The translations under genes were made by a program, and so were the position numbers. Shown piece after piece: positions 1 through 64,000 of a stretch of 64,000 bases of DNA. The stretch spans positions 1 through 64,000 of the forward strand of contig JAPLJH010000067.1 of NCBI GenBank assembly GCA_026388695.1, written 5' to 3'. Each line of letters begins with the position of its first letter. Position 1 is the first letter of the stretch. Below the pieces are notes generated by a model. That model made no database searches and was not told the origin of the DNA. It saw only the letters and a list, made by a program, of their open reading frames with translations. This DNA comes from Deltaproteobacteria bacterium (lineage in GTDB: Bacteria; Desulfobacterota; Desulfobulbia; Desulfobulbales; Desulfurivibrionaceae).

Positions 1-36
1 CCGCTCTGGTCGGTCGCCAACTTTTTTACCTTTAAT
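1..36 (-). CDS. infC: translation initiation factor IF-3, first 12 codons (partial)
   Basis: Only the N-terminus is in the window; the gene runs off the left edge. Read from an ATT codon at 36-34, it gives MKGKKVGDRPER, which resembles the start of E. coli IF-3 (MKGGKRVQTARPNR). It lies 89 bases after the thrS stop, the classic thrS-infC order. An in-frame ATG lies six bases upstream (42-40), but it sits one base after the GGAGG ribosome binding site, which is too close. The ATT has a normal 7-base spacing. IF-3 proofreads start codons, and an AUU start lets it repress its own synthesis in enterobacteria. Identity rests on few residues plus synteny. Confidence 0.8.
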   Translation of the reverse strand, partial: MKGKKVGDRPER

Positions 37-48
37 ACTCATACCTCC
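34..48 (-). promoter_or_regulatory. infC ribosome binding site with AUU start codon
   Basis: On the minus strand GGAGG (48-44) is followed by TATGAGT and then ATT. Spacing to ATT is 7 bases, and spacing to the in-frame ATG is 1 base. This favours the rare AUU start known from infC autoregulation. That the autoregulation itself works here is inferred. Confidence 0.7.
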
Positions 49-125
49 GCACACATTATTCTTAAAACACCGCACACGATGATGGGCATCCGCACGCTGA
101 AATATTGCATACTACTCTGAAACAC

Positions 126-2066
126 CTAGCTATTGCAAGCGCCAGTTCGGCCAGCTTCATTTTCCCTGGCGATCAGCGCCGCAAACTCGGGGATTGACAT
201 GGCCGGCAGATTATCACCGTTGCGCAGCCGCACCGTGATCTGGCGCGCCTCCACTTCCTTGTCGCCGATGATCAGCATGTACGGAATCTTCTGCATCTGG
301 GCTTCACGAATCTTGTAATTGAGTTTTTCGTTGCGGATATCTTTTTCAACCCGCACCCCAGACTTGCGCAACTCGGCATACACCTCGTCCGCATAATCGA
401 TCTGGACGTCGGTGATATTCATGATTCTGGCCTGAGTCGGAGCAAGCCACACCGGAAAGGCTCCGGCATAATGCTCGATAAGCACCCCGATAAAGCGCTC
501 CAACGAGCCCATAAGAGCCCGATGGATCATGATCGGCTGATGCTCCTTGCTGTCTTCCCCGATATAGGTCATTTCAAAACGTTCTGGCAGGTTGAAATCC
601 ACCTGAATAGTAGAGCACTGCCAGCTCCGCCCCAAAACATCCTTGATCTTAATGTCGATCTTCGGCCCGTAAAACACCCCTTCGCCAGGGTCAAGCTCGT
701 AGGCCAGGCCCTTTTTCTCCAAAGCCAGCTTCAAAGCAGTGGTAGCCTGATCCCAGTGCTCGTCGCTGCCCACGGACTTCTCCGGCCTGGTGGAAAGATA
801 AACCTCGTAGGACTCAAACCCAAAGGTCTTGAGGATATGCAGATTCAAGTCAAGGATATTGAAGATCTCATCTTCCAGGTGATCGGGCCGACAAAAGATA
901 TGGGCATCGTCCTGGGTAAAGCCGCGAACCCGCATCAGGCCATGCAGGGCGCCGGTCTTCTCAAAACGGTACACCGTGCCCAACTCACACCAGCGCAGGG
1001 GAAATTCCCGATAGCTGCGCTTACGCGTATTATAGATGCCGATATGAAACGGACAATTCATCGGCTTGAGCTGATAGCTCACTTCCTCGATCTCCATGGG
1101 GGAAAACATGTTCTCCCCATAAAAATCGAGATGGCCGCTGGTCTGCCACATATCGCGCTTGGCGATGTGCGGGGTGAACAGCAGCTCGTAGTCGTTTCTA
1201 TAATGTTCTTCGCGCCAGTGATCCTCAATGATCTTCCGGAGCAGCGCGCCCTTGGGCTGCCAGAGGATCAGACCCGGTCCGACCTGGTCGGAAACGGCAA
1301 ACAGCTCCAGTTCCTTGCCAAGCTTCCGGTGATCGCGTTTCTTGGCCTCTTCAATCTGAAAGAGATAGGCCTTCAAATCCTTGGGGTCAAAAAACGCCGT
1401 GCCATAAAGGCGCTGGAGCATCTTTCGATTTTCATCGCCACGCCAGTAGGCGCCAGCCAGCTTGATGACCTTGACGGCCTTCAGCCAGCCCGCATGGGGC
1501 AAATGCGGCCCACGGCAAAGATCAACGAAATCTCCCTGCCTATACAGCGAAACCGTCTCGGCGCCCAGATCCTTCAGTAGCTCAACCTTGTAGGACTGGC
1601 CGCTCTTTTCAAAAAACTCAATCGCCTGGGCGGAAGACATGGTCTCCCGAGAAAAAGGAGCGGCGAGAGCGACAAGCTCCTGCATTTTTGTTTCAATCAG
1701 GACAAGATCATCGGGAGTGAACGGCTCCGCGCGGTCAAAATCATAGTAAAACCCATCGGCGATGGCCGGCCCGATGGCAACCTGCACCTCCTTGCCGAAC
1801 AGAGCAAGGACAGCCTCGGCCATGACATGGGCCGCACTGTGCCGAAGAATCTCCAAGGCCTCGGGACTATCGACGGTTATGGACGCAAAGGCCGCATCGG
1901 CATCGATGGGCGCAGAAAGGTCCACCAACCGATCATCCAACCGAGCGGCAATGGTCTGCTTGCGCTCCTTGTTAGAAACCAGCTCTTTCAGAGCCTCGGC
2001 CACTGTGGTTCCCGCAGGGAACATTTTTTGCTCCCCGGAAGGAAGGGTAAGAGATATTTCCGTCAT
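126..2066 (-). CDS. thrS: threonyl-tRNA synthetase
   Basis: Class II aminoacyl-tRNA synthetase that charges tRNA-Thr in the cytoplasm; 646 aa, normal for bacterial ThrRS. An N-terminal TGS domain (about residues 1-63) is followed by the editing domain with the HSAAH zinc/catalytic motif and CRGPH. The catalytic core has MNCPFH (zinc Cys), motif 2 (YRFEKTG), RGFTQDD and motif 3 (GSLERFIG), then the anticodon-binding domain. The ATG at 2066 is chosen because it starts directly at the TGS domain; the reading frame extends 25 codons upstream with no conserved sequence. It is followed by infC and preceded by tRNA-Val. Confidence 0.97.
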   Translation of the reverse strand: MTEISLTLPSGEQKMFPAGTTVAEALKELVSNKERKQTIAARLDDRLVDLSAPIDADAAFASITVDSPEALEILRHSAAHVMAEAVLALFGKEVQVAIGPAIADGFYYDFDRAEPFTPDDLVLIETKMQELVALAAPFSRETMSSAQAIEFFEKSGQSYKVELLKDLGAETVSLYRQGDFVDLCRGPHLPHAGWLKAVKVIKLAGAYWRGDENRKMLQRLYGTAFFDPKDLKAYLFQIEEAKKRDHRKLGKELELFAVSDQVGPGLILWQPKGALLRKIIEDHWREEHYRNDYELLFTPHIAKRDMWQTSGHLDFYGENMFSPMEIEEVSYQLKPMNCPFHIGIYNTRKRSYREFPLRWCELGTVYRFEKTGALHGLMRVRGFTQDDAHIFCRPDHLEDEIFNILDLNLHILKTFGFESYEVYLSTRPEKSVGSDEHWDQATTALKLALEKKGLAYELDPGEGVFYGPKIDIKIKDVLGRSWQCSTIQVDFNLPERFEMTYIGEDSKEHQPIMIHRALMGSLERFIGVLIEHYAGAFPVWLAPTQARIMNITDVQIDYADEVYAELRKSGVRVEKDIRNEKLNYKIREAQMQKIPYMLIIGDKEVEARQITVRLRNGDNLPAMSIPEFAALIARENEAGRTGACNS

Positions 2067-2204
2067 GGTTGTTAAGATCAGCCTTTCCACAAATGCACAA
2101 ACAAAAACAAGCACATTGACCAGGTCAATCTGCCTGCACAATAAGGTTTGGCAAAAACTTCCCCTGCCAAACCTCGCGACGCCACGATATCCGTGAATGT
2201 TCTC

Positions 2205-2281
2205 TGGTAGGCGCGGGCGGATTCGAACCGCCGACCTCTTGCGTGTCGGGCAAGCGCTCTAACCAACTGAGCTACGCGCCT
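2205..2281 (-). tRNA. tRNA-Val(GAC)
   Basis: 77-nt cloverleaf with encoded CCA. It has a 7-bp acceptor stem (AGGCGCG/CGCGCCT), D stem GCTC/GAGC, anticodon stem CTTGC/GCAAG, T stem GGCGG/CCGCC, TTCGAAT loop and discriminator A. The 7-base anticodon loop is CCGACAC, so the anticodon is GAC (Val). Position 33 is C, where nearly all elongator tRNAs have U. It lies 138 bases upstream of thrS on the same strand. Confidence 0.93.
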
Positions 2282-2561
2282 AAAAAATAATGAGCACGCC
2301 GCCCATGGCGACAGCCCGTTTTTAGACAAAACTTCCAAACGGCAACCAAATAACAACAATTCACCTTGGTGTCAAGGACAAATAGTTTAGGTGCCGTCAC
2401 GGAATAACCCCCCATCGCCGCTAACAACGCCCAATACGGTTCCTTATGCCGTTTACCCTTCAAATGGCATGATTATTCCAGCCACAACGGCTTTGACCGC
2501 CCACCTTCACCCACGGAAAAAAGCAACCAAACACCTCTGCCCAGTCACAGTTATCTCGCAC
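2282..2561. other. intergenic region with one copy of a dispersed repeat
   Basis: No coding potential or RNA gene is seen. About 2433-2460 (tacggttccttatgccgttt and following bases) closely matches 49606-49640, downstream of galU. The function of this repeat is unknown. Confidence 0.4.
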
Positions 2562-3170
2562 TCAGGAACAGGTGTCTTTCCGGGATTCAATGGCCCGACT
2601 AAGCGTAAGTTCATCGGCATACTTGATGTCCATGCCCATGGGAATCCCGCAGGCCAACCTGGTCACTTTGACCGCGACCTCCTCCTGCAACCGTTTGATG
2701 AGATAGGCAGCCGTCGCCTCCCCCGGCACCGTGGAACTGGTGGCGATCAGCACCTCCCGCACCCGCTGCTTCTTGATCCTTTCCAGCAGGGCATCCGCCT
2801 TGATTTCCTCCGGGCCGATCCCATCCATAGGAGAAAGCACCCCATGGAGAATATGGTACTTGCCCTTAAAGGCCCCGGTTTTCTCAATGGCCATGAGATC
2901 CGCAGATTCCTCCACCACGCAGACCAACCCGGCATCACGCTCCGAGTCCATACAGATGGCGCACGGATCGGTCTCGGCAAAGGCGAAACAGCTACCACAT
3001 AACCTGATGGTCCGGTGCAGCTCCCCGAGATCCCTGGCCAGGCTCTGGGCTTCACTGGCGGGCCGACGCAGGATATGGAGAGCCAGCCGGGTCGCGGTTT
3101 TCATGCCGATCCCCGGTAGGCGGTTCAGGTCGGCAATGAGACGGCTCAAAGCCGGAGGAACGACGTTCAT
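2562..3170 (-). CDS. recR: recombination mediator protein RecR
   Basis: 202 aa, the normal length. RecR works with RecO/RecF to load RecA on gapped DNA. Visible features in order are a helix-hairpin-helix (LNRLPGIGMKTATRLA), a four-Cys zinc finger (CGSC...CAIC), a Toprim domain starting VVEESADLMAIE and containing HGVLSPMDGIGP, and the C-terminal ACGIPMG segment. The ATG at 3170 (MNVVPPALSRL) starts at the conserved N-terminus; a start six codons upstream is possible. It is the last gene of a dnaX-ebfC-recR operon, an arrangement conserved across bacteria. Confidence 0.96.
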   Translation of the reverse strand: MNVVPPALSRLIADLNRLPGIGMKTATRLALHILRRPASEAQSLARDLGELHRTIRLCGSCFAFAETDPCAICMDSERDAGLVCVVEESADLMAIEKTGAFKGKYHILHGVLSPMDGIGPEEIKADALLERIKKQRVREVLIATSSTVPGEATAAYLIKRLQEEVAVKVTRLACGIPMGMDIKYADELTLSRAIESRKDTCS

Positions 3171-3265
3171 ATGGAGAAAAACTCCCAAGGCAAAAAGGCA
3201 AGCGGGAAAAAAGCAACCCCTGGCAGCCGCATTTTTTTAGGCTTCATCTTCCTTGCGCCTTTCAC

Positions 3266-3580
3266 CTAAAACATCCCAGGAATCTTGACCCCACCGGTGA
3301 GCTTTGCCATCTCGGCATCGCTCATCGCCTGGGCCTTGCGCATGGCCTCGTTCACTGCGGAGATCACAAGATCCTGGAGCATTTGCGGGTCCGCCGGGTC
3401 CACCACTTCCTTGTCAATGGTCAGACTAATGAGTTCATGTCTGCCATTCACCGTAGCACTCACCATGCCGCCACCCACCGTGGCGCTGACCTGCTTACCC
3501 GCCAACTCCCCCTGCTTCTCCGTCAGGCGTTGCTGGAACTGCTGCGCCTGTTTCATCATCTGCTTCATATCCATCCGCAT
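3266..3580 (-). CDS. ebfC: nucleoid-associated protein, YbaB/EbfC family
   Basis: 104 aa. Small dimeric DNA-binding protein of the YbaB/EbfC family, with a basic, Gln/Met-rich N-terminal helix (MKQMMKQAQQFQQRL), a central beta sheet (VSATVGGGMVSATVNG) and a C-terminal helix with the typical VNEAMRKAQ segment. It lies between dnaX and recR on the same strand, the standard order, which supports the call. In other species it binds DNA broadly; a specific role here is not shown. Confidence 0.95.
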   Translation of the reverse strand: MRMDMKQMMKQAQQFQQRLTEKQGELAGKQVSATVGGGMVSATVNGRHELISLTIDKEVVDPADPQMLQDLVISAVNEAMRKAQAMSDAEMAKLTGGVKIPGMF

Positions 3581-3667
3581 ATCTCCGGCATCAACTTTTC
3601 GGCACAGTGGACAGACAGCAGAAGCGGCTGACGGCGTCCCCTGTCCTTCACTTTCATCATTTCACTT

Positions 3668-5410
3668 TTACTTGGACCCGGTCCTGATACTACCGACCTG
3701 TCCACCAAAAATCTCAGTGGTCATCTGCACCATGGGGTCATTGGCCAAAATCCGCCGCTCGACAAGCAGACTCTCCGCCTCGTCACCGCCGCCATCGTCG
3801 GTTGCCTGTGTGCCGCGCACCTTGAAGACAACCCGAAAATCGTGCTGGAAAAAATCCAGGACAAAAGCCTGCAAGAGCTTCAAATTGTCATGCTCCTGCA
3901 GCAGCTTGCAGTCAGACGAGTCATCAAACTTCAGAACCAGCTCGCCCCCTTCATCACGGGCGGAGGCGCACAGCTGTAATACCGGAGCCATCCAGCGCTT
4001 GCGCTTTTTGACATACTCAATGAACTCCCCCCAATGCCTTTTTACTTCCCGACCGGTAGGGAAAACGGCGGCCGAGGGAGATGATTGCCCGCTTTGCTCT
4101 TGGGAGGCCGTGGCTTCAGGCGCTATTTCATTTTTTTTTTGTTCCGGAAGCGGCCCGGAAGAAGAGTTAATCGCTGGCCAGGGCATAGACCTAGGCGCGG
4201 TTGGCTCCGGTTCCGCCGTGGAAATCGCCAGCGAGACTGGCCCCCCGACGCCCTGCGGCAGGGAAACGGCCCCAGCCAGCAATCCGTCAAGCCGTCCCAG
4301 CAGGGCAGCCGTCGGCACAATCTGTCCGGCCTGGGTGGCCCGGACAAAGGCCATCTCCAAGGCAAGGCGGGGTCGGGACGAGTATTGCATCTCCTCACTC
4401 CCCTTCAACAGCAGTGAAAAATATTGGTAAAGCGTTTCCTGGCTGACCCCTGAGGCAATATCCTTGATGGCCGCTAGTTCCTGGTCGGAAAGATCCAGCA
4501 GCTCCTCGGGCCGAGCCTTGACCTTAGCAATCAGCAAGGCCCGGAAAAATCCCAACAAATCGTTGGCAAAACGCTTGAGATCCATGCCCGCGGCTTGACC
4601 CTGCTCAAAGATATCAAGGCAACCGGCCAGATCCGCCGCTAAAAGCGCGCGGGCCATGTTTTCATAGATTCGGCGGTCAACCAGCCCCAGAACCTCAGCC
4701 ACATCCCCATCGCTGATTTCATCTCCGCCGAAGGAAAAGAGCTGATCAAGAAGACTTAAGCCATCCCGCACACTGCCTTCGGCCTCCCGCCCGATCATCT
4801 CCAAGGCACGCTGGGACATAACAACCTTTTCCGCTTCGGCGATCCTGGCAAAAAACGCAACCAGCTCGACAAAGGGAACACGCTTAAGCTCATAGCGCTG
4901 ACAGCGGGAGAGGATGGTGATGGGAATCTTGTGCAGCTCGGTGGTGGCGAACATGAAATAGACATGGGCGGGCGGCTCCTCCAGAGTCTTCAACAGGGCG
5001 TTGAAGGCCTCGGTGGTGAGCATGTGCACTTCATCGATGATGATGATCTTGTAGCGGCCCTTGGCAGGAAAAAAACGGATGTTTTCCTTGAGTTCGCGAA
5101 TCTCCTGAATGCCGCGATTGGAGGCGCCGTCGATCTCATGCAGGTCCATGGCGTTGCCGGCCATGATCTCCAGGCACGACTCGCACTGATCGCAGGGCAC
5201 ATCCGGCTCGCCCTGCTGGCAGTTGAGCGCCTTAGCCATGAGCCGCGCCAGGGTGGTTTTGCCAACCCCGCGCACCCCGGAAAAAAGCATGGCATGAGCA
5301 ACCCGGTTACGGGTGAGCGCATTACGCAAAGTGCGCACCACGGCCTGCTGACCGACAACCTCATCGAAATTCTGGGGACGCCATTTTCTGGCTAAAACCA
5401 GGTAGGACAT
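3668..5410 (-). CDS. dnaX: DNA polymerase III subunit gamma/tau
   Basis: 580 aa clamp-loader ATPase. Visible are the Walker A loop (GVRGVGKTT), a zinc module (C...CDQCESC), Walker B (IIIDEVHML), sensor 1 (ATTELHKIP) and the SRC arginine-finger motif (ILSRCQRYEL). A low-complexity Pro/Ser/Glu linker (about 385-450) is followed by a tau-like C-terminal domain. Codons 424-427 are CAA AAA AAA AAT, inside a run of ten A. A slip by one base either way meets a stop within a few codons (TGA or TAG), giving a product of about 427-428 aa, close to E. coli gamma (431 aa). First gene of the dnaX-ebfC-recR operon. Confidence 0.97.
   Translation of the reverse strand: MSYLVLARKWRPQNFDEVVGQQAVVRTLRNALTRNRVAHAMLFSGVRGVGKTTLARLMAKALNCQQGEPDVPCDQCESCLEIMAGNAMDLHEIDGASNRGIQEIRELKENIRFFPAKGRYKIIIIDEVHMLTTEAFNALLKTLEEPPAHVYFMFATTELHKIPITILSRCQRYELKRVPFVELVAFFARIAEAEKVVMSQRALEMIGREAEGSVRDGLSLLDQLFSFGGDEISDGDVAEVLGLVDRRIYENMARALLAADLAGCLDIFEQGQAAGMDLKRFANDLLGFFRALLIAKVKARPEELLDLSDQELAAIKDIASGVSQETLYQYFSLLLKGSEEMQYSSRPRLALEMAFVRATQAGQIVPTAALLGRLDGLLAGAVSLPQGVGGPVSLAISTAEPEPTAPRSMPWPAINSSSGPLPEQKKNEIAPEATASQEQSGQSSPSAAVFPTGREVKRHWGEFIEYVKKRKRWMAPVLQLCASARDEGGELVLKFDDSSDCKLLQEHDNLKLLQAFVLDFFQHDFRVVFKVRGTQATDDGGGDEAESLLVERRILANDPMVQMTTEIFGGQVGSIRTGSK
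4131..4141 (-). promoter_or_regulatory. A10 slippery run in dnaX (candidate gamma-subunit frameshift or slippage site)
   Basis: On the coding strand C is followed by ten A and then TGAAATAG. Frame zero reads Q K K N E I. With eleven A, or a -1 ribosomal shift, it reads Q K K K stop (TGA). With nine A it reads Q K K M K stop (TAG). Homopolymer runs in dnaX cause transcriptional slippage in Thermus, and A-rich heptamers cause ribosomal frameshifting in E. coli. I see no clear stimulatory hairpin or upstream Shine-Dalgarno element. Confidence 0.65.
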
Positions 5411-5543
5411 TTTCAGTCCTCAGGTGTCAGGCACCGATGTTTATGGAGAGATGAAAGAGATAGCGGAGGGGCTGGTCGCCCAGGCCGTCTCTCCGGGACA
5501 AAGCTATTCAGCTAAAGCGAAGAACAGACTTAAACATCACAAC

Positions 5544-5651
5544 TATACCTGTTCCGCAGTGCCGCAGATGCGCGAAAGCGGACTACGAAATGTGCTATCG
5601 CACATGAGCAGGCCGATGACAAAGCAGATGTGGTGCTGCGGAACAGGTATA
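5544..5651. repeat. 108-bp element with perfect 16-bp terminal inverted repeats
   Basis: Arms TATACCTGTTCCGCAG (5544-5559) and its exact reverse complement (5636-5651) enclose 76 bases that contain a smaller palindrome (ATGTGC/GCACAT near 5590). It lies between dnaX and the SRP RNA terminator, with no ORF inside. It could be a MITE-like repeat or a long RNA hairpin downstream of the SRP RNA. Confidence 0.6.
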
Positions 5652-5658
5652 AAAAAAT

Positions 5659-5760
5659 GATAGCCAGGCACCCCCACGGCACACAGAGTAACTTACTACC
5701 GTTGCTTCCTTCCGGACCTGGCGGGGTTCGCAAGTCTCTGTTGCGCAGGACCCGGCTATC
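5659..5760 (-). ncRNA. ffs: signal recognition particle RNA, small bacterial (4.5S) type
   Basis: The hallmark apical segment is present on the minus strand: CAGGTCCGGAAGGAAGCA, containing the GGAA tetraloop and the Ffh-binding internal loops. The ends pair (GATAGCC with GGCTATC), closing a rod of about 102 nt. Seven T follow directly (minus strand, 5657-5651), so the rod plus U run should terminate transcription. It pairs with Ffh for membrane targeting. Its 5' end is only 16 nt after tRNA-Ser(GGA), so the two are probably cotranscribed. Confidence 0.93.
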
Positions 5761-5776
5761 AAACCGAAATATATCT

Positions 5777-5864
5777 TGGCGGAGAAGGTGGGATTCGAAC
5801 CCACGGTACGTTACCGCACACACGCGTTCCAGGCGTGCACCTTAAGCCACTCGGTCACCTCTCC
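5777..5864 (-). tRNA. tRNA-Ser(GGA)
   Basis: 88-nt type II tRNA with a long variable arm, encoded CCA and discriminator G. The acceptor stem is GGAGAGG/CTTCTCC. The anticodon loop CTGGAAC, between stems CACGC/GCGTG, gives anticodon GGA. The SRP RNA gene follows 16 nt downstream. Confidence 0.96.
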
Positions 5865-6021
5865 AGCTTTTTCAGACCAAACTGGCGCGCTGGCCAATGG
5901 GGCACCACTTTACATCACCTGCTGCCTCTTGCAAAGAACAAAATTCCCCAGAGGACGTAATGCTACGTCTTACCCTAAATTTCACCAACGATTTCAAAAA
6001 GATGCACCACAGAAGTACCGT

Positions 6022-7929
6022 TCACCCCTTCGGCAAAACCGATTCACCGGCCTGGGCTGTGTACTCGGGGATCACCTTACCAAGCTCGGCCTTGATCCCC
6101 TCAGCGTCATGGGTTGAAGCAAAATGCTTGAGGTTTTCCAGCGATTCCTGCAAGTCCTCCAAAGAGGCGCCTTTCCCGCCACGCAACACCATAATCTTCT
6201 CATGGCCGGTATGCACGATCCCTTCGCCCTCGGTTATCAGCTCCTCGTACATTTTTTCGCCAGGCCGGAGTCCAATGCACTTGATCTCGATCTCCGTGTC
6301 CGGTTCTTTGCCGCAGAGCTGGATCAAATCACGGGCCATCTGTCCGATCCGCACCGGCGTTCCCATTTCCAAGACAAAAATCTCCCCGCCCGCGCCCATG
6401 GTTGCCGCCTGGAGAATAAGCTGGCTCGCCTCCTCAATGGACATAAAATAGCGGGTCATTTCCGGATGGGTGACAGTAACCGGTCCGCCCAACTCGATCT
6501 GCCGCCGGAACAGGGGGATGACCGAACCAGAGGAACCTAAAACATTCCCAAAACGCACCGCCATGAACCGGGTTCCTGCATCTGAATCTTTGCCCTTCTC
6601 GTAAAACCCTTGCATGAGTATCTCGGCCATCCGCTTGGTGGCGCCCATAACATTGGTGGGCCGAACCGCTTTGTCGGTGGAGATCAAAATAAATCGCTCC
6701 ACCCCATACCGAATAGAAACCTCCATCAACCGCTTGGAAGCAAAGATATTATTGTACACTCCCTCCCAAGGGTTACACTCGACCATAGGCACATGCTTGT
6801 AGGCTGCGGCATGAAAAACCACCGTTGGCCGATACTGCTGAAACAATGCGTCCAGCAGGTTTTTATCCTGTACCTTGCCAAGCACTGCCGTATAGTCGGA
6901 ATAGCCGTATTCATGACGCAACTCCATCTCGATCTGGTAGAGATTCTGTTCGCTAATGTCCATGAGAATGAGACTGCCGGGCTGAAAACGAACTATCTGA
7001 CGGCACAGTTCCGAACCGATGGAGCCTCCAGCTCCAGTAACGAAAATGGTCTCCCCTGCCAAGATTCCACCAATCTCCTGCAACGCAAGCCGCACCGGCG
7101 GTCGCCCCAAAAGATCTCTGTATGAGACATCCCGAATGACCTTAACGGAAACCTGATCGCTGATCAACTCCCCTAGGCTAGGCAAGGTCTTGAAAGGCAC
7201 GCCCCCTTCCCGGCAGAGATCAACGATGCGTTGCATCTGCTCTCGACCGGCCGAAGGAATGGCGATGAGTATTTCCTGGGCTCTGGTCTTGGACACAAAC
7301 TCCTGCAGGTCGACAATGGGACCGAGAACCGAAATGCCATGAATCCGCTGACCGATCTTGGCGGCATTGTCATCAAGAAATCCCGCCACCATGTAAGGCA
7401 GCGCCTTATTGTCATTGATTTCCCGGGCTAGTTTCTCGGCCGCGTCCCCGGCCCCAACAACAAGCAGCCGTTTGCAACGCTGTCGACTGCCCCTGGAGGT
7501 TCCGCCAAAAAACAAGCAACCCGAAGTGTTCTGATAGTAGAGCCTGAGACTAACCCGGAATCCGGCAATGAAAAGAAATGTGAGCAGGGCATCAAGCACA
7601 AAAATAGCCCTAGAAAACCCTTCAAAACGGTTGACCAGCAGGAGAACGCCCATGCTGACAAAAACGCTAGCCACGCAGGCCCTGAGGAGATTCAGCAGGT
7701 CGGGCAGGGAGGTATATCGCCACATGCCGCGATACAAGCCAAAAAAGAAAAAAAATCCCAGCTTGATTGGAAAAAGAAAAGCAAGAACTGTAGGAATATT
7801 GGACCGTTGCTCCAAAGGCACGACACCTTCAAACCGGATGACATAGGCCAGCAGATGCGCGACGCCAAGCAGCAACAGATCAATCCCAAGCACAATCCAG
7901 AAATTTAATTTACGGACCTGATGTTTCAT
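6022..7929 (-). CDS. membrane-anchored nucleoside-diphosphate-sugar 4,6-dehydratase/epimerase, CapD/WbpM family
   Basis: 635 aa. The N-terminus has about four membrane helices (first 120 residues). A CoA-binding-like Rossmann module follows (VVGAGDAAEKLAREI), then a second extended-SDR Rossmann fold (VTGAGGSIGSELCRQI) with the ISTDKAVRPTNVMGATKR active-site block. The usual catalytic Tyr is replaced by Met, as is normal for the large WbpM/PglF-type dehydratases. These make UDP-4-keto-6-deoxy sugars for O-antigen, capsule or protein glycans. It is separate from the polysaccharide operon at 24-38 kb but could supply it, or the putative protein glycosylation system next to it. Substrate is unknown. 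Confidence 0.88.
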   Translation of the reverse strand: MKHQVRKLNFWIVLGIDLLLLGVAHLLAYVIRFEGVVPLEQRSNIPTVLAFLFPIKLGFFFFFGLYRGMWRYTSLPDLLNLLRACVASVFVSMGVLLLVNRFEGFSRAIFVLDALLTFLFIAGFRVSLRLYYQNTSGCLFFGGTSRGSRQRCKRLLVVGAGDAAEKLAREINDNKALPYMVAGFLDDNAAKIGQRIHGISVLGPIVDLQEFVSKTRAQEILIAIPSAGREQMQRIVDLCREGGVPFKTLPSLGELISDQVSVKVIRDVSYRDLLGRPPVRLALQEIGGILAGETIFVTGAGGSIGSELCRQIVRFQPGSLILMDISEQNLYQIEMELRHEYGYSDYTAVLGKVQDKNLLDALFQQYRPTVVFHAAAYKHVPMVECNPWEGVYNNIFASKRLMEVSIRYGVERFILISTDKAVRPTNVMGATKRMAEILMQGFYEKGKDSDAGTRFMAVRFGNVLGSSGSVIPLFRRQIELGGPVTVTHPEMTRYFMSIEEASQLILQAATMGAGGEIFVLEMGTPVRIGQMARDLIQLCGKEPDTEIEIKCIGLRPGEKMYEELITEGEGIVHTGHEKIMVLRGGKGASLEDLQESLENLKHFASTHDAEGIKAELGKVIPEYTAQAGESVLPKG

Positions 7930-8224
7930 AGTCTCTACAGAGAATCTCTTCCTATCTTGCTCTCTTCTCCCGGCAAAACCTTCCCAGCCAGCTAAATCCT
8001 ACCAATCAAACTGCATACCAATGGTACCGAGAAAAAGTCAATATTATAATGCGACAGAAATGACCAGCCACTCTATGGGGATATCCTAAGCTGCTATTTT
8101 AGCTTATTTTCTCTCAAGAAATCGAGTACCATCCCGAAAAGAGTAGAATAAAGCCCAGTGCGCGCTGTGTCTTTCCGGCAGACTAAAATGCTTGGCGCTA
8201 ACCTCCATTAGAAGAGGCAAACAA

Positions 8225-9583
8225 ATGACAACGACCAAAGAACAATTGATAGTCCAGTTATACAATGGCCTCCTGCTCAAGGACCCGACAGAAGATGCAG
8301 CCTCCTACTGGCTAGAGCAGCTCAACCTAGGCCTGGTGACTCCGGTAGGCATAATTGTTGCCGGAGTCACCTCCCAGGAATTCACCGGAATCACCCATGC
8401 AATTGCCTCCATGTATCAGGCCGCCTTCGGCCATTACGGTTCAACGGCCGAACTCATGGTCTGGCGCAATATGTACAATACTGGCCTTGGGCTTGCTGAT
8501 ATGGGCCGGATGCTTATTCTGTCCACGGAGTTCAATCTAGCACACCCCGGCATGCACCAAACCGCAGATTACGTTCAGGCAATGGCGACAATTGGCCTGG
8601 GACGGGCGGCTACACAGGCCGAGCTGAATATCGTTGTCCCTCTTATACAAAATGGCACATACCATTATGGCCACTTACTACAATATATCACTCAAAACAA
8701 TGGCAGAAGCTCGCAGGTGGGCCTGGCAATGCTTTCCGCTGGCCTGAACGGCGTGGCGCCAGAAAATCAGCAAATAACATCGCTAGGAAACGATCTCACA
8801 GTCGCCGTCAATACCCTGTTGGCAGAAGCCTCATCTACAGAATCCCCTTTCTTTGCCGAAATAGCTGGGAATCTTGTTCTGTCTGGGACTATCACTGGCG
8901 ACCTGATGCTTAATCTTACAAGCCTGCGGCTAACAGTGGCCGGCGTCAACCAACAGCTCAACAGCGGGACTCTGCCCGAAATCGTTTCTGTCAGAGCGGA
9001 GAATCTCAGCGGTGGCAGTGTTCTTTTCACCGGGAGCAACAACGCGGAAACATATATCGCGTCTGGACAAGGCGACACCATCCGAGGCGCGGGCGGGGAC
9101 GATATTCTCTCTGCCGGTGGCGGAGTTGACCAATTTATCTTTGAAACAACAGCCGCCACAAACGGCGTGGATAGCATTACCAGTTACCGATGGGGGAATG
9201 GAGGAGATGTTCTCAATTTTTCTGCCTTTCTCAGCCTGACAAATAGCAATAACGTTGCCACTATTGACGCAGAAAGCACAGGCGCTCGAACCTGGAGCAA
9301 TGGCGAGGTGATGGTGATTGAGGGCAATAATCTGACCTCCGCCCAGGCCATTGCCGCACTTTTCGTTGGGGTTGGAGTCAATCCGCCCCCCTTGGCCGCG
9401 CCAACAGCGCGAAGCAAGGCTGTGGTTATCACTGCTGACATAGTAGGAGACGCCAGTATCTGGTATATTCTCAACCAGACGGACACCCTCAATATCACTG
9501 CGGAAGAGATAACCCTGGTGGCTGAACTTGTCGAGGTCAATAATCTGGGCCTGATCGGCTTCGACTCGTCCAATTTCGCCTGA
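8225..9583 (+). CDS. DUF4214-like RTX protein, probably type I secreted
   Basis: 452 aa, no signal peptide. The first 190 residues resemble DUF4214 helical repeats (LYNGLLLKDPTEDAASYW, YQAAFGHYGSTAELMVW). The middle has glycine/aspartate RTX nonapeptide-like repeats (GQGDTIRGAGGDDILSAGGG) followed by DQFIFETT, typical of type I secretion substrates. The ATG at 8225 is chosen over an upstream in-frame start because AGAGG lies just upstream. It is transcribed divergently from the sugar dehydratase. A calcium-binding surface or matrix role is inferred; no secretion ATPase is in the window. Confidence 0.75.
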   Translation: MTTTKEQLIVQLYNGLLLKDPTEDAASYWLEQLNLGLVTPVGIIVAGVTSQEFTGITHAIASMYQAAFGHYGSTAELMVWRNMYNTGLGLADMGRMLILSTEFNLAHPGMHQTADYVQAMATIGLGRAATQAELNIVVPLIQNGTYHYGHLLQYITQNNGRSSQVGLAMLSAGLNGVAPENQQITSLGNDLTVAVNTLLAEASSTESPFFAEIAGNLVLSGTITGDLMLNLTSLRLTVAGVNQQLNSGTLPEIVSVRAENLSGGSVLFTGSNNAETYIASGQGDTIRGAGGDDILSAGGGVDQFIFETTAATNGVDSITSYRWGNGGDVLNFSAFLSLTNSNNVATIDAESTGARTWSNGEVMVIEGNNLTSAQAIAALFVGVGVNPPPLAAPTARSKAVVITADIVGDASIWYILNQTDTLNITAEEITLVAELVEVNNLGLIGFDSSNFA

Positions 9584-9658
9584 ACAAGACAGACAAAGGA
9601 ATACCCGGTCAAGAACGTCGGTCCTGTAGTTAACTCTTTGAACCGCCGCCCTGGTAGG

Positions 9659-10159
9659 TCAATGCAATACACCCGCTTGCTGACCGGACGACGGCACACT
9701 CTCCAGCAGCCACCTTGGCCACATCTCAAGTGTCCAGTCGGCTTTGAGGCAAACAGCGCACAAGATGCTGAGCCGCTGCCGTAACGGATTGATCGCCAAA
9801 GTCATGGTGGTGGCGTCTTGACCGCCAACCCCGGAGAATGTCAAACTAATCGCCTGTTCGGACTGAACAATATCCACCGACTGCACCAACCATGCCACAC
9901 TACCAATAACGGCCTGCACTGGTGTTTGTGGAATCAGTTCGGCCTTGGCAGCTTGCTGGGCAAAACCGTGCAAAATCTCAGCGTGAGGCATATCGGCACC
10001 TTGCCGTTCCAAGCATCGCAGCAACATCGGCACCAGCCGCTGGAGCAACCGTTGAGTCAGCCAGATCTCGACCGGAAAATCAGTCCCCACATCGCCAGAA
10101 AGCCGGACACGGTCTTCCGTATCTATATATTCAGTAGTAATGCGTTGCAGAATTTGCAT
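9659..10159 (-). CDS. conserved-looking hypothetical protein downstream of the GT41 gene
   Basis: 166 aa, not recognised. Begins MQILQRITTEYIDTEDRVRL with a strong AAGGGG site three bases upstream of the ATG. No membrane segment or signal peptide; the middle is helical and Leu/Arg-rich (LTQRLLQRLVPMLLRCLERQ), and the second half looks like alternating beta strands. It starts 7 bases after the GT41-methyltransferase stop, so the two are almost certainly cotranscribed and translationally coupled, suggesting a shared process. No function is assigned. Confidence 0.7.
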   Translation of the reverse strand: MQILQRITTEYIDTEDRVRLSGDVGTDFPVEIWLTQRLLQRLVPMLLRCLERQGADMPHAEILHGFAQQAAKAELIPQTPVQAVIGSVAWLVQSVDIVQSEQAISLTFSGVGGQDATTMTLAINPLRQRLSILCAVCLKADWTLEMWPRWLLESVPSSGQQAGVLH

Positions 10160-10166
10160 TATCCCC

Positions 10167-12350
10167 TTATCTCGGCAGCATTTTCCCCGCCAACTCACAC
10201 AGCTCATCTTCCGCCATCGGGGATTTCGTCGCCACCACCCACAAATCGAACGCGGCAGGTTGTCTCTTTCCCGCGGCCGAAACAAACCCGTTTGACTTCA
10301 GCGTGCTAATTAGCACTTGCAACGTGAAACCGCTGTGGTGGGCCATATAAGGTTTATCCCGTCCAGTGAACAGCCGGTGAGAATAGACAATATCAAAGGG
10401 GGTCACCGGTCCAGCAGGGGAAGTGTAGGCTACCTCCATCAGCCTGTCGTCGGCAATCATCTGCGCTGCCGCCTGCAAATCTGGACAGGTAATCACGACA
10501 AAACCTTCTGGCTTCAAAACACGCTGAAATTCCTTAAGCGCGATGGAAATTTCGTTCGGATACAGATGCTCGATATTGTGCGAGGAGTAGATCGCATCCA
10601 CGCTGGCATCACCCACAGCCGATATGTCCAGCATGGAGCCAAGGATGTCCGGGGTACTAACCGGGTCGATATCAAGACGCAGTTCCTTCCACTCCGACGT
10701 TTGAAACGCCTGCGGGATCATGGCGCCGCTCCTTGGATGACCGGCACCAACATTAAGCAGAATTTTCTGATTCAAAAGATTGGCTCCTTCAGTTGCAGAA
10801 TTTTGCGTCACCCTCTCAAACAGGGCCAGCAGAGCATCCTCCAACCCTCGGGTAAAACCAGATGCATCACACAGGGACGATGCCCGCATCTTTCCACGCA
10901 GTGTGGCGCGCAAGATTTTCAAGCGTGCCGGATTTAAGGCGAGAGTAACGGCAATGGCAACATACTCTTCTGCATTCCTAGCCGCCAACTCCGATAGCCC
11001 CATGCACGACAAAAAAGCGAAAGTTTGCCGGCTCACCACTCGGCTCTGCGGCCAAGTGACTATCGGGACACCCATCCACAGTGCTTCGCAACTTGTCAGC
11101 CCGCCAGTGAAAGGAAAAGGATCGAGAGCAATATCTATATCAGCGTACTCCTTGAGCAGGTCGGCGTGAAAAGAGGGTCCGCGCAGATCGATGCGCTCCG
11201 GAGCAATACCACGGACAGCAAAAGCGTTACCTATAGACCGACACAGCGCGTCGTCATGGAATGTCCGCCATTTGAGCACAAGACGGGACTCGGGAACACC
11301 AGCAAGTATTTGCGCCCACAGGTCGAATACTCGATTATTGAGCTTAGCAGAGTTATTAAAACAGCCAAAAGTGACTTTCCCTGTCTTGAGACAAGGCGGC
11401 AGCCCTACCTCGGCTGGTGCCCACGGCACCGGCTGATAGCATAAGCGGCCAGCCGGTAGTCGCACAATGGGCTCAACAAACTGCACATCGATCCCGGGTG
11501 GCGCATGCCATTCATCCAGCAATACTGCATCCATGCAGGACAACCCGGTGGTAGCGAAATAGCCCAGCCAGCTCACCTGTACAGGGGCAGGACGTTGAAC
11601 GAATACCGTCAGACGCGAGCCTGCGGTATGGCCCGAGAGATCGATCAGGATATCCAACTCATCTTGCCTGATGAGATTGGCCAGGGCGGTGTCGTCCAGC
11701 GCTGCGACATCACGAAACTCGCACGCACCACGAATCTCCTCGGTCACCCAATCCTTCACCTGTCCGGCATTGTAAGCAAAAACAGCAACCCGCGACGAAT
11801 CGTGATTCTTGAACACATCTTTGACGAAGAGGCCAACGGTGTGCTGACAGAAATCGGAGGAGACATAACCGATGCGCAGAGGACAACCACCCAATGACCG
11901 TATCGGTGGGCGTGAGCGCGGGCTCCCGACTTGCCGAATCGCCCATTCCCCCCAAGAGCAGGCTTGGGTCAAACGGTTGAAGTCAGAAACTTCCGGGTCA
12001 TATTCAAGGCTGAGCAACGCATTAGCGCGAATCACCGGAACGTTGGGCAATTGCGCCAATAGTACAGCAAAGAGTTCTCGGGATGTGGCATATTCGCCAG
12101 CATCACGGGCAAGATTGGCTAAATTGATGACTGGACGCAGGTCCGTGGGAGCAAGACGACAAGCGCGTTCGAAGCATTCTCGGGCGAGAGAAAGGTAGCC
12201 AAATTTCAGGAGTAATGCCCCGACATCAAGAAAAATGCCAATATTGTCGCCGGCGGCGGAAAGGATGTGCTGGCACACTGTTAGCATTTCCGAAAAACGA
12301 GCGGATTGGGCGTGGGTTTGTGCTGCACGAAGTGCAGCCATCCCGATCAT
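10167..12350 (-). CDS. TPR / O-linked GlcNAc transferase (GT41, SPINDLY-like) fused to a SAM methyltransferase
   Basis: 727 aa. Residues about 1-140 are TPR-like helices. About 158-525 match the GT41 catalytic region: RIGYVSSDFCQHTVGLF, LIDLSGHTAGSRL, PVQVSWLGYFATTGL, FGCFNNSAKLN, DLRGPSFH and DIALDPFPFTGGLTSCEALW. From about 529 a class I methyltransferase follows (LLNVGAGHPRSG, then SSHNIEHL and FQRVLKPEGF). GT41 enzymes put a sugar on Ser/Thr of cytoplasmic proteins. The start is uncertain: ATG at 12350 begins at the TPR region, but its Shine-Dalgarno is weak, and the frame stays open to an ATG at 12461. Neighbours are RTX proteins and small unknown genes. Confidence 0.85.
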   Translation of the reverse strand: MIGMAALRAAQTHAQSARFSEMLTVCQHILSAAGDNIGIFLDVGALLLKFGYLSLARECFERACRLAPTDLRPVINLANLARDAGEYATSRELFAVLLAQLPNVPVIRANALLSLEYDPEVSDFNRLTQACSWGEWAIRQVGSPRSRPPIRSLGGCPLRIGYVSSDFCQHTVGLFVKDVFKNHDSSRVAVFAYNAGQVKDWVTEEIRGACEFRDVAALDDTALANLIRQDELDILIDLSGHTAGSRLTVFVQRPAPVQVSWLGYFATTGLSCMDAVLLDEWHAPPGIDVQFVEPIVRLPAGRLCYQPVPWAPAEVGLPPCLKTGKVTFGCFNNSAKLNNRVFDLWAQILAGVPESRLVLKWRTFHDDALCRSIGNAFAVRGIAPERIDLRGPSFHADLLKEYADIDIALDPFPFTGGLTSCEALWMGVPIVTWPQSRVVSRQTFAFLSCMGLSELAARNAEEYVAIAVTLALNPARLKILRATLRGKMRASSLCDASGFTRGLEDALLALFERVTQNSATEGANLLNQKILLNVGAGHPRSGAMIPQAFQTSEWKELRLDIDPVSTPDILGSMLDISAVGDASVDAIYSSHNIEHLYPNEISIALKEFQRVLKPEGFVVITCPDLQAAAQMIADDRLMEVAYTSPAGPVTPFDIVYSHRLFTGRDKPYMAHHSGFTLQVLISTLKSNGFVSAAGKRQPAAFDLWVVATKSPMAEDELCELAGKMLPR

Positions 12351-12492
12351 GTCAAAATCGAATACACAACACCCTCCATCCCCCCTGTTATTTTTGCTTT
12401 TTTGTTCCTCCACCTTCACGCAGAATTGTTCTCCTTCAACCAAATCACATAGGCATTGCATAAATCAATATGATCGGAGGAAAGTACGTCCG

Positions 12493-12648
12493 CTATTGGG
12501 CCTTGCCTTCTATCACGGACATCAAAATCTGCAAACGATCCGAAATCTCCCCCGCAGCTTCTTGGAGATCACCACTCCGCACGTTTTGCGCAGTTTCAGC
12601 CTTCATCTTTTCGGCAATCTCTTCCATCATTTTTTTCAAGTCATCCAT
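12493..12648 (-). CDS. small charged coiled-coil protein, unknown function
   Basis: 51 aa starting MDDLKKMMEEIAEKMKAET, with a strong GGAGG site 6 bases before the ATG. It is predicted to be wholly helical and amphipathic, rich in Glu/Lys/Met, with no membrane segment. It lies upstream of the GT41 gene on the same strand and could be the first gene of that operon. No family is recognised; the ribosome binding site and composition are the main support. Confidence 0.6.
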   Translation of the reverse strand: MDDLKKMMEEIAEKMKAETAQNVRSGDLQEAAGEISDRLQILMSVIEGKAQ

Positions 12649-12980
12649 CACTATCCTCCACGCAATCAATATATTAGGGGTCACGGCTAGATGCACAGCA
12701 CGCTCCTCATTTTCCTACTTCCGCCAATACTCAAGGCTTCGGTTATCATCAATTCTTGCATTTTCCTCTTTGGATATCTGCGATTCCCACGCTTCACGGG
12801 TACTGTTGTCCACCTTGCCACATTAGCAAAAGGACACCACAAGTTCCAGCGACGCCAGCCATTTCTCCATCATCCTGAAAATGGGGATGAACGATTACAA
12901 TAATCTGTTCGGGCCGGAACCTGGAAGTCCTTGGAAATTACGGGGTGAAATAAGCGGTCTCTAGGTCTGTTATTTTCTTA
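12649..12980. other. intergenic region upstream of the small coiled-coil gene
   Basis: About 330 bases with no convincing ORF, RNA or terminator. It should hold the promoter of the minus-strand small gene/GT41 operon, but I see no clear -35/-10 pair. Its last 8 bases (12973-12980, ttttctta) are the left target duplication of the neighbouring insertion sequence. Confidence 0.4.
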
Positions 12981-13717
12981 GGGTCATGACTAGAACAGCA
13001 CTTTAAAAAGTATGCTAACATATAGTTATGACAATGAAAACCATGTACGCAAAACGTTCAAAAATTTCAGAGCCTAAATTTCGGCAACTCGTAAGGCTGT
13101 TTGCTCTCAATCTTGAAGCCACCCAGATCGCCGAATTGACCGCTCTCAATCGCAACACAGTTAATCGTTTTCCCCGTGCCATTCGTGAACGATTGGCTAC
13201 ATTTTGCGAGCAACAATCTCCACTAGTCGGGGAGATTGAAGTTGATGAATCTTTCTTTGGCCCTCGGCGCGTTAAGGGAAAACGCGGTCGCGGTGCTTAC
13301 GGTAAAACGATTGTATTCGGTGTGTTCAAGCGTAACGGCAAGGTCTACACCGAAATAGTGCCCGACTACTCCAAAGCCACGCTGCAAGCCGTTATTCGTG
13401 GCAAAGTCGCGCCTGAAAGCATCATCTATTCCGACGGCTGGCGTGGTTGCAATGGCCTTGTCGATGATGGCTATGGCAAGCATCTCCGTGTTGATCATGG
13501 CCGCAACGAATTCGCCAGGGGCAAAACCCATATCAACGGAATCGAGGGCTTCTGGGGCTTTGCAAAATCTCGTCTCACACGATTCCGAGGAGTGAGCAAG
13601 GCAACCTTTTTCTTGCACCTTAAAGAGTGCGAGTTTAGATTCAATTATCGTGAGCAGAATATGTATCGGGTGATCCTCAAAATCATCCGAAAAAATCCTC
13701 TGTTCTAGTCATGACCC
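12981..13717 (+). mobile_element. complete insertion sequence, IS1595 family (IS1016-like)
   Basis: 737 bp bounded by perfect 18-bp inverted repeats: GGGTCATGACTAGAACAG at 12981-12998 and its exact reverse complement at 13700-13717. Direct target duplications of 8 bp (ttttctta) flank it at 12973-12980 and 13718-13725, the size expected for this family. One intact transposase lies inside. Perfect ends and duplications point to a recent insertion, just after the stop of the metalloprotease gene. Confidence 0.95.
13028..13708 (+). CDS. IS1595-family transposase (ISXO2-like DDE domain)
   Basis: 226 aa, full length. An N-terminal helix-turn-helix (FALNLEATQIAELTALNRNTVNRF) precedes a DDE-type catalytic domain with GEIEVDESFFG, IIYSDGWRGC and the NGIEGFWGFAKSRL block. 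A zinc ribbon found in longer family members is absent, as in the short IS1016 group. It fills almost the whole element between the inverted repeats and looks active. Confidence 0.95.
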   Translation: MTMKTMYAKRSKISEPKFRQLVRLFALNLEATQIAELTALNRNTVNRFPRAIRERLATFCEQQSPLVGEIEVDESFFGPRRVKGKRGRGAYGKTIVFGVFKRNGKVYTEIVPDYSKATLQAVIRGKVAPESIIYSDGWRGCNGLVDDGYGKHLRVDHGRNEFARGKTHINGIEGFWGFAKSRLTRFRGVSKATFFLHLKECEFRFNYREQNMYRVILKIIRKNPLF

Positions 13718-13734
13718 TTTTCTTAATCTTTCCT

Positions 13735-15372
13735 TCAGGTAAAATTGATCCCCGTTTGCATCAGTCCCAGCAGGTTGATATTTTGGGCATTTTCTGTAGT
13801 ATTGGCGGCAAGTACAAGGAACTCCGCCTGACTCATCCCGCCACTGAGCATACCTAGAAAGGTGTTTAGGTCGCTCGTCGATGGCGCGATGCCAATCACC
13901 GATTTGTACAATTGGCTGACCACCGCCGCGTTGTCCCGTGATCCGGCTAGCTGGAGAAAGAGATCCGTGTCGAGCGCCAGTTCCGCCACCTGCGCCATGG
14001 ACCAGCCTGCGTCAAACAGCGTGAGCCCGGCGCCGACACAGCCAGGGGCCAAGGTTAGATAGTGTTCACCAAAAGCGGCCCCAATAATTCGTGCCGTGGC
14101 CCCTGCCGCGCCATCGAGGTCAAGAGCCATTTGTATGTCGGCGAATTGCAGGCGTTCGATATCGCTCAGGGTATCTGTGCCGCTGCTTCCGCCACTGACG
14201 GTAAAACCGGAAGTGGTTTTGGTGATTGTACAGGCGGAACGTTTGTCGCTATAGACGCCTGTATCAATGCCTGACTGGCCATTCAGAGTATCGTTGCCTG
14301 CGCCACCGAAGAGGCTATTGTTAGCCGAGTTTCCGATCAGGCTGTCATCGCCAGAGCCACCGGTTGCATTTTCAATGGTCACCCCATAGGCAATGGCCAG
14401 ATTGTCAGTGCCATCATAGGTGGCAGTAGTTATTGGCTGTGCATTTAAGGGCAAGGGGTCTGACTCGATCGTGATTTTTGAGAAATTTCCTGCCCGGAGG
14501 TCGATTATGCAGCCTTTACTAAAATTACTCACAGACAGGGTGTCTGTGCCGCCCGCATCCCAGATCGTCATGAAAAAAGGAGTGTGCGGATCGAAGGTGT
14601 AGGTGTCGTCGCCGGTATTGTAAGCCATGTTGGCGCCATAGAGATGTTGCATGACGGCGATGTCATAGAGCATGGGTGCTTCTGGCTGGATATCATAGTA
14701 TCGCCAGCTGTAAAGGCCGTCTATTTCTGTGACTTCCAGGAAAGTGGAATGGGGATGTGCCGTATAGGACATCACCGTATACTGCCGCGATTCCGTATCG
14801 GGAGGGAGGATTGCTTCATCCGCAGCCACGCCAGCGTCGAAGGGATGCTTCAGCCCGAGAGCATGTCCCAGTTCATGGAGCATGGCAAGATAATTATAAC
14901 TACCAAAAGCCCAACTATTATATTGGTAGTCAATACTATAGTCAGGGTTGACCCATATATCCCCCCCCCGGGCCTCTCCCTCGGCAGGATAATATGCATA
15001 GCCCCAATAGTCTCTGATTGCCGGGGTGAAGGTGAAGGCAAAACGTATATCGCCAACGTTGGTGGATGTTTCTGTTGTCTTGCTGAAGGCAAGGTTTGCG
15101 ACATTTGCCCATTTTTGGAGGGCGGCCAGGGCAGAGGCCTGCTGGATTGTCGTGAATCCACTGGCTGCGTAATTGGGCTCATTGTCGGTCGAGGTCCAAT
15201 AGGTGTCATCCCAGGTCGCACTGGCACCGTTGACATAGGGGAAACTGTAGGAAATACTAGCGCCAAGCCCCAAGGCGTCGCCCCATTTTATCCCGCCAAG
15301 TAGGGCGTCGATGGAATTTGTGCCTGTGGTGGACACCTCGGTGATTTGTATCGATTCCGTTGGACTGGTCAT
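13735..15372 (-). CDS. serralysin-like zinc metalloprotease with RTX repeats and C-terminal DUF4214-like domain
   Basis: 545 aa, no signal peptide. The peptidase domain (about 20-230) has the metzincin zinc site HELGHALGLKH near residue 166 and the Met-turn YTVMSYTAH, as in M10B serralysins. RTX repeats follow (GGSGDDSLIGNSANNSLFGGAGNDTLNG). The last 130 residues have a helical DUF4214-like region (LYKSVIGIAPSTSDLNTFLGML), which is unusual because serralysins normally end soon after the RTX part. The ATG at 15372 is preferred to the in-frame GTG at 15381 because AGGGTG is correctly spaced. Probably exported by type I secretion; could process surface proteins. An IS1595 element sits 10 bases after its stop. 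Confidence 0.9.
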   Translation of the reverse strand: MTSPTESIQITEVSTTGTNSIDALLGGIKWGDALGLGASISYSFPYVNGASATWDDTYWTSTDNEPNYAASGFTTIQQASALAALQKWANVANLAFSKTTETSTNVGDIRFAFTFTPAIRDYWGYAYYPAEGEARGGDIWVNPDYSIDYQYNSWAFGSYNYLAMLHELGHALGLKHPFDAGVAADEAILPPDTESRQYTVMSYTAHPHSTFLEVTEIDGLYSWRYYDIQPEAPMLYDIAVMQHLYGANMAYNTGDDTYTFDPHTPFFMTIWDAGGTDTLSVSNFSKGCIIDLRAGNFSKITIESDPLPLNAQPITTATYDGTDNLAIAYGVTIENATGGSGDDSLIGNSANNSLFGGAGNDTLNGQSGIDTGVYSDKRSACTITKTTSGFTVSGGSSGTDTLSDIERLQFADIQMALDLDGAAGATARIIGAAFGEHYLTLAPGCVGAGLTLFDAGWSMAQVAELALDTDLFLQLAGSRDNAAVVSQLYKSVIGIAPSTSDLNTFLGMLSGGMSQAEFLVLAANTTENAQNINLLGLMQTGINFT

Positions 15373-15575
15373 GTGGTTCACCCTTCGTGAATATATTATA
15401 TTCCTAACAAAATATTCTTTATAAAAGACCAGAAACTGTCAACAGAAAAAACCTTCGGTGTAAAAAATAAGGGGCATGGTAATCCCCCCATTTTTAGCTG
15501 ATGCCAGAAGTAGAGCCTAAGGCGCAGAGAGCCAGCTTCTGTTTCCTTGTTTCATGCTTGTTTCTTACAAATTTT

Positions 15576-17111
15576 TCATGCAATCTGCAACGCCTTCAAC
15601 ACCGGCAGCTGCTTCTCGGCAAAGGCAGCGGCCTGGCCGCTCAACTCGACAAGGTTCTCCTCGGCAGTCTCCAGCGTCTTCCCTTCCTTCACGATCTTTT
15701 GCCCTTGAGCGGAAAGAATTTGCCATACCATCTCTGCCCAGTCGGCAGGTTTCTTCTTGCCCTGGCTCATGGCCAGCAAGAAGAGCTGCTGGAAGCGCCC
15801 CACCGCTATCCCGCCACCGATCACCGGACTGACGAGATAGCTGATGTCGCTGCCTCCCCGTGCCTTGTTGATGAGGTGAGCGTTGAGCTTGTCGGTGCAT
15901 TTCTTCGTCTTGCTGATCACTCCTTCGTCCTGCACTGCAGCCAGGTGGCCTGCGCCGGTGAGCACCACCATGGCCTGCGTGATCTGGGCAAAGACGATGC
16001 CATTGTCCTTAAGCGCCTGCTCAATCTGGCCGATGGTCTTTGGCTTGTGGTCTGCCAGGAGGTCAAGGATTGGATTATAGACCTCCTCGCTCATGGTGGC
16101 CTCCCCCAAAGAACCTGTAACCTTTAGAGAGGCATCAGGACGGTGTGCCACGAGAATCACCTTCTGCTGACGCAAGGCCTCGGCCTGCCCCAGCGCAGAG
16201 AGTCTGCGCGGCCCTTTCACCCAATAGTCACGGCGGAACTGCTGGTTCACCATGAAGTCACGTACCGATTCGCGGAACATGGTGTCAGGTATTTCCTTGA
16301 GGAACATCTGCTGGTCAGTGGTAAGGTTCACTGCCTCAATGTGGTCGAGGTAATGGGCGGAACAGGCATAACTCACCTTGGCTGGTTCCAGACAGTCTGC
16401 CATGGTGGCGAAATGCATGGGGAGCCAGTCGCGGTTAAAATATTCGTGCGCCAGATAATGGCGGCTATGTTCCTTAATTTTGTTAATGCGCTCTGCAATC
16501 TGGGGATTGGCAAGGACGTATATTGGGTTGGTAGCAAGGAGTTTCTCAGTAAAGTCCAGGGCTCCGTTGATGCGACTGACGATCCCCGTACCCTCTGCAC
16601 CAATGATCTCGGCGTGCTTGGTCATCAGGTGACGCATGGGGGCAAAGGCCGCCCATCCCGGCAAGGTGTTGTAGCTGATGTAGAGCACACCGCCAACCTT
16701 GAGTTTGCTACGAATGAAGTCTACCATGCAGGCACGGTTCTCATCGGAGATCCAGCTCCAGATGCCGTGGATGCCGATGTAATCGAAATCTGGCAAGTCG
16801 GTGCGTTTGGCGAAGTCAGCAAAGGATTCGTCATAAAGTTTGGCGTCAGAACCACAAACATTCGCCAATTCTTGGGCAAAACCCGCTTGGGAAGGGTTGA
16901 AGTCGGTACCGTGCCATTGGGTTAACGATGCTGCGGCATGGAGATTGGCACTCAAGCCTTGACCATACCCCAGTTCGCAAGCAGCACCCATTTCCGGACA
17001 CACGAGGCCTGCATTGAGAAAAGCCAGTTTTACCCGTAGCGGATTAAGCTCTTGATAGTAACCAAAGGTGTAACCAATGTCGGCCACATAGCCGGCAGTC
17101 CAGTCAGTCAT
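15576..17111 (-). CDS. SAM-dependent methyltransferase with regulatory domain (MethyTransf_Reg type)
   Basis: 511 aa. The N-terminal class I methyltransferase has motif I as ACELGYGQGLSANLHAA, followed by GTDFNPSQAGFA and FDYIGIHGIWSWI. The middle (about 200-290) resembles the methyltransferase regulatory domain PF10119, and the C-terminus is a helical, winged-helix-like extension. Such proteins are usually annotated only as methyltransferases, often beside surface-glycan genes. The ATG at 17111 has GAGG upstream; the frame extends 17 codons further without support. Target unknown; location between RTX proteins suggests a surface-modification role. Confidence 0.8.
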   Translation of the reverse strand: MTDWTAGYVADIGYTFGYYQELNPLRVKLAFLNAGLVCPEMGAACELGYGQGLSANLHAAASLTQWHGTDFNPSQAGFAQELANVCGSDAKLYDESFADFAKRTDLPDFDYIGIHGIWSWISDENRACMVDFIRSKLKVGGVLYISYNTLPGWAAFAPMRHLMTKHAEIIGAEGTGIVSRINGALDFTEKLLATNPIYVLANPQIAERINKIKEHSRHYLAHEYFNRDWLPMHFATMADCLEPAKVSYACSAHYLDHIEAVNLTTDQQMFLKEIPDTMFRESVRDFMVNQQFRRDYWVKGPRRLSALGQAEALRQQKVILVAHRPDASLKVTGSLGEATMSEEVYNPILDLLADHKPKTIGQIEQALKDNGIVFAQITQAMVVLTGAGHLAAVQDEGVISKTKKCTDKLNAHLINKARGGSDISYLVSPVIGGGIAVGRFQQLFLLAMSQGKKKPADWAEMVWQILSAQGQKIVKEGKTLETAEENLVELSGQAAAFAEKQLPVLKALQIA

Positions 17112-17398
17112 CACGCCATCCTCAGTGTATTTTATGTATAATGCCTGCGACGTAATCGCCAAATCGGTTCAATTTTTACGCATAAGAGAGAGACAAAAAC
17201 TAGAGACATTCATGATAAGTAAAGTCAAGGAACGGAATCAGAAAAGTCATAGAGAATATCTGGATCAATGGGTCCATAGATAACAGCGTCCCTCTCGATA
17301 CTCCTCAGGCTAGTGGATTCATATCTGATTTTTGATCATGCACAATCAGCCCCATCATTCGTCAGCAACTTTCAATAGTCCTGTTTGACGAATGAGCC

Positions 17399-18236
17399 TC
17401 ACCCAAAACCTGGACATGCAAAATTAGAGATTTCGGGCGTCCCGACATGCTGCTCCCTGAACTGCTCCGGGGTCAGATTGCCCAGCGATGAGTGTAAGCG
17501 AAACCCGTTGTAATCTCTTCGCCAAGCTTCAACTTTTTTTTGGCGTCGTCAACTGATAAAAACCAGTTGGTATTGAGGCATTCATCGCGGAAGCTTCCGT
17601 TAAATGATTCGATGAGCGCGTTATCTGTGGGTTTTCCCGGTTTGGAGAAATCCAAGGTCACCCCATTTTCATAAACCCATTTGTCCAGATCTTTGGAAAT
17701 AAACTCAGCTCCGTTGTCTACCTGAATCCTTTCAGGATAACGGTCCCTAAAGAGCCGCAGCCGCTCCCTGACCTGGACTACTTCCTTCCCCTTAATCGTC
17801 TGGTCCACGTGAATGGCAAGGCATTCACGACTCAAATTATCGACTATAGTTAATGCCCTGATTCGACGGCCGTTAAACAGGTTGTCGGCAACGAAATCCA
17901 TCGACCAGCACTGATCAATACTAGAAACCTCGGGGCGCTTCATCCGATGTGCAGCAGCTACGCGGCGTCTCGGCCGCTTATGGCGCAGGTCCAGTCCTTC
18001 TTTGCAATATAGCCGGAGACGCGCTTGTGATTGACGTGCCAGCCTTCACGTCGCAACAGCACATAAATCCGCAGATACCCATAACGGACCCGGATTTCGG
18101 CAATCTCACGGATGCGCTGTGTTAGTACACGATCATCCTTGGTCGACTTGTAGTAATAAACCGAGCGCTGCAGCCCCACCACCGCACAGGCTCTGCGCAT
18201 GCCAACCCGGTAGGCCATATCAAGGCTGTCGGCCAA
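17399..18236 (-). pseudogene. IS3-family transposase orfB with two frameshifts
   Basis: The N-terminal HTH_21-like part (18236 to about 18016) reads ...REGWHVNHKRVSGY and then leaves frame. Restoring one base near 18016 gives the expected RLYCKEGLDLRHKRPRRR. The rve integrase domain (17943 to about 17541) has SMDFVADNLFNGRRIRAL, VDNGAEFISK and the catalytic DALIESFNG-type block (here DNALIESFNGSFRDE). It leaves frame again at a run of eight A (17534-17541). One more A would restore AWRRDYNGFRLHSSLGNLTP through the stop at 17399. Both changes are single-base losses. Confidence 0.9.
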
Positions 18237-18397
18237 ACGTCTCTTCTGGGCTGGCTTTAGAACTTTTTTGTGAGCACATCCTGCAGCATCTGCTTGTCGA
18301 GGCTGAAATCTGCCACCAGCTTCTTGAGCTGCCGGTTTTCCTCCTCCAGTTGCTTCAACCGGCGCAGTTCGCTGGGACCTAGCCCGCCGTACTTTTT
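17399..18397 (-). mobile_element. IS3-family remnant, 5' end missing
   Basis: Contains the C-terminal half of orfA (from KYGGLGPSELRRLKQLEE) and a frameshifted orfB. The first 43 or so codons of orfA and the corresponding terminal repeat are lost; the breakpoint near 18397 is joined in frame to a DUF4160 gene. No terminal inverted repeats were found. A hairpin (ATTCGTCA/TGACGAAT, 17357-17393) lies just beyond the orfB end. The element cannot move by itself. Confidence 0.85.
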
Positions 18398-18599
18398 CAA
18401 CTCCTCACGATGCTCATTGGCCCATTTCAAAACCAGAGCCAGCGCTCGCCTGGGCAAGCTTTCCTCTATCACTTCGAGCTTCTGAATATCCACCAAGGCC
18501 TCATATTCTCCGTAAAGCGCATGGAAATGAAGTGGATTTTGTTCACCGCGGACATACATGTGAATAATAATACCAAAAAAACATGCTGACTGTTGGCAT
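18257..18599 (-). pseudogene. broken DUF4160 gene fused in frame to IS3 orfA
   Basis: From 18559 the frame encodes the DUF4160 core (NPLHFHALYGEYEALVDIQ, then SLPRRALALVLKWANEHREEL) and continues without a stop into the IS3 orfA tail (KYGGLGPSELRRLKQ ... LTKKF). The true DUF4160 start is ATG at 18599 (MPTVSMFF), one base out of frame because of seven T (18575-18581); with six T it would read GIIIHMYVRGEQN. So the gene has a 5' frameshift and a replaced C-terminus. DUF4160 proteins are small, often paired with DUF2442; no partner remains here. Confidence 0.8.
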
Positions 18600-18988
18600 G
18601 GAAAGCTCCGTCTCCCTTCAAAAGAATATAAGAGAGTCGACCATACCTGTCAAGGCAGGATGCATCCCCAAGGACTGCGGCTTTTTTATGCAGTTCCTCA
18701 TATTCATTCGAGCGCTGGTCACAGACGAGGCCGGCAATGTCAGGCCTTTATAAACGTGGCATGGACGAAATGTACCGCAATGGAAAAATTGGTCAATGGA
18801 TAACGCGCACCCCCATTAGAACATGAAAAACCCCGTTACCATTCGATGGCGACGGGGTTTTGATTCACTGGACCCTCGGTGGGTTGAGGCTCAGTCGGAT
18901 AATGGGGGGGGGTTATGTGAACAGAGGGTGTCAATAGATAAACAGATAACAACGTCCCCTATTCCCTCCTATTCCCTCCTATTCCCTC
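18600..18988. other. non-coding block of diverged repeats
   Basis: No gene seen. Copies of sequences also found near 20970-21145 occur in the same orientation: ggcatggacgaa (18757 and 20978), gtcaat(a/g)gata followed by cgtcccc- or cgcacccc-like ends (18792, 18930, 21010), the hairpin at 18827, and ccctcggtgggttgagg (18873-18889 and 21129-21145). A related copy is at 17263-17293. Confidence 0.55.
18827..18861. terminator. terminator-like hairpin, diverged copy of the S-layer gene terminator
   Basis: AAAACCCCGT (18827-18836) pairs with ACGGGGTTTT (18852-18861), with CCAT/ATGG inside the loop, so it would work on either strand. The stem and the following ccctcggtgggttgagg match the terminator at 21084-21145, yet no gene ends here now. 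Confidence 0.6.
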
Positions 18989-18990
18989 CT
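18961..18990. repeat. three perfect tandem copies of attccctcct
   Basis: The 10-bp unit occurs three times in a row, followed by att, and overlaps the last two bases of the REP-associated transposase stop codon. It is directly preceded by a repeat ending in cgtcccct. Confidence 0.9.
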
Positions 18991-19675
18991 ATTGCTTTCG
19001 TGGCCGACCGCGTTGCGCAGGCAGCATGGATAGGCCGAGGCGCTCAGAAATCGTTTTAGCGTAGGGGCTGTCACTGACAAACACCCCTTGCTGTGTAGCC
19101 GTGCGAATCAGCAATAGATCAGGATCATCTATGGAGCCGACAAACAATCTCCTGTAAGACTCCTGACGAACCTCCGGAATTTTCCCCATCGCAAGATATT
19201 CATGGTGCGAGGTCACCAGTTCGTCCTGTTCTCCATGTGCATTAGCCCGGTAGCTGCTCCATCGATATTCACCTGGAGCTGTTGCCATGCAGGCTCGAAC
19301 CGGGTTGAGTTCAACATACCGCATACAGGTTAAAAGGTAACGGTCCGACTGCACGAACCCCGCCCTGTAACGCCCCTCCCACAAGCCTCCAGTTCGGTGA
19401 TATGTACGATTTACATACTGTACGTAACGTCGGCCCATATCCTGCATGAGGCCAGGCAGGCTTTCTGCTTTGGGGGCTTCCAGTAACAGATGAATATGGT
19501 TGGTCATCAGGCAGTATGCATAAATAGAAATAGCCCTCTTGCGAGAATATTCCTCGAGCAAAGCAAGATAAAAAAAATAATCGTCGTCGGAAAAAAACAT
19601 GGGCTGACGATCATTACCGCGCTGAATGACGTGCTGTGGAATTCCGGGGAGATGCAAACGGGGGCGACGGGGCAT
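18989..19675 (-). CDS. REP-associated tyrosine transposase (Y1, TnpA_REP/RAYT)
   Basis: 228 aa. HUH-type Y1 transposase: N-terminal RRPRLHLPGIPQHVIQRG, the HUH motif in MTNHIHLLLE, the catalytic Tyr in the RRYVQYVNRTY helix, and GGLWEGRYRAGFVQ and YVELNPVRACM, typical of the RAYT branch. RAYTs are domesticated, single-copy relatives of IS200/IS605 that act on REP palindromes. Candidate repeats flank it (18.75-18.99 kb). It lies 2 bases after hicA on the same strand, so it may share the HicBA transcript. Confidence 0.93.
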   Translation of the reverse strand: MPRRPRLHLPGIPQHVIQRGNDRQPMFFSDDDYFFYLALLEEYSRKRAISIYAYCLMTNHIHLLLEAPKAESLPGLMQDMGRRYVQYVNRTYHRTGGLWEGRYRAGFVQSDRYLLTCMRYVELNPVRACMATAPGEYRWSSYRANAHGEQDELVTSHHEYLAMGKIPEVRQESYRRLFVGSIDDPDLLLIRTATQQGVFVSDSPYAKTISERLGLSMLPAQRGRPRKQ

Positions 19676-19677
19676 GG

Positions 19678-19902
19678 CTAGAGCAGTTTTTGAAGGTCGT
19701 CACGGGTTAGCTCACAGTCACGCAAGATTTGAGCAAGCAGCCCACGCCCGATATGCTCACCACGATGCACCGGAGCAACTGTGCACATGCCATCAGGGTG
19801 CCGCAGAAAATGGTGGCTGCCTTTAACACGGATAACCGTGAATCCCAATTTCATCAAGGCGCGGATGAGTTGCCTGCCAGTAATGGCCCGAACTGTACTC
19901 AT
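19678..19902 (-). CDS. hicA: HicA-family mRNA interferase toxin
   Basis: 74 aa. A short double-stranded-RNA-binding-like fold with the conserved catalytic His in VKGSHHFLRHPDG, preceded by LIRALMKLGFTVIR and followed by HRGEHIGRGLLAQILRD. HicA cleaves mRNA when free of HicB. Its ATG overlaps the HicB stop (ATGA), so antitoxin is made first, the less common hicB-hicA order. The nearby REP transposase and IS110 fragment fit a mobile setting. Confidence 0.93.
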   Translation of the reverse strand: MSTVRAITGRQLIRALMKLGFTVIRVKGSHHFLRHPDGMCTVAPVHRGEHIGRGLLAQILRDCELTRDDLQKLL

Positions 19903-20108
19903 ACAGCTACTGCGACACGTTGTACGCCAACGAACTCATTCAGGGCGGGTTCTTCAACCTCAAGACAAAGCACTATCGCCTCTTTTATTCTTTCCATCAA
20001 GAGATCCAATGATTTTGCCTGGGTATGACAACCACGCAGGACCGGAACAGAGGCCACATAATATCCGTCTTCATCTTTTTCGATGACAACATTAAATTCA
20101 CGTATCAT
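19899..20108 (-). CDS. hicB: HicB-family antitoxin
   Basis: 69 aa from the ATG at 20108 (MIREFNVVIEKDEDGYYVAS). The partial RNase-H-like fold typical of HicB is seen (VPVLRGCHTQAKSLDLLMERIKEAI). No C-terminal DNA-binding helix-turn-helix is visible after ALNEFVGVQRV, so it is the short HicB type and may not repress the operon strongly. An in-frame start 11 codons upstream exists. It overlaps hicA by 4 bases. Confidence 0.9.
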   Translation of the reverse strand: MIREFNVVIEKDEDGYYVASVPVLRGCHTQAKSLDLLMERIKEAIVLCLEVEEPALNEFVGVQRVAVAV

Positions 20109-20179
20109 GAACTGGCCTCTTGGCATGGTTAGCTTGAGCAATCGTATGTGTTAGATTATCGGTTGTTCGGCATTTCGTC

Positions 20180-20208
20180 AATATATCTAAAGGGTCTGAC
20201 CCCTTTTA
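20180..20208. repeat. 29-bp direct repeat, left copy (contains GGGTC-T-GACCC palindrome)
   Basis: Matches 20934-20962 with one mismatch (c versus t at the eighth base). The core AAAGGGTCTGACCCCTTT is nearly palindromic. The two copies bracket the IS110-family fragment, 754 bp apart. Confidence 0.85.
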
Positions 20209-20254
20209 CTTTAAGAATAAGGTGCCAACCAAGATTCATAACCGGAGGTTTCTA

Positions 20255-20944
20255 ATGAAAGAATCAAATTTAACAAGGCTTGAAGAGTTTCGTCAACTGA
20301 AGAAAAAAATCCGGGGTTCGGAAGAGCACCTGATTGTCGGGATCGATGTGGCCAAGGAGAAGCACCACGCCTATTTCGGCACCGCCACCGGCAAATCGCT
20401 GTTGCGAAAACTGATCTTTGAAAACAACCGAAAAGGCTTTGAGACCCTGCTCCACCGAGCGGGGGCGATCATGCGCCAGGAGGGGCTGACCAAGGCGGTC
20501 TTTGGCGTGGAACCGACTGCCGACTACCACAAGCCACTGGGAGAGTTTCTCATTCACAGCGGCCACTCCCTGGTGCTGGTTGCAAACGGCGCGGTGAAAC
20601 AGAACCGAGAGCTGTTGGACGGCAGATGGGACAAGAACGACACCAAGGATTGCGCCAACGCGGCAGACCTTATTTCTCAGGGAAAGGCTCTGTATTACGA
20701 CCTGCCGGATTTGAAAATCCGGGATCTGCGTAATCTGGCCTCACTCAAAAAGAAGTTGAAAGCCCAGGAGCACAGCCTCCGGATGCGGATCAGAAATCAT
20801 CTGGTGACCCAATTTTTTCCGGAGCTAGACGAATACTACGGCCACAGGGAAGGTGAAAATCTTGCTATCGTGAAGTGGTGTCTTAATCCTGCGCAGATTG
20901 CCGCCATGGATTTTGAGCAGTTCTTCCAGATGGAATATATTTAA
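20255..20944 (+). pseudogene. IS110-family transposase, C-terminal half missing
   Basis: 229 aa. The N-terminal RuvC-like DEDD domain is present: IVGIDVAKEKHHAYF, FGVEPTADYHKPLGEF and RWDKNDTKDCANAADLI. The Transposase_20 domain with the catalytic Ser is absent; the frame stops at 20944 inside the right 29-bp repeat. GGAGG lies 6 bases before the ATG. A full IS110 transposase is about 330-430 aa, so this is a truncated, inactive copy. Flanking near-palindromes fit the known liking of this family for REP-like targets. Confidence 0.88.
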
Positions 20945-20962
20945 AGGGTCTGACCCCTTTTA
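20934..20962. repeat. 29-bp direct repeat, right copy
   Basis: Second copy of the repeat at 20180-20208. It supplies the last codons and stop of the truncated IS110 frame, so the truncation point coincides with the repeat. Confidence 0.85.
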
Positions 20963-21083
20963 TTCTTCCTAAACGCGGCATGGACGAATGCAACACAAGG
21001 ATCAAATGGACCAATAGATAAATAGATACCAGCGTCCCCTTTACCTTATTTTGACAGTAGACATTTAGGTCTCCTTGCACAGA

Positions 21084-21116
21084 AAAACCCCGTCTCCTTG
21101 TGAGAGACGGGGTTTT
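21084..21116 (-). terminator. intrinsic terminator of the S-layer-like gene
   Basis: On the minus strand AAAACCCCGTCTC, a 7-base loop and GAGACGGGGTTTT form a perfect 13-bp stem ending in a T-rich tail, 70 bases after the stop. The stem is symmetric and could also act on the plus strand. Confidence 0.88.
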
Positions 21117-21186
21117 GGACTTACAGTTCCCTCGGTGGGTTGAGGGGTTAGGGACTTAGCCGATACTCGGCATCAGTTCCAGATTA

Positions 21187-24084
21187 TTATGCGATGATGT
21201 CGCCAGCAACACACAGGGCTGCAGCTTGAGCCATGGTTTGTGCTGCGGCTGCGTTAACCAAAATACAGCCATCAGCAGTAGCGTTATTATCCATGTTCAT
21301 GAACAATACGCCCTGAGCATCAGTACCTGCGGTTCCATAAGAGGTCATATAGTAGCTCTGAGCATTTGCAGCGGCAAAGACAACATTTGCGGCTGTAAGA
21401 GCCTGTGCAAATGTCCAGGTGCTTGTTCCAGCTGCAGAAGTGAATTCAGATGCTGTAGTCCCTGCAAGACCAGTCTTAATTTTATCAACTGTTGTGGCAA
21501 AGGCGAGAATTGTGTCAGCAGTAGCTGCAGTTGTTGCAGCATTATCACCCTGGGCAAATACGAGCGTATCAACACCACCACCACATGTGATCACGTCAGC
21601 GCCAAGACCAGCAGTGACGGTGTCTGCACCACCATTGGTGGCGATTATGTCAACACCAGCCGTGCCAGTAATGGTATCAGCGCCCGCATTACCGGTAATA
21701 TGGGTTATTTGCATACCGTTAGCAAGGGTTCCATCGAACGTCAGAGTGGACAGGTTAACCACACCAGCGGTAGCTGTCGTAACATTCACGTAGTCAGTAG
21801 CTGTTCCAGACCCCTGGAGGGTGTAAGTCTTTCCGGAAAGCTGCGCCGCATCAAATGTCATAGAACCTGCAGAAGTCAGCTTGATAATATCAAGGCCGGT
21901 GGCTGACAAGGAAGCCGCAGCAACGGTACCTGCGTTGGCAAGTTGCAGAGTATCTGCTGTGCCAGTACCGAAATCAATAGCAATGATTGCAGCACCAGAC
22001 GCACCAGCACCCAGGTTAACCACATCGTTCCCATCGCCCAAAGTTGCAGAAAGGGTACCAGTAGTTAGCCCACTTGTGGTTATGGTATCAACACCGGTGC
22101 CACCCACAATAGCCATAATACCTGAGGTTAAACCAGTAGCACTTACAGAGTTGGTACCATTGCCCAGAGTCGCGGAAATCGTACCGGTTGTAGCAGCATT
22201 CGCGGTGATAGTATCGTTACCAGAGCCGGTTGTAACATCCAAAACACCAAGACCCGCCATAATACCTGATGCCGTTACGGTGTTATTCCCCGTGCCTGCG
22301 GTGATTGTCGTAGTGCCGGTAGTCACTAAAGTAGTGATAGTATCGCCGCCATTTTGGCCGGTATAAGTTGCGTTCTGCGTAGTTTGATTGAGCGTAATTA
22401 CGTTGGCTCCTGAACCACCCTTCACCGTAGTATTGGCACCGGTTATTGCGGTATAAGTCAAGGCCCCAACCAAAGCGGAAGCGTCAGCAGTTGCGGCCGT
22501 ACCGTTGGTAACCTTCACATCGTTAGTACCTGTGAGCTTGACATCGTTGGTACCCACGTTCAAGGTGGAGTAGGTGGCATCAACGCCGGCAACAGCGGTA
22601 GCCGCTGAATTCACTGTCAATGTCTTGATACTGGAAGAAGCTATCGAGGTTTGTAATGCGGCGGTATTGTTAAGTGTGGCAACATCAGTTGCTGCGGCAC
22701 CCGTAACCTTGCATGCAGTCAGATCTGCGGAAGCTGCAAGCACAGCCCCAGTCGCAACAGTCAATGAAGTAGACGCATTCAATCCAGCGCCCAACACGAA
22801 CGAATTAGCACCAACTTTGCTAATGTCGCAGGCGTTACCGGCGGCGGCACCAGTCGTCTCAACGGTCAGTGCAGCGCCGGCAGTCAGAGAGTTAGTAACG
22901 GTCTCTGTGGTTATAGCCGCTGCAGTTGTTTTAATTGTGGTAGCCACTGAACCGGTGACAGTCAGATTGGTAGTAATCGCGTCCACCGTAATGGTGTTGG
23001 CCGCCACCTTATTATTGACCGTAAGCTTTGCCAGCGTCCCGGCATTGGTAATTGACAGCGTACCGTTAGCAACGACGGTTGCCGCATCAGTAAGGGCCGA
23101 TGTACCCGCGACAGAAACACCAGTCGCAGCAGCAGCATTCACTGTACCGGTAGTCAGACCGTTGACGGTCTGAACGCCCGTCATGCCGGTGCCAAAGTTG
23201 AAAGTATTTGCGCCAGCAGCGGTGATAGTGCTCGTACCCGCAAAACCGAGCTTGGTAGAATTGATCGCAACGGTGGCACCCGTAACATTGGTGGCATCAA
23301 ACAAAGCCGCCGTAAAGCCTGTCCAATCTACGTTGATATTTTCAATCTTGGTGACCGTGGCAGCGCCGTTGATGGCGTTCATCGTCAGATTCATCGTATC
23401 GCTGTCGGTAGATGACGTATCAACGATAATATCGTTAGCAGTCAAGGTCGCCAATGCGCCTGTCAGCGTATCGTTAGCTGTGGTAAGGGTTGGGATGTCC
23501 GCGCCAGCAGTAAGCGCGATGGTCACACCCGGGGTGGCGGCAATGGCAGTGGCTACTGAGGCTGCAGCATCGGTTACGACAGCGCATGGAGCAGTCAACT
23601 GGCTGATAGCGGTATATACCGCGCCGGCTGGACTCAGCGCATAATGGGCGCCCACCTCCGCACGATTAGCAAACACGGCTTTGGTGGCCAGCAGATCGGC
23701 ATCGGCGCCGGTGTAATTATTAATGAGACTCGTCAGGGCAACCATGGCATCGCCACGGGTGGCATAAGCAGGCAGAGCTCCGGCAATGAGGCTCGTCCAA
23801 GCGGTTTGCGTTGCGGCAGACACGCTGGTGCCAGTAACCATCTTGGTAACAACCGCCGCAGCAAAATCAGCGTTGCTGGCCGTAGAAGCAAAATTGGCAA
23901 AGCCAGAATTTGCAGCGTAGGCATTCAGAAGCACCGTATAAATCGCTGCCTCAGACCCCCCTGCATCAAGATGCGCCGTCCCCGCAGCAACCAGATCCGC
24001 AGTGGCTGCGGAATCTAAAATGCCACCAAACATCTTGACAACCTTTTGTGCGTTGGCAGAATAAATCGATAAGTTCGTTGCCAT
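21187..24084 (-). CDS. S-layer-like surface protein with RTX C-terminus
   Basis: 965 aa, no signal peptide. The N-terminal 170 residues are DUF4214-like helices (MATNLSIYSANAQKVVKMFG). The middle is a very Thr/Ala/Val/Gly-rich beta-strand repeat region (e.g. TGTLSATLGDGNDVVNLG). The C-terminus has RTX-like repeats (GNAGADTITGTAGVDII, GLGADVITCGGGVDTLVFAQ) and a type I secretion-like tail. The layout recalls calcium-dependent S-layer proteins such as RsaA of Caulobacter. AAGGAG lies upstream of the ATG, a strong promoter about 300 bases upstream and a terminator after the stop, so it is a highly expressed single-gene unit. Very high Thr content offers many O-glycosylation sites. The S-layer role is inferred. 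Confidence 0.75.
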   Translation of the reverse strand: MATNLSIYSANAQKVVKMFGGILDSAATADLVAAGTAHLDAGGSEAAIYTVLLNAYAANSGFANFASTASNADFAAAVVTKMVTGTSVSAATQTAWTSLIAGALPAYATRGDAMVALTSLINNYTGADADLLATKAVFANRAEVGAHYALSPAGAVYTAISQLTAPCAVVTDAAASVATAIAATPGVTIALTAGADIPTLTTANDTLTGALATLTANDIIVDTSSTDSDTMNLTMNAINGAATVTKIENINVDWTGFTAALFDATNVTGATVAINSTKLGFAGTSTITAAGANTFNFGTGMTGVQTVNGLTTGTVNAAAATGVSVAGTSALTDAATVVANGTLSITNAGTLAKLTVNNKVAANTITVDAITTNLTVTGSVATTIKTTAAAITTETVTNSLTAGAALTVETTGAAAGNACDISKVGANSFVLGAGLNASTSLTVATGAVLAASADLTACKVTGAAATDVATLNNTAALQTSIASSSIKTLTVNSAATAVAGVDATYSTLNVGTNDVKLTGTNDVKVTNGTAATADASALVGALTYTAITGANTTVKGGSGANVITLNQTTQNATYTGQNGGDTITTLVTTGTTTITAGTGNNTVTASGIMAGLGVLDVTTGSGNDTITANAATTGTISATLGNGTNSVSATGLTSGIMAIVGGTGVDTITTSGLTTGTLSATLGDGNDVVNLGAGASGAAIIAIDFGTGTADTLQLANAGTVAAASLSATGLDIIKLTSAGSMTFDAAQLSGKTYTLQGSGTATDYVNVTTATAGVVNLSTLTFDGTLANGMQITHITGNAGADTITGTAGVDIIATNGGADTVTAGLGADVITCGGGVDTLVFAQGDNAATTAATADTILAFATTVDKIKTGLAGTTASEFTSAAGTSTWTFAQALTAANVVFAAANAQSYYMTSYGTAGTDAQGVLFMNMDNNATADGCILVNAAAAQTMAQAAALCVAGDIIA

Positions 24085-24360
24085 AGCTGTGCATCTCCTT
24101 TCTCAAAATGAAATTAGTTTTTTTGCGCAGGACTGTTCCCCACCCCTGCATCCAACAACTCTTCTCTTCTCAATACTGTGCTACGCATGTCGGCAGCGCC
24201 AAATACCCTGTCGCTTTCCTTCCCTGCAAACCCCCTCCCGTTCTTCTTTTTTAAAGCTCGGGGAGGAAGAAAACTTTAACAGCGACTTGCCGCCACTTCT
24301 GCAGGTTTCTTCCTGATATATAAGTATCCTTTCCCAACAGGGGGAAGGATGATTTGAATT
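24085..24360 (-). other. long 5' leader of the S-layer-like gene
   Basis: About 270 bases separate the predicted transcription start (near 24354) from the ATG at 24084. No ORF with a credible start is seen. The leader is purine-rich near the gene (AAGGAG site). Long, stabilising leaders are known for S-layer genes; that role is inferred. Confidence 0.5.
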
Positions 24361-24389
24361 CTTATACCAGCATCACAATAGCGTTGCAA
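24361..24389 (-). promoter_or_regulatory. sigma-70-type promoter for the S-layer-like gene
   Basis: On the minus strand TTGCAA (24389-24384), a 17-base spacer and TATAAG (24366-24361). Both boxes are near consensus with ideal spacing, and an A-rich tract lies just upstream of -35, resembling an UP element. No other minus-strand gene begins between here and 24084. Confidence 0.7.
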
Positions 24390-24508
24390 CTTTTTTTTCA
24401 GCAAATGCAAGGGGCTACACACATTTTCTGAAATTTCCCCTTTTCCACAGCCCTCCACCTCCTCATCTTTTCCTCTTCATCACCAGAAAACTGCGAATAA
24501 ACGGAAGG

Positions 24509-26350
24509 TTACTCCCTCTTCGACCCGCCGCCCGGAGAGCCAGCAAAAAAATACCGCCAGGCCTTTCGGGCGGCAGCCGCCACCCCTTGCTCTTTCCACA
24601 GCACAAAAAAACGCCGGGCAAGATATCGACACACTGCCGGATCGAACAAATTACCCAGGCCCAGATTTTTCAAGCCCGGCGGCAAAAAGCCGGTTGTTTC
24701 AGGGGAAATCCTGCCCGCCATGCGTGCACTCAGCTGCCAGAGGAATGGGCTGGTTGCTTCCGGATGGCGCAACACCTCGGAAACAAAGGTGGCGTAGGAC
24801 AGGTTCCAATGGTCCCGGCTTGGCTGGGTAACGGTGTTTTCCCCTGTGCGCAGGGAAATGGTGCAAAAATCTTGCTCGACGGTTCGCACCTCGACCCGGG
24901 CCGCGCTCAACACCAGCAGCAGCAAAAAATAGTCTTCATAGTAATCGCCGCGGGCCGCAACCCCGGCAACTCTATCCCGTAGAGTCTCGACAGGAAAAAG
25001 CATACTGCAGATCGGGGTATGATTATCTCCGGCCAGGGCAAGAAAAACGCCCTCGGCAACATAGCGGCCCAAGGGACGAGCATCCTTGAGTTGCCAAGCG
25101 CCACCCTTACCAGCCCCCCAGTCCTCTTCCGTCCGCAGGGAGTTGCCGACCACCAGCCGGGGAATTCCAGGGGCCAAGGCCCTAGCCAGTGGCCGGATAG
25201 CGGACGGCAGAACAAAATCATCATCATCGACAAACCAGAGATAATCAGTGGCCGCCCGTTCCACCGCGCCAAGCAGTACCTCGGTCCGGCTAAACCGCCG
25301 TGGATTGGGAGGGATCACCCAACCATCCAGATCAAGGCCAGGGAAGAGCCGCCGCAGCCGGGCCAGCTCCGGCTCCATCACTGCGGCGGGTTGATCACTA
25401 ACGATCCGCACCTTGAACTCGACCAATTCCGGGGCCTGCTGGGCCGCAACGGCAAAAGAGGCTACCGCGCGGGTCAGAAGTTCGGGCCGGTTGAATTGGG
25501 TCCGGCAGCCAATGGTCACCGAGGGACGGCGGCGTGCCGCCAGCGCCCGATCAAAAAGGGCCACCACATCCTGCTGCTCGCCGACTTGACCCGGAAGTTC
25601 AAGATAGCGATAGTCCTGCCGCTCACTGGTATCCACCCATCCATTAATAGTAGGAAGACTATGGTTCAGAAAGCGGCGGACCAGATACTCCTGAAAAACA
25701 CTCGTTCTGATAAAACACTGAAAGGCCTTGTTGTCTCCGCCAGAGAGATGCATGACAAAGAGGCGACGATCACAGAGGACAGACAGACCGCTGCGCAGAC
25801 TTTCCAGACTGAGGACAATGTCGTAGCCATGAAACCCGGAGATGGAGGGCATTGCTACCCCGGCGGCGGCGAGGGCCGGCACATTGAGAAGCATGAGGTT
25901 GCCATCAATGCCCAACACAGGCTCAGGGGCCAGGCCATGTTGCGGCCCACCATGGGGGTCCTTGATGTAGCGAAAAATCTGCCGCCCATCCCAGGAGATT
26001 CCGGCATTGCCGCAGACCCCCCAACAGGCCTGGTCACGGGCAAGCTCATCCAGCAAGTCGTGAACCGCCGTCGCAAACCCCAAGCCGCACCAGATATCAT
26101 CATGACAGAGCAGGACCGGTTGCGCATACTCCGAAGCGATTATCCTGGCAATAAGCTGATAATAGGACTGACAGCCCAGTTCCGTGACAATCTCCAAGCC
26201 ATCGAGAACAGTGGCCCGCTCCCGCCATTGGCCGGCGGTTTCCGGAGAGCGGCAGACAACCACCATCCGCAGACGAGGACGACCGAGCAGTTCAGGCGAA
26301 AGAAGCGGCTTGGCGTGTGGCGCAGATTGTTCAGGCTGTTCGAAGTTCAT
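24509..26350 (-). CDS. two-domain glycosyltransferase (two GT-A-like modules)
   Basis: 613 aa. The N-terminal half (about 25-230) resembles a GT-A-like domain (RMVVVCRSPETAGQW, VLLCHDDIWCGLGFA, VLGIDGNLMLLNVPAL). The second module (about 275-530) is a GT2-like fold with VTIGCRTQFNRPELLTRAV and the metal-binding DYLWFVDDDDFVLPSA. No membrane segments. It is the last gene of the polysaccharide operon and overlaps the preceding gene by 20 bases. It may add two sugars; donor and acceptor are unknown. Confidence 0.75.
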   Translation of the reverse strand: MNFEQPEQSAPHAKPLLSPELLGRPRLRMVVVCRSPETAGQWRERATVLDGLEIVTELGCQSYYQLIARIIASEYAQPVLLCHDDIWCGLGFATAVHDLLDELARDQACWGVCGNAGISWDGRQIFRYIKDPHGGPQHGLAPEPVLGIDGNLMLLNVPALAAAGVAMPSISGFHGYDIVLSLESLRSGLSVLCDRRLFVMHLSGGDNKAFQCFIRTSVFQEYLVRRFLNHSLPTINGWVDTSERQDYRYLELPGQVGEQQDVVALFDRALAARRRPSVTIGCRTQFNRPELLTRAVASFAVAAQQAPELVEFKVRIVSDQPAAVMEPELARLRRLFPGLDLDGWVIPPNPRRFSRTEVLLGAVERAATDYLWFVDDDDFVLPSAIRPLARALAPGIPRLVVGNSLRTEEDWGAGKGGAWQLKDARPLGRYVAEGVFLALAGDNHTPICSMLFPVETLRDRVAGVAARGDYYEDYFLLLLVLSAARVEVRTVEQDFCTISLRTGENTVTQPSRDHWNLSYATFVSEVLRHPEATSPFLWQLSARMAGRISPETTGFLPPGLKNLGLGNLFDPAVCRYLARRFFVLWKEQGVAAAARKAWRYFFAGSPGGGSKRE

Positions 26351-27233
26351 GGAACCGATTGAATCCTAGGATTTTGAGTTGCGGCACATCCACCTTGCCG
26401 GAATACCGGATGACTCCCGGCTTGACCGCCAGGTAACTCGTAAGTATCTGTTCCTTGAAGGAGGCCGGAAAGGGGGCCGCCTTGAGCATGGTCAAGGCCT
26501 GCGCCTCCCCTTGCTTACCAAAAAATTTATAGGAAATAACCAAAAAATTCCGGCCACAAAAAAAATGTTCGTGGTAAAAACGGTCTGGCCGGTACGAAAA
26601 CAAGCCGGTGAAGTGGGCGGCAAGGGCGGCAGGCTCGTAGATGACGCGATAACCGGCTAACCACACGCGCCAGCTGAGATCGACATCCTCGGTATAAAGA
26701 AAATAAACCGGATCAAAACCGCCAAGGGCGCGAAACACCGGGGCGGAAATCAGACTGAAGGCCCCGCTGGCCCAAGGGGTTTCCAAGGTTTCCGCATCGT
26801 ATTCCTTTGGGTGCTCGCCTGGCCATTGATGGGCCTCCACAATCCCCGCCCCCTCCTCCCTGGCAAAACGAGCAAGAAGCCCTTCCAGGCAATGCTCCAT
26901 GGGGAAACTGTCCGGATTGACCAAAAAGAAACACTCCGGTGGAGCCGCCTGCTGAACCAAAAAATTTACCCCCTCGCCGAAGCCGATATGCTCCGAGGGG
27001 CGAGCGGACGACCAGTCGTGGATCCGCACAGGGGAATGGCCGACCTCGGCAAACAGGGCCTGATTATTCTGATAATTAACAAGATGCAGGGAAAGCGCCC
27101 GACCAGCAGGCAAACTTTGGCTGGCAAGAGCGGGGATGAGAATATCACGAATGCTCGCGACATGTTGCTGCCCGTAAACGCAGAGAACCGGGATGCTTTC
27201 CGCCGGGCCTTGTAACTGTTGCGCGAGGATCAT
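26331..27233 (-). CDS. GT2-family glycosyltransferase (rhamnosyltransferase-like)
   Basis: 300 aa. GT-A fold with GFGEGVNFLVQQA, FFLVNPDSFPMEHC (DxD position), ASGAFSLISAPVFRALGGFD and the acceptor-site block YFLYTEDVDLSWRVWLAGYRV, as in WbbL-type rhamnosyltransferases. The N-terminal nucleotide-binding strand is less typical (IPVLCVYGQQHVASI). Its ATG overlaps the stop of the PIG-L gene (ATGA). It probably extends a surface glycan on the cytoplasmic face. Confidence 0.82.
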   Translation of the reverse strand: MILAQQLQGPAESIPVLCVYGQQHVASIRDILIPALASQSLPAGRALSLHLVNYQNNQALFAEVGHSPVRIHDWSSARPSEHIGFGEGVNFLVQQAAPPECFFLVNPDSFPMEHCLEGLLARFAREEGAGIVEAHQWPGEHPKEYDAETLETPWASGAFSLISAPVFRALGGFDPVYFLYTEDVDLSWRVWLAGYRVIYEPAALAAHFTGLFSYRPDRFYHEHFFCGRNFLVISYKFFGKQGEAQALTMLKAAPFPASFKEQILTSYLAVKPGVIRYSGKVDVPQLKILGFNRFHELRTA

Positions 27234-28228
27234 TGTTCCTGTTTGCTCTTTGTTTTTTTAAACATTGTGGCCACAAAACGCAATGGCGCGGTAATCCTCC
27301 AGGATGTACTGTGATACAGGTCCGCAATTTGCGCTTCCTGCCAAGCGACAACCTGCTGTAGGCCAACAATCCTGCCCTCCCTTGCGGCAAGGGTATGATC
27401 CCGCTGGACGACCAGCTGCTCCAACTCCATAATCCGAGCAGCCTGTTGATCGGCCATCTGCTCCAAGCCGATGATCCTGGCATCCCGCTGGACGATGGAG
27501 CGCCGATAGAAGGACAGCTCTTGAAACAAAGCTGGCAGTTCCCCAGCGAAATCACGGACGGTTGCGAGGACAAAGGCTTCAGCGCTGACAACCTGCGGCC
27601 CCATGACATAGGCCCGGAAGCGATTTAGTCCCGCGATCCGCTCGTCGTAGGGCTGCTCCGCCAATTGGGAATGAAAGCAGAGCATAGCCTGCCGTTTCTT
27701 TTCCGCCACCGCGCTTATATCAAGAAGCAATGAGGGACAGGGAAGAGGGAACCCGACCTCATACCAGACCACCGTCCAGTTTCCTCCCTGCCGTCGAAGA
27801 GCCTCGGCACCTGCATAGGCAAGGGCCTGGTGATCTGGATGCAACTCCGTGGGGCTGGGCAAGAAGATCAGATCCGGCTCCATCTTGTGCAACAAAGCAG
27901 ATAACCGCGCCACCAACCCATCATGACAGACCAGCCCACGGTCTGCCAGCTGCCAGAACTCGGGGGGAGGAAGCCCCAGAACTGCTGCCGCGTTGCAGGA
28001 CTCCTTCCTCCGGATCGTGGCCAATGTCCCCTCGGCACTCTCGCCGCCCAAGCCCCCATCGGTGACGACAACCACCGAAACAGCAGCCCCCTGCTCCTGT
28101 AACAGAGCTAGCGCTCCGCCACAACCAAAAACCTCATCGTCGGGGTGTGGGGCAAAGGCCAAGACCTTTCGCGCCGGAGGGAATACCCAGGACATAGCTG
28201 CCAAAAATTGTTGTTCCCCGAGAATCAT
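27230..28228 (-). CDS. PIG-L/LmbE-family deacetylase with coiled-coil tail
   Basis: 332 aa. The N-terminal zinc-dependent N-acetylglucosamine deacetylase-like domain has AFAPHPDDEVFGCGG (the HPDD motif) and the later PTELHPDHQAL histidine motif. Residues about 235-315 form a heptad-rich helix (IIGLEQMADQQAARIMELEQ), and the end has LYHSTSWRITAPLR, a tail often seen at the ends of O-antigen-cluster glycosyltransferases and methyltransferases. Translationally coupled on both sides by ATGA overlaps. Probably deacetylates a sugar of the polysaccharide. Confidence 0.85.
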   Translation of the reverse strand: MILGEQQFLAAMSWVFPPARKVLAFAPHPDDEVFGCGGALALLQEQGAAVSVVVVTDGGLGGESAEGTLATIRRKESCNAAAVLGLPPPEFWQLADRGLVCHDGLVARLSALLHKMEPDLIFLPSPTELHPDHQALAYAGAEALRRQGGNWTVVWYEVGFPLPCPSLLLDISAVAEKKRQAMLCFHSQLAEQPYDERIAGLNRFRAYVMGPQVVSAEAFVLATVRDFAGELPALFQELSFYRRSIVQRDARIIGLEQMADQQAARIMELEQLVVQRDHTLAAREGRIVGLQQVVAWQEAQIADLYHSTSWRITAPLRFVATMFKKTKSKQEQ

Positions 28229-29280
28229 GTCAAGTGCCTGAAGAGTCTATAAACCATCCGCATCAATACACGGACAGGAGTGGCCACGGTTCCATTATGT
28301 AGTAGTGGGTCCATTAGTGAAACGCGCCCTTCCAATTCGGCGATTCTCCGCCACTGCTCTGCAATGGTCTGTTGCAATTGCTTCCCTGTCGCCGGGGGAA
28401 AAGATGCTTCGCTATAGGCCCGCCGGATCAGGTCCCGCCGATCTGTATAAAACTGTGCCTGGTCTTGCCTACCCCAATCATTCGCAAGACCAGAGGCCTT
28501 TTGCAGGTGGACATAAAATTCATTGCCGCTTGTCGCTGTAACGTCAACAATCTCAAAGGCAATAAGTCCGAGAAAACGAAGATCCGCCAAAATAAGCTCA
28601 CAGGAGGCAGGCGTAAAAACCCAGCAATGGGTATCCCGGTAGAGTTCGTCCGGATTGCCAACAAAATCCTGCCACATTGCAAATGCCGTATGAAGGCTGT
28701 CAAACGGGAGGATGGAAGACATGTCCTCCGCGAGAGGGAAACTGATGGCCTCTTCGCCATTCATCACCCTACGCGCCTGTAGCGACCACCGTTCGAAAAT
28801 CTGCGCTTGCGTCGGCCGTTCCCGCTGTTCAAAAAAAGCAGCAAGCAATTCCGCCAATGAGCTGTGGGGCCTGAAATAATCAAAGCAACACCTCCGGTCG
28901 GGAATTGCCATGGATAACACGCCGCCGGGGCGAAGAACCTTTTCGCATCCCTGCAAAAATTTTAGCGGATCCGGCAGATGTTCAAAATTATGGGAAGAAA
29001 CGATATAATCAAATGTTCCCATGGTATCACTAGCACCAACAAGGTCAGCAATGCAGGTGGACGAGCCGACAAAATCAACCTCTTCGATTCCAGCAATGGC
29101 GGATTCTGGAATGCCCGGATCGACACCCGCACGTTGCCGAAGGGTTGCGGTATCGAAGACGTCGAGAATCCGGCAATTATAACCGGAACGCTTCGGTGCC
29201 ACAGGATTGCACCACGGACCAATTTCAATACCACGCCCCTCGCGTGTCACAAATCTAGCAAGTTCTGCTGATCTACCCAT
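28225..29280 (-). CDS. class I SAM methyltransferase of the polysaccharide operon
   Basis: 351 aa. Rossmann-type methyltransferase: GIEIGPWCNPVAPK (motif I variant), a post-I acidic residue in RILDVFDTATL, FDYIVSSHNFEHLPDP, and VLRPGGVLSMAIPD. The C-terminus (about 290-330) is helical and ends beside LMRMVYRLFRHL, possibly membrane-associated. It overlaps the PIG-L gene by ATGA. Probable sugar O-methylation or glycan capping; substrate unknown. Confidence 0.82.
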   Translation of the reverse strand: MGRSAELARFVTREGRGIEIGPWCNPVAPKRSGYNCRILDVFDTATLRQRAGVDPGIPESAIAGIEEVDFVGSSTCIADLVGASDTMGTFDYIVSSHNFEHLPDPLKFLQGCEKVLRPGGVLSMAIPDRRCCFDYFRPHSSLAELLAAFFEQRERPTQAQIFERWSLQARRVMNGEEAISFPLAEDMSSILPFDSLHTAFAMWQDFVGNPDELYRDTHCWVFTPASCELILADLRFLGLIAFEIVDVTATSGNEFYVHLQKASGLANDWGRQDQAQFYTDRRDLIRRAYSEASFPPATGKQLQQTIAEQWRRIAELEGRVSLMDPLLHNGTVATPVRVLMRMVYRLFRHLT

Positions 29281-29320
29281 GTGCCGTGCTACCCCTCACA
29301 ACCCTTTATCCTGCCAGGTT

Positions 29321-31057
29321 TTACTTGAAATCTGTGTCCCCACCTGTCAACCAGATACGGCCAGCTATCTCCGCAATGGCAGGCCCGGCTGTCCAGCCAT
29401 TGGTAGGCACCTCAATGCCGGTATCAACAATGCGGAGCGGTGGCACCTGCGCGACTACCACCTCCTGCAACGGTTCGCTGGCCCAACAGTAAAGCTCACG
29501 GGAACCGGTTTGATACGCTGTCATACGTGCAGCTTCAATAACTCCCGGCAGATAGGTACGCCGGGATACCCAGTCCAACAATTCAAGGCGGTCTCCATCC
29601 TGCCGACAGGCGAACACCGCGCAGGGCCTTCTCAAAAAACGATGATAGACCATTATATTCCGATAACCAATACAGGGGTGCTGCATATAGCGATGAATCC
29701 AGTAGGCAGCATCGCGCACACCAATAATCAAGTCTTCTGACTCGGCCTCCATCTCATGCCATAACAGGTCGATGGCATGATGATCTGCATGGTTATTTCC
29801 CTGTAATTCACGAAGCTGGTACCAAAACATGTTCCTTACGGTTGACGGTTCCCATACCAGTTCGTTGATATGAGCAATCGGGGTTACATATAATCCTAAC
29901 TTCAATGGAAGCTGCAAAGCCCGCTGGTTTGGAAATCCATAGCCAATGAGATGAGGAGTGCCATACCCCATATACTGTTCAAAATGTGTGGCCGTGGCAA
30001 GGAAGAACGCCCCCTTGCGCGTAAAAGCCCCTCGTGCTTTGGAGGCAACCATGGCGTCAACAGATTGCATGGCTTGCTCTCTACGTCCAAAGTAGTTAAT
30101 CCGCCGTGGTAATCCTCCGTAATGGGCTACCAATTCGCCATCTTTCCAGACACCGACGGCGGCACCACGACCATCACCATATTTCCAGTGCCAATGTTCT
30201 GGAGTCAGAGGCAGGCCAAAGACCTCGCAAAAGAGACGTTGTACTGCTTGACCATGTGCCGGGCGAATCCGACCAACACGCCAACCCGGTCGCTGCGTAC
30301 GGGTAAAATGCAGCAGGGCATAGCCAAAACGCCCCGTCTTGTAATGGTCTTGATACTGTCTGTTCGCCACAATAAGCCTATCTATTGCGGCTGGCGTGAC
30401 CCCTGGCAATGCACCAAGACGATCCCGATGCTTGAGGAGAGCCTCTGTCAGAAAATCGATGGCTGGCACCGCACCGGCAGACAGATCAAGATTGAGGGCA
30501 CATGTAAAACCAAACCGTCCGGCCAAATCAATAAAATGTTGCTTGAGGTGGAGGCCCTCTTTTCCGGAGACTACACGCCTAAGAGCCCATTCATCCAAGA
30601 TGAGAAGTTCTCCATGCTCCTTCAGCAGCGCATCAGTACGCTCCAGCAGATCCAGCATCGAAATATATTGAGCGCTCTCATGAAACAGAATGATGTCCCA
30701 TGCCCCTTCCTGCTCGTGGAATGATTCAAACGGTGTGCATCTGAAGGACAGATCATTACCATGACGCATGCGGGCCATAGCAAGCTGGGCAGCATCAACA
30801 TTGATACCCGTCACCTGACGGCCTGATGCTGCAAGCAGGGCTGTCAGTCCGCCAAAGCCACACCCCACTTCGAGAATAGAGCCCTCTGCTGGCAGATATG
30901 CCAGCAGCAGCTCAACTGCTCGCTCCTGGGCCTGCAAAAACGGCTCTGCAGCATGCTCAAAAAAACCGTAATGCAGCTGGCCGGCCAGCCCGGTTTCCCA
31001 TTCCAGTAAGGAAGCGTATACGTTCCGGGGAAAAATCAAAGAAGATAACTCACTCAT
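29321..31057 (-). CDS. methyltransferase-GNAT acyltransferase fusion
   Basis: 578 aa. Residues about 35-250 form a class I methyltransferase (GSILEVGCGFGGLTALLAASG, WDIILFHESAQYI, LLKEHGELLILDEW). Residues about 258-575 look like a tandem GNAT-type acyltransferase (WRVGRIRPAHGQAVQRLFCE, VGVWKDGELVAHYGGLPRRI, GAFTRKGAFFLATATHFEQ, GYGTPHLIGYGFPNQRAL). One protein may therefore both methylate and acylate a sugar. It sits inside the glycan operon; substrates are unknown and the GNAT call is the weaker of the two. Confidence 0.72.
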   Translation of the reverse strand: MSELSSLIFPRNVYASLLEWETGLAGQLHYGFFEHAAEPFLQAQERAVELLLAYLPAEGSILEVGCGFGGLTALLAASGRQVTGINVDAAQLAMARMRHGNDLSFRCTPFESFHEQEGAWDIILFHESAQYISMLDLLERTDALLKEHGELLILDEWALRRVVSGKEGLHLKQHFIDLAGRFGFTCALNLDLSAGAVPAIDFLTEALLKHRDRLGALPGVTPAAIDRLIVANRQYQDHYKTGRFGYALLHFTRTQRPGWRVGRIRPAHGQAVQRLFCEVFGLPLTPEHWHWKYGDGRGAAVGVWKDGELVAHYGGLPRRINYFGRREQAMQSVDAMVASKARGAFTRKGAFFLATATHFEQYMGYGTPHLIGYGFPNQRALQLPLKLGLYVTPIAHINELVWEPSTVRNMFWYQLRELQGNNHADHHAIDLLWHEMEAESEDLIIGVRDAAYWIHRYMQHPCIGYRNIMVYHRFLRRPCAVFACRQDGDRLELLDWVSRRTYLPGVIEAARMTAYQTGSRELYCWASEPLQEVVVAQVPPLRIVDTGIEVPTNGWTAGPAIAEIAGRIWLTGGDTDFK

Positions 31058-31099
31058 ACGTTATACCCGTTGCAGGTGTGCAGGTTGGCGTATTGTGAT

Positions 31100-32173
31100 C
31101 TACCGCTCAATCCGCCACCTGAAACGTTGCGAAATGCTGCTGCCGGGGGCACTCATGCGCATCCAGTATTCTCCGGGGCCAAGACGTTCCCAAAGAGAAG
31201 CTCCAAGCTGAAATGTTTCACCCACCCCCCAGTGGTACACCGCAGGTACACAAAGCGGATGCGGACTCAATTCCAATAGCCACGAGGGTTGCAGCTCCCT
31301 GGATATCTGCAAGAGGGGCGGATGATTGCAAACGCCAAGATCGCAACTTGTAGGCAAACTAATTGGCATTTTCACCGAGTCCAGCACCCTGCTTAAAAAG
31401 TAAAAGATACCCCGCCGAAAGTGTCGTGCAACGTAGTGCTGACGACTTTCCTCCGCGAGCTTCGTTTTACTCTCTGCAGCACGCCACTCATGGACAACAG
31501 TCGCAGACGGCAAAAAGAAAAGCTTATATCCCACGCTACGTATGCGTCGACAGAGATCCGCATCCTCATAGTACATAAAAAAGGCCGGATCAAACAGCCC
31601 TCCGGCGGCCTCAACTGTAGCCTGGCGCAACAGCATGTGACCACCGGAAAGCATCCTCTGTTCACAGGCACCCGAGGAGTTGAGACAACGCAAGGCCCAG
31701 CAACGAAACCCAAGGCTAACCTTGTTTCCCAACCAGGAAGAACACAAGGCAAGGGCCATGCCGAGTTCCGTGAACTGGCGAGGCAATTGTCCTGGCGGGA
31801 GCAGCCATTTCTGCGCCTCGTCCCAATAAGCAAGAGGTGCTACAGCGCCAGCCTGCGGGGTCTTTTGCAAAAAATCCACCAGGGTGCCAATACAACCTTT
31901 GAGGACAAAGGCATCCGGGTTAAGCAACAAAATCCATTGATATCGGGCTTTGCCGTACCCCAGGTTACAGGCCCTGCCGAAGCCAATATTTTCCGAGGTG
32001 ACAATACACTCCACCTGGGGCGGTAGTAGCAAACGCAATGCCTGAGATTCGGTTTCGTTTTCACTATTATCAACGACAATGACCTGGGCATCCGGCTGAT
32101 CAGCGAGCACGCTCGCAACGGCACGGGAAGTTAGTTGATGATCCTGGTAGTTGACGATGATTGTAGTAATCAT
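31100..32173 (-). CDS. GT2-family glycosyltransferase (rhamnosyltransferase-like)
   Basis: 357 aa. A canonical GT2 N-terminus (TIIVNYQDHQLTSRAVASV, VIVVDNSENE) is followed by IGFGRACNLGYGKA, ILLLNPDAFVLKG, the RMLSGGHMLLRQATVEAAGG donor loop and FFMYYEDADLCRRIRSVGY. The last 90 residues are an extra domain of unknown function. ATGA overlap with the methyltransferase upstream. Most similar by eye to WbbL/RfbF-type rhamnosyltransferases. Confidence 0.87.
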   Translation of the reverse strand: MITTIIVNYQDHQLTSRAVASVLADQPDAQVIVVDNSENETESQALRLLLPPQVECIVTSENIGFGRACNLGYGKARYQWILLLNPDAFVLKGCIGTLVDFLQKTPQAGAVAPLAYWDEAQKWLLPPGQLPRQFTELGMALALCSSWLGNKVSLGFRCWALRCLNSSGACEQRMLSGGHMLLRQATVEAAGGLFDPAFFMYYEDADLCRRIRSVGYKLFFLPSATVVHEWRAAESKTKLAEESRQHYVARHFRRGIFYFLSRVLDSVKMPISLPTSCDLGVCNHPPLLQISRELQPSWLLELSPHPLCVPAVYHWGVGETFQLGASLWERLGPGEYWMRMSAPGSSISQRFRWRIER

Positions 32174-33336
32174 TGTTTTTTTGAAAGTACAATATGTGAA
32201 AGCGTTGAAAGGCTTTCTTCATCTATCATAAAACCTGCGTTACGATAATGCGAGATGACCTCCTGAAAACCGGAAATCGGAGCGACATGCTGTCCCTCTA
32301 CCCGGCTAGGCATGAAGCCGTTTTCTTGTAGCAACTGTAGTAACGAGTGCCTCGTATAAAACCTCAGGTGAGTGTTGCATAAAATTCCTGCAGGCCCATA
32401 GTCCCACCGACCAGCCAAAAGATCCTCCACGATGGACCAGTGGCCAATGTTGGGGACGCTGACAAGCAGTGTCCCCCCAGGATTGAGTAACTGCCTGATC
32501 TTTTCCAACAGACATCGTGGTTCAGCAAGGTGCTCCAACACGTCCAAACAGGTAATACAATCAAATTTTTCTTGTATATCAAGGGTAAGCACATCTCCCG
32601 CCCATACCTGATCAAGCACTTCCGTCGCCGCACCGGCCTCATGGATATTCATTTCAACCCCGGCCACACGACAGCCTAAAGCGGCCTTGACCGCAGAACC
32701 AAATCCGCCTCGGGAACACCCAATATCGAGTAGTGAATTCGTCCCGAGAGGAACGAATGCGACCATATCAGCACGAGTTTCACTGTAATAATCGAAAAAG
32801 GGATGAATATAGGCATCAAGAGCGATTGAAACCTCCCTGACCGGCAGGGTAAGCGGCAGATCAAACGGATCTTCTGGCAGTAATCGGTCGACAAGATATT
32901 CTGCTCGGGTCAAAAACATCCATGGTTTACGGTTGTCATAGGGTATGCACTGTGATTGCTGCCTGTTCATCTGCATGATGAACTGTTCAAACCCTCGCAA
33001 GGTAAAATAGTTTGCCAGACACGCCGGATGATAACCCCTTACATCACTTGGCAAGATTGCAAGCTGATTGGTATCAGCATGCAAATGCATCGAAAGAGTC
33101 TGGTACACCCCAGAAGCGACCCACACCGCAGGCTCTCTGACAAACAACACATCGCCAGATACCGGCAAGTGCTGTGCCACAAATTCCTTCAGTGAACACG
33201 ACATATCTTCAGCCTGATACACCATCCAATTAGCTGCCGGAATCCCAGAGCGCAGCATCCTGAAGCAAAGTTGCAACTCGTCAGAATACTCGTATGACGG
33301 CGTAACAGAGGTAAAGACTGTCAATTTGGAGTGCAT
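32170..33336 (-). CDS. SAM methyltransferase with N-terminal extension
   Basis: 388 aa. Residues about 1-160 are an extension with SDELQLCFRMLRSGIPAANW and SDVRGYHPACLANYF; no family is recognised. About 195-370 is a class I methyltransferase: NSLLDIGCSRGGFGSAVKAA, VAGVEMNIHEAGAA, FDCITCLDVLEHLAEP and LLNPGGTLLVSVPNIGHW. It belongs to the glycan operon and overlaps the acyltransferase gene by 16 bases. Probably methylates or caps the glycan. Confidence 0.82.
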   Translation of the reverse strand: MHSKLTVFTSVTPSYEYSDELQLCFRMLRSGIPAANWMVYQAEDMSCSLKEFVAQHLPVSGDVLFVREPAVWVASGVYQTLSMHLHADTNQLAILPSDVRGYHPACLANYFTLRGFEQFIMQMNRQQSQCIPYDNRKPWMFLTRAEYLVDRLLPEDPFDLPLTLPVREVSIALDAYIHPFFDYYSETRADMVAFVPLGTNSLLDIGCSRGGFGSAVKAALGCRVAGVEMNIHEAGAATEVLDQVWAGDVLTLDIQEKFDCITCLDVLEHLAEPRCLLEKIRQLLNPGGTLLVSVPNIGHWSIVEDLLAGRWDYGPAGILCNTHLRFYTRHSLLQLLQENGFMPSRVEGQHVAPISGFQEVISHYRNAGFMIDEESLSTLSHIVLSKKQ

Positions 33337-34226
33337 TTAAACCTGCTTTCGTCAAATTGGTTAATAATCGGCACACCTGACCATTGCCAAGGTTCAACAA
33401 TGACGAGCGAAGAAAGACGATCGGCAAATGCCTGAAGAATACCGTCCACATCGTCGTCATCGGGGAATGGTGGTTCAATTCGCAAACAACGACGGAAAAG
33501 AAAATCCTTCTCAGGCTCGATTGTGTTCCAGGCCGTTAGGAACACCGCTTTATACTTTTGCCCTAGCTCTACTGTCCGAGCAGGCAAGGATGATGTCCTC
33601 CCCATAAAACGGACAGGACGACGCCCCGCACCAAAAAGTGCCCGCGGAAGATCAAGCAATACAACCAACATACCCCCATTACGACACATAGTTACCAACT
33701 GTCGGTCCAGTTTGCCTGCATAGTTGGCATATATCCACCCCCCTCTCATCCGGTGTTCCGACAAAAAATAATTGATACGCTCAAAGCTACGACGCGGATA
33801 CGAGTTCGAAGGCGCTACGCTACGAGCCAAAGAGCTCGCCACAATACCAACTTGAGCCAACGCAACAGAAAGCGCGTAGAAGTTACCCACATGCCCTGTA
33901 AGAAGAATGATAGGTCTATTTTGCCCCATGACTTTCTGTAGGTGCTCAAGCCCTTCAACTTCAAACCGAGGTGAGCCCAAATAGGCGAAAGCATCACTCT
34001 CCCGTGCCACTTTGACTTGTAACGCACGCTCTACTGCATCGTCAATCTCCTTTTGGACAGGATCTCGACCGTTATATTGCCACAAGGTCCGCAAACCAGC
34101 CTCAAACAGAGAGGCTTCGGGTGCCATCGCACGACAGATTCGCCGCCAGCGAGACATCCCACGATGTCCCGCAGCCCAATGCGGAAGGTCATAAAAATAA
34201 TAAAGCCACTCTTGAAACGGAGTCAT
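33321..34226 (-). CDS. LpxL-like lysophospholipid acyltransferase superfamily protein lacking the catalytic acid
   Basis: 301 aa. The LPLAT block reads PIILLTGHVGNFYALSVAL, where typical LpxL/HtrB enzymes have HFGNWE (HX4D/E). Here the acidic residue is replaced by Tyr. Later blocks fit: MLVVLLDLPRALFGAGRRP and RFMGRTSSLPARTVELGQKY. The ATG at 34226 overlaps the stop of the GT4 gene (ATGA), fixing the start; a longer frame upstream is not used. It may be a non-catalytic partner or use another residue. A role in acylating lipid A or the glycan lipid anchor is inferred. Confidence 0.75.
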   Translation of the reverse strand: MTPFQEWLYYFYDLPHWAAGHRGMSRWRRICRAMAPEASLFEAGLRTLWQYNGRDPVQKEIDDAVERALQVKVARESDAFAYLGSPRFEVEGLEHLQKVMGQNRPIILLTGHVGNFYALSVALAQVGIVASSLARSVAPSNSYPRRSFERINYFLSEHRMRGGWIYANYAGKLDRQLVTMCRNGGMLVVLLDLPRALFGAGRRPVRFMGRTSSLPARTVELGQKYKAVFLTAWNTIEPEKDFLFRRCLRIEPPFPDDDDVDGILQAFADRLSSLVIVEPWQWSGVPIINQFDESRFKCTPN

Positions 34227-35269
34227 CTGGCACCCCCCCCAACAAAAACTCGCTCGAGGCGTTGTGCAACCATAGCTGCACGACACCTCTTTGCCACGAC
34301 TTGTGGGCCACGTCTTCTCAGTTTCATCTGATATAAAGGATTACGAAGCAGGTTAATGGCCGCCTCTGCCATCTGCCGCGGAGAACCTTGCGGCACAAAG
34401 ACCGCATAGTCCGGACTCGTGTCAAAACTAAGATAGGAAGAAATCTCAGTCGCAACACAGGGGATTCCGCTAGCCAAGGCTTCGGCAAAAGGCAGACCAA
34501 AACCTTCCTGCTGAAGGGAGGAAGCCAACAACAAGTCTGTATTTCGATATACCCCGGCCAAGCAACGAGCTGACAATGACTTACGGTATGACTGGATAGA
34601 GGTTATGGCGTCTTCTTCAGGAGAACATGGCTGGCTCGCAACTCGAGTCAAATGTATCCGTTGGCCACAGGCCCGCATCAAGGCTACAGCATATAATGCA
34701 TCACCAATCGCCTTGACCACCGGCCCGAAACTACCCACAATTAACACCCGGACCGGAAGGCCAAACAATCGCCTCAAAAATGAGCGCAACGGAAGAACCG
34801 AAGGACGGAAGGTCTCCATATCGACAATTTGACCAACACAATGAATCTCAAAGGCTTCTTTGCCATAAATTTGTTGCAGCCGCTGCTGCAACCAGCTTCC
34901 TATGGTTATTTTTGGGATAGGCGTTTGATATGCCTGAAAAATATCCGCATATCCCTGTGCGTATTCGACAAAATCCCCTTCATATCCCTGACAGAAGTGA
35001 AACGTGTGTTTGCAGCCTAATTGTAATGCCGGTTGCACAGTCGTCCAAAAGGTTGCCACTACTACATCGGGCACATCGTCCAGATGGAAAGGACAGGCCA
35101 GATTATTAATATAATTTACAGAAATCTGAAAAGGATACCAATCATGGATACCACATTTCGCCCGGATGATGACTTGATGACCACGAGCGCCCAGAGCTCT
35201 TGCATGATCAAAAACGACCCGCACACCCCCTGAAAGTTCCGTTGATTCAAGTAAATAGCATATTTTCAT
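34223..35269 (-). CDS. GT4-family glycosyltransferase
   Basis: 348 aa from the ATG at 35269 (MKICYLLESTELSGGVRVVF), a typical GT-B N-terminus. The C-terminal domain has VRVLIVGSFGPVVKAIGDAL and the GT4 EX7E-type block (LLLASSLQQEGFGLPFAEALASGIPCVATEI). No signal peptide or membrane helices. It lies between wzt and the acyltransferase, coupled to the latter by ATGA. Likely an early or middle step in glycan chain assembly; sugar specificity cannot be told. Confidence 0.87.
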   Translation of the reverse strand: MKICYLLESTELSGGVRVVFDHARALGARGHQVIIRAKCGIHDWYPFQISVNYINNLACPFHLDDVPDVVVATFWTTVQPALQLGCKHTFHFCQGYEGDFVEYAQGYADIFQAYQTPIPKITIGSWLQQRLQQIYGKEAFEIHCVGQIVDMETFRPSVLPLRSFLRRLFGLPVRVLIVGSFGPVVKAIGDALYAVALMRACGQRIHLTRVASQPCSPEEDAITSIQSYRKSLSARCLAGVYRNTDLLLASSLQQEGFGLPFAEALASGIPCVATEISSYLSFDTSPDYAVFVPQGSPRQMAEAAINLLRNPLYQMKLRRRGPQVVAKRCRAAMVAQRLERVFVGGGAR

Positions 35270-35306
35270 AGCCGTTCTGCAACATCCCAACGCATATCTG
35301 TATCGG

Positions 35307-36503
35307 TTACTGCTGCCATACATGGGGCAAGGCAACCACACCTTGGCCCAGTCCCTGTTGACTTACTTGTAAGTTCAGACAATGTTTGGACATGTCATAA
35401 AGATGCAGAGCCCTCTCGCAACCAAGAAAAACCGAAACAAAATATTCACCCTTCAGAAGCGCCAAGGCGGGAAATACTATTGTCGCTTGCCCCCTACCAG
35501 ATTCATCCATTTGAAGGGTAACATGATCCTCGGCAGAACATACACTCGTAACCCCCATCCCCGATACCGTATCAAAGCCAAGAGCCACACTGGGAGTGTG
35601 TAATTTAGGATCAATAAAAAATTCAACTGTTATGGACAGAGTGCTCTTAAGCGACATAATTCGTAGCGACGTGCCTATAACGCCATCCACCGCCCCATAC
35701 GCATTAAGAATGCGCCCGCCCATTCTTGAGGGCATTATTTCAGCCGATGCGTTCACAGCATCACCGCCAAGCTCTGAATCCAATGCTGCCTGATAAGCTA
35801 CTGTCACCCGTGCTGCAGTGTCCACCAAACGCAAATTCCCTTTATCAAGCCAAAGAGCCCGGTCACAAAAGGCCTCAACCTGATACAATGAATGCGAACA
35901 AAAAAGTATCGTTGTCCCTTTGGCCTTAAGTTGCATAATACGATCAAAGGATTTTCGGGCAAATGCACCATCTCCCACGGAGAGTGCTTCATCAATCACC
36001 AAAATATCCGGATCAACACTCGTCGCAACCGAAAAAGCAAGCCGCACATACATCCCGCTGGAATACGTTTTAACCGGTTGGTCAATAAAATCACGAATTC
36101 CAGAAAATTCGACAATCTCCTCAAATCGCGTAACGATTTGCGCCTGGCTTAAGCCCGACACAGCGGCACTCAAAAATACGTTCTCACGCCCAGTAAATTC
36201 GGGGTTAAAACCGGCACCAAGTTCCAAAAGCGCAGTTACTCGGCCCCGAACCGAAATAGAACCAGTTGTTGGAGCCAAAATTCCGCACACCAGTTGAAGT
36301 AGGGTAGATTTTCCCGAGCCATTGCTGCCTATAATTCCCACCACCTCACCGGGCATGATTTCAAGATTAACACCACGCAAGGCCCAGAACTCCCGATAAT
36401 ACTGCCGATGCGACCGAAGCAGCATCTGTAACAGCCGATCACGGGGGGTTTTATAGATCTGATAACATTTCCCCAAATTTTCGAGGCAGATAACAGGGGT
36501 CAC
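35307..36503 (-). CDS. wzt: ABC transporter ATP-binding protein for O-antigen/polysaccharide export (Wzt)
   Basis: 398 aa with GTG start. The nucleotide-binding domain has Walker A (GIIGSNGSGKSTLLQ), the Q-loop region ELGAGFNPEFTGREN, the signature YSSGMYVRLAFSVA, Walker B (DILVIDEALSVGD) and the switch His (LFCSHSLYQV). A C-terminal beta-sandwich (about 260-390) is the Wzt_C-type carbohydrate-binding domain that recognises the finished chain. It partners with Wzm directly upstream. This shows the polysaccharide is exported by the ABC-dependent route, with no Wzx/Wzy in the window. Confidence 0.95.
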   Translation of the reverse strand: MTPVICLENLGKCYQIYKTPRDRLLQMLLRSHRQYYREFWALRGVNLEIMPGEVVGIIGSNGSGKSTLLQLVCGILAPTTGSISVRGRVTALLELGAGFNPEFTGRENVFLSAAVSGLSQAQIVTRFEEIVEFSGIRDFIDQPVKTYSSGMYVRLAFSVATSVDPDILVIDEALSVGDGAFARKSFDRIMQLKAKGTTILFCSHSLYQVEAFCDRALWLDKGNLRLVDTAARVTVAYQAALDSELGGDAVNASAEIMPSRMGGRILNAYGAVDGVIGTSLRIMSLKSTLSITVEFFIDPKLHTPSVALGFDTVSGMGVTSVCSAEDHVTLQMDESGRGQATIVFPALALLKGEYFVSVFLGCERALHLYDMSKHCLNLQVSQQGLGQGVVALPHVWQQ

Positions 36504-36545
36504 AAGAGAGCCTTGATTTGCCCCATGACACGGGAGGGCCTTTGG

Positions 36546-37367
36546 TTAGAGGACATCGGCAAATCCCTTCCTGGTTTTTTGAAACCAGGCAAAACCGAAC
36601 CAGGCCACCAAAAAAGAAAAACTCGTAATCAGACCCAGATAACCCCACCTCGGGAATGCGCCAAAAATGAGCAGCCCACGGGTCTGCTCGACAATAAAGG
36701 TCAATGGATTACAAAAAAGAAAAACCCGATACGCTTCAGGAATGGCAGCAAGAGGATAAAAAATTGGTGTAAAAAACATTAGGATAGTGACCACAACTCC
36801 AACCATTTGAGAAACATCACGAAAGAAGACTCCAAGCGCAGCCAAAAACCAGGAAATACCCATAATTACCAAAACAAGCGGCAATATTACCAATGGGAGC
36901 AGAAAAACGCTAGGATGCGGGAACCCAATAATAATAATAAAAAACATCACCCAGACGATAAAGCTGACCACAGCATGAAACAATGCGGCGCCAAAAGCGA
37001 CCCAGGGAAGGATCTCCAGCGGAAATACGACTTTTTTGACATAATTTACGTTGGACAGGATCAAAGAGGGTGCACGGATCACACATTCGGCGAACAGGTT
37101 GAATACCAGCAAGCCAGCAAAAAGAACTAACGCAAATTCTGCCTTTGATTCGGCAGCACCCCCTCCCCAACGTGCTTTGAATACCACGCTGAAAACAAAG
37201 GTGTACACGGCAAGCATGAGCACCGGATTGAAAAATGACCAGAGGATGCCAAACACCGAACCCCGATAACGGCCAACTACCTCTCGAACAACCAACACTC
37301 TAATCAAACTGCGATTAGCCCAGAGGCTCTGGGCCATAGCATGTGGCGATGTAGAAAAATTTTGCAT
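36546..37367 (-). CDS. wzm: ABC-2-type polysaccharide export permease (Wzm)
   Basis: 273 aa with about six membrane helices. The conserved RYRGSVFGILWSFFNPVLML at the first membrane helix and the C-terminal FFTPIFYPLAAIPEAYRVFLFCNPLTFIVEQTRGLL are typical of Wzm/KpsM-like exporters. The reading frame opens at TTG (37373), but the ATG at 37367 is preferred. It forms the inner-membrane exporter with Wzt, moving the lipid-linked glycan to the periplasm. Confidence 0.94.
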   Translation of the reverse strand: MQNFSTSPHAMAQSLWANRSLIRVLVVREVVGRYRGSVFGILWSFFNPVLMLAVYTFVFSVVFKARWGGGAAESKAEFALVLFAGLLVFNLFAECVIRAPSLILSNVNYVKKVVFPLEILPWVAFGAALFHAVVSFIVWVMFFIIIIGFPHPSVFLLPLVILPLVLVIMGISWFLAALGVFFRDVSQMVGVVVTILMFFTPIFYPLAAIPEAYRVFLFCNPLTFIVEQTRGLLIFGAFPRWGYLGLITSFSFLVAWFGFAWFQKTRKGFADVL

Positions 37368-37419
37368 CAGCAAAAAACCTTTTTCAGGGCGATGTTAAAA
37401 ACCAAGCCTGGAACCATGG

Positions 37420-38367
37420 TCACATCCGCCGGAAAAGGACTGCGACCAGCAACCCTAAATTCTCCGCCAGAGTCTGGCGGTAAATACCTGCACGATTAAA
37501 ACCAAGAAGCCTGGGCAGCAGTGACTGCCCCCGCGACTCCGTCCATCCCTTGAGAATCCGCCGGTTTTCCGAGAGGAGCATCCGGTCCACCTCCTGTAGC
37601 GCCTTAAGATTTCTGGCATTCCACTCCTTAAACCGCCCCTTGACTAGCAGGGACATCCGCACCCGGCTGGCCTGCCAACCGGTGTTGGCCCCCACCAGGT
37701 TGTTGTCGTGCTGCCGATACCGGAGCGACGGAAGAGGATCATAGAGCACCCTGCCGCCGCAGCCAGTAACAAGCAGATAGGCCCACCAGTCGTGAGCAAC
37801 GATCCCGAGTTCAGGACCAGCCTCCAGGAGCAGCGCGCGAGCGGCACGATTGAAGACCATAGTATTTCCTCCGCCGATATTTTGCACCAGGGCGTTAGCA
37901 AACCCTGGAGGCCGAGAAAAAAGAGGGGACAGACCAATATCCCGACCGACCTCGTCAATGAGGCGTGTACGTGAACAGTAAAGAGCGGGCACCGTGCTAG
38001 GCAACGTCTCCAACCAGGTCACCGCCCGGCGAAGCTTGTCCACCTCCCAGATATCGTCCTGGTCTGCAAATGCGTAATATTCCGCCTCCAAGCCCGCCCG
38101 GCAAGCCAACGACAAAAAATTCGCGGCACAACCCAGGCCTGGCCCGGACTGAATAAAAAGACGTTCCTCGCCCCATGCCGATCGGTACTGATCGAGAATA
38201 GAAAGCGTTCCGTCCTGCGAACCATCATCCGAAGCCCACACCTGCCACTCGAAAAAAGTCTGGGCCGCGATGGAATCAAGCTGTTCCCCGAGAAAGCGCT
38301 GCCCGTTCATAGTACAGAGCAAGATCGCAACCCGGATTCTGGGAAAAATATACTCTTGTTGTGCCAT
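37420..38367 (-). CDS. GT2-family glycosyltransferase (rhamnosyltransferase-like)
   Basis: 315 aa. IRVAILLCTMNGQRFLGEQLDS and VWASDDGSQDGTLSIL are the nucleotide-sugar-binding start, with YYAFADQDDIWEVDKL carrying the DxD-like motif; GGGNTMVFNRAARALL and AHDWWAYLLVTGCGGRV follow. This resembles WbbL/RgpB-type rhamnosyltransferases. No ribosome binding site is obvious at the ATG at 38367. It is the first gene of the minus-strand glycan operon, ending about 50 bases before wzm. Confidence 0.86.
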   Translation of the reverse strand: MAQQEYIFPRIRVAILLCTMNGQRFLGEQLDSIAAQTFFEWQVWASDDGSQDGTLSILDQYRSAWGEERLFIQSGPGLGCAANFLSLACRAGLEAEYYAFADQDDIWEVDKLRRAVTWLETLPSTVPALYCSRTRLIDEVGRDIGLSPLFSRPPGFANALVQNIGGGNTMVFNRAARALLLEAGPELGIVAHDWWAYLLVTGCGGRVLYDPLPSLRYRQHDNNLVGANTGWQASRVRMSLLVKGRFKEWNARNLKALQEVDRMLLSENRRILKGWTESRGQSLLPRLLGFNRAGIYRQTLAENLGLLVAVLFRRM

Positions 38368-38522
38368 TTCAGATGAATTCAAGCAACGCACACACGTAGG
38401 GATGAAGGAAGGGATAATCTTCGGCTAGCCTCCGACCGTCGAGACTTTTCCAAAAGGAAAGGATAATTCAATTTTTTATCCGCCAATGCAAGACTTTTTT
38501 CGCACCCACCCTGGAAAGCCCC

Positions 38523-38547
38523 AAAACAGCCGCTTTCGGCCTGTTGG
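38523..38547 (-). terminator. possible terminator after tRNA-Ser(CGA)
   Basis: On the minus strand AACAGGCCG-AAAG-CGGCTGTT folds into a short stem with one bulge and is followed by four T. It lies 14 bases past the tRNA 3' end. Weak T run, so only tentative. Confidence 0.4.
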
Positions 38548-38560
38548 TTTCTTTACAACT

Positions 38561-38652
38561 TGGCGGAGAGGGTGGGATTCGAACCCACGGACCTGATCTC
38601 TCAGGTCAAACGATTTCGAGTCGTTCCCGATCGGCCACTCTGGCACCTCTCC
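38561..38652 (-). tRNA. tRNA-Ser(CGA)
   Basis: 92-nt type II tRNA with long variable arm and encoded GCCA end. The acceptor stem is GGAGAGG/CCTCTCC, and the anticodon loop CTCGAAA between AACGA/TCGTT gives CGA. U33 is present. It lies 40 bases downstream of tadA on the same strand. Confidence 0.96.
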
Positions 38653-38692
38653 TTTTCAAATCCGGCTTCGCGGCTGAACTCGCTTCTGCTTT

Positions 38693-39163
38693 TTACTTCG
38701 CAACTGTCCCACCCCTTCTCTGCCGGAAAAAATCCTTCAGCAGAATGGCACTCTCTTCGGCCAGCAGGCCGCCTTCCACGGCCAACAGGTGATTGAGCCT
38801 TGTGTCCTGCCCGACCTGAAAAAGAGAGACAACCCCGCCGGCCTTGGGGTCGATGGCCCCATAGACCAGATGGCTCACCCTGGCGTGCACCAAGGCTCCG
38901 GCGCACATCACGCACGGCTCAAGGGTAACATAGAGGGTGGTGCCGGGCAATCGGTAATTCCCCAGCAACCTACCCGCCTGCCGCAGCACCAGCATTTCGG
39001 CGTGCGCTCCGGGATCGCACAGCTCGATGGTGCGATTGCCGTTTTGGGCGATGATCTGTCCGGCTGCATCCACCAGCACCGCACCGATGGGCACCTCACC
39101 CCGCTCCGCTGCAAGCTGCGCCTCGCCAAGGGCGACCTCCATGTAGTGCGCGGGGGAGTCCAT
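38693..39163 (-). CDS. tadA: tRNA-specific adenosine deaminase
   Basis: 156 aa. Converts A34 to inosine in tRNA-Arg(ACG). The zinc deaminase signature is clear: DPGAHAEML (His and catalytic Glu) and EPCVMCAGALVHARV (two Cys), plus VYGAIDPKAGG and the FFRQRR C-terminus. The ATG at 39163 (MDSPAHYMEVAL) fits the family start; the frame is open upstream from a TTG overlapping the reductase gene. It lies 19 bases after that gene's end, so likely cotranscribed. Confidence 0.95.
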   Translation of the reverse strand: MDSPAHYMEVALGEAQLAAERGEVPIGAVLVDAAGQIIAQNGNRTIELCDPGAHAEMLVLRQAGRLLGNYRLPGTTLYVTLEPCVMCAGALVHARVSHLVYGAIDPKAGGVVSLFQVGQDTRLNHLLAVEGGLLAEESAILLKDFFRQRRGGTVAK

Positions 39164-39182
39164 CGATAAAAAATCCGGCACG

Positions 39183-40106
39183 CTACTCGCCTTCCGGCGT
39201 ACGCTTGAGCCGGTTAACAAGGTTAGCGGCCTCCCAGCCAGCCACGCACCCCTCGCCCACCGCCTTGGCCATCTGCCAGGGAGGCCCGGCTATGTCACCC
39301 GCCGCGTAGATGCCAGGGATGTTGGTCTCCTGCTTCTTGTTGGTCTCGATAAAGGAGAAGGTGTCCGTGTCGAGCAGAACGCCGATGCTGGTGGCAAGCT
39401 CCATGGCACCCTTGGCCCCAAGTTCGACAAAGACCCCGTCCACGGCAAGGGTCTCGCCGCTGTCCAGCACAAGTCCGCTCACCGCCTTTTCGCCGGCAAT
39501 CTCCTTGGGCCATACTCCCTTATGTACCACCACCGAGCTGACAGCCAATTTTTCGCCAAGCTCCTTGGTGACGGCCAGCTCTTTGCAGACCAAATGGACC
39601 TCGGCGGCATACTTGGTAAGGGTCAAGGCTCCGTCCACCGCAGCGGATTCGTTGCCCACCACCGCCACCTTGGCGTTGCGATAAAAATTGGCGTCGCAAT
39701 CCACGCAGTAGCTGACCCCACGGCCCAACAACTCCTTCTCGCCCGGAACTTTGAGCTTTTTACGCGAGGTACCGGTGGCGAGAATCAGGGTCCGGGCCAT
39801 GATCTGTCGCCCGCTTTCCACCTTGACCGTAAACAATTCTCCTTCCTGGCCAAGCTGCAGGACATCCTCCGACCACACCTCCGTGCCAAAACGGGTGGCC
39901 TGGGCCAGGGCTATCCGTAGCAACTCCGCCCCGCCGGTCACGCCGTCGACACAGAGATAATTCTCAACATGGGCCTGATAGATACTGCTGTTTTCCACCC
40001 GACCCAGGACAAGCACCGAAGCCTTTTTCCGAGTTGCATGCACGGCGGCCTGTAGCCCTGCCGGACCAGCGCCGATAATAACCACGTCTATTATCTGTTC
40101 AACCAT
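39183..40106 (-). CDS. thioredoxin-reductase-like FAD/NAD(P)-dependent oxidoreductase
   Basis: 307 aa. FAD-binding DVVIIGAGPAGLQAAVHA, the TLILATGTSRKK segment, a redox-active pair in SYCVDCDANFYRN (CxxC, as in TrxB CATC), a second Rossmann motif (VAVVGNESAAVDGALTL) and the C-terminal GIYAAGDIAGPPWQMAKAVGEG. The NAD(P) motif GNESAA differs from the usual GGGDSA and lacks the typical NADPH arginine pattern, so it may use another electron donor, as seen in some anaerobes. GGGAG precedes the ATG. Confidence 0.87.
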   Translation of the reverse strand: MVEQIIDVVIIGAGPAGLQAAVHATRKKASVLVLGRVENSSIYQAHVENYLCVDGVTGGAELLRIALAQATRFGTEVWSEDVLQLGQEGELFTVKVESGRQIMARTLILATGTSRKKLKVPGEKELLGRGVSYCVDCDANFYRNAKVAVVGNESAAVDGALTLTKYAAEVHLVCKELAVTKELGEKLAVSSVVVHKGVWPKEIAGEKAVSGLVLDSGETLAVDGVFVELGAKGAMELATSIGVLLDTDTFSFIETNKKQETNIPGIYAAGDIAGPPWQMAKAVGEGCVAGWEAANLVNRLKRTPEGE

Positions 40107-40269
40107 TTTCGGTCTCCCTTTCTTTTAAAAACCGTTCGAAATGAACTCGTCAATATATAGCTATTTTTTTGATGGAAGACCACCATTTTTCACCGGGAAA
40201 TAGGGCGTGGACAGGAAAACAGAATCTGTGTAAGATTTATCCTGGTTACGTTAATTTTACTTTTTTTGC

Positions 40270-43200
40270 ATGACAACGGAAAAAATGCGCTATATCGCTG
40301 ATCTTCACATCCACTCCCCCTTCTCCCGTGCGACCAGCAAGGCCGGCAACCTGCAAGGTCTTGCCGCCTGGGCCAGGGTCAAGGGCATCCATCTTCTCGG
40401 CACCGGCGACTTCACCCATCCCGGCTGGTTCTCTCAGCTCAAAGAGCAGCTGGCCCCTGCCGAACCGGGATTTTACAAACTCAAGGATGAGACGATTCCC
40501 CCGGCCCTACCGCAGGTGACACCGGAGGCTCTCCCCAGCCGCTTCCTGCTCACCGCCGAGATCAGTTCCATCTACAAACGCCACGGTGCGGTGCGCAAGG
40601 TTCACAATCTGCTCTACGTGCCCGATTTCGCCTCGGCGGAACGGATCAACTCCGTCCTGGCCGGCATCGGCAACATCGAGTCCGACGGCCGCCCCATCCT
40701 GGGCCTTGACTCCCACGACCTCCTCGAAATCCTGCTCGAAAAGGCGCCTGAGGGCTTTCTGGTACCGGCCCACATCTGGACCCCATGGTTTTCCCTGTTC
40801 GGCTCCCGCTCCGGCTTTGACATTATCGAGGAATGCTACGGCGACCTCAGCCCCCACGTCTTTGCTCTCGAAACCGGCCTGTCCTCGGACCCGGACATGA
40901 ACCGGCTCATCCCGGCCCTGGACCGCTTCGCCCTGATCTCCAATTCCGATTGCCATTCCCCCGGAAAATTAGGCAGGGAAGCCAATATCTTCAACACCGG
41001 CTTCGACTTTTTCGCTCTGCGCGAGGCCCTGAAAAATCCCCTGACCGACGCCTTTGCCGCCACGATCGAATTCTACCCGGAAGAAGGCAAATACCATGCC
41101 GATGGCCACCGGAACTGCCGGGTTTGCCTTGAGCCCGCCGAGACCCGGAAAATCGGGGCCATCTGTCCGGTCTGCGGCAGGCCCCTGACCGTGGGGGTGC
41201 TGCACCGGGTCATGGAACTGGCCGAGCGGACCGAACCCTACTACCCTCCCGGCTCGCCTGCGGTGCACAGCCTGATCCCCCTGCCCGAGGTGCTGGGTGA
41301 GATTCTCGGCACAGGCCCTGCCACCAAGGGGGTGATGTCCCTGTACAGCAGAATCATTGACCGCTTCGGTTCGGAATTTAACCTACTGCTCAACACGCCG
41401 GTGGATGAAATCAACCAAATGTCTCCGGTGCTAGGCGAGGCCGTAGCCCGCATCCGCACGGGCAGGGTCATCCGCACCCCTGGCTACGATGGCGAATTCG
41501 GGGTGATCCGGGTTTTTGCCGAAGGAGAGCGGCAGGAGCTGGCCGGCCAGATCAGCCTGTTTGCCGGAAAAAAGACGACCTCGCCCGCAAAAAAACAGGA
41601 CCGCAGCCCGCTGCCCCTTGAAAAGAAACCCTCTCCGCCCGCAGACATGCCCCAGGCCCCGAGAAAGCCCAACCCAGAGCAGCTTGCCGCCATCACCAGC
41701 AAGGAAGAAACCATCCTGGTGGCTGCCGGTCCGGGCACCGGCAAGACCTTTACCCTGGTGGCCAGGATCGAACATCTGCTGGCCGCGGAGCATGCCCGCC
41801 CCGAAGAAATGGTGGCCATCACCTTCACCAACCGGGCAGCCCGCGAGATGCAAGAGCGACTGAGCCGGGAACTCGGCGAGACGGCCCAGGCCATCTTCGT
41901 GGGCACCTTCCATGCCTATTGCCTGTCTCTGTTGCGCAAGGAAAGTCCAGACCTCGCGGTTATCGGCGAGGAGGAGCGCGATCTTTATCTGCGCAAGGCC
42001 TTTCCGACCATGCCCCGGGCCGAACACCATATTCTAAAAAAACAACTGGCCGTCCACGTTGATCAGCTCAACCGGGGGACGCTTCCTGCCGATGCCGCCC
42101 TGCCGGAGCTCCTTGAGCGCTATCTTGCCTCGTTGATGCCAAACAAGGCCATTGACCTTGATCTGGTCATCCCCTGGTGCGTGGAGCGCCTGAGCCGCGA
42201 TCCCGCCCGTGCCGGCCAGCTCACCGGCCGGGTAGCCCATCTCTTTGTCGACGAGTTTCAGGACCTCAACCATCCGCAATACCAGTTGGTTCTGTTACTC
42301 GGCTTTCAGGCACGGGTATTCGCCATCGGCGACCCCAATCAGGCCATTTACGGCTTTCGCGGCAGTGACCTCACCCTGTTCCAGCGTTTCCGCGAAAGAG
42401 CGGGCGTCACCACCCTGGCCCTGATCCGCAACTACCGCTCCGCCCCAGCCATTATCGACGGCGCAGCAGCCCTCATCCGCCATAACCGGCAAAGCGGCGA
42501 CACCCAGCTTGTTGCCCAAAGCACCAGCACGGCTCTCATCGAATGGCATCAGGCGCCAAGCGCCCAGGCCGAAGCGGATTTCATCGTGCAGCGCATCGAA
42601 GAGGAGTTGGGCGGCATCAGCAGCCTTTCCCGGCATGCAGACCAAAGCGGCGGCCAAGCCCGAAGCTTTGCCGATTTTGCCGTGCTCTACCGGCTCAGCC
42701 AGATGGCCGAACCCATTGCCGAAGCCCTGCACCGCAAAGGCATCCCCTTCCAGCTCGTTGGCGCCACCCCTTTTTACCTGAAACCCGCCCTGAAGGCCGC
42801 CTGCCATTTTCTTCTGGCCAGCGCGGCGGACGCGGGCTTAAGCGCGCATCTCCTGCTGATTGCAGGCCTTTCTGGGATCGGAGAGGCAACCATCTCCCTT
42901 ATTGAAAAAAGACTCCCCCTCCGCTGCCCAGATTTTTATGGCGAGGCGCTCACCCTTCCCCTTCCCGCCAACACGGCAAAAATCATCCGAAAGATGGGCG
43001 CAATCCTCAAAGATTTCCGCAAGGCAGCTGAACACGACATTGCCCGCCCTTTGGCCGAGGCCATGCCCGAACTGGGCATCGATCCCAATGGGCCAGAGGC
43101 AAAGCGGTTGCTCCACTTGGCCAACGCCTTTGGCAACGACCTCCAGGCTTTTTGTGAACACCTCAGGCAAAACGCCCAGGCCACAGTCTACGATGCACGG

Positions 43201-43536
43201 GCCGAAGCCGTGGCCCTCATGACCATGCATGCCGCCAAGGGGTTGGAGTTCCCGGTGGTCTTTCTCCCCGGCATTGAAGAGGAGATTCTCCCCTGCACCA
43301 TTGCCAATCTGCACAGCGATGTGGAAGAAGAACGCCGCCTCCTCTATGTTGCCATGACCAGGGCGCAGGAAACCCTTGTTTTAAGCGCGGCCGCGAACCG
43401 CACCATCTTCAATCGGACCACCGAACACAGCCCCTCTCGCTTTATCCAGGAGATTCCCGTCTCCCTACTGAGCGAGACAGGCCAGCCCCTGCCCAAGCGG
43501 CGGAATGCCAGCGGTCGGCAGTTGCAACTTTTTTAA
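40270..43536 (+). CDS. EndoQ-like PHP endonuclease fused to a UvrD/PcrA-type helicase
   Basis: 1088 aa. Residues about 8-400 match the PHP/EndoQ family (TIGR00375 type): ADLHIHSPFSRATSK, GTGDFTHPGWF, HIWTPWFSLFGSRSGFD, ISNSDCHSPGKLG and a four-Cys zinc finger (CRVCLEP...CPVCGRPL). From about 470 a full SF1A helicase follows: Walker A AGPGTGKTFTL (about 485), ITFTNRAAREM, Walker B VDEFQDLNHPQY (about 660), GDPNQAIYGFRGSD, MTMHAAKGLEFPVVFLPG and RRLLYVAMTRAQETL. EndoQ nicks 5' to deaminated bases in archaea, so nicking and unwinding may be joined here for repair. ATG at 40285 is an alternative start. Confidence 0.9.
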   Translation: MTTEKMRYIADLHIHSPFSRATSKAGNLQGLAAWARVKGIHLLGTGDFTHPGWFSQLKEQLAPAEPGFYKLKDETIPPALPQVTPEALPSRFLLTAEISSIYKRHGAVRKVHNLLYVPDFASAERINSVLAGIGNIESDGRPILGLDSHDLLEILLEKAPEGFLVPAHIWTPWFSLFGSRSGFDIIEECYGDLSPHVFALETGLSSDPDMNRLIPALDRFALISNSDCHSPGKLGREANIFNTGFDFFALREALKNPLTDAFAATIEFYPEEGKYHADGHRNCRVCLEPAETRKIGAICPVCGRPLTVGVLHRVMELAERTEPYYPPGSPAVHSLIPLPEVLGEILGTGPATKGVMSLYSRIIDRFGSEFNLLLNTPVDEINQMSPVLGEAVARIRTGRVIRTPGYDGEFGVIRVFAEGERQELAGQISLFAGKKTTSPAKKQDRSPLPLEKKPSPPADMPQAPRKPNPEQLAAITSKEETILVAAGPGTGKTFTLVARIEHLLAAEHARPEEMVAITFTNRAAREMQERLSRELGETAQAIFVGTFHAYCLSLLRKESPDLAVIGEEERDLYLRKAFPTMPRAEHHILKKQLAVHVDQLNRGTLPADAALPELLERYLASLMPNKAIDLDLVIPWCVERLSRDPARAGQLTGRVAHLFVDEFQDLNHPQYQLVLLLGFQARVFAIGDPNQAIYGFRGSDLTLFQRFRERAGVTTLALIRNYRSAPAIIDGAAALIRHNRQSGDTQLVAQSTSTALIEWHQAPSAQAEADFIVQRIEEELGGISSLSRHADQSGGQARSFADFAVLYRLSQMAEPIAEALHRKGIPFQLVGATPFYLKPALKAACHFLLASAADAGLSAHLLLIAGLSGIGEATISLIEKRLPLRCPDFYGEALTLPLPANTAKIIRKMGAILKDFRKAAEHDIARPLAEAMPELGIDPNGPEAKRLLHLANAFGNDLQAFCEHLRQNAQATVYDARAEAVALMTMHAAKGLEFPVVFLPGIEEEILPCTIANLHSDVEEERRLLYVAMTRAQETLVLSAAANRTIFNRTTEHSPSRFIQEIPVSLLSETGQPLPKRRNASGRQLQLF

Positions 43537-43584
43537 CGGAACTTGCCTCATCTTTGTAATGGCCTTATTACAACCAGGAATCCC

Positions 43585-44091
43585 ATGCAAAACCAGGACA
43601 CCCCAGCGCCCCGAACCATCCGAATCGGCGCGGCCAATATCGGCCTGATCGGCCTTGACCAGGCCATGAACAAGGCCCTGAGCGAACAGATGCCGGAAGA
43701 GGCTGCGGTGGATTTTCTTTTTGCCGCCGTTGCCCGGAAAAATTACGTCCCCATAAGCGCGGAACCGATCTACCGCGAGGCCTTGCTCGGCGAATACCGC
43801 CGTCGCCAGGGGATACAGGGCGCCGAGTCGGGAATCCTCACCATCCGGGTGCTGGGTTCCGGCTGCGTGACCTGCAACAAACTCAGCGCCATGCTTTTTG
43901 AAGCCCTGCAAAAATTCGGTCTGGCTGCCGACATGGAGTCGGTGCACGATCTGGATGAGATCTGGCGCTTCGGGGTGACAAAGACCCCTGCCCTGATCAT
44001 CAACGGCACGGTGAAATGCGCTGGACGGATGCCTTCCCCTGCCGAGGTCGAAGAATGGGTCGGGGAAGAGAAAGAGAAATTAACCGCGTAG
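43585..44091 (+). CDS. thioredoxin-like (Thioredoxin_3) protein with N-terminal helical domain
   Basis: 168 aa. Residues about 1-75 are a helical unit (IGLIGLDQAMNKALSEQMPE, YREALLGEYRRRQG). The C-terminal 80 residues are a small thioredoxin-like fold with the redox motif GSGCVTCNKLSAML (CVTC) and VTKTPALIINGTVKCAGRMP, the cis-Pro TPAL included, as in redox-active disulfide proteins. The ATG at 43585 has AGGA upstream. It follows the EndoQ-UvrD gene by 48 bases; a joint role is not evident. Confidence 0.82.
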   Translation: MQNQDTPAPRTIRIGAANIGLIGLDQAMNKALSEQMPEEAAVDFLFAAVARKNYVPISAEPIYREALLGEYRRRQGIQGAESGILTIRVLGSGCVTCNKLSAMLFEALQKFGLAADMESVHDLDEIWRFGVTKTPALIINGTVKCAGRMPSPAEVEEWVGEEKEKLTA

Positions 44092-44139
44092 TAACAAAGA
44101 ATATTTTCCAGAAACCCATCACCATTGGAGGATTCACCC

Positions 44140-44262
44140 ATGAGCACGCACGATCACCACGACGACCCCCACGGCTACGGCCACGATGAACCAGAAGCCT
44201 GTTTCAAGGTGGGGATTATTTTTCTCTGCGTTATTGCGGCGCTGTATCTGATTTCGTTTTAA
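44140..44262 (+). CDS. 40-aa His/Asp-rich single-pass membrane peptide
   Basis: GGAGG lies 7 bases before the ATG. The first 20 residues carry seven... acidic and His residues mixed (MSTHDHHDDPHGYGHDEPEA), followed by one membrane helix (VGIIFLCVIAALYLISF). A metal-binding N-terminus on the cytoplasmic or periplasmic side is inferred from composition only. It lies between the thioredoxin-like gene and the thioesterase gene on the same strand. No family recognised. Confidence 0.6.
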   Translation: MSTHDHHDDPHGYGHDEPEACFKVGIIFLCVIAALYLISF

Positions 44263-44353
44263 TAGGGAGATCGTTTGCGGGCAGGACCTGGCGCGTTGCT
44301 CCATCCTGCCCGCAGCCCTTTTCCCAACTTCCCACTCATCCCTCGAGGTGATC

Positions 44354-44740
44354 ATGGACATTACCAAAAAATTGGAATCCGCCGAAACCCGCATCACCAA
44401 GGCGGTTTTTCCCAACACCACTAACCACTACGCCACTCTGTTCGGCGGCACGGCCCTCCAGTGGATGGACGAAGCGGCCTTTATCACCGCGACCCGCTTT
44501 TCCCGGCAAAAAACCGTCACGGTCTGCTCGGACCGCATCGATTTCAAGACCCCGATCCCGGCCGGCACCTTTGTCGAACTGGTCGGCCAGGTGGTCAAGG
44601 TCGGCAACACCAGCATCCAGGTGCGGGTGACCGTGTATCTCGAACAGATGTACGACGAAACCAGGGAAAAGGCCATCGAGGGACTTTTCACCTTTGTCGC
44701 GGTTGACGACGCCATGCGCCCGATTCCGGTGAAAAAATAG
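44354..44740 (+). CDS. acyl-CoA thioesterase, YciA/BFIT hotdog family
   Basis: 128 aa from ATG at 44354 (MDITKKLESAETRITKAVF), with GAGG six bases upstream; an in-frame GTG two codons earlier is less likely. The hotdog fold shows NHYATLFGGTALQWMDEAAFITATRFS (catalytic Asp/helix), DRIDFKTPIPAGTFVEL and GLFTFVAVDD. Members hydrolyse acyl-CoA in the cytoplasm. Substrate length is not predictable here. Confidence 0.9.
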   Translation: MDITKKLESAETRITKAVFPNTTNHYATLFGGTALQWMDEAAFITATRFSRQKTVTVCSDRIDFKTPIPAGTFVELVGQVVKVGNTSIQVRVTVYLEQMYDETREKAIEGLFTFVAVDDAMRPIPVKK

Positions 44741-44796
44741 ATCTGCCTGTTTTTGTTAGGACGGTTGCAAAAAATTGCGCCCGGCCACTTTATTTT

Positions 44797-44824
44797 TTGA
44801 TTCACCCCGGAGAATCTGTATACT
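44797..44824 (+). promoter_or_regulatory. sigma-70-type promoter
   Basis: TTGATT (44797-44802), a 16-base spacer and TATACT (44819-44824). It lies 66 bases before the ATG of the following small gene, in a gap of 150 bases after the thioesterase gene. Confidence 0.55.
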
Positions 44825-44890
44825 ATGAGATAAGAGCTTCTATACGGTTGTTGCCGACACGGCAATCAGCACACGGTGCAGAGGTCAGCC

Positions 44891-45229
44891 ATGCCCCTCT
44901 CCAATTTTCCCCAGGCGGTAATTCGTTTTGAAATCCAGGTGTACCAACGCCCCAACGATGAAAAACGCCTGCGCGACACCCACATCGCCTTTTCCGGCGC
45001 ACCCCAGAAACATCCTACCAACCCGCAAAAAATCATCCTGGTGGTCGATCCTTACAGCGACAACACCTTTTATTACGAATTCAACACCCAGGATATCTCC
45101 TTCGTTGAGGAGCTGGCCAACATCGTCACCATGGACGGCGACGTGGTTCCCATGGCCAGAATCTGGGTCAAGAAAAAAAGCATTGCCGTACGCAGCACTC
45201 CATTTGTCGTAGCTAGCACCAGGCCATAA
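44891..45229 (+). CDS. conserved hypothetical protein
   Basis: 112 aa from ATG 44891 (MPLSNFPQAVIRFEIQVY), with AGAGG upstream. No signal or membrane segment. Highly patterned beta-rich text (KIILVVDPYSDNTFYYEFN, DISFVEELANIVTMDGDVVP, ARIWVKKKSIAVRSTPFVV) looks conserved, and I have an impression of similar proteins in other deltaproteobacteria, but no function is known to me. It is followed 47 bases later by a UspA gene. Confidence 0.75.
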   Translation: MPLSNFPQAVIRFEIQVYQRPNDEKRLRDTHIAFSGAPQKHPTNPQKIILVVDPYSDNTFYYEFNTQDISFVEELANIVTMDGDVVPMARIWVKKKSIAVRSTPFVVASTRP

Positions 45230-45276
45230 GGCCCCCGCTAGACTGCGCCAACACCTCGCCCAAGGGAGACTCGGCC

Positions 45277-45723
45277 ATGAACAACATCACAAAAATTCTG
45301 GTCCCCACGGATTTTTCCGAACATTCAAACCGGGTGTTGCAAGCGGCCACCATGATCGCCCGCAAATTCGGGGCGGCCATCGAGGTAGTTTTTGTGGTGG
45401 AAAGCCTTGATGCCTATGCAGGGTTTGCGGTGCCCCACCTGCCCCTGGAGAATCTGGAAAAAGACCTGCTTGAGCGGGCCAAACGCAAGATGACAGAATT
45501 CGTCACCGAAAACATGGCCAAGGACATTCCCCATGCCAGCGCGGTGCTCAACGGCAATGTCCCAAAAGAGATCGTCCGCCACGCCGAGGCCCAAGGCTGC
45601 GACCTGATCATGATCGGCACTCAGACCTGCAAAGGGATGGAAAAAGCCCTGTTCGGCAGCGTTACCGAGCGGGTGATCAAAACCGCCCACTGCCCTGTGC
45701 TCAGCATGAATCCTTGCATTTAA
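45277..45723 (+). CDS. universal stress protein, UspA family
   Basis: 148 aa. The USP fold starts ITKILVPTDFSEHSNRVLQAA and ends with the nucleotide-loop region MIGTQTCKGMEKALFGSVTERVIKTAHCPVL. The usual ATP signature GX2GX9G(S/T) is partly lost (the second Gly is Thr), so ATP binding is uncertain. Cytoplasmic stress protein, possibly dimeric. GGGAG upstream of the ATG. Confidence 0.92.
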   Translation: MNNITKILVPTDFSEHSNRVLQAATMIARKFGAAIEVVFVVESLDAYAGFAVPHLPLENLEKDLLERAKRKMTEFVTENMAKDIPHASAVLNGNVPKEIVRHAEAQGCDLIMIGTQTCKGMEKALFGSVTERVIKTAHCPVLSMNPCI

Positions 45724-45769
45724 CGATACGGAGTTACCGCATTATTCTTAACATCCACGGAGGTTTTCC

Positions 45770-45952
45770 ATGAAAATGACCGACATCAAAGAAAAAGCAA
45801 AAGCGCTTGGCATCAAGCCCGGCAAGATGAAGAAAGAGGATCTCATCCGCGCCATCCAGGAAAAAGAAGGCAACTTCCCCTGTTTCGGCTCAGCCCTGGA
45901 GCATTGCAGCCAGGAAGACTGTAGCTGGCGGGAGGATTGCCTGTTCATATAA
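45770..45952 (+). CDS. small SAP/Rho-N-like domain protein
   Basis: 60 aa. Residues 1-35 (MTDIKEKAKALGIKPGKMKKEDLIRAIQ) match the Rho N-terminal/SAP-like helix-extended loop-helix fold that binds nucleic acid. The tail has four Cys (FPCFGSALEHCSQEDCSWREDCLFI), possibly a small metal site. Strong GGAGG site 6 bases before the ATG. Function unknown; such short SAP-Cys proteins are common in deltaproteobacteria. Confidence 0.8.
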   Translation: MKMTDIKEKAKALGIKPGKMKKEDLIRAIQEKEGNFPCFGSALEHCSQEDCSWREDCLFI

Positions 45953-45983
45953 CACAACTCGCTTTCCCCGGACGGAAAACCCC

Positions 45984-46289
45984 ATGCCGACCGACACTGA
46001 ACCAATTGAGGGCAACTGGTACGAGGCCATCGAGGATGGCGCCCGCTTCTTCGTGGTCACCGTTGACGAGGAAGAAGGAATTGTTGAAATCCAGTATGAC
46101 GATGGGGCAACCGAAGAAATTACCCTCGACGCCTGGCACGAAACCGATCTTGCCGCCATCTCCCCACCAGACGAAGGCGTGCTGTTCGATGATTCGGCTG
46201 ATCAGGACGATGAAGTCCCGGGCTGTTGCCAGACAGAAAATCCCGAAGATGACGTTTGGGGGGAGCCGTTGACCGAACTTGACGAGTGA
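45984..46289 (+). CDS. DUF6763-family protein
   Basis: 101 aa, very acidic. EPIEGNWYEAIEDGARFFVV and EEEGIVEIQYDDGATEEITLDAWHE match the DUF6763 pattern. The C-terminal third is disordered (DDSADQDDEVPGCC). No catalytic motif. It lies 31 bases after the SAP-like gene, and both may be cotranscribed. Function unknown. Confidence 0.75.
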   Translation: MPTDTEPIEGNWYEAIEDGARFFVVTVDEEEGIVEIQYDDGATEEITLDAWHETDLAAISPPDEGVLFDDSADQDDEVPGCCQTENPEDDVWGEPLTELDE

Positions 46290-46360
46290 TGTGTATCCGC
46301 GGGCAGATCTTTGCGGAAAACCACTCTGCATGATGACTTCATGAAAAATTATTACACCCT

Positions 46361-46741
46361 TCAGCCAGTCGCCGGGCCCAGGGTAAAAACCTTCTCGATG
46401 CTTTCCCGCAGATTCTCCCTGGTAAAGGGCTTGACCACATAATCACTGACCTGAGCCCGAATCGCCTCAAGAATCAAATGCGGCTGGGCCTCGGCCGTCA
46501 CCATGATAAAGGGAATATCCTTGGTGGCCTCATTTTTCCGAACACTGCGCAACACCTCAATGCCGTGCATTACCCGCATGCACCAGTCGGAAAAAATCAG
46601 ACCCACCTGTTCTTGCTTCAGAATCTGCAACGCCTTTTCCCCGTTGTCCGCCTCAAGGATATTGACATAGCCCAACGCCCGCAGGTGATTGGTGATGATC
46701 TTCCGCATGACCAGCGAATCGTCAACCACCAGCACCTTCAT
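46361..46741 (-). CDS. single-domain response regulator (CheY-like)
   Basis: 126 aa from ATG 46741 (MKVLVVDDSLVMRKII). Receiver-domain residues are visible: the acidic pair DD, phospho-acceptor Asp in LIFSDWCMRVMHG, Thr in IMVTAEAQ and Lys in VVKPFT. The loop after the Asp normally reads NMPxMDG; here it is CMRVMHG, with the conserved Pro and Asp changed. There is no output domain and no kinase nearby. A start seven codons upstream is possible. Confidence 0.92.
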   Translation of the reverse strand: MKVLVVDDSLVMRKIITNHLRALGYVNILEADNGEKALQILKQEQVGLIFSDWCMRVMHGIEVLRSVRKNEATKDIPFIMVTAEAQPHLILEAIRAQVSDYVVKPFTRENLRESIEKVFTLGPATG

Positions 46742-46953
46742 ATTAGGATCGGGCTCCATCATTTCGTAGCACTTGCCATGTGCGACTTTTCCCCTGGTTG
46801 TCCCGTAGACGGAACTCCTGCAACGCCCCTTATTTTCCGATTATAACGGAGGCCGGAAAGGAAGCAAAGCAATTCATGGGACACATTACTCCGCCCCAAC
46901 GGAGAAAGAGAGCGGCGCAGGGCAGATCCTTCCCACATCAGGCGGCATGTCCT

Positions 46954-46988
46954 AAAAAAAAAGGAACCAGCCTTTTATGACTGGTTCC
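46954..46988 (-). terminator. intrinsic terminator after tRNA-Arg
   Basis: On the minus strand GGAACCAG (46988-46981), a 10-base loop and CTGGTTCC (46970-46963) form an 8-bp stem followed by nine T (46962-46954). It begins 12 bases after the tRNA 3' end. Confidence 0.9.
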
Positions 46989-46999
46989 TTAATATTTTC

Positions 47000-47076
47000 T
47001 GGTGGGCGGAGCGGGGATCGAACCCACGACCTTTGGCTTCGGAGGCCAACACTCTATCCAACTGAGCTACCCGCCC
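47000..47076 (-). tRNA. tRNA-Arg(CCG)
   Basis: 77 nt with encoded CCA and discriminator A. The acceptor stem is GGGCGGG/CTCCGCC-type pairing with one wobble; the D and T arms are normal. The anticodon loop CTCCGAA between TTGGC/GCCAA gives CCG. It follows tilS by 28 bases on the same strand and ends at a strong terminator. Confidence 0.95.
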
Positions 47077-47104
47077 TTCGGGTTTTACTGTTCACAGTGG
47101 CCAC

Positions 47105-48580
47105 TTACTTACCATGTATCGCTTTTCCAGTAAAGCCATTTTCGCCGCAGGGCAGAGGGTGCAGACTGACGGCAAAAATCCTTCTGGTACTGGGGCCAAT
47201 AGCCGCCCGCTGATCAGGACGCATGCCGAGGATGGCGATGATTCCCTCCTGGTTCGTCAGGATGGGTATCCGCCTCCGGTGGGCCAGAGGAATCTTCTGA
47301 TCGGTGAAAAAATCGCCGACTTTTTTCCAGCCTGGCGCTCCCAGGGGATGAAACCGGTCTCCCGCCTGAAAGGACCGAGCCACAAGGGGAAAACAAACCT
47401 TATCGGCATCGCAGTATAGGGTCGCCGGAGCCTGCGCTTCCCAGCCCTCGGGAAGTGCAGCCAACAAACGGAGCGTGACCATTGCCCCCATGGCCTCAAA
47501 GACATACTCACCCGGACCGGGAAGTTCCCTGGCAAAAGGCACCTCTTCCGTCCCCGCAGCCGAAAGATTGCCCCGCACAGCCTGCCGACCCTGGGGATAG
47601 CGAAAGCACACTCTCCCCTCTGCCTTGCCAACCCTTAAACCTTGGGCCAGATGCAACTCCGCGCCCTCGGCCCCGGTTTCAGCCAGAGAGAGCAGCTGGG
47701 CAATCTGCTTAAATGCTGGCCGACAAGCCATGTGCCAGCAAGCTGTCTCCAGAATGCGCCGCCGGATGGCCAAGGGCTGCTGCAAAAAATCCGCCAGCTG
47801 GATGGTCAGCCCGGCAGGCTCGCCATGCTCCTCCTCGACCACCTGGGCATAGGCTTGGTCCGCCATCCCAGCCAGTAGCTCTTCTTCCCCCTGTAAAATC
47901 GCCGCCGTTTCCCGCAGGGAGTTGCCGATACTAGGGTTAAAATGCTCCTGCAAATAGGGGAGCAGATCGAGCCTGATTCGATTGCGCAGGTAAACCCGCT
48001 CCCGATTGGAGCTGTCAAGGCAATAGGGGATGTTTTCTGCGGCAAGACAGCTAAGGATTTCCTCCTTGGATATCTCCAGAAAAGGCCGGACAACAAGGCC
48101 ATCGCGCAACCTCGCCATCCCGGTCAGGCCAGCGCGACCAGTGCCCCGGATAAGCCGCAGCAAAATCTCCTCGGCCTGATCATCCGCCGTATGGCCCACA
48201 GCAATCTTCGTGGCCCGGTGCCGCGCCGCCACCTCCGCCAAAAATCCGTAACGCAGGTCGCGGGCGGCATGTTCGCGGGACAGCCCCTGCTCCTTGGCAT
48301 AGGCGGCAACCTCCACCCGACCGCACTCACAGACAAGTCCCAAGGCCTGGGCCGCTTCCTGCACTAAGCGCGCCTCAGCCTCCGCCTCCGAAGGGCGCAG
48401 GCCATGGTCCACATGGGCCACCACCAGAAAAAAGTTGAGACTCGTCGCCAGTTGCGCCAAGACCTGAAGCAGGGCCATGGAATCCGGTCCGCCAGAAACG
48501 GCCACAACACAGCGCTCTCCGGCGACAAGAAGCCCCTCTCGGCGGATGGTTTCTTCTACCTTTTTTACGAAAAAATGCAT
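47105..48580 (-). CDS. tilS: tRNA(Ile)-lysidine synthase
   Basis: 491 aa. The PP-loop SGGPDSMALLQVLAQ near residue 27 binds ATP; VVAHVDHGLRPSEAEAEARLV and AVGHTADDQAEEILLRLIRGTG are the typical N-type ATPase blocks. The middle and C-terminal TilS domains follow (YCDADKVCFPLVARSFQAGDRFHPLG). It modifies C34 of tRNA-Ile(CAU) so that it reads AUA. The ATG at 48580 (MHFFVKKVEETIRREG) has GGA upstream. The frame extends upstream over galU, but that part is antisense and rejected. Divergent from galU. Confidence 0.95.
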   Translation of the reverse strand: MHFFVKKVEETIRREGLLVAGERCVVAVSGGPDSMALLQVLAQLATSLNFFLVVAHVDHGLRPSEAEAEARLVQEAAQALGLVCECGRVEVAAYAKEQGLSREHAARDLRYGFLAEVAARHRATKIAVGHTADDQAEEILLRLIRGTGRAGLTGMARLRDGLVVRPFLEISKEEILSCLAAENIPYCLDSSNRERVYLRNRIRLDLLPYLQEHFNPSIGNSLRETAAILQGEEELLAGMADQAYAQVVEEEHGEPAGLTIQLADFLQQPLAIRRRILETACWHMACRPAFKQIAQLLSLAETGAEGAELHLAQGLRVGKAEGRVCFRYPQGRQAVRGNLSAAGTEEVPFARELPGPGEYVFEAMGAMVTLRLLAALPEGWEAQAPATLYCDADKVCFPLVARSFQAGDRFHPLGAPGWKKVGDFFTDQKIPLAHRRRIPILTNQEGIIAILGMRPDQRAAIGPSTRRIFAVSLHPLPCGENGFTGKAIHGK

Positions 48581-48619
48581 ACGTTCCGGCTGGTGATCAT
48601 TATTCCCTTGAAGAAGGGG

Positions 48620-48648
48620 TTGTCTTTGGCTATGTGATATACCATACT
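48620..48648 (+). promoter_or_regulatory. sigma-70-type promoter of galU
   Basis: TTGTCT (48620-48625), a 17-base spacer and CATACT (48643-48648), 47 bases before the galU ATG, in the divergent tilS-galU gap. Confidence 0.5.
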
Positions 48649-48694
48649 TAAAGCGTATCCTTTTTTCAGAAAAACACTCAGCAACGGGTCTCCC

Positions 48695-49564
48695 ATGAAC
48701 GTACGCAAAGCTGTTATCCCGGTGGCCGGCAAGGGCACCCGCTTTCTCCCTGCCAGTAAGGCAATCCCCAAGGAAATGCTCACCATCGTCGACCGGCCGA
48801 CCATCCAGTACATTGTCGAAGAGGTGGTCGCCTCGGGGATCGAAGAGATCGTCTTTGTCACCAGCCAGGGCAAATCCGCCATCGAGAATCATTTTGACTA
48901 CGATTTCGAACTCGACACCATCCTGCGGCAAAAGGGCAAAGACGCGCTCTGCGAAGAGATCAACCACATCTCAAACCTCATCGACATTACCACGGTCCGC
49001 CAGAAAAAACCATTGGGTCTAGGCCACGCCATCTGGACCACCCGAAATGTCATCGGCGACGAACCCTTCCTGGTGCTGCTGGGCGACGATCTGGTCTTGA
49101 GCAAGGTGCCGTGCTGCCAGCAGATGCTCAACCTGCACCAAGAACTGGATGCCCCCATCGTGGCCATCCAAAAGGTGCCCGCCGAGGAAACCAACCAGTA
49201 CGGGATTGTGGAGGGAACCCAGCTCCGCGAGGGGGTGTATCAGATAGACCGCATGGTGGAAAAGCCCGCCCCTGGCACCACCGATTCCGACCTGGCGATC
49301 ATCGGCCGCTATCTGCTGACCCCGGAAATCTTTGCCATGCTCGAAAAAACCACTCCGGGCCACGGCGGCGAGATCCAACTCACCGACGCCCTGCTGGCCC
49401 TGGCCAAACAGCGCCCCATGTATGCCTATGAATTCACCGGCACCCGCTTCGACGCCGGAGACAAGCTTGGCTATCTCAAGGCCATTGTCGCCTATGCCCT
49501 GCGGCACCCGGTGGTATGCAAGGAATTCAAGAAACACATCAAAGAAGTATGCGCTGATTTTTAG
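48695..49564 (+). CDS. galU: UTP-glucose-1-phosphate uridylyltransferase
   Basis: 289 aa. Makes UDP-glucose for surface sugars. The nucleotidyltransferase signature AGKGTRFLPASKAIPKEML is complete, followed by IVDRPTIQYIVEE, the metal-binding VLLGDDLVL, GIVEGTQL, GRYLLTPEIF, GGEIQLTDAL and FTGTRFDAGDKLGYLKA. Full length for the family. It likely feeds the glycan operon at 24-38 kb, though it is unlinked to it. Confidence 0.97.
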   Translation: MNVRKAVIPVAGKGTRFLPASKAIPKEMLTIVDRPTIQYIVEEVVASGIEEIVFVTSQGKSAIENHFDYDFELDTILRQKGKDALCEEINHISNLIDITTVRQKKPLGLGHAIWTTRNVIGDEPFLVLLGDDLVLSKVPCCQQMLNLHQELDAPIVAIQKVPAEETNQYGIVEGTQLREGVYQIDRMVEKPAPGTTDSDLAIIGRYLLTPEIFAMLEKTTPGHGGEIQLTDALLALAKQRPMYAYEFTGTRFDAGDKLGYLKAIVAYALRHPVVCKEFKKHIKEVCADF

Positions 49565-49757
49565 GAGCCGTTACGACCCGACTTGTCTCTTGAAGATTAT
49601 TGCGTTACGGCTCCTTATGCCGTTTGGCCACTCAAATGATCCGCTACTTTTTAACAACGGCCTAAAAGCTACACGGAAGGGCTAAGACAGAGTTCTCCAT
49701 ACCGGGCCGCCCCCTGCTGAGCAGAAGGGCGGCCTCGCACCTCCACCGACAGGCCCC
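49563..49757 (+). repeat. region after galU with hairpin and dispersed repeat
   Basis: AGGAGCCGT (49563-49571) pairs with ACGGCTCCT (49607-49615) across 35 bases, with no T run. The right arm lies in a segment (49606-49640) resembling 2433-2460 near recR. No gene in the gap before priA. Confidence 0.5.
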
Positions 49758-52208
49758 ATGTCCGCATCCCCCACCTATCTTGAAGTTGCTGTTGCCGCGC
49801 CCCTGACGCAAACCTTGACTTACGCCATCCCGACCAGCGGGGAGATTCCCGCTCCGGGGCAGCGGGTGCTGGTCCCCTTGGGCAAACGGTTGCTCACCGG
49901 CTATGTGCTGGCCTTGGGCGAAGAAAAACCCGAGTTCCGACTCAAGCGAGTGACCGAGATCCTCGATGCCTTCCCGGTTTTCCCGGAAGGCCTGGTTCCA
50001 TTTTTTCGTTGGGTGGCCCGCTACTATCATTATCCCATCGGCGAGGTAATTCGGGGCGCGCTGCCCGGCGGACTCACCTCACAAAGCGGCCGCCAGCTCA
50101 AGGCCACCGAGGCAGGGCTGCACTATTTCCTTGTTGAACAGCCGCAGCTTGCCCAGGATTATCCCTGGCTGTCCGTACTGCTAAACAACAAAAAATTGAG
50201 CGCCGCCACCGTACGCAAGCTCTGGAAGGGCAAGGAAAAACGTCTCATCGAACAATGGGCCGAGCAGGGCCTAATCTCCATGGAGCAGATTATCTCAGGG
50301 GCCTCCATCGGCCAAAAGACCGAAACCTGTATCCTCCTTGCCGGCGAACCGCTTGCCCCAGAGGCCCTGGCCAACCTCAAGCCTTCGGAAACAAAAACCC
50401 TAGCCCTCATTGATGACCTGTTGCCTAGTTCGACTCAGGGGCTTCCCCGCCGGGAGCTGACCAAGGCTTACAGCGGCGCAGGAAAAGCCCTCGCCTCACT
50501 GGCCGGAAAAGGCATCATCCGCCTGGAAGAACGCCCGGTCTACCGCGACCCCTTTGGCGAAACCCCGTTTTTTTACCCCAGGCCCGCGCAGCTCACCGCG
50601 GATCAGGAGAACGCCCTGGCCCACCTGAACCCGGCCATCGCCCAAAAAAAATATGCCGCCTTCCTGCTGCACGGCGTCACTGGCAGCGGCAAGACCGAGG
50701 TCTACCTACAGGCGGCGGAAACCACCCTGGCCTTGGGCCGCAGCGTTCTGGTGCTGGTCCCGGAGATCGCCCTGGCCACCCAGCTGGAAGCGCATTTCCT
50801 CTCCCGCTTCGGCGAGACCGTAGCCCTGCTCCACAGCGGCCTGGCCCGAGGCGAGCGTTTTGACCAGTGGCAACGGGTGGTTTCCGGGGAGGCGCGCATC
50901 GTCATCGGCGCCCGCTCCGCCATCTTCGCCCCCCTCGCCGACCCAGGACTGATCATCATCGATGAAGAACACGACGGCGCTTACAAACAGGAAGACAGCC
51001 TGCGTTACCAGGGTCGCGACCTGGCCCTGGTCCGGGGCAGCCAGGGCGGGGCCACGGTGCTGCTCGGCTCTGCCACCCCATCGCTGATCAGCTATCAGCA
51101 TGCGCTGAGCGGCAAGTACACCCTGTTGAATCTGCCGACCAGAATAGAAAACCGGCCCCTGCCCCAGGTGGAGCTGGTCGATCTCCAGGCGGTGAACACC
51201 GTCTCCGGGCGACCACCGCTCTTTAGCCCGCAACTCAAACAGGCGCTGCGGTCGACCCTGGCCCGGCAGGAGCAAAGCCTCGTCTTTTTGAATCGCCGAG
51301 GCTTTGCCGGCTGCATGCTCTGCTCCGACTGCGGCCAGGCGGTGCAATGCCCCCATTGCCGAATAACCCTGACCTTGCACAAGGGCAGGGGCGAACTGGT
51401 CTGCCATTACTGCGGCTTTGCCACTAACAGCCGCACGGTTTGCACCAACTGCCGCTCCATCAACCTCGCCCCCATCGGGTTCGGCACGGAGCGCATCGAA
51501 GAGGAACTTGCGGGGATGTTTCCCAAGGCCCGCATCGCCCGGCTCGACCACGACACCACCCGCAACCGCCAAGACTTCCTCCGCATCCTCCGGGCAGTGC
51601 ATGACCGGGAGGTAGACATTCTCGTGGGCACCCAGATGATCACCAAGGGCCATCATTTCCCCCATGTCACCCTGGTGGGCATCGTCTGGGCCGATGCCGG
51701 GCTGGGCATGCCCGATTACAAGGCAGGCGAACGCACCTTCCAGCTCCTGGCCCAGGTGACCGGCCGGGCAGGCCGGGGCGAGCAACCCGGGCGGGTCATT
51801 GTCCAGACCCACCAACCCGGCCATTACTCCATTGCTGCGGCCCGCGACCACGATTACCCCCGGTTTTTCGAAAAAGAAATCGGGCTGCGCAAGGCCTTGG
51901 GCTATCCGCCCTTCAGCCGCCTCATCAACCTGGTTGTGGACGGCGAACAAGAAGAAGTGGTGCAAACCCGGGCAGAAGCCCTGACCGCCAAAGGCAAGGC
52001 GTTGCGCCGCTATCAAAAAACCGCCATCCTCGGCCCAGCCCCTGCCCCCCTGGCCAGATTGCGAGGCAGATTTCGCTGGCAAATCCTGCTCAAAGGCCCG
52101 AATCTTGAAGAGCTGCATGGCCTCTGCCTGGAGCTGGAGCAGGAGCACACCCGGTTGGCTGGAGCGGTGAATTTGTCGGTGGACGTTGATCCGGAGAGTA
52201 TGTTGTAG
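49758..52208 (+). CDS. priA: primosomal protein N' (replication restart helicase PriA)
   Basis: 816 aa. An N-terminal 3'-DNA-binding domain (YLEVAVAAPLTQTLTYAIP) precedes the SF2 helicase: Walker A GVTGSGKTEVYLQA, DEEHDGAYKQEDSLRYQGRD (DEAH-like box), GSATPSLISYQHAL, the zinc-binding block with eight Cys (CMLCSDCGQAVQCPHC and CHYCG, CTNCR), and GTQMITKGHHFPHVTLVG and QVTGRAGRGEQPGRV motifs. It reloads the replisome at stalled forks. Normal length. Starts about 190 bases after galU. Confidence 0.97.
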   Translation: MSASPTYLEVAVAAPLTQTLTYAIPTSGEIPAPGQRVLVPLGKRLLTGYVLALGEEKPEFRLKRVTEILDAFPVFPEGLVPFFRWVARYYHYPIGEVIRGALPGGLTSQSGRQLKATEAGLHYFLVEQPQLAQDYPWLSVLLNNKKLSAATVRKLWKGKEKRLIEQWAEQGLISMEQIISGASIGQKTETCILLAGEPLAPEALANLKPSETKTLALIDDLLPSSTQGLPRRELTKAYSGAGKALASLAGKGIIRLEERPVYRDPFGETPFFYPRPAQLTADQENALAHLNPAIAQKKYAAFLLHGVTGSGKTEVYLQAAETTLALGRSVLVLVPEIALATQLEAHFLSRFGETVALLHSGLARGERFDQWQRVVSGEARIVIGARSAIFAPLADPGLIIIDEEHDGAYKQEDSLRYQGRDLALVRGSQGGATVLLGSATPSLISYQHALSGKYTLLNLPTRIENRPLPQVELVDLQAVNTVSGRPPLFSPQLKQALRSTLARQEQSLVFLNRRGFAGCMLCSDCGQAVQCPHCRITLTLHKGRGELVCHYCGFATNSRTVCTNCRSINLAPIGFGTERIEEELAGMFPKARIARLDHDTTRNRQDFLRILRAVHDREVDILVGTQMITKGHHFPHVTLVGIVWADAGLGMPDYKAGERTFQLLAQVTGRAGRGEQPGRVIVQTHQPGHYSIAAARDHDYPRFFEKEIGLRKALGYPPFSRLINLVVDGEQEEVVQTRAEALTAKGKALRRYQKTAILGPAPAPLARLRGRFRWQILLKGPNLEELHGLCLELEQEHTRLAGAVNLSVDVDPESML

Positions 52209-52296
52209 AACTGTGCATGTTACCGTTTTTTTCTTGCCATCGCGCACCACATGAGATACAATTATGCGCATAACAAATGCGCATATGGAGACAACA

Positions 52297-52545
52297 ATGC
52301 AGGCGACACTTTTTGATCCGGCGGCTCCTAAAAAATCTGCCAATCTCAGTATCAACAGCGACTTGCTGCGACTGGCGAAAGAAAACCACATCAATCTTTC
52401 TCAAGCCCTTGAACAGCGGCTGGACGAAGTTCTGCGGGAAGAACAGCGCCGCAAGTGGCTTACGGAAAACCATGAGGCCATAAACGAATACAACTCCCGC
52501 GTCGAAAAGCACGGGGTGTTCAGCGATGGGTTCAGGCGGTTCTGA
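52297..52545 (+). CDS. ccdA: CcdA-family antitoxin
   Basis: 82 aa. N-terminal ribbon-helix-helix (KKSANLSINSDLLRLAKENHINLSQALEQRL) for operator binding, with a C-terminal toxin-binding tail (WLTENHEAINEYNSRVEKHGVFSDGFR), matching CcdA layout. GGAG is 8 bases before the ATG at 52297; longer starts are in frame. The stop overlaps the ccdB start by one base (TGATG), so translation is coupled. Confidence 0.93.
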   Translation: MQATLFDPAAPKKSANLSINSDLLRLAKENHINLSQALEQRLDEVLREEQRRKWLTENHEAINEYNSRVEKHGVFSDGFRRF

Positions 52546-52859
52546 TGGCGCAGCTCGACGTGTACGAAAACCCCAATCCGGCAACCCAGAAAGAAATCCC
52601 CTATCTACTGGACGTACAAACCGGTCTGCTGGAGGGTCTCGCTTCCCGCATGGTGGTTCCGCTCGTCAAGGCCTCGACCATGGGCAAGGCGGCGCAACGC
52701 CTCAATCCCAGATTCACGGTCGGACAGACCGAGGTAATCATGTCCACTGCCGAGCTAGCTGGCATTCCAACGCGTTTTTTGGGGCAAAAGGTTGGCTCCT
52801 TGGCTGATCGCAGGGACGAGATTATCGCGGCGCTTGATTTTTTGTTTAGTGGATATTAA
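52545..52859 (+). CDS. ccdB: CcdB-family toxin
   Basis: 104 aa. QLDVYENPNPATQKEIPYLLDVQTGLLEGLASRMVVPL-type text (read in short blocks) matches CcdB, a DNA-gyrase poison. The F-plasmid protein ends in Trp-Gly-Ile, needed for gyrase poisoning; here the end is FLFSGY, so the key Trp is Phe and the last two residues differ. It may still be active, as chromosomal CcdB ends vary, or be partly attenuated. Confidence 0.92.
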   Translation: MAQLDVYENPNPATQKEIPYLLDVQTGLLEGLASRMVVPLVKASTMGKAAQRLNPRFTVGQTEVIMSTAELAGIPTRFLGQKVGSLADRRDEIIAALDFLFSGY

Positions 52860-52943
52860 GAACCTGCACCACTGTAATGATAATTATGTTCAGCAGCATC
52901 CTTTCGCTGCTGTCACAGATGCGCGAAAAAAATCGGCAAAACG

Positions 52944-53537
52944 ATGAATGAATTAGGCTCAGAACAAAATATCCTTCCTCCAAGAAAATGGAAGAAGAGA
53001 TGGGCCATAGCCCTACTGGCCATAGTATGCCTTCAACTCTATCACGGAGAGTACACGGGGACGTACTTCATTCATGCTCCCTGGTGGGATACATGCCTGT
53101 TCTCTCTCTCCCTTGCATTCGCCGCATGGTGTGTAATAAGATTTTTCCGAGGAGGTTATGCCGACAAACTTGTCCCGAATATTTCCACATGGGGAAAGTG
53201 GTCGCTGACATTCTTCCTCCTCCCGATTTTCAGTTCTTTTTCCTTCTGGTTTTCTTTCACGGACTTGACTGATATTATTACACAAATAACGGGAACGCCA
53301 TTCAGCATCTCCGCGTTTCATTTTAAAGAAGCGGAATCTTCATGTTCGGATGTATGCTACACCATCTCAGCGGAAGACCTCCTTAAACACCAACTCCCCA
53401 GCCGCATCGCAATCGACTTCAAGCCTTGGACTTACTACACATATAACTCTCTCCCCAACCCCCTTCCGGTTGTGCTCAAAGGGAAAAAATCCGTCTTCGG
53501 CTTTCATTTTCAATGCGTCACGGCTCGGCAATCATAA
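52944..53537 (+). CDS. hypothetical membrane protein
   Basis: 197 aa, unrecognised. Three membrane helices are visible at about 20-36 (WAIALLAIVCLQLY), 50-66 (CLFSLSLAFAAWCVIRFF) and 85-103 (WSLTFFLLPIFSSFSFWF); the C-terminal 90 residues are soluble with Cys pairs (SSCSDVCYTIS). Lower GC and different codon use from its neighbours suggest recent arrival, along with the CcdAB pair upstream. No clear ribosome binding site. Confidence 0.55.
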   Translation: MNELGSEQNILPPRKWKKRWAIALLAIVCLQLYHGEYTGTYFIHAPWWDTCLFSLSLAFAAWCVIRFFRGGYADKLVPNISTWGKWSLTFFLLPIFSSFSFWFSFTDLTDIITQITGTPFSISAFHFKEAESSCSDVCYTISAEDLLKHQLPSRIAIDFKPWTYYTYNSLPNPLPVVLKGKKSVFGFHFQCVTARQS

Positions 53538-53552
53538 AGTTAAGGACACCCC

Positions 53553-54068
53553 ATGGCCCTACGAGAGATCGTCACCTACCCCTTCCCCATCCTCAAGGAC
53601 ACAGCCAAGCCGGTGACCGACTTCGGCCCCGAACTTGAAAAGCTGGTGGCCGACATGGCGGAAACCATGTACGACGCACCCGGCGTGGGCTTAGCAGCCC
53701 CGCAAATCAACATTCCCCTACAGCTCTGCGTCATTGATATCTCGCCCAAGGATGCGCCCAGGGAGCTGATCGTGCTGGCCAACCCCAAGATCATCAAGGG
53801 CGAGGGCCAGGAGATTGACGAAGAGGGCTGCCTCAGCGTGCGGGAGTATTGCAGCAACGTACCCCGCTTTGCCAAGGTTTGGGTGGAGGCCCAGGACATT
53901 ACCGGACAGCCGCTGAGCTTTGAGGCCGAAGGCTATTACGCCCGAGTGATCCAGCACGAACTCGATCACTTAAACGGCACCCTGTTTATCGACCGGATCA
54001 GCTCCCTCAAGCGAACGCTGTATAAAAAGAAGATTAAAAAAATGCTCAAGGCCGAAGAGGGGAAATAA
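53553..54068 (+). CDS. def: peptide deformylase
   Basis: 171 aa. The three deformylase motifs are intact: GVGLAAPQ, EEGCLSVREY and QHELDHLNG (the Cys and two His hold the metal, Glu is catalytic). Removes the formyl group from new proteins. AAGGA precedes the ATG. Directly followed by fmt (3-base gap), the classic def-fmt pair. Confidence 0.97.
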   Translation: MALREIVTYPFPILKDTAKPVTDFGPELEKLVADMAETMYDAPGVGLAAPQINIPLQLCVIDISPKDAPRELIVLANPKIIKGEGQEIDEEGCLSVREYCSNVPRFAKVWVEAQDITGQPLSFEAEGYYARVIQHELDHLNGTLFIDRISSLKRTLYKKKIKKMLKAEEGK

Positions 54069-54071
54069 CCG

Positions 54072-55016
54072 GTGGCAGCCAAATACCGCATCATCTTCAT
54101 GGGCACCCCGGAATTTGCCGTGCCCTCGCTCCAGGCCCTTCTCGACCACGGGGAACAGGTTGTCGCCGTGGTCTGCCAGCCGGACAAGCCCAAGGGCCGG
54201 GGCCGCAAGCTAAGCCCGCCGCCGGTCAAAGAACTGGCCCTAGCCGCGGGCATCCCGGTTCTCCAGCCCACCAAGGTTCGAACTCCTGACTTTCTCGAAG
54301 AGCTCCGCTCCTATCAGCCGGATCTCATGGTGGTGACCGCCTATGGCCGCATCCTGACCGGGCCGGTGCTCAGCCTGCCGCGCTTAGGCACCATCAACGT
54401 GCACGGCTCGCTCCTGCCCAAATACCGGGGCGCGGCGCCGGTCCAGTGGGCGGTGCTCAACGGCGACACGGAAACCGGGATCACCATCATGCAGATGGAC
54501 GAGGGCATGGACACCGGCGACATCCTCCTGCCGGGCCACCTAGCCATCAAAGCCGATGATACCGCAGGCACCCTGGCCGTGAAGATGGCCGAACTCGGGG
54601 GCAGGCTGCTCATCGAGGCCCTGGAACGACTCAAAGCCGGAAACCTCCCCCCGCACAAACAAGACGAAAGTCTGGTCACCCTGTCGCCCCCGCTTTCCAA
54701 GGAATTAAGCGAGATCGACTGGCAGAGGTCGGCCAAGGAAATCAGCTGCCAAATCAGGGGACTAGACCCATGGCCCATGGCGCACACCACCCTGGAGGGC
54801 AAATGGCTGCGCTTTTTTGCCCCGCAGGTGATTACTGGCCCTGTCAGCGAAGCGCCCGGCACCCTGTGCAGGGCCAACAAAAATGGGCTGATGGTGGCCA
54901 CGGGCGAAGGGTATCTACGGTTGGGCGAGGTGCAACTTGAGGGCTCCAAACGGATGAGCGCGGACGCCTTTCTGAGGGGCAGACCGCTCGAAGTGGGGCT
55001 GCGGTTTCCCACATGA
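54072..55016 (+). CDS. fmt: methionyl-tRNA formyltransferase
   Basis: 314 aa, GTG start. FMGTPEFAVPSLQALLDHG, the catalytic block NVHGSLLPKYRGAAPVQWA (Asn, His) and ITIMQMDEGMDTGDILL with its Asp are all present, plus the C-terminal Fmt_C domain (LRLGEVQLEGSKRMSADAFL). Formylates initiator Met-tRNA. The stop overlaps the next gene's ATG (ATGA). Confidence 0.97.
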   Translation: MAAKYRIIFMGTPEFAVPSLQALLDHGEQVVAVVCQPDKPKGRGRKLSPPPVKELALAAGIPVLQPTKVRTPDFLEELRSYQPDLMVVTAYGRILTGPVLSLPRLGTINVHGSLLPKYRGAAPVQWAVLNGDTETGITIMQMDEGMDTGDILLPGHLAIKADDTAGTLAVKMAELGGRLLIEALERLKAGNLPPHKQDESLVTLSPPLSKELSEIDWQRSAKEISCQIRGLDPWPMAHTTLEGKWLRFFAPQVITGPVSEAPGTLCRANKNGLMVATGEGYLRLGEVQLEGSKRMSADAFLRGRPLEVGLRFPT

Positions 55017-55759
55017 CCAGATTCCTAAAAAGCCGCATCTTTTACCTTATTCTCATCCTGGCCGCGATTGGGGCCATTGCCCTCTATGCGCTCCAGGAGG
55101 ACAACCTTTTCGGCAGGGTCATTTCCTATCTGCAAAATTCACGGCAACACGGGGAACAGCTCCGGGAGGCCATCCTGGCCAAGGGCGCCTTCGCGCCGCT
55201 TATCTTCATCACCCTCCAGGTTCTTCAGGTGGTTGTCGCGCCCATCCCCGGCGAGGCCAGCGGTATCTTGGGCGGCTACCTCTTCGGCGCCTTGCCAGCC
55301 TTTGTCTATTCCACCATCGGGCTGACCATCGGTTCCTGGCTGGCCTTCATGGTCGGTCGGCTGCTGAGCGATCTGGTCCGCCGTCGGCTGGAACACACCG
55401 CCATCTATAAGCGCTTCAACCATCTGGTCAGCAAGGGAGATTTTGCCATCCCCTTTGTCCTTTTTCTCCTGCCCGGCTTTCCCAAAGACTCCCTGGCCTA
55501 TCTGCTGGGCATGAGCCACATGCCGCTACCAGTATTTTTGTTCATCACCGTGGTGGGCCGGATTCCAGGCACCCTGCTCCTTTCCTTCCAGGGGGCCGAA
55601 ATCTATCAAGGCGACTATCTAAAGTTCGCACTTCTCCTGGGGGTTTCAGCCCTGATCGCTCTCCCCTATGCCTTCTACCACAAACGGATTCTCACTTGGC
55701 TCACCCATTACAGCAAGCGCACCTTTCCCGACGATGGTCCAGCAGGAAAAAATGACTAA
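55013..55759 (+). CDS. TVP38/TMEM64-family membrane protein (VTT domain)
   Basis: 248 aa with about five or six hydrophobic segments. The VTT/SNARE-assoc signature is visible: QVVVAPIPGEASGILGGYLF, GSWLAFMVGRLLSDLVRRRL and PFVLFLLPGFPKDSLAYLLG, followed by GRIPGTLLLS. The family is related to DedA lipid scramblases; exact role unknown. Coupled to fmt by ATGA and overlapping larC by 8 bases. Confidence 0.87.
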   Translation: MTRFLKSRIFYLILILAAIGAIALYALQEDNLFGRVISYLQNSRQHGEQLREAILAKGAFAPLIFITLQVLQVVVAPIPGEASGILGGYLFGALPAFVYSTIGLTIGSWLAFMVGRLLSDLVRRRLEHTAIYKRFNHLVSKGDFAIPFVLFLLPGFPKDSLAYLLGMSHMPLPVFLFITVVGRIPGTLLLSFQGAEIYQGDYLKFALLLGVSALIALPYAFYHKRILTWLTHYSKRTFPDDGPAGKND

Positions 55760-56945
55760 CCAACACACCATCGCCTATATCGACTGTTTCTCCGGAATCA
55801 GCGGCGACATGTTCCTTGGCGCTCTGCTCGATGCGGGGCTGCCGGAAGAGGAGTTGCGCAGCCAGCTCTCCCTACTGGAACTTGAGGGCTACACCCTGAC
55901 CGTGGGCAAAAAAACCTGCGGGGCCATCGCCGCCACCACCCTCACGGTCAAGACCGCCGAGCACCATCCGCACCGTTCCTGGGGGAATATCCGGCAGATC
56001 ATCACCGCAAGCAGACTCGCGGAGCCGATCAAGACAACAGCGCTTGCCATCTTCTCTCTGCTGACCGAAGCCGAGGCCAAGGTGCATGGCAGGCCGGTGG
56101 ATGCGGTGCATTTCCATGAGGTGGGCGGGATCGACTCTATCGTTGATATCGTCGGCGCGGCCATAGGCCTTGCCGCCCTGAACATCACCCACCTGCATTG
56201 CGCCCCCCTGCCCATGCCGCGCGGCTGGGTCCAGTGCGCCCACGGCCTGCTGCCTCTACCCGCGCCTGCGGTCTGCGAGCTGCTGCAAGGGGCACCCACG
56301 TATGGAGTTGAGCTGAACCAGGAGCTGGTCACCCCCACCGGTGCCGCCATCGTCAAGGCTTTGGCCACCGATTATGGCCCCATGCCAGCCATGACCATGA
56401 CTGCGGTGGGCTACGGGGCCGGCAGCCAGGAGCTGGCCAACGGCCAACCTAATCTGCTGCGCCTGGTCCTCGGCACCGCCCTGCCCGTGGTCGAGGCCCA
56501 GGAGGTGGAGGTGATCGAAACCCACCTGGACGACTGGTCGCCGGAGACCTTTCCCTATCTCAGCGAACGATTGTTTACCCTAAACGCTTTGGATGTGGCC
56601 CTGATCCCCATCCAGATGAAAAAGGGACGGCCCGGCTTTCTCCTGCGGGTGATCTGCGACCGGGCCGTGGCCCTGGCAGCCAAGGAATGCATTCTCAGCG
56701 AGACCACGGCCATCGGCCTGCGTTTTCGCACGGAGCAGCGCTGGACCCTGCCCAGGGAGACCGGCACGGTTTCCACCCGCTGGGGCGAGATAAAAGTAAA
56801 GAAGGTGACGACCCCCACTGGGGAGGTGTTGACCCCGGAATACGAGGATTGCAAGCGGGTGGCAATCGCGCACCATGTCCCGATCAAAGAGGTGTATGCC
56901 GAGGTAGGCTGCGCCAAACGTGAAACATTCAAGGGGGAAACGTAA
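55752..56945 (+). CDS. larC: nickel-pincer cofactor biosynthesis protein LarC
   Basis: 397 aa. IAYIDCFSGISGDMFLGALL is the hallmark start; HFHEVGGIDSIVDIVGAAI, PAVCELLQGAPTYG and ELVTPTGAAIVKAL follow, and the C-terminal half has IETHLDDWSPETFPYL and the cytidylyl-type nickel-insertion part. LarC inserts nickel into the pyridinium pincer cofactor of lactate racemase-like enzymes. The gene is one uninterrupted frame, unlike Lactobacillus, where a frameshift is needed. LarB/LarE and target enzyme are not in the window. Confidence 0.95.
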   Translation: MTNQHTIAYIDCFSGISGDMFLGALLDAGLPEEELRSQLSLLELEGYTLTVGKKTCGAIAATTLTVKTAEHHPHRSWGNIRQIITASRLAEPIKTTALAIFSLLTEAEAKVHGRPVDAVHFHEVGGIDSIVDIVGAAIGLAALNITHLHCAPLPMPRGWVQCAHGLLPLPAPAVCELLQGAPTYGVELNQELVTPTGAAIVKALATDYGPMPAMTMTAVGYGAGSQELANGQPNLLRLVLGTALPVVEAQEVEVIETHLDDWSPETFPYLSERLFTLNALDVALIPIQMKKGRPGFLLRVICDRAVALAAKECILSETTAIGLRFRTEQRWTLPRETGTVSTRWGEIKVKKVTTPTGEVLTPEYEDCKRVAIAHHVPIKEVYAEVGCAKRETFKGET

Positions 56946-57401
56946 ATGGATCGTCTGTTCATGGGCATTGCCACCGGTTTTGGCGCGGGCTATCTGCCCA
57001 AAGCCCCCGGCACCTGGGGATCGCTGGTGGCCCTGCCCCTGCATTTTTTCCTCCGCCAGCTGGCCCCGAACCACTATGCCCTTGCCCTAACGGGAATCTT
57101 CTTCATCGCCGTCATCACCGCCGGGCAAGCGGAAAAAATCCTGGACCGCAAAGACCCTGGGGTGGTGGTGATCGACGAGATCATCGGCATGCTCATCACC
57201 CTGATCGCTGCCCCGAACAACCCGCTGATCTGGCTGCTGGGTTTTTTGATCTTCCGCTTTTTCGACATCTTCAAGCCCTTTCCCATCCGCCTCATCGACC
57301 AGCGGATCAACGGCGGTATGGGCATCGTCCTCGATGATGTGCTGGCCGGAATTTACAGCCTTATTGTCCTGCAAATTTTCTGCTATGCTATACTTGGATA
57401 G
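56946..57401 (+). CDS. pgpA: phosphatidylglycerophosphatase A
   Basis: 151 aa, with three or four membrane segments. The conserved GYLPKAPGTWGSLVALPL, DPGVVVIDEIIGMLITL and FRFFDIFKPFPIRLID blocks are all present, as is DDVLAGIYS at the end. Removes phosphate from phosphatidylglycerophosphate in phospholipid synthesis. It starts one base after the larC stop, so likely coupled. Confidence 0.96.
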   Translation: MDRLFMGIATGFGAGYLPKAPGTWGSLVALPLHFFLRQLAPNHYALALTGIFFIAVITAGQAEKILDRKDPGVVVIDEIIGMLITLIAAPNNPLIWLLGFLIFRFFDIFKPFPIRLIDQRINGGMGIVLDDVLAGIYSLIVLQIFCYAILG

Positions 57402-57447
57402 AAAAAAACTCCCCGCCTCCGCAGGGACCAGCCCCGTCTAAAGGCTG

Positions 57448-57474
57448 GCCTCTGGAGGCATTTTATCCAGAGGC
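57448..57474 (+). promoter_or_regulatory. hairpin that covers the probable ribosome binding site of the DUF748 gene
   Basis: GCCTCTGGA (57448-57456) pairs perfectly with TCCAGAGGC (57466-57474) around a 9-base loop. The only purine-rich candidate Shine-Dalgarno (AGAGG, 57469-57473) lies in the right arm, 8 bases before the ATG at 57482. A second small hairpin (CCAGCC/GGCTGG) lies just upstream. Confidence 0.5.
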
Positions 57475-57481
57475 GCGTGCC

Positions 57482-60400
57482 ATGCAAAAAAAACAAACCT
57501 CTCCCCATGAGTCCATATTTTTCCGCTTCATTCCTCCGGCCTTTCGCGACCTCTGCCAGCGATTGGCCGTGGGGCTGGCGGTCCTCGCCGCTGTCTACAC
57601 CCTGGCCGGATTCCTCCTTGCCCCCTATCTGCTAAAAAGGTTTCTCCCGCAATATGCAGCGGAGCAACTGCACGCCAGGTTGACCATGGACGCGCTCCGT
57701 ATCAACCCCCTCCTCTTTAGATGCGAAATCAAAGGGTTGCGACTGGAGCAAGAGGGCGAAGACGAACCAGTCCTTGCGGTGGAGCGCCTGTTTGTCGATT
57801 TCGAGACAGACAGCCTGTTCCGCCGGGCCTGGACCTTTGCCGATCTGGTCATTGAAAAACCCACCATCCGCCTCAAGATCGACAGCGATGGCCGCCTCAA
57901 CCTGGCGCGGCTCAATCCCTCCGGCTCGGCAGAGGCAGAGGAGGCGAACCCTGCCCCGGCTGAACCCCAACCGCTGCCCCGCCTCTATCTCCAGCACTTC
58001 TCCCTGTCCGGCGGCTCGGCCAGCCTTACGGACCAGAGCAAAAAATCGAACTCCCAACCTTTTGCCATCGACCCGCTGAACATCGAGCTGGTCAAGATCT
58101 CCACCCTGCCAGAACAGCGCGGGGCCTATGCGGTTTCCGCCGCCCTGCCCGAAGGCGGCACCCTTGGCTGGAAAGGCGACCTGTCACTTGCCCCGATTTT
58201 GGCCACTGGCGCCCTTGAGCTTAAAAATTTCAAGCCCGCCACCATCTGGCGCTTTCTCCCGGAGCGGGTCCATATCGCTCCCCCCCCGGGCACTCTTGCC
58301 CTCACGGCAGGCTATCGCTTTGCCTTGCCGGATGGAAAGCCTGCTCTTGAGATGAATCCCGTGACCATCTCGCTCGAGGGACTCGCAGTAAAAGCCATGA
58401 ACGCGGCCCAGCCTATCGTGAAACTCGACACGCTCACCGCCTCGGACGGTCGGATCGATCTGGCCAAGCACCAAGTGCTGTTCCCCTCCCTCGCTTTGCG
58501 TGGCCTTACGGCCACCGCCAACATCGATACCAACGGGCACGGCAACTGGGAAGGCCTTGTCGAGCCAGACGAGAACGAAGAACCCACCCCGCCCTGGCAG
58601 ATCGGGATTGATTCCGTCACCATCGCCGACTCCACCGTGGGATTCAACAACGCCAGCCCCGCCAATCCCATAACCCTCAACCTGGAACTCGCCAAGCTTT
58701 CCCTTGCCAACGCCACAATTGATCTTGCCAAACACAAGGCGTCGGGCAAGCATCTTGCCATATCCGGCGGCGGGCTTGCCCTGAATCTTGGCCTTGCAGC
58801 CCCCGCGAAACCCCTCAAAACGCCAGCCAAAGGACATGAACAGCCCGGGCAAGAATCTCCCTGGAAAACCTCCCTGGATCAACTTGAAATAAACGGCTTC
58901 AGCTTCGGTGTTACCGACCAGGCCACCAAAATCGCCTACACGTTGCGCGATCTCACGGCCAAGACAAAAAACATTGGTCACCCCACCCAGCCCATAACCT
59001 TCGATCTTAAAACCGGTATCGAACAGGGCGGGGAGGCAGCACTGAGCGGAACCGTCTCCCAGAATGGCGACCGGATCGAAGCCCAGGCACACCTCGCACG
59101 CGTTAGTCTCAAACCGCTGGATGCCCTGGTTGACCGGGATGCCGCCGTTGCCCTGGTTTCCGGCAACCTTTCGGCGGATATGCACCTGCTCCGCACCCAG
59201 GTCGAGCAGCAACAGGGTGCCCTCACCCTCGACGGCGACGCCAGCATCAACGATTTGCTCCTCAAGGAAGACGACACCGGCGACCGGCTCCTTGCCTGGA
59301 AAGAGGCGACGGTCAGCGGGTTTGCCTTAAGCCTCAATCCCGACCGCCTCACCATCCGTGAGGTGCGGATGCTGGAGCCGGGGACAAAGATCATCATCTT
59401 CAAGGACAAGAGCCTCAATCTTGCCAAACTCCGCAAGCAAAATACCCCGCAACAGCCCAAGCCAGCAGAGCCATCCGTCAAGGAAAACCAGAAACCCTTC
59501 CCTGTGGCCGTAGATCGGGTCCGCCTGGAAAACGGCGTGGTGGATTTTGCCGATTTCAGCCTGGTGCTGCCCTTTGCCACCCGCATCCATCAGTGCAAGG
59601 GCTCGGCCAATTCCATCTCCAGCGAACCGGCAAGCCGGACCGCACTCAAGTTCGACGGCAGAGTGGGGGAATTCGGCCAGGCCAAGGCGTCTGGCAGCCT
59701 GATGCCCTTTGAGCCCAAGCGATTCACCGACATTACGGTACTGTTTCGCAATGTGGCCATGGCGCCCCTTTCCCCGTATACCGCAACTTTTGCGGGTCGG
59801 GCAATCGCCTCGGGCAAACTCAACCTGGATCTTGAGTACAAGATCAAAGACAGCGAACTGGCCGGAAAAAACTCGGTGGTGATGGAGGACTTCACTCTGG
59901 GCGATCGGGTGGAGAGCCCCAACGCCATGAGCCTGCCGCTTGATCTGGCCATTGCCTTGCTCACCGACAGCCAGGGAAAGATCGATCTGGCGGTGCCGAT
60001 CAACGGCAATGTGGACCATCCGGAATTTTCCTACGGTAACGTTGTTCGGCAGGCAATATCCAATCTGCTCTCCAAGGTGGTGACCGCTCCATTTCGGGCG
60101 CTGGCCAGCCTGTTTGGCGGAGGGGCTAAAAATCCGGACGCGGTTTTGTTCGAGCCGGGACAGGCGAGCCTGACTCCTCCTGAGCAGGAAAAGCTCAAAG
60201 AGGTGAGTGGGGTGCTGGACAAGAAAAAACAGCTTCTTCTCACCGTACATGGGGGCTTTGATCCGGCCTTGGACGGGACTGCGCTCAAGACGGCGCATAT
60301 TCGCCAGGCGCTGGCGCAAAAACTTGGCGAGAAGATCAAAGCAGACGAAGAACCCGCTCCTGTGGCGTTTGACAACGGCAAGACCCAACGGGCGCTGGAA

Positions 60401-60736
60401 TCCCTGGCCGGAGACGAGGGGCTAAAAACCGCGCTGACCGAGTACGAAAAGGCCACGGGCAAAAAGGCCAAACGGGTGAATCCGGCCTTGGCACTGATTG
60501 GAAAAGGCAGTGAGGACCGCGAGTTCTACCAGGCCCTGTTTGCATATCTGATAAAAACCGCGCCATTGCCCCAACCGGAACTAGAGAGGCTTGCCGACAA
60601 AAGAGGGAAGGCAATCGTCCAAGAACTCACAGGCAGGGCCGGAGCGAATACAGACCGAGTCTCCCTTGGCCCTGCCGTGCAGAGCGAAGAAGAGGACGGG
60701 GCCGTACCCGCCAAGCTGGAATTGGGGCTGCGCTAA
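57482..60736 (+). CDS. DUF748-family AsmA-like periplasmic protein
   Basis: 1084 aa with one N-terminal membrane helix (about residues 23-45, RLAVGLAVLAAVYTLAGFLL), the rest in the periplasm. Long beta-rich repeats of the DUF748/AsmA type recur (IDPLNIELVKIST, VVDFADFSLVLPFATRIH, LDLEYKIKDSELAGKN, PLDLAIALLTDSQGKIDLAVP). AsmA-like proteins act as bridges for lipid transport between membranes. Low-complexity Pro/Ala/Glu linkers break the domains. The C-terminal part after about 885 (DAVLFEPGQASLTPPEQEKL) resembles the OmpA-like end of this family. Its ribosome site is hidden in a hairpin. Confidence 0.88.
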   Translation: MQKKQTSPHESIFFRFIPPAFRDLCQRLAVGLAVLAAVYTLAGFLLAPYLLKRFLPQYAAEQLHARLTMDALRINPLLFRCEIKGLRLEQEGEDEPVLAVERLFVDFETDSLFRRAWTFADLVIEKPTIRLKIDSDGRLNLARLNPSGSAEAEEANPAPAEPQPLPRLYLQHFSLSGGSASLTDQSKKSNSQPFAIDPLNIELVKISTLPEQRGAYAVSAALPEGGTLGWKGDLSLAPILATGALELKNFKPATIWRFLPERVHIAPPPGTLALTAGYRFALPDGKPALEMNPVTISLEGLAVKAMNAAQPIVKLDTLTASDGRIDLAKHQVLFPSLALRGLTATANIDTNGHGNWEGLVEPDENEEPTPPWQIGIDSVTIADSTVGFNNASPANPITLNLELAKLSLANATIDLAKHKASGKHLAISGGGLALNLGLAAPAKPLKTPAKGHEQPGQESPWKTSLDQLEINGFSFGVTDQATKIAYTLRDLTAKTKNIGHPTQPITFDLKTGIEQGGEAALSGTVSQNGDRIEAQAHLARVSLKPLDALVDRDAAVALVSGNLSADMHLLRTQVEQQQGALTLDGDASINDLLLKEDDTGDRLLAWKEATVSGFALSLNPDRLTIREVRMLEPGTKIIIFKDKSLNLAKLRKQNTPQQPKPAEPSVKENQKPFPVAVDRVRLENGVVDFADFSLVLPFATRIHQCKGSANSISSEPASRTALKFDGRVGEFGQAKASGSLMPFEPKRFTDITVLFRNVAMAPLSPYTATFAGRAIASGKLNLDLEYKIKDSELAGKNSVVMEDFTLGDRVESPNAMSLPLDLAIALLTDSQGKIDLAVPINGNVDHPEFSYGNVVRQAISNLLSKVVTAPFRALASLFGGGAKNPDAVLFEPGQASLTPPEQEKLKEVSGVLDKKKQLLLTVHGGFDPALDGTALKTAHIRQALAQKLGEKIKADEEPAPVAFDNGKTQRALESLAGDEGLKTALTEYEKATGKKAKRVNPALALIGKGSEDREFYQALFAYLIKTAPLPQPELERLADKRGKAIVQELTGRAGANTDRVSLGPAVQSEEEDGAVPAKLELGLR

Positions 60737-60783
60737 AGGAATCCTGTACAGGGGAAAAGCCCCAACCCTTGAGAGGTAAAAAT

Positions 60784-60825
60784 CTGCGGCCTTGCCCAGG
60801 GGAGAAGGGCTGAGCAAGGCCGCAG
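60784..60825. terminator. bidirectional terminator-like hairpin between convergent genes
   Basis: A perfect 12-bp stem, CTGCGGCCTTGC (60784-60795) and GCAAGGCCGCAG (60814-60825), lies between the plus-strand DUF748 gene and the minus-strand DoxX-like gene. There is no T run, so it may only stall polymerase or protect the 3' ends. Confidence 0.55.
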
Positions 60826-60866
60826 TCGCCCCGACAGGGGAAGAGGGCTGCCGGTGCTGAGGGCGA

Positions 60867-61298
60867 TCACTGGGCACGAACCTTTCCCCCAATCATAAAG
60901 GCCGCGCTCACCAAAAAGATATTCTTCACGATATATTGCCCTTCCAGGGACAACCCGAAAGGCGGGTGGGTAAAGCAAACTTCCGGCAGCAGAACCAAGG
61001 GCAGCATCGTTCCAGGCAGCTGAAGAAGCAACAGCAAAAGGGCGATGCGGATCAACGGTCGATAAAGCAGACACAAGCCCACGGCAACCTCCCACCAGCC
61101 GAGAACCGGCAAGAAAATCTGCGGGGAAAACCAGTAGACCGTCCGCTTGATCAGCTCCTCCTCCGGGCTCATGCCCAAAGGCTTCAACACCCCAAACCAA
61201 ATAAAAATAAAGGCGATGGAGAACCGCATCAGGGGCTGGCAGTACCGGTCCATTCCCCCGGAAATCCTGATGTCGGCCCGATCAAGCCAGGCGTACAT
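60867..61298 (-). CDS. DoxX-like small membrane protein
   Basis: 143 aa with about four membrane helices (MRFSIAFIFIWFGVLKPLG, WWEVAVGLCLLYRPLIRI, ALLLLLLQLPGTMLPLVLL, YIVKNIFLVSAAFMIGG). The pattern GVLKP...WEVAVG...NIFL fits the DoxX/YkgB-like superfamily; function unknown. ATG 61298 has GGAG with 7-base spacing and overlaps the end of the PilZ gene by 17 bases, indicating translational coupling. Longer in-frame starts are unlikely. Confidence 0.75.
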   Translation of the reverse strand: MYAWLDRADIRISGGMDRYCQPLMRFSIAFIFIWFGVLKPLGMSPEEELIKRTVYWFSPQIFLPVLGWWEVAVGLCLLYRPLIRIALLLLLLQLPGTMLPLVLLPEVCFTHPPFGLSLEGQYIVKNIFLVSAAFMIGGKVRAQ

Positions 61299-61884
61299 CT
61301 GCATTCTCCATTGCCCGCGCTTTTCTGTCCAGAGAAGCCCGTCCGGCAGAGACGTAGACAGATTTATATTCCGTGTACCGTGTGTCGTAGGAACATTGCG
61401 GGATGTGGGCATTGTTCAGGATAAAACTTTCCAGTTGCCTGATCTGAGTCTCGGTAAGCTCGCCAAAACGGATCCACCTTTCCATGACGAAATAATCGCT
61501 TGAAAAAAACCGGCAACTCACAGCATCGGCTATGATTTCGAAGGGAATGCCCTGGATGTGCTGACCGCTATAAGTAAAAAGTATCCCTTCCGGCGGCAGT
61601 TCTTCCGGCGGCTGGTTGTCGGCAATGTATGAAAACGACACGCCTCCCATGCTGATGTCGAGCACCCGGCCAACCCCCTGGTGAAACACGTACATTTCCT
61701 GGCGTGGGGTAAACCGGGGGAATTTCCCATGGTGTTCGCCCGGCGCATTGCTGGATCGTGCATGCTTGCCGCCTCCGGTATCGAGCCAATTCCCTGACCG
61801 GTCCCCCAAAGTTTCTCCGCTTCTGAGCGGAAAGGCATTGCGGACAGGGGCGATTCTGCAGATAGCATCTTCCGACTTTCCCAT
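61282..61884 (-). CDS. PilZ-domain protein
   Basis: 200 aa. The c-di-GMP-binding PilZ motifs are present: PRFTPRQEMYVF (RxxxR) near residue 56 and LDISMGGVSFSYI (D/NxSxxG) near 78. The N-terminal 50 residues are unstructured; the C-terminus (about 140-200) has a mixed helical tail. Likely a cyclic-di-GMP effector for surface or motility behaviour; its partner is unknown. Coupled to the DoxX-like gene. Confidence 0.85.
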   Translation of the reverse strand: MGKSEDAICRIAPVRNAFPLRSGETLGDRSGNWLDTGGGKHARSSNAPGEHHGKFPRFTPRQEMYVFHQGVGRVLDISMGGVSFSYIADNQPPEELPPEGILFTYSGQHIQGIPFEIIADAVSCRFFSSDYFVMERWIRFGELTETQIRQLESFILNNAHIPQCSYDTRYTEYKSVYVSAGRASLDRKARAMENADVRLA

Positions 61885-62059
61885 GGCATTTCTCCTTTTT
61901 GCTGACGTATTTTCGTGGCTCGATCAGGCGACAGTAGAAACAATGTAACGGCACTCAATGATAAATAAAAATGAATAATATAAATGTTTATTGCAAATTT
62001 AACTTATGTTACCATCAAAGAAAAAGGCGCTCCAATCACCATCATGCGAGGAATTCTCG

Positions 62060-63034
62060 ATGAGCATCACCCTGAGGCAACTGGAAATCTTTGTCGCGGT
62101 AGCCGAAACCCAGCAGGTGACCAAGGCAAGCGAAAAGCTGTTCCTGACCCAATCGGCAGTGAGCATGGCCCTCAACGAATTGCAGAATCAATTGGGCGGC
62201 CCTCTTTTTGACCGGCGGGGCCGAGCCCTGTTGATCAATGACCGTGGCCGCTATCTTCTACCGTTTGCCAAGGAGATCCTCTGCCAGATCAACAATATCG
62301 AGACCCTGATGACCGAGAAAAAAGACAAGGTTGTCGGCGCCCTCAAAATCGTGGCCAGTTCCACGGTCGGCAATTATGTTCTGCCTTATCTGATCGGGGC
62401 CTTCAAGCACATGCATCCCTCTGTTTCCATCGATATGGAGGTCTGCAACACCAGCCATGCCGAGGAACTCATCGTGGACGGCAGCATGGATCTCGGTTTT
62501 GTGGAGGGCGAGGTCAGCAATGACCAGATTGCCACGATCCCCTGGCTCCAGGATGAGCTGATGGTGATCGCCAGTCCGGGCAGCGAAATAGGCGGCCAAA
62601 AGACCTTCCGGGTGCCGGAGGATCTGGAGAGATGCGAGTGGGTCATGCGGGAAAAGGGCTCGGGTACGGCTCAAATCTTCAAGAAAAAACTGGGCCGCCA
62701 CGTAACCGGACTCAAGGTGGTCATGGAACTGGGCCACACCGAGGCCATCAAAAAAGCGGTGGAATCCAACGCCGGGGTTGCCTGCCTCTCAAAACTGGCC
62801 GTCTGTCGGGAAGTGGATCAGGGATGGCTGGCAGGGTTGCCCGTGGAGGGCGTTGACATGAAACGAACCCTACAGATCATTCAATACAAGAAAAAGGCCA
62901 CCACCAACCTGATGGAGGAATTCATCAACTTCTGCGCCCTGCTCAACGAGTGCAGCCAGGGCTGCGCCTGCTTGTCCTCGCCCTGGAAGCTTCAGGATCT
63001 GTTGGCGAAATCCTGCCAGCAGCCGGGGGCATAA
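62060..63034 (+). CDS. LysR-family transcriptional regulator (CysB-like)
   Basis: 324 aa. N-terminal winged HTH (ITLRQLEIFVAVAETQQVTKASEKLFLTQSAVS read in blocks; LTQSAVSMALNELQNQLG is the recognition region), then a periplasmic-binding-like effector domain (VGALKIVASSTVGNYVLPYL, MDLGFVEGEV). GAGG lies before the ATG at 62060. The C-terminus has a short Cys-rich tail (CSQGCACLS) that is unusual. Target and inducer unknown; divergent from the PilZ operon, so it may control it. Confidence 0.92.
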   Translation: MSITLRQLEIFVAVAETQQVTKASEKLFLTQSAVSMALNELQNQLGGPLFDRRGRALLINDRGRYLLPFAKEILCQINNIETLMTEKKDKVVGALKIVASSTVGNYVLPYLIGAFKHMHPSVSIDMEVCNTSHAEELIVDGSMDLGFVEGEVSNDQIATIPWLQDELMVIASPGSEIGGQKTFRVPEDLERCEWVMREKGSGTAQIFKKKLGRHVTGLKVVMELGHTEAIKKAVESNAGVACLSKLAVCREVDQGWLAGLPVEGVDMKRTLQIIQYKKKATTNLMEEFINFCALLNECSQGCACLSSPWKLQDLLAKSCQQPGA

Positions 63035-63128
63035 GGGGCTGATTTCTCTCCTCGTGTTTAACCTTGACACCGGCAGACAAGATATACATACTAATGCATA
63101 TAAATAATGCACACTGAGGAGGCCGTCC

Positions 63129-63326
63129 ATGAGAACAACGCTCAATATCGAAGATACCTTGCTGGAAAAAGCTGCAAAATTAACTGGCGTTAAAGAAAAG
63201 ACCTCTCTTGTCAAACTCGGATTGCAGGCGCTCATCGCCAAGGAAAGCGCAAAAAGACTTGCCACATTGGGGGGAACTGAAAAAAATCTGGAAATGATCC
63301 CGCGAAGAAAATCCGAGGAATCATGA
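63129..63326 (+). CDS. vapB: VapB-family antitoxin
   Basis: 65 aa. MRTTLNIEDTLLEKAAKLTG is the ribbon-helix-helix start of VapB/DUF2191 antitoxins; the tail (LATLGGTEKNLEMIPRRK) should wrap the toxin. Strong GAGGAGG-like site before the ATG. Followed by vapC after a single base. Confidence 0.93.
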   Translation: MRTTLNIEDTLLEKAAKLTGVKEKTSLVKLGLQALIAKESAKRLATLGGTEKNLEMIPRRKSEES

Positions 63327-63327
63327 T

Positions 63328-63684
63328 ATGATTCTGGTCGACACCTCGGTTTGGGTAGATCATTTACGATCTGGAACCATCGGACTTGACGCATTATTAA
63401 ATGACGGCCAGGTAGTCTGTCACCCGTTTATCATTGGCGAACTCGCTTGCGGACACCTCAAGAATAGAACGGAAATACTCGATCTCCTCCAGGAGCTTCC
63501 CATGGCGATCCGCGCCGATGACGAGGAACTCATCAAATTCATTGACGATTACACGCTGATGGGAAAAGGGCTGGGGTATATTGATATTCATTTACTCATG
63601 TCCGCCATGCTGACCAAGATCCCTCTCTGGACAATTGACAGACGGTTGCATGAAATTTCCTTACAACTTCGCTTAACCCATTGA
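63328..63684 (+). CDS. vapC: VapC-family PIN-domain ribonuclease toxin
   Basis: 118 aa. PIN-domain acidic residues are in place: ILVDTSVWVDHLR (Asp5), IIGELACG (Glu), GYIDIHLLMSAM (Asp) and PLWTIDRRL (Asp). VapC toxins cut tRNA or rRNA when free of VapB. Coupled with vapB, one base apart. Confidence 0.94.
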   Translation: MILVDTSVWVDHLRSGTIGLDALLNDGQVVCHPFIIGELACGHLKNRTEILDLLQELPMAIRADDEELIKFIDDYTLMGKGLGYIDIHLLMSAMLTKIPLWTIDRRLHEISLQLRLTH

Positions 63685-63756
63685 TGTCGCGGGGGCAGAT
63701 ATCCGAACTGACCCCCAAAAATCTTAACGAGCCGACACCCATAGGAATTGACAGCC

Positions 63757-64000
63757 ATGATCGTTGATCGTTTACATAATTACAGATGTTATCCCTTTGG
63801 CAAGGCGTGGCTTGTGGCCTTTGATTTTCTCCTGTCGTTGCCGCACGATGCGGAAGAAAAAAAGTACCACTTGCAAGGCGATGACCTCTTCGCCATTGTT
63901 ATGAGTTATGAAACTTGCGCTCCGGAAACTGCGGAGATTGAAGCACACCGGAAATATCTCGATATTCAGGCAGTTATCAGCGGAGAAAAGGGAATTGGCT
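63757..64000 (+). CDS. YhcH/YjgK/YiaL-family protein, N-terminal part (cut by window end)
   Basis: 81 codons to the right edge: MIVDRLHNYRCYPFGKAW, then YHLQGDDLFAIVMSYETCAP and IEAHRKYLDIQAVISGEKGIG. This is the cupin-like DUF386 fold with the conserved EAHRKYLDIQ motif. Family members affect biofilm/sugar metabolism (sialic acid operons) in enterobacteria; the role here is unknown. C-terminus not in the window. Confidence 0.88.
   Translation, partial: MIVDRLHNYRCYPFGKAWLVAFDFLLSLPHDAEEKKYHLQGDDLFAIVMSYETCAPETAEIEAHRKYLDIQAVISGEKGIG

What the first reader, a model, noticed from the sequence alone, without database searches (positions are those of the whole stretch)
2205..2281. tRNA-Val(GAC) carries C33 instead of the near-universal U33
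The anticodon loop reads CCGACAC between intact stems CTTGC and GCAAG, so position 33 is C. U33 makes the U-turn of the anticodon loop and is almost universal in elongator tRNAs. The other three tRNAs in the window have U33.
Basis: partly seen in the sequence, partly recalled or inferred. Interest (0 to 1): 0.5.

Follow-up and report, generated by a model that had tools for sequence, protein, structure and literature searches.

The report
Valine tRNA lacking the universal U33
The valine tRNA gene in this window really carries C at a spot where almost every tRNA has U; the change is neither an error nor a decayed gene, because the same change recurs in this one kind of valine tRNA across many bacterial phyla.

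Summary
Window 2205-2281 (-) is an intact tRNA-Val(GAC) with loop CCGACAC, so position 33 is C; the other 39 tRNAs that ARAGORN found in the assembly have U33. It is not a sequencing error: 16 of 17 genomes of the genus, own included, carry the identical 77-nt gene, while flanking DNA is only 72-75% alike. It is not a pseudogene beside a normal copy: in 35 of 35 C33 genomes searched, the only GAC gene found was the C33 one. It sits between recR and thrS, the same place as the U33 version in related families. C33 is not peculiar to this genome: a named-genome scan gave 118 C33 tRNA-Val(GAC) genes from 21 named phyla before hitting its limit, and C33 is the majority form in sampled Planctomycetota (68 of 103 genes). 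Of 234 C33 tRNAs found in 1058 genomes with any anticodon allowed, 193 are Val-GAC. Best reading: a working tRNA whose U33 requirement is relaxed because its codons can also be read by the U34 valine tRNA. No RNA was examined, so C-to-U editing remains open.

The parts
2205..2281 (-). tRNA-Val(GAC), 77 nt with encoded CCA end, C33
   Evidence: ARAGORN; RF00005 71.4 bits; loop read; identical in 16 of 17 genus genomes
2248..2248 (-). position 33 of the tRNA (C on the minus strand), the base in question; coordinate worked out by hand from the sequence
   Evidence: sequence; loop CCGACAC (loop spans 2243-2249)
126..2141 (-). thrS (threonyl-tRNA synthetase) downstream of the tRNA; the ORF runs from a TTG, the likely start MTEISL.. 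lies 25 codons in; name recognised from its sequence, not from a family search
   Evidence: ORF; next to tRNA-Val(GAC) in C33 and U33 relatives
2562..3188 (-). recR upstream of the tRNA (name recognised, not searched)
   Evidence: ORF; synteny
3266..3580 (-). ybaB (name recognised, not searched)
   Evidence: ORF; synteny
3668..5410 (-). dnaX (name recognised, not searched)
   Evidence: ORF; synteny

Best explanation
This is the genome's ordinary, working tRNA-Val(GAC), next to thrS, with C33 encoded and probably kept as C in the mature tRNA. It reads GUC and GUU. Loss of U33 weakens the U-turn, but this is tolerated, and in some lineages perhaps favoured, for two reasons: GUU/GUC can also be read by the U34 valine tRNA (superwobble, helped here by cmo5U34), so the G34 tRNA of a four-codon box is auxiliary; and the GAC anticodon makes two G-C pairs, so it can afford a weaker loop. 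Shown: the base, intact structure, purifying conservation, single gene, in-place orthology with U33 relatives, recurrence across phyla, strong bias to Val-GAC, cmoB present in this genome. Inferred: that the RNA keeps C33, that the tRNA decodes, and that redundancy is the cause.
For: Intact tRNA, 77/77 identity within the genus against about 72-75% in flanks. Only GAC gene matched in each of 35 C33 genomes, with TAC and CAC isoacceptors U33 wherever matched. Same recR-tRNA-thrS place as U33 genes of other families. C33 in 118 of 118 named-genome loci, 61 other tRNAs on those loci all T33. In 1058 genomes of four phylum samples 234 C33 tRNAs: 193 GAC(Val), 13 GGT(Thr), 10 GGC(Ala), 5 TAC(Val), 3 CAT, 2 GTG, and one each CGC, CGT, CGG, TGG, TGT, GCC, GCG, GAG; so nearly all are four-codon-box tRNAs and mostly G34. 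A published survey calls G34 tRNAs of four-fold boxes auxiliary (PMC4041420, passages), and plastid trnV-GAC is non-essential because tRNA-Val(UAC) superwobbles efficiently (PMC3499367, passages). CmoB over cut-off in this genome and 7 relatives. GUY is 53% of 1034 valine codons in 32 window ORFs, so the tRNA has work to do.
Against: CmoB was found in only 3 of 32 C33 genomes reached through named loci, so cmo5U34 itself does not explain C33; C33 and U33 relatives alike have CmoB. If redundancy alone were the cause, Ala-GGC, Thr-GGT and Gly-GCC should lose U33 as often as Val-GAC, and they do not (10, 13 and 1 against 193; though the pattern does not reach every tRNA equally). A merely tolerated change sits badly with C33 being the majority form in sampled Planctomycetota. 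C33 also occurs in a few mandatory tRNAs (TAC, CAT, GTG, TGT, TGG: 12 of 234). The Planctomycetota and Actinomycetota counts are swollen by common descent and are not independent events.
Confidence: 0.55

Rival explanations
1. C33 is encoded but deaminated to U33 (or on to pseudouridine) after transcription, so the working tRNA has a normal U-turn. A cytidine deaminase acting on the anticodon loop would do it, as TrcP does at C32 of Vibrio tRNA-Tyr.
For: Bacterial C-to-U editing in the anticodon loop exists: TrcP edits C32 (PMC9553926, abstract, one section and passages). The perfect conservation of a normally disfavoured base would be explained.
Against: It would need an editor in scattered lineages of 21 named phyla, lost and gained with the base. 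The paper describes TrcP homologs as relatively uncommon and names no Desulfobulbales or Planctomycetota in the section read. The linked change at position 38 suggests that the loop adapts to a real C33. TrcP or other editors were not searched for in this genome.
Confidence: 0.12
2. C33 is an adaptive part of a retuned anticodon loop: it weakens or reshapes the loop of a strong-anticodon tRNA for accuracy, and stops U33-A37 and U32-A38 pairing from closing the loop where 38 is A. A37 of Val-GAC is not expected to carry a bulky modification (recalled).
For: A38 goes with C33: 48 of 68 against 2 of 35 U33 genes in Planctomycetota (Fisher 7e-11) and 3 of 4 against 0 of 99 in Bacteroidota (not corrected for shared descent). 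In RNAfold a UUGACAA loop collapses to a three-base loop, UCGACAA keeps five bases. Anticodons with two or three G-C pairs make up 225 of 234 C33 tRNAs (counted by eye).
Against: The window's own loop has C32 and C38, where no such pairing exists and the predicted fold is the same with U33 or C33. The 33-38 link may be inherited rather than selected repeatedly.
Confidence: 0.25
3. The tRNA does not serve translation: a decaying gene, or one kept for another job such as tRNA-dependent amino-acid transfer.
For: Non-U33 tRNAs with odd roles are known, such as bacterial tRNA-ProX with A33 (PMC11415595, passages).
Against: All stems paired, CCA encoded, high covariance score, no change in 77 nt across the genus, and it is the only GAC gene matched in each genome searched.
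Confidence: 0.05
4. Sequencing, assembly or contamination artefact.
For: The window comes from a fragmented draft assembly (114 contigs).
Against: Same base in 16 of 17 genus genomes, including one in 3 contigs (G007) and one 99% complete (G010), and in 118 of 118 named-genome loci.
Confidence: 0.01

Closest known systems
Canonical bacterial tRNA-Val(GAC) with U33
   Same: Same gene place (recR - tRNA - thrS) in relatives, same acceptor stem, anticodon and encoded CCA
   Different: C33 in place of U33; in this order the C33 type also has stem CTTGC and mostly a longer D loop (77 against 75 nt)
Sulfolobales (archaeal) tRNA-Cys(GCA) with C33
   Same: Clade-wide C33 in an elongator tRNA (PMC7668247, passage)
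   Different: Archaea, cysteine, one clade; that paper could not isolate the tRNA
Eukaryotic initiator tRNA-Met with C33
   Same: C33 natural and functional (PMC9023262, passage)
   Different: An initiator, which starts in the P site; ours is an elongator
TrcP C-to-Psi editing of C32 in Vibrio tRNA-Tyr
   Same: A genomic C in a bacterial anticodon loop that ends up as pseudouridine in the RNA (PMC9553926)
   Different: Position 32, not 33; editing of our tRNA was not tested
Bacterial tRNA-ProX (A33) and mistranslating tRNA-Ser (G33)
   Same: Natural loss of U33 (PMC11415595, passages)
   Different: Those are mistranslating tRNAs; ours has an ordinary Val anticodon and no sign of changed identity

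Membership tests
tRNA (Rfam RF00005), isotype Val(GAC) | Cloverleaf over the curated score with anticodon GAC | tested here: met
   71.4 bits against cut-off 29; ARAGORN
tRNA (Rfam RF00005), isotype Val(GAC) | U33 (near-universal in elongators) | tested here: not met
   C33; so it is a variant within the isotype, not a typical member in this respect
tRNA (Rfam RF00005), isotype Val(GAC) | Charged with valine and decodes GUU/GUC | not testable with these tools
   Needs RNA
Auxiliary tRNA (G34 of a four-codon box, in the sense of PMC4041420) | A U34 isoacceptor exists that could read its codons | tested here: met
   tRNA-Val(TAC) with U33 in close relatives G006, G007, G010; not seen in the incomplete own assembly
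Auxiliary tRNA (G34 of a four-codon box, in the sense of PMC4041420) | Gene can be deleted | not testable with these tools
   Shown for plastid trnV-GAC by others (PMC3499367, passages)
tRNA edited C to U in the anticodon loop (TrcP-like) | RNA base differs from the gene | not testable with these tools
   No RNA data held
tRNA edited C to U in the anticodon loop (TrcP-like) | Editor gene in the genome | not tested
   No TrcP sequence was searched
tRNA pseudogene | Broken stems, drift, or a second intact copy | tested here: not met

The most novel reading that the evidence does not exclude
U33, taken as universal in bacterial elongator tRNAs, has been given up repeatedly and stably in one isoacceptor, tRNA-Val(GAC), across at least 21 named phyla, becoming the majority form in sampled Planctomycetota, as part of a coordinated redesign of the anticodon loop (C33 with A38), or with a still unknown C33-to-U33 editor. 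Either way the U-turn rule has a natural, anticodon-specific exception class in bacteria.
Probability: 0.35. Interest if true: 0.7.

Novelty: new variant of a known kind. Interest (0 to 1): 0.55.

Why it matters
U33 is treated as an invariant that makes the anticodon U-turn and is required for efficient decoding; a eukaryotic tRNA survey suggests that exceptions are mostly pseudogenes (PMC9023262, passage). A natural set of many bacteria with C33 in one tRNA, including named strains such as Lysinibacillus fusiformis, Pedobacter antarcticus and Conexibacter arvalis, turns the question of what U33 is needed for into a direct experiment, and bears on how far superwobble frees other tRNAs to change.

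Tried and rejected
Phage relatives of the tRNA: 148 phage records match at 60-90% identity, none nearer; no sign of a phage origin.

cmo5U34 as the reason for C33: CmoB is in this genome and 7 relatives, C33 and U33 alike, but over cut-off in only 3 of 32 other C33 genomes. Rejected as a general cause.

G137 (family f12) as an independent origin in this order: its C33 gene has the anticodon stem and D loop of a Geobacteraceae gene (L111) and its ThrS lies on a branch of 2.48, so the contig is probably foreign to that assembly. I discount it; with it the order has 35 of 257 genomes with C33, without it 34 of 256.

Loop collapse by U33-A37/U32-A38 as the cause in the window's own tRNA: rejected there, because 32 and 38 are both C.

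Literature: nine searches in the open-licence PMC library listed no paper that I could see to be about C33 in bacterial tRNA-Val; subscription papers and tRNA databases such as GtRNAdb were not available, so it may be known there. The 2026 survey of 42,109 genomes (PMC13092985) has no occurrence of C33, U33 or 'position 33' in its main text.

Rows dropped: of 16 C33 genus loci, L008 and L013 were left out of the flank comparison for short flanks; 54 of 58 loci went into the ThrS tree (L008, L013 and L184 lack enough ThrS, L209 had no GAC gene called).

Full report
What is there. Window 2205-2281 on the minus strand is a complete tRNA-Val(GAC). Its anticodon arm reads CTTGC-CCGACAC-GCAAG, so position 33 (window base 2248) is C. 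RF00005 gives it 71.4 bits, the seventh best of 41 matches in the assembly. The assembly has 2.58 Mb in 114 contigs and is about 87% complete. ARAGORN finds 40 tRNAs in it; 39 have U33 and only this one has C33. No tRNA-Val(TAC), Ala, Ile or Trp was among them, which I take as incompleteness.

Not an error. The 77-nt gene is identical in 16 of 17 genomes of the genus (own included); the 17th, G003, is 75% complete and gave no such gene. It is also identical in G018 (another genus of the family) and G045 (another family). In 14 genus loci compared pairwise (91 pairs) the tRNA is 100% identical, the 80 bases upstream 74.8% and downstream 71.7% on average. A named Desulfobulbaceae assembly (L155) has the identical gene, which places the window in or near Desulfobulbales.

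Not a spare copy. Thirty-six genomes were searched with a pattern for valine tRNAs: 32 that hold C33 loci from other groups, three close relatives (G006, G007, G010) and one U33 relative (G019). In all 35 C33 genomes the only GAC gene matched had C33, and every TAC or CAC gene matched had U33. The three close relatives each have GAC(C33), TAC(U33) and CAC(U33). The pattern needs a standard D arm and a five-base variable loop, so an odd second copy could be missed.

Its place. The gene lies in the order dnaX - ybaB - recR - tRNA-Val(GAC) - thrS (names recognised from the sequences). The U33 genes of other families of the order sit in the same place where the contig is long enough, so C33 and U33 are forms of one gene. 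On a ThrS tree of 54 loci the base needs at least 5 changes, of which supported branches force 3; one of the five concerns the doubtful G137. In this order C33 goes with stem CTTGC (G137 apart); U33 goes with other stems, CTACC most often. In family f1 the U33 genus g4 groups with the C33 genus g6 beside further C33 lineages. Whole-gene replacement is therefore as likely as a point change.

How widespread. In the order 35 of 257 genomes have C33: f1 19 of 27, f5 10 of 10, f15 4 of 5, f7 1 of 3, f12 1 (G137, probably contamination). That scan searched for C33 Val-GAC, so it shows reach, not frequency. Frequencies from sampled phyla (every sample contains the C33 genome it is centred on): Bacteroidota 4 of 103 GAC genes, Planctomycetota 68 of 103.

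Which tRNAs. With any anticodon allowed, C33 was found in 22 of 247 genomes of the own phylum (23 tRNAs), 4 of 299 of the phylum of G514, a Neptuniibacter (4), 104 of 216 Planctomycetota (109) and 90 of 296 Actinomycetota (98). Together 234 tRNAs: GAC 193, GGT 13, GGC 10, TAC 5, CAT 3, GTG 2, and one each of CGC, CGT, CGG, TGG, TGT, GCC, GCG, GAG. Only one of the 98 Actinomycetota rows had an imperfect stem (TGT). The pattern reaches only some tRNA kinds: 8 of 40 in the own genome, among them Phe, Asn, Thr, Arg and Val. Within its reach, G34 tRNAs that are sole readers (Phe, Asn, Ile) gave no C33.

Loop partners. A38 is linked to C33: 48 of 68 C33 against 2 of 35 U33 genes in Planctomycetota, 3 of 4 against 0 of 99 in Bacteroidota. 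These tests treat genes as independent, which they are not. RNAfold closes a UUGACAA loop to three bases but leaves five in UCGACAA. The window's loop (C32, C38) is outside this effect.

How it most likely works. A published survey calls G34 tRNAs of four-codon boxes auxiliary, because the U34 isoacceptor can supplement them (PMC4041420, passages). In plastids trnV-GAC is dispensable and tRNA-Val(UAC) reads the box efficiently (PMC3499367, passages). The C33 set falls almost wholly in four-codon boxes, mostly G34 tRNAs, with Val-GAC far ahead. I therefore think that C33 is tolerated because a weaker U-turn costs little here, with a strong anticodon helping. CmoB is present in this genome and 7 relatives but in only 3 of 32 other C33 genomes, so one particular U34 modification is not the cause. 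GUU and GUC make up 53% of valine codons in 32 window ORFs, so the tRNA is unlikely to be idle. U33C gives a mutant phenotype in a yeast tRNA-Gln test (PMC3664417, passages), which speaks for a cost unless something compensates.

What stays open. No RNA was examined. Editing of C33 to U, known at C32 from TrcP (PMC9553926), is possible but needs an editor in many phyla. The dominance of C33 in sampled Planctomycetota is more than tolerance easily explains; retuning of the loop is the rival I take most seriously.

Comparison with what is known. Natural C33 is reported in Sulfolobales tRNA-Cys (PMC7668247, passage) and eukaryotic initiator tRNA (PMC9023262, passage); A33 and G33 in mistranslating tRNAs (PMC11415595, passages). 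I found no report of C33 in bacterial tRNA-Val in nine searches of the open library.

Noticed in passing
G1194, G1222, G1257, G1300 and 9 further Actinomycetota genomes: tRNA-Thr(GGT) with loop TCGGTAA, C33, in 13 of 296 genomes; 10 tRNA-Ala(GGC) genes with C33 in the same sample. C33 is thus not confined to valine.
   Followed up: partly
G259, G286, G322; G1209, G1354: tRNA-Val(TAC) with loop CCTACAA, C33, in five genomes; this is the mandatory valine tRNA, so redundancy cannot explain these.
   Followed up: no
G1392, G1456: Gene with anticodon GTG (His) and loop CCGTGGC, C33, in two Actinomycetota genomes; a mandatory tRNA.
   Followed up: no
G137:C134:2239-2287 (locus L191): Contig with a Geobacteraceae-like C33 tRNA-Val and a very divergent ThrS in a 63% complete assembly of this order; probably contamination.
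   Followed up: partly
own assembly, contig ends (L034/L035, L039/L040, L047/L048): tRNA-Phe, Cys and Gln each occur twice, identical, all six within about 50 bases of a contig end; probably repeats at which the assembly broke rather than extra genes.
   Followed up: no

Follow-up and report, generated by a model that had tools for sequence, protein, structure and literature searches.

The window analysed here, a stretch of 64,000 nucleotides from a Deltaproteobacteria bacterium (GenBank assembly GCA_026388695.1, contig JAPLJH010000067.1), carries a dnaX gene on its minus strand, and the features of this locus are collected in Table 1. The gene product matched the dnaX N-terminal profile TIGR02397 (dnaX_nterm) with 435 bits and the E. 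coli DnaX chains with an E-value of 3e-85 in a phmmer search. Its N-terminal part showed the expected succession of clamp-loader domains: PF13177 at residues 20-177, the PF22608 lid at residues 187-229 and PF12169 (domain III) at residues 233-371. Comparison with dnaX genes of the same genus revealed that the linker behind these domains was the least conserved region, with 17% invariant residues versus 81% in codons 1-371 and 65% in codons 456-580; invariant codons made up 5.7% of the linker and 28% of codons 1-371. It is in this linker that an uninterrupted run of ten A residues (A10) was found.

On the coding strand, positions 4141-4120 read C AAAAAAAAAA T GAA ATA GCG. With one A added, the run reads ...AAA AAA AAA TGA, and with one A removed it reads ...AAA ATG AAA TAG, where the stop lies two codons on. 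The resulting short product has a calculated mass of 47.0 kDa, compared with 64.0 kDa for tau. The earlier note on this DNA had described an A10 in codons 424-427 followed by stop codons after the gain or loss of one A, and this description was exact, with TGA giving 427 aa and TAG giving 428 aa. The resemblance that it saw to the size of E. coli gamma also held, as the corresponding chain in PDB 8giy has 431 aa.

Table 1. Features of the dnaX locus in the window.
Feature	Position	Strand	Remarks
dnaX, full-length tau in the zero frame	3668..5410	-	580 aa, 64.0 kDa
Clamp-loader part, domains I-III, codons 1-371, common to both products	4298..5410	-	PF13177, PF22608, PF12169
Variable linker, codons 372-455, houses the A10 run	4046..4297	-	Low conservation in the genus
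Tau-specific conserved C-terminal region, codons 456-580, missing in the short product	3668..4045	-	
Candidate A10 slippage run (T10 on the plus strand), inside CAA AAA AAA AAT, codons 424-427	4131..4140	-	Conserved in 13/15 same-genus genes
TGA reached by one added A, two lost A or a -1 ribosomal shift; predicted 427-aa gamma-like product	4128..4130	-	Directly after the run in each of the 13 A10 carriers in the genus
TAG reached by one lost or two added A; predicted 428-aa product	4123..4125	-	From the rare Ile codon ATA plus G
Small hairpin UUCCGG-gccgcuu-CCGGAA, 6-bp stem, one base 5' of the run; possible nascent-RNA stimulator	4142..4160	-	Moderate covariation

Six A10 or T10 runs were present in the 2.58 Mb assembly, both strands counted, and from this count about 0.002 sense A10 runs are expected per gene of 1.74 kb. 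A lone A10 in dnaX is thus rare for one gene and not decisive genome-wide; conservation decides. The only other A9 run of the window (46954-46962) is located next to the inverted repeat AAGGAACCAG/CTGGTTCCTT, adjacent to a minus-strand tRNA-like gene; we read it as the T-tract expected of a minus-strand intrinsic terminator. Scans for terminators and promoters at the dnaX locus itself gave nothing above chance.

A dnaX gene was found in 15 same-genus genomes, and 13 of these carry the A10 in an identical register; the two exceptions were L019, with A6, and L020, without any run. Four members of the same family (L021, L022, L023 and L027) had A9 at that site and TGA at the same place. Codons 424-428 formed the second longest nucleotide-invariant block of the genus dnaX genes, in their least conserved region, and this block is written in minority codons: elsewhere in the same genes, the usage of Lys AAA is 27%, of Gln CAA 16%, of Glu GAA 34% and of Asn AAT 47%. 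The Ile codon ATA, which underlies the stop in the -1 frame, was present in 9 of 12 aligned A10 carriers and accounted for 4% of Ile codons elsewhere. In one further observation, the dnaX of a same-genus genome (G012; L034 / L114) was interrupted around codons 168-175, where about 156 bases separate its two matches, and the A10 site downstream was intact.

To see how far the run extends, we assembled 135 non-identical dnaX genes of the order Desulfobulbales, using both named genome records and whole genomes from this order; the record titles include Desulfurivibrio, Desulfocapsa, Desulfobulbus, Electrothrix and Electronema. A sense run of A9 to A12 at codons 380-460 was present in 75 of the 135 genes, and neither A≥9 elsewhere in the coding sequence nor T≥9 was found in any of them. 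As a null model, synonymous codons were shuffled 200 times within each gene, so that the protein and the codon set of the gene were kept. Genes with a run then numbered 12.7 on average and 23 at most. When the set was thinned to one gene per lineage, the excess persisted, with 35 of 83 genes against 8.1 expected and 19 of 49 against 4.1 expected. As evident from these results, the conservation in close relatives that the earlier note had asked to see extends from the genus to the same linker across the order.

The same comparison bears on the possibility that a charged Lys-Lys-Asn patch is required in the linker and that its AAA codons produce the A run incidentally. The peptide QKKNE is indeed conserved in the genus. 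However, the shuffles preserve the protein and still fall far short of the observed count, and AAA, the minority Lys codon elsewhere, is used at the run in every carrier of the genus. Between lineages of the order, the register, the flanking residues and the exact length of the run (A9 to A12) differ and the run itself persists. We therefore regard an amino-acid constraint as an extremely improbable source of the run.

The state of the run changed at least 25 times on the dnaX protein tree of the order, a rough count since the tree came from a quick search and has several weak branches. No run of A≥9 was present in 60 of the 135 genes. Because the run is missing from these 60 genes and from 2 of 15 in the genus, and because its state changes so often, the run appears from the sequences to be favoured yet dispensable or replaceable. 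Only a few of the 60 run-less genes (L024, L053, L066, L072 and L096) had a substitute slippery heptamer with a near stop; most had no obvious substitute.

Homopolymers grow and shrink, and frequent gains and losses on the tree would also be expected if the run were a replication-slippage hot spot, a functionless contingency tract or an assembly error, the last being a natural concern as the window comes from a metagenome-assembled genome (MAG). Against this neutral reading, the zero frame was intact in nearly all genes, the run was limited to codons 380-460, T≥9 was absent and stops in both shifted frames were enriched, as described below. Moreover, the run recurred in many independent assemblies, single-contig ones included (L171 and L185), and this conservation argues against a base-calling error behind the A10 of the window. 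A neutral or technical origin is very unlikely on these grounds.

Several runs with other layouts were observed. In L183 (G191:C72:31000-34000), the layout was reversed: the zero frame stopped at codon 458, shortly after an A9, and about 199 further codons in the +1 frame encoded the C-terminal part of tau. This is a single MAG, in which a base-calling error is possible; a 10-bp hairpin of -21.8 kcal/mol lay upstream of the run, and relatives of L183 had A11 and an intact tau frame. Outside the order, 9 of 63 dnaX genes had any run of A≥9. In six dnaX genes from other orders of the phylum (L206, L208, L221, L223, L228 and L239), an A9-A10 was located just 25-47 codons before the C-terminus, directly upstream of a conserved motif like HPVVxxAxxxFxGxIxxI, and slippage at these runs would cut off only the last segment.

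The order-wide set was also informative about the type of recoding. We compared observed and expected numbers of order dnaX genes by run length and obtained 18 against 14.2 for A7, 4 against 7.6 for A8, 31 against 6.7 for A9, 39 against 3.8 for A10 and 7 against 2.0 for A≥11. The excess set in sharply at A9 and was absent at A7-A8, and run length from A9 upwards is thus under selection. In many bacterial genomes, selection against slippage runs becomes visible at nine nucleotides (PMC1088944). On sequence grounds, the threshold fits the length of a transcriptional slippage run and not the 7-nt heptamer of ribosomal frameshifting.

The stop codons behind the run were examined with the same shuffling approach. 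A stop within 8 codons was present in the +1 frame of 69 of the 75 run carriers, compared with 42.7 in shuffled genes, and in the -1 frame of 56 of 75, compared with 18.6. Both frames had such a stop in 51 of 75 carriers, compared with 8.9 (maximum 17) under shuffling, and the thinned sets agreed, with 21 of 35 against 4.7 and 9 of 19 against 1.8. Stops in both shifted frames are therefore selected. This selection points to transcriptional slippage, since the addition and removal of bases needs both stops, whereas a -1 ribosomal shift needs one.

A -1 programmed ribosomal frameshift of the E. coli dnaX kind, from A_AAA_AAA to the adjoining TGA, with the run as a long slippery site, has to be weighed against this. 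The heptamer is in phase in the window gene with TGA directly after it, and the -1 product would be identical to that of one added A. Furthermore, A_AAA_AAA is in phase within every run of A≥9, and some ribosomal slippage is possible. However, A7 or A8 would suffice for the heptamer and these lengths showed no excess, the stop in the opposite frame is also selected, and A_AAA_AAG with a close stop was rare in run-less genes. At the window site, which reads A_AAA_AAA_AAT, the E. coli heptamer A_AAA_AAG was absent and no downstream stem-loop of the E. coli type was found. The RNA downstream of the run was in fact less structured than the rest of the same genes (mean rank 0.617 over 75 genes, 0.5 being neutral); in L007, the downstream 55 nt had a stability rank of 0.90, weaker than most windows of the gene. 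Shine-Dalgarno pairing upstream of the run was not enriched either (mean rank 0.592 over 75 genes; anti-SD rank 0.68 in L007). We consider a ribosomal frameshift an unlikely main cause of the pattern.

The earlier note had left the choice between transcriptional and ribosomal recoding undecided. We favour transcriptional slippage as the reading suggested by the sequences, because the excess of runs starts at A9, stops occur in both shifted frames and downstream stimulators are missing. The note had taken the two stops as a strong sign of programmed gamma synthesis. From a single sequence this sign is weak, but it became strong once seen across relatives, and the conservation of the run in the genus and the order is comparative evidence that supports such synthesis. 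Its remark that neither a stimulatory hairpin nor a Shine-Dalgarno element was seen was right for downstream hairpins and for Shine-Dalgarno signals, but overlooked the 6-bp hairpin directly upstream of the run.

This upstream hairpin was compared over 12 members of the genus. Standard pairs filled 91.7% of the pair cells, and three cells were changed on both sides. The covariation score was reached by none of 500 shuffles and fell when the partner was slid by one to three columns. The set is small and made up of close relatives, and the fold differs in L015 and L017, so the hairpin is not in all genus members or carriers; its conservation in the genus is suggestive only. When a longer stretch was folded, the hairpin lay outside the minimum-energy structure, and a role in the nascent RNA would thus require that it forms during transcription, ahead of the synthesis of the downstream sequence. 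Stem-loops in the nascent RNA are a known stimulus of polymerase slippage (PMC5009743), and by analogy it is plausible that the hairpin stimulates slippage in the window dnaX. In a second clade (L071-L091), the upstream hairpin was longer and its covariation weaker: 85% of the cells were paired, and 17 of 500 shuffles scored as high. A general upstream hairpin across the order was also considered and was unsupported, as the stability of the upstream RNA was only slightly raised (mean rank 0.406 versus 0.5).

Taken together, the A10 of the window dnaX is quite probably a programmed transcriptional slippage site that would yield a gamma-like DnaX in the manner of Thermus. RNA polymerase moving over the T10 template would produce a mixed pool of dnaX mRNAs that differ in the number of A residues. 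mRNAs with 10 or 10+3n A residues would be translated into full-length tau. Those with other numbers would lead ribosomes to the TGA right after the run (+1 or -2) or to the TAG two codons further (-1 or +2), and the out-of-frame mRNAs would give a gamma-like DnaX of 427-428 aa that retains domains I-III but not the conserved C-terminal region of tau. We infer that such slippage takes place in the cell at some level, and the short protein would have to be stable and act as gamma.

A second gene with an in-frame A10 was noted in the same genome. This rodZ-like gene (L005 1124-2275, minus strand; G000:C77:52373-53521), with HTH_25 and RodZ_C domains and the A10 in the linker, stands upstream of a recO-like ORF. 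A run of A9-A10 was kept in 8 genus copies, and both shifted frames stop within about 3-9 codons. A synonymous-shuffle test gave 8 of 20 observed against a mean of 3.4 and a maximum of 8 in 500 shuffles, which is suggestive only. One may speculate, with considerable doubt, that the order uses runs of A≥9 with stops in two frames as a regular expression device, in which the dnaX site is repeatedly lost and regained, is tuned by upstream nascent-RNA hairpins and has counterparts in further genes such as the rodZ-like one.

The extent to which bacteria derive two clamp-loader proteins from dnaX, and the mechanisms they use, are known for few species. If the proposed slippage is true, gamma is made via polymerase slippage in a large order of sulfur-cycle bacteria that includes cable-bacteria lineages. 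The purpose of gamma has long been disputed from the E. coli system (PMC5009743), and frequent gain and loss of the run would offer natural pairs with and without it in which this purpose can be asked about. In addition, an excess from A9 upwards together with stops in both frames provides a simple comparative test between transcriptional and ribosomal recoding that works without RNA data.

We finally compared the window dnaX with the known systems. It shares with E. coli dnaX nearly the same position of the site, the size of gamma and a stop beside the slippery site. In contrast to the E. coli gene, it lacks A_AAA_AAG, a downstream stem-loop and an upstream Shine-Dalgarno element, its run is far longer and stops follow in both frames. 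By its sequence, it thus departs from the E. coli type in three defining features and retains the adjacent stop in the -1 frame. GeneTack revealed 17 dnaX genes in which tau needs a shift, nine of them with A10, and relatives in Chlorobium have A7-A9 (PMC3711429). These two-ORF genes resemble the window dnaX in the poly-A at the junction of gamma and tau, for which transcriptional slippage was proposed (PMC3711429). The arrangement is the opposite, however: in the window, tau is read in the zero frame (580 aa) and gamma needs the shift, whereas L183 resembles the two-ORF layout. Slippage of the Roseiflexus IS630 type also has a stem-loop directly upstream of the tract (PMC5009743), although its tract is U5C5 and its stimulator is proven, while the window hairpin has a putative role and is not in all carriers. 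We found no earlier report on dnaX frameshifting in this order in the literature searched, which did not extend to older subscription papers and supplements.

The closest match was dnaX of Thermus thermophilus, in which transcriptional slippage on A9, with near stops in both frames, gives tau and gamma (PMC1088944, PMC5009743, PMC4320859). Both genes have a zero-frame tau ORF, a sense run of A≥9, near stops in both shifted frames and a short product without the C-terminal region. The two sites were similar but not identical. The Thermus A9 lies about seven-eighths along the gene, with UGA 2 and 16 codons on (PMC1088944, PMC4320859), whereas the A10 of the window sits at codon 424 of 580, within the linker that precedes the conserved C-terminal region; its two stops follow at a distance of 0 and 2 codons, and a small hairpin flanks it on the 5' side. 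All Thermus-type features that can be read from sequence, namely the run, both stops and a selected length, were present in the window. The window dnaX most likely adds to the known Thermus-type slippage a spread across an order of sulfur-cycle bacteria.
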